DNA of 16,631 nt, taken from assembly GCA_024278555.1 (NCBI GenBank), contig JAJRSX010000143.1, positions 1-16,631 on the forward strand. The letters are read 5' to 3'. Shown here piece by piece: positions 1 to 16,631 of the stretch (positions are counted from its first letter, which is position 1; each line of letters opens with the position of its first letter). The translations under genes were made by a program, and so were the position numbers. The DNA comes from a bacterium. GTDB lineage: Bacteria; CG2-30-53-67; CG2-30-70-394. The notes under the pieces are model-generated. The model ran no database searches, was not told where the DNA came from, and saw nothing but the letters and a program-made list of their open reading frames with translations.

Positions 1-2036
1 CGCGGCGCACGCCGCTTCTTCGGCGCCGCCTCCGCCTGGGTCGCCTCGGCGGGTTCCGCGGCCGCCTCAACAGCCTCGACGACCGGCTCTATCTCCTTCT
101 GCACCGCAGGGGCCTCGGCGGCCTCCGCGGTCGCCTTCTCGGTCGACTCGGCGGCGGCCTCGGCCGTCACCTCGGCCGTGGCCGTCCGCCTCCGGCGGCG
201 ACGACGACGCCGCTTCTTGGGCGCCTCGGCGGACTCACCGTCGCCGGCAGCCGCCACCGGCTCGGCCGCGGGGGTGGCCTCCGCGGCGGGGGTGGTCGCC
301 TCCTCCGTGGAGGTCGCCCCCTCGGAGGTCCCCTCTGCCGCCGCCGCAGCAGTGGCCCCACGGCGCCCGCGCCCGCCGCGCCGACGGCGGCGGCGGCGGC
401 GCTTGCGGCCGTTCCCCTGCCCCTCGGGCTCGGCGGCCGCCTCCGCTGTGCCGTTGTCCCCCTTGGCGGCCTCGGGCGTGCTCTCGGATTTCACCGACGT
501 GGTGGTCTCCGGGACGACCACGTCGAGGGCGGTGGCGACCTCCTGCACCGGCTGGTTCGACCCCTTCTCGACCTTGCCGGTCTCGATCCGCGACTGGTGG
601 GAGAGGAGGAGAGGGTCGGCATCGACGACGATCTCCAGCCCGCGCCGCCGTTCGAGCTCGATGAGGGCGTCGCGGTGCTGGTTGAGGATGTAGCTGGCCA
701 CCGCCGGGGTCACCGTCAGGTGGATGGTGGCGACGTCGGGATTGGCGGCGGTCGCCTGCAGGGAGCGGAGAAAGCCGGTGGCCGCCGAGGCGGTCGACTG
801 GACCCGGCCGATGCCGCCGCACACCGGACACATCTCGTGCGACCCCTCCAGGAGCGACGCCTTCACCCGCTGGCGGGAGAGCTCCAGGAGGCCGAACTTG
901 GGGGAGATCTTGCCGACGTCGAAGCGCGCCTTGTCGCCCTTCATCGCCTGCTTCAGGGCCTCCTCGACCTTGTGGCGGTTCTTCGCCTCGCGCATGTCGA
1001 TGAAGTCGCACACCACCAGGCCGCCGAGGTCGCGCAGGCGAAGCTGCCGGGCAATCTCCACCGCCGCCTCCATGTTGGAGTTGAGCGACGTGGTCTCCGG
1101 GTTGCCCGACTGGTTCGCCTTGCCCGAGTTGACGTCGATCGCCACCAGGGCCTCGGTGGGGTCGATGACGATGGAGCCCCCCGAGGGGAGCGGGACCTGG
1201 CGCTGGTAGATCGTCGCGATCTGCTCCTCGGTCTGGTAGCGGGAGAAGATCGGCCGCTTCTCACGGTGCAGCTTGACCCGGTTCACCGCCTCCGGGGCGG
1301 TGCGCCGCAGGAAGTCGCGGATCTGCTCCGCCACCTGCTCGTCATCGACCAGAACTTCGTCGATGTCCGGGGTGAAGTAGTCGCGCACGGTGCGCATCAC
1401 CAGGTCGAGCTCCTGGTAGACGAGGCCGGGCTTGTCACCCTGGTCGCGGACCTCCTCGATACGCGTCCACAACCCCTTCAGGTAGTCGTAGTCGCGCCTG
1501 AGCTCGTCGGTGGTGCGGCCGACACCGGCGGTACGGATGATGAGGCCGGGGAGCTCACCCTCCTCCCTCTCCAGGGCATCGAAGAAGGCCTTGAGCTTCT
1601 GCCGCTCCTCCCCCTCGATCTTGCGCGAGATCCCGCCGCCCTCGCACTTGGGCATGTAGACGAGGTAGCGACCGGCCAGCGACACGAAGGTGGAGAGGGC
1701 CGCCCCCTTCTGGCCGCGGGCGTCGCGGATCACCTGCACCAGCACCGGGGTGCCGCGGTGGAGGATCTCCTCGATACGCCGCCTGCCCTTCTTCGGCTTG
1801 AAGAGGTTGAAGTTCACCTCGGAGAGGGAGAGGAAGCCGTGGCGCTCTTCGCCGTACTCCACGAAGGCGGCCTGCAACGACGGCTCCACCTGGACGACGG
1901 TGCCGCGGTAGATGTTCCCCTTGCGCTTGGCGCGACCGAGAAACTCGATGTGCAGACCGTCGAGGACGCCGTCGTCGAGGATCGCCACCCGGCGCTCCAC
2001 CCCTTCGGTGGCGTTGATGAGCATTTTGCGAGACAT
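1..2036 (-). CDS. rne: Ribonuclease E/G family endoribonuclease with Arg-rich C-terminal tail (partial, runs off left edge)
   Basis: Endoribonuclease of the RNase E/G family, which cuts single-stranded 5'-monophosphorylated RNA in mRNA decay and rRNA maturation. The N-terminus MSRKMLINATEGVERRVAIL is typical. An S1-type RNA-binding region (NIYRG, EPSLQAAF, EERHGFL) covers about residues 36-125. The Mg-binding aspartates are visible in AIDVNSG (D301) and CDFIDM (D344), and the zinc-link motif CPVCGG (C403, C406) follows. The catalytic part ends near residue 500. After it comes an Ala/Glu/Thr-rich, low-complexity tail with three basic clusters: about 545-559, 607-616 and 672-675. The frame is open to base 1, so the C-terminus is missing; about 678 residues are visible. 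The start ATG is preceded by TAGGAG 4 nt upstream. The long tail fits RNase E better than the ~490-residue RNase G, but rng is a fair alternative name. Confidence 0.95.
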   Translation of the reverse strand, partial: MSRKMLINATEGVERRVAILDDGVLDGLHIEFLGRAKRKGNIYRGTVVQVEPSLQAAFVEYGEERHGFLSLSEVNFNLFKPKKGRRRIEEILHRGTPVLVQVIRDARGQKGAALSTFVSLAGRYLVYMPKCEGGGISRKIEGEERQKLKAFFDALEREEGELPGLIIRTAGVGRTTDELRRDYDYLKGLWTRIEEVRDQGDKPGLVYQELDLVMRTVRDYFTPDIDEVLVDDEQVAEQIRDFLRRTAPEAVNRVKLHREKRPIFSRYQTEEQIATIYQRQVPLPSGGSIVIDPTEALVAIDVNSGKANQSGNPETTSLNSNMEAAVEIARQLRLRDLGGLVVCDFIDMREAKNRHKVEEALKQAMKGDKARFDVGKISPKFGLLELSRQRVKASLLEGSHEMCPVCGGIGRVQSTASAATGFLRSLQATAANPDVATIHLTVTPAVASYILNQHRDALIELERRRGLEIVVDADPLLLSHQSRIETGKVEKGSNQPVQEVATALDVVVPETTTSVKSESTPEAAKGDNGTAEAAAEPEGQGNGRKRRRRRRRRGGRGRRGATAAAAAEGTSEGATSTEEATTPAAEATPAAEPVAAAGDGESAEAPKKRRRRRRRRRTATAEVTAEAAAESTEKATAEAAEAPAVQKEIEPVVEAVEAAAEPAEATQAEAAPKKRRAP

Positions 2037-2176
2037 GGGACTCCTAGGGAGCTGCGACGCCCGCCGCCCGGCGCCACCCTGCGGGTGGGCAGCGCCTCGG
2101 CCGTGCGGGTGCCATGGGCACCGCAGGCGAAAGGCGCCGTCGGGAGGGCGTGGTCATCACAGCCTGGATTGAGGAT

Positions 2177-2195
2177 GGGAGGCGGTTCGCCCCCC
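2177..2195 (-). terminator. Possible hairpin after the kinase-like gene
   Basis: Read on the minus strand, GGGGGGCGAACCGCCTCCC lies just after the stop codon at 2208 and can fold into a stem of GGCG/CGCC extended by GGG/CCC across one mismatch, with a 3-nt loop. No U-tract follows, so it is not a standard intrinsic terminator. It may only be a processing or pausing structure. The rest of 2037-2207 shows no gene that I can support. Confidence 0.25.
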
Positions 2196-2207
2196 AAGAC
2201 GTTCGAA

Positions 2208-2801
2208 TCAATCCGCCCTCCCCCCTTCGAGAGGAAGGCGGACGGTGAGGCGACGCCGCCCGTTGGCGGCGTCGGTGAGAGAGAGGGTGCCGCCGAGGTC
2301 GGCGGCGAGTGCCTCGATGACCGAGATGGCGACGGCGCCGTCGCCGTCGGCAATGGCCTCCGCGGCCAGGGAGGTGTCGATCTCCACCCGCGAGGCGTCG
2401 CCGTCGGTGACCACCGGGGTGGGGGCGACCAGGGTGCCGATCTCCGCCAACAGCGCCCGCAGGCCGCGCGGGTCGAGGGGAAGCCGGAGGTGGGGCTCCA
2501 GGCGGTTGTCGATCTCGCCGGCGGCGGGCAGGGCGAGGTCGTCGATGAGGGAATCCATGGTGGCGCCGCGCCCGCGCCACGGCCGGTGACACCGATCGTG
2601 GAGGTGCAGGAGGGCGTCGAGGCGCACCCGCAGACGGCGCGCCGCCTCCAGGAGCAGGGGGCCGCTCTCCTCCCCATCCTCGGCGAGGAGCTCGGCAAAG
2701 CCGAGGATGGTGTGCAGGTGGCCGTGGAGGCGGTGGGCGGAGCGGCTGGCCAGCTCGCTCGCCGCGAGGCTGCGTCCACAGCGGGGGTCGGGGTGAGACA
2801 T
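2208..2801 (-). CDS. Degenerate histidine-kinase-like protein (DHp plus eroded ATPase domain; Spo0B/ChpT-like layout)
   Basis: A soluble protein of 197 residues with no membrane segment. Residues about 20-70 (HRLHGHLHTILGFAELL, then a second helix with LLLEAARRLRVRLDALL) match the dimerisation/phospho-acceptor helices of sensor kinases; H23 aligns with the phosphorylated histidine of the usual HELRTPL box. Residues about 110-190 resemble the end of a HATPase_c domain (VIEALAADLGGTLSL, then RRRLTVRLPL). However, the N-box asparagine, the DxGxG motif and the glycine-rich GLGL loop are not recognisable, so ATP binding looks lost. I infer a pseudokinase or histidine phosphotransferase. The start is the ATG at 2801; an in-frame ATG at 2897 would translate a C-rich repeat (PPPHPPSLTPHPP) and is less likely. 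It lies between gpsA and the RNase gene on the same strand. Confidence 0.6.
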   Translation of the reverse strand: MSHPDPRCGRSLAASELASRSAHRLHGHLHTILGFAELLAEDGEESGPLLLEAARRLRVRLDALLHLHDRCHRPWRGRGATMDSLIDDLALPAAGEIDNRLEPHLRLPLDPRGLRALLAEIGTLVAPTPVVTDGDASRVEIDTSLAAEAIADGDGAVAISVIEALAADLGGTLSLTDAANGRRRLTVRLPLEGGRAD

Positions 2802-2835
2802 CGGCAGTGGGTCAGCGGCGGGGTACGAGAGAAAA

Positions 2836-2889
2836 GGGGGGTGGGGGGTGAGGGATGGGGGATGAGGGGGGGGACGGCCCTGCGGGCCG
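2836..2889 (-). repeat. Hairpin plus C-rich tract upstream of the kinase-like gene
   Basis: On the minus strand a perfect 6-bp stem with 3-nt loop (CGGCCC-GCA-GGGCCG, bases 2889-2875) is followed by a tract of almost pure C broken by CAT/CAC steps (2873-2836), about 35 nt before the ATG at 2801. On the plus strand this is a G-run series (runs of 3 to 8 G) with G-quadruplex potential. It shares the exact 16-mer GGGGGGTGAGGGATGG (2843-2858) with 12400-12415, so it belongs to a repeated intergenic family. Confidence 0.7.
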
Positions 2890-2993
2890 ACCTTCATAGA
2901 GAGAGGTGGCTACCCACACCGTGCCGGCGGAGCCCAGCACCTTTCGTCCTCCACCGCCCAGCCGTGGCCGCGCCCCCATCGCGCATAGCCGCC

Positions 2994-4067
2994 TCACGGC
3001 GCCCCCCACGTGGGACCGCCCATGCCGGTGAGATCCTCCCACTCCTCCTTGAGCTCGCGCTGCATGAGGCGGTCGACGGCGCCGCGCAGGTCGGCCCCCT
3101 CGTAGAGGACGTGGTAGACCTCGCTGCAGATCGGCATGGTCACCCCGAGCCGCTTGGCCAGGTGGTAGACCGAGCGGGTTGTGCGCACCCCCTCCGCCAC
3201 CATCCGCATCTCCTTGAGGATGGCACGCAGCGACTCACCGCGGCCCAGGCGCATCCCCACGGTGCGATTCCTGGACAGCTCGCCGGTACAGGTGAGGACG
3301 AGGTCGCCGATCCCGGCCAACCCCAGGAAGGTGAGGGGGTGGGCCCCCATGGCGGTCCCCAGGGCCGCCACCTCCGCCTCGCCGCGGGTGATGATCGCGG
3401 CGATCGTGTCGGAGCCGAGGCCGAGGCCGGCGCAGGCGCCGGTGGCGATGGCGATGACGTTCTTCACCGCCCCGCCGAGCTCCACCCCGACCACGTCGGG
3501 GCTAGTATAGACCCGCATCGACGGCGCGGTGAAGATCGCCTGCAGGTGCTTGGCGGTGTGCTCGCTGGTCGAGGCGAGGGTGACCGCGGTGGGCAGGTCG
3601 CGCGCCACCTCGCGGGCGAAGGAGGGGCCGGAGAGGTAGGCACAGCGGCTCGCAGGAATCGCCGGGAGCGCCTCGGCGAGGATCTCGGAGACCAGCATCA
3701 GGGTGTCGTTCTCGATCCCCTTGGTGGCGCTCACCAGGTAGGGAGGGGTGGGGTCGGAACGTACCGCAAGGATCTCCTGCAACGAGCGCAGGACCGGCCG
3801 CAGGTACGGCGTCGGCACCACCGACAGGAGGACGTCGCGGCCGGCCACCGCCGCCGCCAGGTCGGAGGTGGCGGTCAGGGACGGTGCCAGGGGAATGCCC
3901 GACAGGTAGATCGGGTTCTCGTGGCGGTCACGGATCGCCGCCGCCACCTCCTCCTCGAAGGTCCAGACGACCACCTCGTGGCCCTGGGTGGCGAGGAGGT
4001 GGGCGAGGGCGGTCCCCCACGACCCACCACCGATGACCCCGACTCTCGCCCGCGCCTCAGTCGTCAT
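2994..4067 (-). CDS. gpsA: Glycerol-3-phosphate dehydrogenase [NAD(P)+]
   Basis: Reduces dihydroxyacetone phosphate to sn-glycerol 3-phosphate in the cytoplasm, the entry step of phospholipid synthesis. The product has 357 residues, slightly longer than the usual ~335. The N-terminal Rossmann motif is GVIGGGSWGTALA (from residue 10). SATKGIE (K116), GPSFAREV (147-154) and VKNVIAIATG with the conserved lysine K202 are all present. The substrate-binding region GLAGIGDLVLTCTGELSRNR (249-268) is intact, followed by EGVRTTRSV and the PICSEVYHVLYEG C-terminal block. The start ATG gives the proper N-terminus, but the 5' flank (CTCTCTCCCC) has no Shine-Dalgarno match and no better in-frame start exists. 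It lies 84 bp after the Rrf2 gene, so it may be read from the same transcript. Confidence 0.97.
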   Translation of the reverse strand: MTTEARARVGVIGGGSWGTALAHLLATQGHEVVVWTFEEEVAAAIRDRHENPIYLSGIPLAPSLTATSDLAAAVAGRDVLLSVVPTPYLRPVLRSLQEILAVRSDPTPPYLVSATKGIENDTLMLVSEILAEALPAIPASRCAYLSGPSFAREVARDLPTAVTLASTSEHTAKHLQAIFTAPSMRVYTSPDVVGVELGGAVKNVIAIATGACAGLGLGSDTIAAIITRGEAEVAALGTAMGAHPLTFLGLAGIGDLVLTCTGELSRNRTVGMRLGRGESLRAILKEMRMVAEGVRTTRSVYHLAKRLGVTMPICSEVYHVLYEGADLRGAVDRLMQRELKEEWEDLTGMGGPTWGAP

Positions 4068-4151
4068 GGGGAGAGAGACCCAATCCGCTGCCCCCTGCCG
4101 AGGGAGGAGCGTGTGGGCCGTCCGCTGCGGCTCTTCGTGGCATGGGGAGGA

Positions 4152-4562
4152 TTACGCCGCCTTCTCCAGGACCGACGCCAGGGTGGTGTCGGAGAGGAAG
4201 TGGCGGACGTGGTGGTCGAACCCGGTCCACAGGAGGTCGGTCACCATACGGCAACTCGACTGATCCTCGACCTCCGGGGGCAGGTTCAGGTTGAGAAAGT
4301 CGCCCATGTCCACGGCGTCGATGATCTCCTGCAGGGAGATCTCCTCGGCCGGCCGCGCCAGGCGGTAGCCGCCGCGGCGGCCGCGCACCGACTCGATGAC
4401 CCCGCGGGCGCGCAGGCGGCTGAAGAGGTGGGCGAGATAATTGAGCGAGATCCCCTCGCCGTTCGCGACCTGGGTGAGGGAGAGGAACCCCTCCTCCGGC
4501 GCGTGACGGGCGAGGTAGGCGAGGGCACGGACCGAGTAGGTGATCTTTGTGGAGAGGATCAT
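4152..4562 (-). CDS. Rrf2-family transcriptional regulator
   Basis: A winged-helix DNA-binding protein of 136 residues. The start MILSTKITYSVRALAYLA, the helix-turn-helix ISLNYLAHLFSRLRARGVIESVRG and the wing GRRGGYRLARP are hallmark Rrf2/IscR features, followed by EISLQEIIDAVD. IscR-type members bind a Fe-S cluster through three cysteines. Here only C104 (SSCRMVTDLLW) remains, aligning with the last of the three, so a classical three-Cys cluster is unlikely; an unusual ligand set or a cluster-free regulator is possible. Its ATG overlaps the stop of the DUF4340 gene as ATGA, so the two are probably translationally coupled and the regulator is the last gene of the ABC operon. Autoregulation of that operon is an inference. 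Confidence 0.92.
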   Translation of the reverse strand: MILSTKITYSVRALAYLARHAPEEGFLSLTQVANGEGISLNYLAHLFSRLRARGVIESVRGRRGGYRLARPAEEISLQEIIDAVDMGDFLNLNLPPEVEDQSSCRMVTDLLWTGFDHHVRHFLSDTTLASVLEKAA

Positions 4563-5926
4563 GGCAGGGTCTCAGATGGGGACGCCTCGGGCGGTGTGGC
4601 CACGAAGCGACGGGGGGAGGGGAGGAGACGGCGGTGGGTTTCGGGGGGAAGGTCGAGAATGGGACCGTCCGGGAGGTGCCGGGCACGCGCGTCCCCCTCT
4701 CCCCCAAAGGCGAGGGAGGCGAGGAGCTGCTCCCCTCGATAGAGAGAGAGCTCCGGCCCCTCCATGGGCGGCTGTTCTCCCACAAGATACCCCGTTGCCT
4801 CCGCTTCCTCCAGCGCTTGCAGATAATCGTCGACCGCCTTGCCGTCCACCGCCGCGCCGCCGTCGCTCTGCCAGGTGCCGTCCTGGTGGCGGAGGGTGAG
4901 GTGGCGCGCGCCGTCGCGAAGCTCCATGCGATCGACGTCGAAGGCGTGGAGGTGGACGAGGTGGCGATCCTTTAGCTGGTCGGGGTCCGGGAGGAGCTTG
5001 GCAACCGTCTCGCCCCCCAGCCGTCCCCAGAAGCCGAGCCCCACCTGGGCGGCGACCCGCTCCCCGTCGCCGCCGCGGGCGATCCGCACCACCGCGGCAG
5101 GGGCGGCGGGCGCCGTGGACGGGGCCGGCGCACTACCTTTGGCTGCCGCCTCCCCACTCTCCTCACCGAAGATCCGCACCTCGGCCCACGCCGCCGGCGG
5201 CGGCGGCACCCCGGCGGTGAGCGGGCTCGCCTCGACCTGGTCGATCGCGGCGAGCCAGCCGTCGACCCGGTCGGTGTCGGCGCGCGTCCCGTCGGCCAGC
5301 CGCCACACCCCCTTGTCGTCCTTGGCCACGCTCCAGCGCCGCTCCCCGTCGGCCACCTCCAGCCGCGCGGCGCGCCACCGGTCGATCGAGAAGAGGCGCT
5401 TGCGCAGGAAGGTCGCCACCGGCTTCTTCACCGTCTCCCCGAGGGTGGTGGAGCAGATCGCCACCGTCCCGCCCGCCGCTACATAGGTGCGGTCGTAGCC
5501 CACCGGCGCCTTGCCGCCGAGGCGCACGGTGGTGTCGATCGCCTCGCCGGTGAGGTGGATGGCCGGGGAGGTCTCGTCCACCCCGTACTCGCCGAGTTCG
5601 CTTGGTTGCACGTTGATGCGCCGCTCTGTCCGCAGGGAGGTGACCGCGTAGAGGAGGTCGTCGACGGTGGTCGCCCGCGCCGGCGCCACCTGCGGCGAGC
5701 GCAGCCACCAGTGGCCGCCCCCGTCGCGCTCCAGGCGCAGGGTCTCGCCGTCGCGGGTCAGCTCGATACCGGTGACCTGGTCGCGCGCCACCGCCACCAG
5801 CGCGCCCTCCGCCTCGGCCGCCGCCTCCTGCCGGCGGCGGGCGGGCTCGTCCACGCCGAAGTAGTAGGCGGCGATCGCCGCCAGGAGGGCCGAGGCGAGG
5901 AGCAGGGGGAGGAGAGGCCGCACCAC
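4559..5926 (-). CDS. DUF4340 domain protein, membrane-anchored, partner of the Gld-type ABC transporter
   Basis: One N-terminal membrane helix (RPLLPLLLASALLAAIAAYYF) is followed by a large extracytoplasmic part. It contains repeats of the DUF4340 type: VTGIELTRDGETLRLERDGGGHW, then WLRSPQ, and later DVDRMELRDGARHLTLRHQDGTWQSD. An Ala/Pro-rich linker (ESGEAAAKGSAPAPST) separates the two halves. DUF4340 genes commonly sit directly after gldG-like genes, as here. I chose GTG at 5926, 7 nt after the upstream stop, because GAGG within that stop region is 5 nt before it; the GTG at 5923 is equally possible. An ATG at 6004 would overlap gldG by about 70 nt and add a low-complexity, proline-rich start, so I reject it. 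Its biochemical role is unknown. Confidence 0.85.
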   Translation of the reverse strand: MVRPLLPLLLASALLAAIAAYYFGVDEPARRRQEAAAEAEGALVAVARDQVTGIELTRDGETLRLERDGGGHWWLRSPQVAPARATTVDDLLYAVTSLRTERRINVQPSELGEYGVDETSPAIHLTGEAIDTTVRLGGKAPVGYDRTYVAAGGTVAICSTTLGETVKKPVATFLRKRLFSIDRWRAARLEVADGERRWSVAKDDKGVWRLADGTRADTDRVDGWLAAIDQVEASPLTAGVPPPPAAWAEVRIFGEESGEAAAKGSAPAPSTAPAAPAAVVRIARGGDGERVAAQVGLGFWGRLGGETVAKLLPDPDQLKDRHLVHLHAFDVDRMELRDGARHLTLRHQDGTWQSDGGAAVDGKAVDDYLQALEEAEATGYLVGEQPPMEGPELSLYRGEQLLASLAFGGEGDARARHLPDGPILDLPPETHRRLLPSPRRFVATPPEASPSETLP

Positions 5927-5933
5927 CGCCGCC

Positions 5934-7322
5934 TCACAGGGAGCGCCGCCACCGCCAGACGCCGAAGGCGGTGGCAAAGGTGGCCAGCGGCAAAAAGACG
6001 ACAAAGCCGAAGAGGAGCACCTCCCCCTGGCGCGGCGTCAGGGCAAGGGTCTGGGCCTGGTTCTCCTTCGAGCGGATTGCCACCAGCCCCTCCTCCTTAC
6101 CCATCCAGCTCACGCAGTTGAGGAAGAGGTCGCCGTTGCCGGAGTACTGGTACCACTGGTTGGTGGGGAAGTCGGCGTCGCCGGCCACCAGGAGACGGCC
6201 GCCGTGGGCGGTCGCCCCGGTCTCCCCGACCCCGTCCCCCTCTCCCTCCTTCTCGGTCGCCCCCGCCGCCGCGGCGCGCTCCGACAAGAGGATGACCTCC
6301 ACCGGCCCCTTGCGGTCCGCGGGGTCGAGTCGGATCGGGTCGTGGACGATCTCCGTCTCCCCCCACGCCTGATCGCCGGTCTTGGCGATCACCGCGTGGG
6401 TCACCCCTGCCGCCTCCACCTCCACCACCGGCCGGGTGACCGGGAAGAAGCAGGCGAGGTTGAACCCCTCGGTGATCGCGTGGGGCGGGTACTGGGAGAC
6501 CAGGGGGACGGTGTAGTCGCCGCCGAACATGCGCGACGACGGGTCGATGATCAGCTCCTTGGGGAGGACCACCCCCCAGCCGTCGACCAGGGGCGCCAGA
6601 TCGGCGTCGCCGTCCGGGTCGGCGAGCAGGATGACGTTGCCGCCGCTGTCGAGGTAGCGGTGGATCGCCGCCACCTCCTCCCTCAGGAAGGGCTTGCGGG
6701 GTCCGGCGATCACCACCACGTCGGTGTCGGCCGGCACCTCGCCGCTCTGCAGGAGGAGCAGCTCGCTCACCTCGAACCCCTGCTGCTCCAGGGCGCCGGC
6801 GGCGGCGTCGAGGCCGTCGCGGTCGCTCCCGTGCAGGGGCCGCTCGCCGTGGCCGGTGGTAAAGCGGATCTGGCGCCGCTGCTTGCGGCTCACCCGAATG
6901 AGCCCCGAGGTGAGGTCTGCCTCCTGGTGACCGCTGATCGTGATAGTGCGCTCCCCCTGCTTCAGGACCGTGGTGCCGTACTGGGTGATCCCGTGCGCCT
7001 GCGCCTCGCGCGGGTGTTTGTCGGGATCGACGAAGCGGAAGGTAAAGTCGCGGTTCACCGCCCGCGCCTGCTCGAAGAGCTGGGTCGCCTCCTGGCGCGC
7101 CTTGCCGTCAGGCTCGAAGAAGCAGAGGGCCTCCACCGGCGCGGTGAGCCCGTGGAGGACCTTCACCGTCTGCGGGCTGAGGGTGAACCGCCGGTTCGCG
7201 GTGGTGTCGAACCGCTGGTAGTGGCGGACGGAGAGGAGGTTGGCGAAGATCAGGATCGCCGCCAGGACTGCCACCAGGAGGGCCGAGGTGGTGCCGTAGG
7301 CAAGGGTTCGCTTCAGGCTCAT
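5934..7322 (-). CDS. GldG-like ABC transporter auxiliary protein (ABC_transp_aux)
   Basis: A protein of 462 residues with one membrane helix at each end (about residues 9-30 and 434-457) and a large extracytoplasmic domain between. The start of the outer domain, RFDTTANRRFTLSPQTVKVL, is the signature of the GldG/ABC_transp_aux family. Further conserved blocks are FTTGHGERPL, DVVVIAGPRKPF followed by LDSGGNVILLADPD, and near the end GGRLLVAGDADFPTN. An acidic, Gly/Ala-rich insert (AGATEKEGEGDGVGETGATA) interrupts the later part. The start ATG at 7322 overlaps the stop of the permease gene as ATGA; an ATG three codons upstream is the alternative. It acts with the ATPase and permease; in Bacteroidota homologues are needed for gliding, but outside that phylum the substrate is not known. 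Confidence 0.9.
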   Translation of the reverse strand: MSLKRTLAYGTTSALLVAVLAAILIFANLLSVRHYQRFDTTANRRFTLSPQTVKVLHGLTAPVEALCFFEPDGKARQEATQLFEQARAVNRDFTFRFVDPDKHPREAQAHGITQYGTTVLKQGERTITISGHQEADLTSGLIRVSRKQRRQIRFTTGHGERPLHGSDRDGLDAAAGALEQQGFEVSELLLLQSGEVPADTDVVVIAGPRKPFLREEVAAIHRYLDSGGNVILLADPDGDADLAPLVDGWGVVLPKELIIDPSSRMFGGDYTVPLVSQYPPHAITEGFNLACFFPVTRPVVEVEAAGVTHAVIAKTGDQAWGETEIVHDPIRLDPADRKGPVEVILLSERAAAAGATEKEGEGDGVGETGATAHGGRLLVAGDADFPTNQWYQYSGNGDLFLNCVSWMGKEEGLVAIRSKENQAQTLALTPRQGEVLLFGFVVFLPLATFATAFGVWRWRRSL

Positions 7323-8089
7323 GAACGCCACCGCTGGGAGTCGAGGACCCGCTGGGTGGCCAGCAGCGCCAGGCCGGTGAAGCTGGCGAAGTAGACCACG
7401 TCACGGGTGTCGATCACCCCCTGAAAGAAGTTCTCCAGGTGGTCGAGGAGCGACAGGTACTTCAAGAGGTCCGCCGCCTGCCCCTCGACGTTGTGGCCGG
7501 CCCACCCGACCACCCACGACAACAGCAGGATGGCGAAGCCGATCACCGCGGCGATGAGCTGGTGCTGGGTGAGCGACGAGGCGAGGAGCCCGACCGCGAT
7601 GAAGACCGCCCCCATGAGCCACAGCCCCAGATAACCGGCCGCCACCGCCCCCCAGTCGAGGTGGAGGAGGGTGGCGGTGTAGGCGGGCCACGCCACGCTC
7701 ACCGCGAGGATCACCGTGTAGAGGGTCAGGGCGGCGAGGAACTTGCCGACCACGATCGCGGTGACGTTCACCGGCGCGGTGAACAGGAGCTCGTAGGTGC
7801 CGCGCGCCCGCTCCTCGGCGAGCAGGCGCATGGTCAGCAGGGGCAGGATGAGGAGGAGGATCACCGCCAGGTTGGAGAAGAGCGGGCCGATGATCCCCTC
7901 CTGGGCGGTAAACTGCTCCGCCATGCCGGGAAACTGGGCGGCGCGCAGGGACGCGGCAGCGTAGTAGGTGACGATGTCGAAGTTGAAGTAGCCGCCCAGG
8001 AGCAGGAGGACTCCGAGGAGGACGTAGGCCACCGGCGAGATGAGGTAGCCGCGCACCTCGCGCCGGAGGATCGCCATGGCCCCCCTCAT
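7319..8089 (-). CDS. ABC-2 type permease, GldF-like
   Basis: An inner-membrane permease of 256 residues with six hydrophobic segments, at about residues 15-37, 72-90, 117-142, 148-172, 178-198 and 231-247. The block LLTMRLLAEERARGTYELLFTAPV (84-107) is the hallmark of ABC-2 permeases of the GldF/NosY kind. Its ATG at 8089 overlaps the ATPase stop (ATGA), and its own stop overlaps the gldG-like start in the same way. A second ATG four codons inside (8077) is possible. It should form the transmembrane part of the exporter powered by the ATPase at 8086-9060. Confidence 0.92.
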   Translation of the reverse strand: MRGAMAILRREVRGYLISPVAYVLLGVLLLLGGYFNFDIVTYYAAASLRAAQFPGMAEQFTAQEGIIGPLFSNLAVILLLILPLLTMRLLAEERARGTYELLFTAPVNVTAIVVGKFLAALTLYTVILAVSVAWPAYTATLLHLDWGAVAAGYLGLWLMGAVFIAVGLLASSLTQHQLIAAVIGFAILLLSWVVGWAGHNVEGQAADLLKYLSLLDHLENFFQGVIDTRDVVYFASFTGLALLATQRVLDSQRWRS

Positions 8090-9060
8090 GGTGCCGCCCC
8101 CCCCCCCGCGGCCGCGCCGACCGCGGCCGCCTCCTCGTCCACCTCTTCGGTGGTGAGCTGCAAGAAGACCTCCTCCAGGGAGAGGAGCTGCCGCTCCAGG
8201 GCGAGGAGGCCGAAGCCGCCGTCGACCATTGCCTTGGCGATCTGCTCGCGCCGGTCCGCCGCCACCGGCGTCTCCACCAGCCAGGCACCGTCGCCGTCCT
8301 CGCTCACCGCCACCACGTCGGGCAGGGCACCGAGGCGTGTCGCCACCTCGGGGGTCGGCCGCGCCACCGCCACCCGCACCTTCTGGGTGTCGCGCAGGCG
8401 GGCGGCGAGGGTGTCGAAGGTGTCGGTGGCCACCACCCGTCCCTGGTGGATGATCACCACCCGCTCGCAGGTGGCGCGCACCTCCGGCAGGATGTGGGAG
8501 GAGAGGACCACCGTGTGGTCGCCGGCCAGCGCCCGGATCAGGTCGCGGATCTCGATGATCTGCTTCGGGTCGAGCCCCACGGTGGGCTCGTCGAGGATGA
8601 GGACCGGCGGGCTCCCCACCAGGGCCTGGCCGAGGCCGACCCGCTGGCGGTACCCCTTGGAGAGGTTGGCGATCAGCCGCTTACGCACCTGGGTGAGGCC
8701 GGCGCGCGCCACCGCCTCATCCACGGCGGCGGGCCGCTGCCGCCGCGCGACCCCCTTGAGGCGGGCGGCGAAGGTGAGCTGCTCGGTGACCGTCAGCTCC
8801 GGGTAGAGGGGCGGGTTCTCCGGGAGGTAGCCGATCTGCCGCTTCACCGCGGTGGGGTCGTCGAAGATCTCCTTCCCGCCGACGGTCACCGTCCCGGCGG
8901 TGGCCGGGAGGAAGCCGGTGATCATCCGCAGGGTAGTGGTCTTCCCCGCCCCGTTCGGGCCGAGGAATCCGAGGATCTCGCCCGGGGCGACGTGGAAGGA
9001 GAGGTCGCGTACCGCCTCGGTGGCGCCGTACCGCTTGCTCAGGTGGTCAACGTGGATCAT
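8086..9060 (-). CDS. ABC transporter ATP-binding protein, GldA-like
   Basis: The cytoplasmic ATPase of an ABC-2 exporter, 324 residues from MIHVDHLSKRYG. Walker A is GPNGAGKTT (34-42), the Q-loop region reads YLPENPPLY with Glu in place of Gln (typical of this subfamily), the signature is LSKGYRQRVG (133-142), Walker B is VLILDEPTVGLDP (153-165) and the switch histidine is in SSHIL (H189). A C-terminal domain of about 100 residues follows (LRDTQKVRVAVARP, LSLEEVFLQLT), ending in an Ala/Gly tail. An upstream in-frame ATG at 9159 would add 33 unrelated residues and cover the promoter, so the ATG at 9060 is preferred. First gene of the operon, divergent from the protease gene. Confidence 0.95.
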   Translation of the reverse strand: MIHVDHLSKRYGATEAVRDLSFHVAPGEILGFLGPNGAGKTTTLRMITGFLPATAGTVTVGGKEIFDDPTAVKRQIGYLPENPPLYPELTVTEQLTFAARLKGVARRQRPAAVDEAVARAGLTQVRKRLIANLSKGYRQRVGLGQALVGSPPVLILDEPTVGLDPKQIIEIRDLIRALAGDHTVVLSSHILPEVRATCERVVIIHQGRVVATDTFDTLAARLRDTQKVRVAVARPTPEVATRLGALPDVVAVSEDGDGAWLVETPVAADRREQIAKAMVDGGFGLLALERQLLSLEEVFLQLTTEEVDEEAAAVGAAAGGGAAP

Positions 9061-9071
9061 GTGCGGGGCGC

Positions 9072-9101
9072 GAGATACGCCCCTCTCCCGGGGGGTGTCA
9101 A
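9072..9101 (-). promoter_or_regulatory. Sigma-70-type promoter for the gldA-like operon
   Basis: On the minus strand a perfect -35 hexamer TTGACA (9101-9096) is separated by 18 bp from a weak -10 hexamer TATCTC (9077-9072). The expected transcription start, about 7 nt further on, is near 9065, only about 5 nt before the ATG at 9060. The mRNA would then be almost leaderless, which agrees with the lack of a Shine-Dalgarno sequence there. Confidence 0.5.
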
Positions 9102-9152
9102 GGGGGTTGCCAAATCCCACCAGCGTCCCACACTGCGCGACTGCCGTCGTAC

Positions 9153-9183
9153 TCGACAAGCGGCGACGGAGGGGCAGTAAGAT
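9153..9183 (+). promoter_or_regulatory. Weak promoter candidate for the Do-type protease gene
   Basis: TCGACA (9153-9158, five of six matches to TTGACA) and TAAGAT (9178-9183, four of six matches to TATAAT) are separated by 19 bp, which is long. A start near 9190 would leave a leader of about 50 nt containing a small ACCGC/GCGGT hairpin. No RpoE-like promoter was recognised. A guess from position and partial matches only. Confidence 0.25.
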
Positions 9184-9238
9184 ACCTCACTTTCCTCCCC
9201 CACCGCTCTCCCGGCGGTTTGCCGTAAGGACCCTCCTC

Positions 9239-10690
9239 ATGTCTCGTCTCCTCCTGATCCTCCTCCTCGCCGCCGCCACCGCCCTCCCCACCCCCGCCGC
9301 CGCCCGCCACTTCTGGCAGGACGGCAGCGACACCGAGGCGCCCGAGGCGGACACCCCCCTCCGCTGGGACACCTTTACCAAGCTCGCGGAGCAGCTCCGC
9401 TCGGCGGTGGTTAACATCGCCACCACCGAGACGGTGCGCCACCCGCGGATGCCGGGCATGCAGGGGATGCCGCGCGGTGGCGGCCCCCAGGACCCCTTCC
9501 AGGAGTTCTTCCGCCGCTTCTTCCAGGGGGGCCCCGGGGGGCCGGGCGCCGCGCCGCGCCAGTTCAAACGGCGGGCGCTGGGCTCCGGCTTCATCATCTC
9601 CAAGGAGGGGTACATCATCACCAACAACCACGTGGTGGAGCACGCCGACAAGGTGACGGTCCGCCTCAACGATGAGCACGAGTTCGACGCCGAGATCATC
9701 GGCCGCGACCCGAAGACCGACGTGGCGCTGCTGAAGATCGACGCCCACGAAAAGCTCTTCGCCGCCCCCCTCGGCGACTCGGACAAGATCAAGGTGGGCG
9801 AGTGGGTGATGGCGATCGGCAACCCCTTCGGCCTCGCCCAGACCGTCACCACCGGCATCGTCTCCGCCAAGGGGAGGGTGATCGGCGCCGGCCCCTACGA
9901 CAACTTCATCCAGACCGACGCCTCCATCAACCCGGGCAACTCCGGCGGGCCACTCTTCAACATCCGCGGCGAGGTGGTGGGGATCAACACCGCGATCATC
10001 TCCGGCGGCACCGGCATCGGCTTCGCGGTGCCGGTGAACATGGCCAAAGAGGTGGTGGAGCAGCTCAAGGAGCACGGCAAGGTGGTGCGCGGCTGGATCG
10101 GCGTCTACATCCAGGAGATCACCAAGGATCTCCAGGAGTCGCTGGAGCTTCCCGACCGTGACGGCATCCTGGTGGCGGACGTGGTCAAGGGGTCGCCGGC
10201 GGACAAGGCGGGGGTCCACCGCTCCGACGTCATCGTCGCCTTCGATGGCAAGCCGGTCCGCAAGGCGGAGGAGCTGCCGCGCATAGTGGCCATCACCCCG
10301 GTAGGCAAGACGGTCGAGATGGAGGTCATCCGCGACGGCGACCACAAGACCCTGAAGCTGAAGGTGGGGGTCCTCAAGGAGGACAACGAGGTGGCATCGA
10401 ACCCCACCACCAATGACTTCGGCGTCACCCTCCAGGAGATCACCCCGGAGCTCGCCGAGTCCCTCGACCTGGAGGAGGAGCAGGGGCTGGTCATCTCCGA
10501 CATCGACCAGGGCGGTCCGGCGTGGGAGGCGGGGATGCGGCGCGGCGACGTCATCCTCGAGGTCAACCGCCACCAGGTCGCCACCCTGGACGACTTCCGC
10601 AAGGGGGTCGCCAAGCGCGACAAGAAGCGCCCCACCCTCTTTTTGGTGAAGCGGAGCGGCAACACGCTCTACTTTGGGGTGAAGCGGTAG
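9239..10690 (+). CDS. degP: Do-family periplasmic serine endopeptidase (DegP/HtrA)
   Basis: Periplasmic protease/chaperone that handles misfolded envelope proteins; 483 residues. A Sec signal peptide covers residues 1 to about 22 (SRLLLILLLAAATALPTPAAA, then RHF). The trypsin-like domain has the catalytic triad H131 (TNNHVVEHAD), D161 (KTDVALLKI) and S235 (NPGNSGGPLF). Loop LA (about 66-108) is Gly/Pro/Met-rich and lacks the cysteine pair of E. coli DegP. Two PDZ domains follow: about 283-378 (GWIGVYIQEIT, GSPADKAGV) and 393-480 (FGVTLQEITPEL, GGPAWEAGM). The ATG at 9239 is 8 nt after TAAGGA; longer in-frame starts would lack the signal peptide position and cross into the divergent promoter. 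It is transcribed away from the ABC operon. degQ or mucD are equally good names for this family. Confidence 0.96.
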   Translation: MSRLLLILLLAAATALPTPAAARHFWQDGSDTEAPEADTPLRWDTFTKLAEQLRSAVVNIATTETVRHPRMPGMQGMPRGGGPQDPFQEFFRRFFQGGPGGPGAAPRQFKRRALGSGFIISKEGYIITNNHVVEHADKVTVRLNDEHEFDAEIIGRDPKTDVALLKIDAHEKLFAAPLGDSDKIKVGEWVMAIGNPFGLAQTVTTGIVSAKGRVIGAGPYDNFIQTDASINPGNSGGPLFNIRGEVVGINTAIISGGTGIGFAVPVNMAKEVVEQLKEHGKVVRGWIGVYIQEITKDLQESLELPDRDGILVADVVKGSPADKAGVHRSDVIVAFDGKPVRKAEELPRIVAITPVGKTVEMEVIRDGDHKTLKLKVGVLKEDNEVASNPTTNDFGVTLQEITPELAESLDLEEEQGLVISDIDQGGPAWEAGMRRGDVILEVNRHQVATLDDFRKGVAKRDKKRPTLFLVKRSGNTLYFGVKR

Positions 10691-10701
10691 AACTCTTGAG
10701 T

Positions 10702-10764
10702 GATGTAGGGAGATAGGGCTTGATTGGCCGCGCCAGCGGCCATCCTCCCCTATTTCCCTACATC
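10702..10764. repeat. Nested inverted repeat downstream of degP
   Basis: The outer arms GATGTAGGGAGATAGGG (10702-10718) and CCCTATTTCCCTACATC (10748-10764) pair over 17 positions with a single G-T step, which would be a G-U wobble in RNA. Inside is a perfect 7-bp hairpin, TGGCCGC-GCCA-GCGGCCA (10725-10742). It could act as a bidirectional transcription end signal or be a dispersed palindromic element. The right arm merges into a pyrimidine-rich tract with a second CCCTATTTCCCT at 10771-10782. Confidence 0.8.
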
Positions 10765-10782
10765 CCTATTCCCTATTTCCCT

Positions 10783-10797
10783 GCGAGCAAAGCGAGC
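10783..10797 (+). repeat. 15-mer GCGAGCAAAGCGAGC, copy 1, abutting the DUF1844 start
   Basis: An exact match to 11359-11373. It ends 7 nt before the ATG at 10805, and its AAAGCGAG is the only purine-rich stretch at Shine-Dalgarno distance, so it may serve as the ribosome-binding region. It follows a pyrimidine-rich tract (10743-10782). Confidence 0.75.
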
Positions 10798-10804
10798 ACA
10801 CCCA

Positions 10805-11251
10805 ATGACAGACGACGAGAGCGGCTTCACCTTTGTAGAGCGGCGCCACACCCACCTCGACGAGGAGGCGGTGGAGGAGGCGGATCAGGAGAAGGAACGG
10901 TTGCGCAAGGAGGCCGAACGCGACAAGGCGAAGCTCGAAGCGGAGAAGCAGAAGAAGAAGGCGAAGGCGGTGGTCTACGGCGAGGTGGACATCATCTCCC
11001 TCTTCGAGACCCTCGCCTCCACCGCCCTGGCGCAGATGGGGCTCCTCCCCGAGTCGCGCATGCCGCAGGACCTGCGTGGGGCGCGGAACTCCATCGACCT
11101 CCTGCGGGTCGTCAAGGACAAGACCGAGGGCAACCTCACCCCGGAGGAGAAGCGGGTCATCGACGAGCTCCTCTACACCCTACAGATGAACTTCGTGCAG
11201 GCGAGTAAGCAGTCAGCGCCGCCGTCGCCCCCGCCGCCGCAGACAAAATGA
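10805..11251 (+). CDS. DUF1844 domain-containing protein
   Basis: A small protein of 148 residues without signal peptide or membrane helix. Residues about 15-55 are highly charged and probably coiled-coil (EEADQEKERLRKEAERDKAK). The DUF1844 domain follows at about 58-137, with IISLFETLASTALAQMGLLP, then DLRGARNSIDLLRVVKDKTEGNLT and DELLYTLQMNFV. The C-terminus is a Pro/Ser tail. The function of the family is unknown; it occurs mainly in Deltaproteobacteria, Acidobacteria and related groups, which helps the taxonomic guess. The ATG at 10805 is preferred over an in-frame ATG at 10724 that would translate the upstream palindromic repeat. Confidence 0.9.
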   Translation: MTDDESGFTFVERRHTHLDEEAVEEADQEKERLRKEAERDKAKLEAEKQKKKAKAVVYGEVDIISLFETLASTALAQMGLLPESRMPQDLRGARNSIDLLRVVKDKTEGNLTPEEKRVIDELLYTLQMNFVQASKQSAPPSPPPPQTK

Positions 11252-11257
11252 ACTGCC

Positions 11258-11301
11258 GGCCGCGACGCGGCCAACCCCTGGTGGGAGGGGGTTGCACCCC
11301 C
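11258..11301 (+). repeat. Overlapping hairpins after the DUF1844 gene
   Basis: Three inverted repeats lie head to tail: GGCCGC-GAC-GCGGCC (11258-11272), CAACCCC/GGGGTTG with a 9-nt loop (11272-11294), and GGGGG-TTGCA-CCCCC (11287-11301). The second and third share the same G-run and cannot form together. The first starts 6 nt after the stop codon. No U-tract follows, so a role in termination is uncertain. Confidence 0.6.
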
Positions 11302-11358
11302 GATCAACGCAGAACCCCCGGCAGGCACAGCGGCCACCCCCCCTACCTCCCTACCCCC

Positions 11359-11373
11359 GCGAGCAAAGCGAGC
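11359..11373 (+). repeat. 15-mer GCGAGCAAAGCGAGC, copy 2, abutting the moxR start
   Basis: Identical to 10783-10797 and again just before a start codon, ending 6 nt before the ATG at 11380. It too is preceded by a pyrimidine tract (ACCCCCCCTACCTCCCTACC-like). No other Shine-Dalgarno candidate is present. Confidence 0.75.
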
Positions 11374-11379
11374 CCCCCC

Positions 11380-12369
11380 ATGCCCATCGACCTCGCCGCC
11401 GTGACCGAGCGCATCGCCGAGCAGTCGCGCTTCCTGTCGCGCCTGCGGGGCGAGGTGGCGCGGGTGGTGGTGGGGCAGGAGGAGATGGTCGAGGGGCTCC
11501 TCATCGGCCTCCTGTGCGGCGGCCACGTCCTCCTTGAAGGGGTGCCGGGGCTGGCCAAGACGCGCACGGTGAACGCGGTGGCCACCTGCCTCGGCGGCTC
11601 CTTCCGGCGCATCCAGTTCACCCCCGACCTGCTGCCCGCCGACCTCGTGGGGACCCTGATCTTCAACCCGAAGTCCGGTGAGTTCGCCCCCCGCAAGGGG
11701 CCGATCTTCGCCAACGTCGTCCTCGCCGACGAGATCAACCGGGCTCCCGCCAAGGTCCAGTCGGCCCTCCTGGAGGCGATGCAGGAGGGCCAGGTCACCA
11801 TCGGCTACGCCACCTACCCCTTGCCCGAGCCGTTCTTGGTCCTCGCCACCCAGAACCCCATCGAGCAGGAGGGGACCTACCCCCTGCCCGAGGCGCAGGT
11901 GGACCGCTTCATGCTCAAGGTGGTGGTCGGCTACCCGTCCCTGGAGGAGGAGCGGCGGATCATGGAGATGGTGGTCGCCGACCGCACCGAGTGGGTCGAA
12001 CCGACCACCACCCCGGAGGAGGTCCTCGCCGCCCGCAAGGTGGTGCGCGAGGTCTACGTCGACGCGAAGATCCGCGACTACGTCCTCGCCCTGGTGGCCG
12101 CCTCGCGTGACCCGGAGGCCCTCGGCGTCGAGGGGCTCGCCGGGCTGATCGAGTACGGCGCCTCGCCGCGCGCCTCCATCTTTCTGGAGCTCGCCGCCCG
12201 CGGCCACGCCTTCATCGAGGGACGCGGCTACGTCATCCCCGAGGACGTCAAGGCGATCGGCTGGGAGGTCCTCCGCCACCGCATCCTCCCCACCTACGAG
12301 GCCCAGGCCGAGGGGGTGAGGCCGGACGACCTGGTCCGCCGGCTCTTCGACGGGGTGGCGGTGCCGTAG
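11380..12369 (+). CDS. MoxR-family AAA+ ATPase
   Basis: A cytoplasmic AAA+ ATPase of 329 residues, thought to act as a chaperone that matures or activates VWA/DUF58 partners. Walker A is GVPGLAKT (54-61), Walker B is VVLADEINRAP (113-123), and the sensor 1 and arginine-finger region is LATQNPIEQEGTYPLPEAQ (155-173) followed by VDRF. GASPRAS (sensor 2, near 266) and the C-terminal lid end (GWEVLRHRI) are intact. The length is normal for the family. The ATG at 11380 gives the standard start MPIDLAAVTERIAEQSRFL; an earlier in-frame ATG at 11248 would run through the repeats. The DUF58 and BatD-like genes downstream are its usual partners. Confidence 0.96.
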   Translation: MPIDLAAVTERIAEQSRFLSRLRGEVARVVVGQEEMVEGLLIGLLCGGHVLLEGVPGLAKTRTVNAVATCLGGSFRRIQFTPDLLPADLVGTLIFNPKSGEFAPRKGPIFANVVLADEINRAPAKVQSALLEAMQEGQVTIGYATYPLPEPFLVLATQNPIEQEGTYPLPEAQVDRFMLKVVVGYPSLEEERRIMEMVVADRTEWVEPTTTPEEVLAARKVVREVYVDAKIRDYVLALVAASRDPEALGVEGLAGLIEYGASPRASIFLELAARGHAFIEGRGYVIPEDVKAIGWEVLRHRILPTYEAQAEGVRPDDLVRRLFDGVAVP

Positions 12370-12390
12370 GCGGGCTGTGCCCGCCTACGG
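12364..12390. repeat. 12-bp inverted repeat over the moxR stop codon
   Basis: CCGTAGGCGGGC (12364-12375) and GCCCGCCTACGG (12379-12390) are perfectly complementary with a TGT loop. The left arm contains the moxR stop TAG. A strong hairpin, but it is followed by a G-rich tract rather than T residues, so it is not a classic intrinsic terminator. Confidence 0.85.
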
Positions 12391-12530
12391 GTGGGGATAG
12401 GGGGGTGAGGGATGGAGGAGATGTCGCCCCTGCGGGGCAAGCAGGACGCCGATGGAAGCTGCCAACGAAACCGATGGCGCCGGCCGTAGGCCGGCATCCA
12501 TCCCCCACCCCCCACCCCCCATCCCCCACC
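12391..12530. repeat. Imperfect G-rich/C-rich inverted repeat enclosing small hairpins
   Basis: A G-rich arm (about 12391-12417, containing GGGGGGTGAGGGATGG) is nearly complementary to a C-rich arm (about 12497-12530, built of CCATCCCCCACC-type units). Between them lie the hairpins GCCCC-TGC-GGGGC (12426-12438) and GCCGGCC-GTA-GGCCGGC (12479-12495). The segment spans the likely start and first codons of the DUF58 gene. Confidence 0.6.
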
Positions 12531-13429
12531 CCGGTGCGGCGCGCGAAGCGCGCCGCACCCCGCAGGAGGTCCTCAAGCGGGTCCGCCGGATCGAGATCCG
12601 CGCCCGGCGGCTGGTCGACCAGGTGGTGGCCGGCGAGTACCACTCCACCTTCCGCGGCCAGGGGCTGGAGTTCGACCAGGTGCGCGAGTACTGCCCCGGC
12701 GACGACGTGCGCGCCATCGACTGGAATGTCACCGCACGCACCGGCCACCCGTACATCAAGACCTTTGCCGAGACCCGCGAGCTGACCGTCATCCTGGCGG
12801 TCGACTGCTCCGCCTCCACCCGCGTCGGCCCGGCCCCGGAGACGGTGGCCGAGCGCCTCGCCGAGGTCGGCGCGCTCCTCGCCTTCTCCGCCATCCGCAA
12901 CAACGACAAGGCGGGGCTCCTCCTGTTCACCGACCGGATCGAGTCCTTTGTGCCGCCCCACAAGGGGAGCCACCACTGCCTGCGGCTCATCCGCGACCTC
13001 CTCTTCCCGGAGGTGGGCGCCACCGGCAGCGACCTCGGCGCGGCCCTCGGCTACCTCTCCCGGGTGGTGCGCCGCCGGGCGGTCGTCTTCCTCCTCTCCG
13101 ACTTCCTCGCCAGCGGCTTCGGCCCCGACCTGCGGGTGGCCGGCCGCCGCCACGAGGTCGTCCCGGTGCGCCTCACCGACCCCCTCCACGACCACCTCCC
13201 GGAGGCGGGCCTCTGCTGCCTCACCGACCCGGAGGGCGGCGAGCCGGTGTGGGTGGACACGGCAAACCCGGCGGTACGCGCCGCCTACACCGCGGCACGC
13301 ACGCGCCACCGGGCCGAGACCGACCGCATCTTCCGCGGCGCCCGCCTCCTGCCCCTGGACCTGCCCCTTACCGGCGACCTGGTGGCGCCCCTGCGCGCCT
13401 ACTTCCACCAGCGGGGGATGCGGCGGTGA
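12452..13429 (+). CDS. DUF58 domain-containing protein
   Basis: A DUF58 protein of 325 residues, the usual partner of MoxR ATPases. The conserved core GLEFDQVREYCPGDDVRAID followed by WNVTAR (71-96) and a VWA-like strand with a metal-site-type DCSAS (118-122) are clear; later blocks are GLLLFTDRIESFVPPHKG and VVFLLSDFLASG. Homology begins at about residue 37 (TPQEVLKRVRRIEIR). Residues 1-36 are encoded by the intergenic repeat (ASIPHPPPPIPHP, GAAREARR). No ATG, GTG or TTG lies in frame between 12452 and the conserved part. The ATG at 12452 has AGGA 5 nt upstream, so the extension may be real; a rare start codon nearer 12560 is the alternative. The stop overlaps the next start as GTGA. Confidence 0.9.
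   Translation: MEAANETDGAGRRPASIPHPPPPIPHPGAAREARRTPQEVLKRVRRIEIRARRLVDQVVAGEYHSTFRGQGLEFDQVREYCPGDDVRAIDWNVTARTGHPYIKTFAETRELTVILAVDCSASTRVGPAPETVAERLAEVGALLAFSAIRNNDKAGLLLFTDRIESFVPPHKGSHHCLRLIRDLLFPEVGATGSDLGAALGYLSRVVRRRAVVFLLSDFLASGFGPDLRVAGRRHEVVPVRLTDPLHDHLPEAGLCCLTDPEGGEPVWVDTANPAVRAAYTAARTRHRAETDRIFRGARLLPLDLPLTGDLVAPLRAYFHQRGMRR
12533..12559. repeat. 12-bp perfect inverted repeat inside the DUF58 5' region
   Basis: GGTGCGGCGCGC (12533-12544) and GCGCGCCGCACC (12548-12559) pair perfectly around a GAA loop. It lies directly in front of the first conserved DUF58 codons and, in the predicted frame, encodes the last part of the non-conserved N-terminal extension. Confidence 0.85.
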
Positions 13430-14415
13430 GGGGCAGCTCTCAGCTCTCAGCTCTGCGTGACCCGCGGGGGGGGCGGAGGCGCGGGGCCCTCCTCCTCCTC
13501 GCCTCTCTCCTTGTGGCGGCGGCACCGGTGACCCCGCCACCAGCCGCGGCCACCCCACCCGCCCCGTCGCCGGTCACCGTCGCCGCCGAGGTCGACACCA
13601 CCCGCCTCACCCTCGGGGACACGGTGACCCTCACCGTCCGGGTCGACCACGACCCGGCGGTGGAGCCCATCCTCCCCGAGGCCCGCCTCGACCTCCCGGA
13701 CGGGATCGAGCAGGCGGGCTTCGCCCGCACCACCACCCCCGACCCAAACGGCCACACGGTGGAGCGCCTCGTCTGGCAGCTCCGCGCCTGGCAGGTCGGC
13801 CGCTTCACCCTCCCGTCGGTAGTGGTGACCTACCTCGACGCGGACCACCAGGAGCAACGGACCGCGAGCCGGACCATCGACATCGAGGTGGTCTCGGTAC
13901 GCGCGACCGAAGATGAACCGCCGCGGCCGATGACCGACCCGGTCCCCCTGCCGGTGAACTGGCGGCTGGTGGCGATGGTCGCCGGCTTCGCCGTGCTCCT
14001 GGCCGCCGGCCTCGTCGCCGGGATCACCGCCTGGCGCCGGCGGCCGCGCAAGCAGCCGCCCCCACCGCCGCCCACCCCGCCGGACCAGGTCGCCCTGGAG
14101 GCCCTGCTCCGCCTCGCCCACTCCGATGCCCTCGCCGAGGGCGACGCCGAGCGCGTCGCCACCCGCCTCTCCGCCATCACCCGCCACTACCTGGAGCACC
14201 GCCTCACCTTCCCGGCCCTCGAGTCCACCACCCGCGAGGTCGAGCAGTGGCTCACCAGCTGCGACGAGGTGACCACGGAGATGCGCGCCACCCTCCTCGA
14301 CCTCCTGTTTGCCACCGACCGGGTAAAGTTCGCCCAGGGCTGGGCCACCGTTGACGAGCTCACCGCCCAGATCGACCGCGCCAAAGAGGCGGTCACCCAA
14401 CTGGGCGGCGGCTGA
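13426..14415 (+). CDS. BatD-like membrane protein with DUF4381-like C-terminus
   Basis: An envelope protein of 329 residues. A basic start (RDPRGGRRR) and hydrophobic core (ALLLLASLLVAAA, 20-33) form a signal sequence. Residues about 50-160 look like a beta-sandwich of the BatD kind (VDTTRLTLGDTVTLTVRVDH, then LVWQLRAWQVGRFTLP). A membrane helix lies at about 180-203, followed by a proline-rich linker and a helical cytoplasmic part (DQVALEALLRLAHSDALAEG, then LSAITRHYLEHRL and FATDRVKFAQGW). The GTG at 13426 overlaps the DUF58 stop (GTGA) and has GGGGGA 7 nt upstream. The 5' coding part holds three copies of CAGCTCT. BatD proteins are linked to MoxR/DUF58/VWA membrane complexes of unclear substrate. 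The VWA genes expected next are absent. Confidence 0.8.
   Translation: MRGSSQLSALRDPRGGRRRGALLLLASLLVAAAPVTPPPAAATPPAPSPVTVAAEVDTTRLTLGDTVTLTVRVDHDPAVEPILPEARLDLPDGIEQAGFARTTTPDPNGHTVERLVWQLRAWQVGRFTLPSVVVTYLDADHQEQRTASRTIDIEVVSVRATEDEPPRPMTDPVPLPVNWRLVAMVAGFAVLLAAGLVAGITAWRRRPRKQPPPPPPTPPDQVALEALLRLAHSDALAEGDAERVATRLSAITRHYLEHRLTFPALESTTREVEQWLTSCDEVTTEMRATLLDLLFATDRVKFAQGWATVDELTAQIDRAKEAVTQLGGG
13434..13454 (+). repeat. Three tandem CAGCTCT heptanucleotides in the batD-like 5' coding region
   Basis: Perfect copies at 13434-13440, 13441-13447 and 13448-13454, beginning three codons after the GTG start. Loss or gain of one 7-bp unit would shift the reading frame before the signal peptide. 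Confidence 0.9.
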
Positions 14416-14441
14416 CCGCCCTACCTCGGCCTACGGGGCGG
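14416..14441 (+). terminator. Hairpin just after the batD-like gene
   Basis: CCGCCC (14416-14421) and GGGCGG (14436-14441) can pair with a 14-nt loop, directly after the stop codon. No T-tract follows, so factor-independent termination is doubtful. Confidence 0.3.
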
Positions 14442-14849
14442 AACCAGGGCTCGGTGCAGCCTGCAAGGCGGGCTCAACGCAACGACGCCAAGGCGCGAGG
14501 GCGCAAAGGGGAGCAGGACGGCGGCGGAAAATATTGAGTTGTTTTTTCTGCCATGAAGAGCATGAAGAGGGTCAGCGGAAATAGCCCCGAGCCTCCCGCC
14601 ATCCTTCACACCGCTGGAACACGAAACCACGAAAGGGGGAAAGCACGAAAAACAACCGATTGAATTCTTTCGTGTTTTGAACTTTTCGTGCTTTCGTGTT
14701 CCCACCCCCCCGAGGTCTCGGGAACATCGACCTTCTCGCCAGCCATGATTTCCGCTGCTCCTCGAAGGGGGAGCGGGCAGGGAGAACCGGCGGCGTGGGG
14801 TATGGCCACGACGGACCGGACGGGGAAAGTGGTCTATCCTCGCGGCGCC
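14442..14849. other. Repeat-filled spacer without a supportable gene
   Basis: Between the batD-like gene and the next gene I see no real coding region. The spacer contains short periodic repeats: a GACGCCAAGGCGCGAGGGCG type at 14481-14509, a CATGAAGAG doublet at 14552-14569 and a CACGAAA family arranged as an inverted repeat at 14616-14702. These would translate to low-complexity peptides such as FFCHEEHEEG. A T-run lies at 14542-14547. The base composition is lower in GC than the flanks. No promoter for the gene at 14850 is clear, apart from a TATCCT at 14835-14840 without a matching -35. Confidence 0.7.
14616..14702. repeat. CACGAAA-type imperfect inverted repeat
   Basis: The outer arms GGAACACGAAA (14616-14626) and TTTCGTGTTCC (14692-14702) are perfectly complementary. 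Inner arms continue with CACGAAAG (14628-14635 region) against TTTTCGTG (14683-14690), and CACGAAA (14644-14650) against TTTCGTG (14668-14674), leaving a 17-nt loop. The unit CACGAAA therefore recurs in three direct copies on the left and three in reverse on the right, with a spacing near 10 bp at the first two. Confidence 0.85.
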
Positions 14850-15449
14850 ATGGCGACCTACGACCTCTACCTCTACATCGACGGGGTACCGACGGTGGAC
14901 CGGGTGGACGCTGCACTCGGGGAGTTCGCGGCACGGTGGGACGGGCAGATGGGGTGGTGGATCACCGAGGCGGAGGACCGCGGTAGCGGCGTGCGCCTGC
15001 GGCTGATCGTCGAGCCCCACCTGGGGGAGCTGGCGGGGCGTCTCGGCCACCCGGCCATGGCGATGGTCGCCCTGACCACCGACGACCAGCGCTCCGACCG
15101 CGACTTCGTCACCGAGCTCAACACCGCCGCCACCCTCCAGCGCACCCTCGGCGGCACCCTCTACGACCCGCAGGTGGACACCCTCTTTGCCTTCGCCGAC
15201 GCCTTCAACGACCACACCCAGCAACGGGTGGTGGAGTACTTCAACCAGCGCGACCGGTTCGAGGCGGAGATCGACGGCGCCACCGCCACCCGTGCCGCCC
15301 TGGCCGGCGGCATGTGGGCGCCGGACGACGAGGCGGTCGACACCCTGGTGGCGGAGCACCGGCCGTGGATCGTCGCCGCCTCCATCTCCCTGGCCCTCCT
15401 GGCCCTGTTCGTCGCCATCGCCGTCCACCGCGCCTGCGGCAGTGGATGA
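14850..15449 (+). CDS. Unrecognised small protein with C-terminal membrane anchor
   Basis: I do not recognise this 199-residue protein. Residues 1-170 look soluble and acidic, with WITEAEDRGSGVRLRLIVEP (37-56), a helical part with TLQRTLGGTLYDPQVDTLF (95-113), then DAFNDHTQQRVVEYFNQRDR. One hydrophobic helix (about 173-193, WIVAASISLALLALFVAIAV) ends the protein, followed by HRACGSG. No signal peptide is present, so it is probably tail-anchored with its bulk in the cytoplasm. The ATG at 14850 (MATYDLYLYIDG) has no good Shine-Dalgarno; an ATG at 14802 (MATTDRTG) would add 16 residues. Codon use is GC-rich like its neighbours, so it is likely native. It converges on xerC with a 17-bp gap. Confidence 0.7.
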   Translation: MATYDLYLYIDGVPTVDRVDAALGEFAARWDGQMGWWITEAEDRGSGVRLRLIVEPHLGELAGRLGHPAMAMVALTTDDQRSDRDFVTELNTAATLQRTLGGTLYDPQVDTLFAFADAFNDHTQQRVVEYFNQRDRFEAEIDGATATRAALAGGMWAPDDEAVDTLVAEHRPWIVAASISLALLALFVAIAVHRACGSG

Positions 15450-15466
15450 CGGGCGCCGGGGCCGCC

Positions 15467-16372
15467 CTATTTGTCGCCGCCGTGGGCGCGCGGGTGGGCG
15501 CGGTCGTACTGCTCCAGGAGGTGCCGGAGGTCGACGTGGGCGTACTGCTGGGTGGTGGAGAGCGAGGCGTGGCCGAGGAGCTCCTGGATGGAGCGCAGGT
15601 CGGCGCCCCCTTCCAGGAGGTGGGTGGCGTAGGTGTGGCGCAGGGCGTGGGCGGAGGTGGCGGCGGGCAGGCCGGCAATGCGCACTGCCTCCTTCACCAC
15701 CTGGTGGAGTCGGCGGGCGGTGAGGCGGTCGCCGGCGGCGGTGGTGAAGAGGGGGGTGCCATGGTCGTCCGCGACCGGCACCGGCCGCTCGGGATCGTCC
15801 AGGTAGCGGGCGAGGGCGGCGCGGGCGGTGCCTACCACCGGCGTCCGCCTCACCTTGCCCCCCTTGCCGTGGACCGTCACCCAGCCGCGCCGGTCGGAGA
15901 TGTCCGCCTCGGAGAGGCGGCTCACCTCGGAGATCCGCAGGCCGCAGCCGTAGAAGAGCTCGAGGATGGCGCTGTCGCGCCGTCCCTTGACGGTGGCCGG
16001 GTCGGGGACCGCCAGGAGGCGCAGGACGTCGTCGATGGTCAGTGCCCGCGGCAGGGGCTTGGGCACGCGCGGCGTGTTCACCAGCCGCGCCGGGTTCGCC
16101 TCCAGCCGCCCCTCGCGCACCAGGAAGCGGAACAAGGAGCGGATCGCCGCCAGCTTACGCGCCCGGCTGCGCGGCCCCACCCCTGCCTCCGCCAGGGTGG
16201 CGAGGAAGGCGCGCAGGTGGCGGTGGGTCACCGCCGCCGGGTCGGCCACCCCGCCGCCGTCGAGGTGGGCGAGGAGCTGGCGTAGGTCGGTGGCGTAGGC
16301 GCGCACCGTGTGGGGCGAGGCGCGCCGCCCCCGCTCCAGGTAGGTACAAAAGTCCGCCACCGCCCGCTCCAT
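15467..16372 (-). CDS. xerC: Tyrosine recombinase XerC
   Basis: A site-specific tyrosine recombinase of 301 residues, the family that resolves chromosome dimers at dif with XerD and FtsK. The N-terminal SAM-like core-binding domain (about 1-88) contains RRASPHTVRAYATDLRQLLAHL. The catalytic domain (about 108-292) shows R146 (GCGLRISEV), K170 (VHGKGGKVRRTP), H242 and R245 (HALRHTYATHLL), H268 (LLGHASLSTTQQYAHV) and the nucleophile Y277 in the same block. The length is typical of XerC/XerD. Assignment to XerC rather than XerD is by overall look only. The ATG at 16372 is preceded by AAGGGG 5 nt upstream. No dif-like site was recognised in the window. Confidence 0.92.
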   Translation of the reverse strand: MERAVADFCTYLERGRRASPHTVRAYATDLRQLLAHLDGGGVADPAAVTHRHLRAFLATLAEAGVGPRSRARKLAAIRSLFRFLVREGRLEANPARLVNTPRVPKPLPRALTIDDVLRLLAVPDPATVKGRRDSAILELFYGCGLRISEVSRLSEADISDRRGWVTVHGKGGKVRRTPVVGTARAALARYLDDPERPVPVADDHGTPLFTTAAGDRLTARRLHQVVKEAVRIAGLPAATSAHALRHTYATHLLEGGADLRSIQELLGHASLSTTQQYAHVDLRHLLEQYDRAHPRAHGGDK

Positions 16373-16482
16373 GGTGCCCCCTTGTTGTGAGCCGGGCGCG
16401 ACTCTACCACCGCTTGCCGGGGACGGGGGGCGCCAACATACTCGGGCCTCCCTCCACCGCTTGCACCTGACTGCCTATCTCC
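16373..16482. other. xerC upstream spacer with a duplicated 11-mer
   Basis: Contains the direct repeat CCACCGCTTGC at 16407-16417 and 16454-16464 (47 bp apart) and, near 16474-16482, a CCTATCTCCC-like tract related to the one at 10705-10719 in inverse orientation. A TAGAGT hexamer on the minus strand (16406-16401) could be a -10 element but has no well-spaced -35. No gene seen. Confidence 0.4.
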
Positions 16483-16631
16483 CTAGGAGCCTGTCGGACT
16501 TATGCACGATCTACTGCTTGATTCGCGGATCTCGGCCCGGATCGCGCCCCGTTCTTCGTTACATAGGCCCGCGTAGCGCTCGAACGGGTCGCAATCCGGA
16601 CTCGAGCCCGCTTTCCCTCGCAACGATCGCA
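16483..16631 (-). mobile_element. Possible insertion-sequence end (partial, runs off right edge)
   Basis: From the tetranucleotide CTAG at 16483-16486 onward the base composition drops clearly below that of the window. The next bases, GAGCCTGTCGGACTT (16487-16501), resemble terminal inverted repeats of IS elements that target CTAG (IS1182-like); this is from memory. On the minus strand one frame is open from the window edge to a TAG inside that CTAG (about 49 codons, with DPFERYAGLCNEERGAIRAE), which could be a transposase remnant but is not recognised. No other end is visible, so the type of element stays open. Confidence 0.4.

Follow-up and report, generated by a model that had tools for sequence, protein, structure and literature searches.

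Locus and copies of the repeat

The window, i.e. the whole analyzed stretch of 16,631 nt, corresponds to the forward strand of contig JAJRSX010000143.1 (assembly GCA_024278555.1). The genes around the repeats described here are arranged in the order HtrA-like protease, DUF1844, MoxR and DUF58/VWA. The DUF1844 and MoxR products were confirmed by Pfam (PF08899, 9.8e-21, and PF07726, 9.5e-64), and the upstream open reading frame is presumably an HtrA-like protein, as read from its translation. A preliminary description of this DNA had noted an identical 15-mer shortly before the DUF1844 gene and moxR as well as a small GC hairpin further upstream of each gene. Both 15-mers are exact copies, and their spacing to the ATG and the two hairpins were found as described (Table 1). 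The proposal that both genes share one leader module stood with regard to the 15-mer, the hairpins and the spacing, but the leaders differ in detail. Element A before DUF1844 is clean, its G-rich arm begins 8 nt past the HtrA stop codon, and it has a strong predicted fold (z = -6.9), in which the arms form a stem around the hairpin and the 15-mer and AUG are left outside. Element B before moxR is a degraded mosaic, which is broken by a REP-like hairpin and folds no better than shuffles (z = 0.35).

Table 1. Repeat features in the window.
Feature	Position	Strand	Evidence and remarks
Core of further copy, weak	2872..2945	+	R1 27.4 bits, E = 0.0026
Element A, G-rich (R) arm	10699..10718	+	90% complementary to 10748-10767; pairs in predicted fold
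Element A, inner hairpin TGGCCGC-GCCA-GCGGCCA (hp2 type)	10725..10742	+	Sequence, fold; same type at other sampled intergenic sites
Element A, C-rich (Y) arm, CCCTATTT repeats	10743..10782	+	Sequence, arm complementarity, fold
Element A, start-side tip, 15-mer GCGAGC-AAA-GCGAGC	10783..10797	+	7 nt before DUF1844 ATG (10805)
Element B, hairpin GGCCGC-GAC-GCGGCC, stop side of DUF1844-moxR gap	11258..11272	+	Sequence
Element B, degenerate classic GTAG-type REP (GTGGGAG-hairpin-GATC)	11281..11305	+	Resembles GTAGGAG repeats of the genome
Element B, degraded hp2-type hairpin GGCAGGCACAGCGGCC	11320..11335	+	Sequence; 11328-11343 is a direct repeat of 10734-10749 (88%)
Element B, C-rich (Y) arm	11336..11358	+	Sequence
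Element B, start-side tip, 15-mer GCGAGC-AAA-GCGAGC	11359..11373	+	6 nt before moxR ATG (11380)
Element C, stop-side perfect hairpin GCGGGC-TGT-GCCCGC	12370..12384	+	Directly after moxR stop codon; typical perfect stop-side tip
Element C, G-rich (R) arm	12389..12419	+	Sequence
Element C, core (hp1, linker, hp2), moxR-DUF58 gap	12422..12503	+	R1 45.7 bits, E = 1.6e-7
Element C, C-rich (Y) arm	12504..12532	+	Sequence
Element C, start-side perfect hairpin GGTGCGGCGCGC-GAA-GCGCGCCGCACC	12533..12559	+	Sequence; not of the 15-mer type

The start-side hairpin of element C falls inside the DUF58 open frame, and the only nearby in-frame ATG of this gene lies within the linker of the element (12452-12560). 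The DUF58 protein may therefore have an N-terminal extension that the element encodes (MEAANETDGAGRRPASIPHPPPPIPHPG...) ahead of TPQEVLKRV, where the protein of the congener has 10 residues. From an ATG that shares letters with the DUF1844 stop codon (ATGA), a reading frame passes through element B into moxR (11248-11379), and a longer MoxR is possible on paper. The weak copy at 2872..2945 is oriented opposite to its flanking minus-strand genes (2207-2801 and 2994-4067). Another dispersed repeat, GGAGCCTGTCGGACTTATGCAC...TAAGTCCGACAGACTCCT, occurs at about 16490-16631, in the sampled stretches L056 and L070 and in several gaps.

Copy number and placement of the 15-mer

The 3.06-Mb genome was searched for the motif, and in a sample of it the distance and orientation of the copies to gene starts were tabulated. 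The 15-mer GCGAGCAAAGCGAGC was detected in 12 exact copies, in comparison to 0.013 expected under a first-order Markov model and none for the reversed control. If any two letters are allowed in the loop (GCGAGCNNAGCGAGC), the genome contains 73 copies (control 1) and the congener one. The window alone holds two copies of the 15-mer (0.06 expected), which none of 200 shuffles yielded. In the literature searched, no description of this 15-mer family was found.

Placement was analyzed in 60 stretches (0.9 Mb including the window), most of which were picked for holding a motif. As they were picked by motif and not by context, comparisons of gap types inside the sample are fair, and densities are not genome-wide values. 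Gene starts were called by a hexamer model trained on the sample itself. The family was present in 59 of 395 same-direction gaps, in comparison to 2/93 divergent and 2/88 convergent ones, and within same-direction gaps 62 copies were forward and 7 reverse. In 47 of the 57 same-direction gaps with a forward copy, the last copy ended 0-10 nt before the start codon and pointed at it; uniform placement in the same gaps would give 3.5 (maximum 15 in 10,000 simulations). Random placement or orientation relative to genes and a restriction to only two copies genome-wide are both excluded by these counts. Ten copies are located far from a start codon. Start-side copies usually lead into C-runs and ATG; behind internal copies, CCAT or CCAC is found. 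The copies sit in short same-direction gaps, which they nearly fill, so that their ends touch the upstream stop and the downstream start codon; some elements are stacked or nested (e.g. L059, L096).

Gaps of this kind also showed G-quadruplex-like sequences. Within the sample, the antisense strand had them in 34 of the 47 same-direction gaps that contain the 15-mer (42/248 in other gaps), and the sense strand in 17 of these 47 (32/248).

Anatomy of the repeat

Reading of whole gaps revealed that the 15-mer is the start-side end of a larger dispersed palindromic repeat. From the stop codon onwards, the order is a perfect GC hairpin, a G-rich arm, the hairpin CRGCCC-NNN-GGGCYG (hp1), a linker, a second hairpin (hp2; GGCCGC-NNN-GCGGCC or CCGGCC-NNN-GGCCGG), a C-rich arm, the 15-mer and the start codon. 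The linker is partly conserved with a consensus of about GATGAGATGACGATGGAAGCCACCCACGAAAC. Some elements contain AGTAGAAA tandem repeats (GTAGAAAGTAGAAAGTAGAAAGGGGG), mostly within the linker (L045 about 11900-12000 and 13980-14080; L066 11283-11371; L069 1680-1800; L095 about 10380-10470).

A covariance model of the core (R1) gave 91 matches in the sample (E up to 0.1). At E up to 0.001, the genome as a whole had 94 matches and the congener 12; six other genomes of the class were without any. The core helices are paired to 95.5%, in comparison to at most 45% when slid, and an A-U/G-C exchange occurs at one hp1 pair. G-rich and C-rich arms match better within a locus (12.6) than between loci (10.2; 0/10,000 permutations). 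Among perfect hairpins, for which only gaps were counted, the triloops in the right half of same-direction gaps were GNA in 35 and TNC in 3 cases; in the left half they were mostly the complement (TNC 62, GNA 23). The unit is thus a hairpin with a GNA loop and, behind it, a C-rich tract; two such units in inverted orientation make up the element.

GNA loops closed by C-G form very stable DNA mini-hairpins (PMC4686876). The d(GCGAAGC) hairpins of this type resemble the repeat in their loop and closing C-G pair, but they were studied as short synthetic DNA and not as genomic repeats. The loop rule would point to a recognition of the repeat as single-stranded DNA. A search with Rfam in 76 kb including the window yielded only a tRNA and no match for the element. 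A hammerhead-like linker (CTGATGAG...CGAAAC in some copies) was considered and rejected, because its core letters are not conserved between the copies and Rfam gives none.

Accessory nature and linkage to transposases

For comparison, 0.72 Mb of one congener was covered. The HtrA-DUF1844 gap comprises 114 nt here and 54 nt in the congener, and the DUF1844-moxR gap 128 nt and 23 nt, respectively; both elements are absent there and the start methionine of moxR is the same. As the gaps of the congener lack the repeat, it represents accessory, REP/REPIN-like DNA. Nine orthologous starts share their neighbor in the two species; at one of them (L082/L132), both carry a 15-mer-like tip. With a protein divergence of about 20% between the congeners, this comparison does not tell gain from loss. 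Presence or absence together with stacking would fit a repeat that is mobile or easily acquired and lost; direct signs of movement (a fresh insertion, target duplication or strain polymorphism) were not seen with the one congener compared.

The two possibilities raised in the preliminary description fared differently. The first, a dispersed element providing the translation-start region, finds support in the genome-wide repetition, in the 15-mer end adjoining the starts and in the presence or absence at orthologous gaps. The second, a control site shared by two particular genes, is unlikely: dozens of sampled genes are preceded by the same tip, and moxR and DUF1844 of the congener are without it.

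Genes for Y1 (RAYT-like) transposases were found four times in the genome and five times in the congener. No core was located within about 1.2 kb of any of these genes, and the 15-mer was absent near the four genes of this genome. A mobilization by a linked RAYT was therefore rejected. One copy of a different repeat, the classic GTAG REP treated below, lies upstream of the Y1 gene in L175.

Comparison with known repeats

REPs and REPINs are palindromes tagged with GTAG or CGTC, and those with GTAG are thought to be spread by RAYT transposases (PMC3733652, PMC3116915). The repeat shares with REPs the small GC-rich palindrome with a short loop, the high copy number and the mostly intergenic location. 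It also has the two inverted hairpin units with a spacer that characterize REPINs (GNA occurs on opposite strands in hp1 and hp2, and the arms are complementary), loops of 2-4 nt that are strand-specific, a position between same-direction genes and mosaics with other repeats. The complementary arms might correspond to the terminal inverted repeats that, next to a target-site duplication and a parent transposon, characterize MITEs. Copies beside a cognate RAYT gene, as for REPINs, were not present. The long G-rich and C-rich arms matching within a locus and the rarity of the 15-mer in convergent gaps are further differences to REPs and REPINs. Between same-direction genes, REPs lie near the 3' end of the upstream gene and at varying distance to the downstream gene (PMC3733652), whereas the repeat lies close to both the downstream start and the upstream stop.

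The tags were not above chance: GTAG occurred at 3/49 hp1 (2.2 in shuffled sequences) and 0/46 hp2 (2.4), CGTC not at all, and the relaxed GTRG at 7/49 hp1 (6.8 shuffled) and 19/46 hp2 (16.1 shuffled). Due to this lack of a tag above chance, the repeat is not placed in the tagged REP superfamilies despite its REPIN-like design. The best reading is a new family of REP-like repeats that has neither a GTAG/CGTC tag nor a linkage to RAYT genes and the start-side tip of which is kept open in RNA.

In E. coli, conserved stem mismatches of REPs are needed for TnpA-REP (PMC8266576). Likewise, the two strands of the hairpins described here differ in their mismatches, by which one strand could be marked; in contrast to E. 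coli, a tandem G-A mismatch is found at start-facing tips and perfect stems at the stop side. The genome also possesses a classic GTAG REP (GTAGGAG-hairpin-GATC), which shares gaps with the repeat, including the DUF1844-moxR gap, but has a different stem and a tag and lacks the tract arms. Of this REP, 114 GTAGGAGS sites were counted in 0.9 Mb (L045-L104 and window 11281-11305), 83 of them intergenic.

Similar elements were found in Terriglobia/Bryobacteraceae (L032, L035, L038, L044, L206-L235), where three genomes contain 23, 35 and 47 copies of the GCGAGCNNAGCGAGC family. They share the 15-mer, hairpins of the CGGCCC-GNA-GGGCCG type and the G-rich and C-rich arms, and some of their 15-mers lie just before an ATG as well (L032, L235). 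Many copies, however, form an inner inverted pair 17-20 nt apart and not the outer tip. Compact elements in L206, L207, L212, L213, L218 and others consist of a G-rich arm, the complement of the 15-mer, 17-20 nt, the 15-mer and a C-rich arm. In terms of sequence likeness, the hairpin design reaches at least two phyla. Tandem units of GCGAGCAAAGCGAGC and GCGAGCGTCAGCGAGC with spacers of the CCCTCC type occur on contig CAMOVW010000040.1 of a Clostridia MAG (L033, L211).

Translation starts behind the 15-mer

The 15-mer had been regarded as the purine-rich stretch at ribosome-binding distance. As a Shine-Dalgarno site this is not supported. The 3' end of the 16S rRNA is canonical (GGATCACCTCCTTT), and the 15-mer leaders pair with the anti-Shine-Dalgarno sequence most weakly of all gene groups (mean -3.9 kcal/mol, in comparison to -6.1 in other long gaps and -7.6 in short gaps). 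Even their own shuffles pair more strongly. A pairing of -5 kcal/mol or better was reached by 4% of the 15-mer leaders in comparison to 60%, and a Shine-Dalgarno-like sequence was present in 1 of 49 15-mer leaders vs 170 of 447. A Shine-Dalgarno site or its substitute was rejected on the difference between 15-mer leaders and other long-gap leaders. All 48 motif genes start with ATG, in comparison to 465 of 638 others, a count to be read cautiously since the gene caller is biased to ATG.

The ATG count and the rarity of Shine-Dalgarno-like sequences, together with the tight placement on one strand 0-10 nt before the start, would agree with a non-canonical initiation signal, i.e. a site recognized by the ribosome or a protein and spread by the repeat. 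Such a signal is nevertheless unlikely: beside the weak pairing, the orthologous genes of the congener manage without the 15-mer, ten copies lie far from the start, and in Terriglobia the 15-mer also serves as an inner hairpin away from starts.

Mismatched tips at starts and perfect tips at stops

The sequence GCGAGC-NNA-GCGAGC forms a stem of six pairs (G-C, C-G, G.A, A.G, G-C, C-G), two of which are tandem G-A mismatches. When all gaps of at least 80 nt between same-direction genes were counted, start-facing tips were of the tandem-GA type in 45 cases and perfect in 3, and stop-facing tips in 5 and 31 cases, respectively (Fisher 1.8e-14); a few of the perfect stop-side hairpins counted are the inner hp1 itself. 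Overall, the 15-mer was located on 38 of 56 start-facing and 5 of 68 stop-facing ends. Among right-hand ends, it was found in 34 of 48 facing a start and in none of 8 facing a stop (p = 2e-4), which rules out that the tip is set by the polarity of the element. The type of codon that is faced, and not the polarity of the repeat, predicts the tip.

As RNA, the 15-mer hairpin is predicted at -2.1 kcal/mol in comparison to -8.3 kcal/mol for a perfect stem; no structure was predicted for the complement of the 15-mer. G-A mismatched hairpins are stable as DNA; the DNA energy parameters applied did not predict a stable G-A hairpin. When a perfect stem replaced the tip, the computed unpaired probability around the start decreased from 0.66 to 0.55 and the computed local energy from -5.2 to -10.5 kcal/mol. 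The simplest reading is that the start-side tip must stay open.

All start-side tips represent one sequence, GCGAGC. They therefore count as copies rather than as independent events. Since a repeat aimed at start codons would look alike, this possibility and a selection for open tips are not fully separable. In the former case, the element would choose start-codon sites (e.g. CCATG), and the 15-mer would be its target-facing end without a role in translation. This fits the single tip sequence and the motifs following the copies, C-runs and ATG at the start side and CCAT or CCAC at internal sites. It is improbable, because in copies with a reversed core the 15-mer keeps to the start side (4/8) and does not occur at the stop side (0/8), as is not expected of a fixed element end, and because stop-side tips adjoin stop codons equally closely.

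Proposed function of the repeat

We consider it rather probable that the repeat, which is dispersed, non-coding and palindromic, belongs to the REP/REPIN kind with the 15-mer as its start-side terminal hairpin, and that its tip rule results from selection on translation at start codons. Both this selection and the mobility of the repeat are inferred. The repeat would move by single-strand transposition with some enzyme. At the stop end its tip is a perfect GC hairpin, and at the start end almost always GCGAGC-NNA-GCGAGC, where the G-A mismatches would destabilize the RNA structure ahead of the AUG by about 6 kcal/mol. Through pairing of the arms, the remaining leader would form a stem outside of which the tip and the AUG lie. 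The genes would start on this AUG without a Shine-Dalgarno sequence, probably helped by the open leader and by ribosomes ending on the upstream gene. The repeat would have been adapted in such a way that ribosomes are not blocked at the gene start.

A post-transcriptional control leader (riboregulator or attenuator) shared by a regulon is very unlikely. Element A with its strong predicted fold and free tip and AUG would suit such a leader, as would the location in same-direction gaps, which are hence probably transcribed, but no Rfam family was found, the folding of element B does not exceed that of shuffles, and the orthologous genes of the congener lack the element. An artefact of chance or GC composition, suggested only by the GC-rich, repetitive look of the gaps, is ruled out for practical purposes by the copy number and the placement statistics.

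Beyond the proposed selection of open tips in this repeat, a wider generalization is offered only tentatively and is rather doubtful at present: tag-less mobile palindromes of at least two phyla might carry a start-codon module, in which a tandem G-A mismatched hairpin of the GNA type replaces the normal ribosome-binding region of the adjoining gene and initiation is free of Shine-Dalgarno pairing. Palindromic repeats of bacteria are usually viewed as decorations of 3' ends; here, each end suits the codon that it touches. If confirmed, the dozens of copies would provide a natural experiment on the structure that is tolerated at translation starts, and they would show how selfish repeats join gene leaders without a Shine-Dalgarno site.
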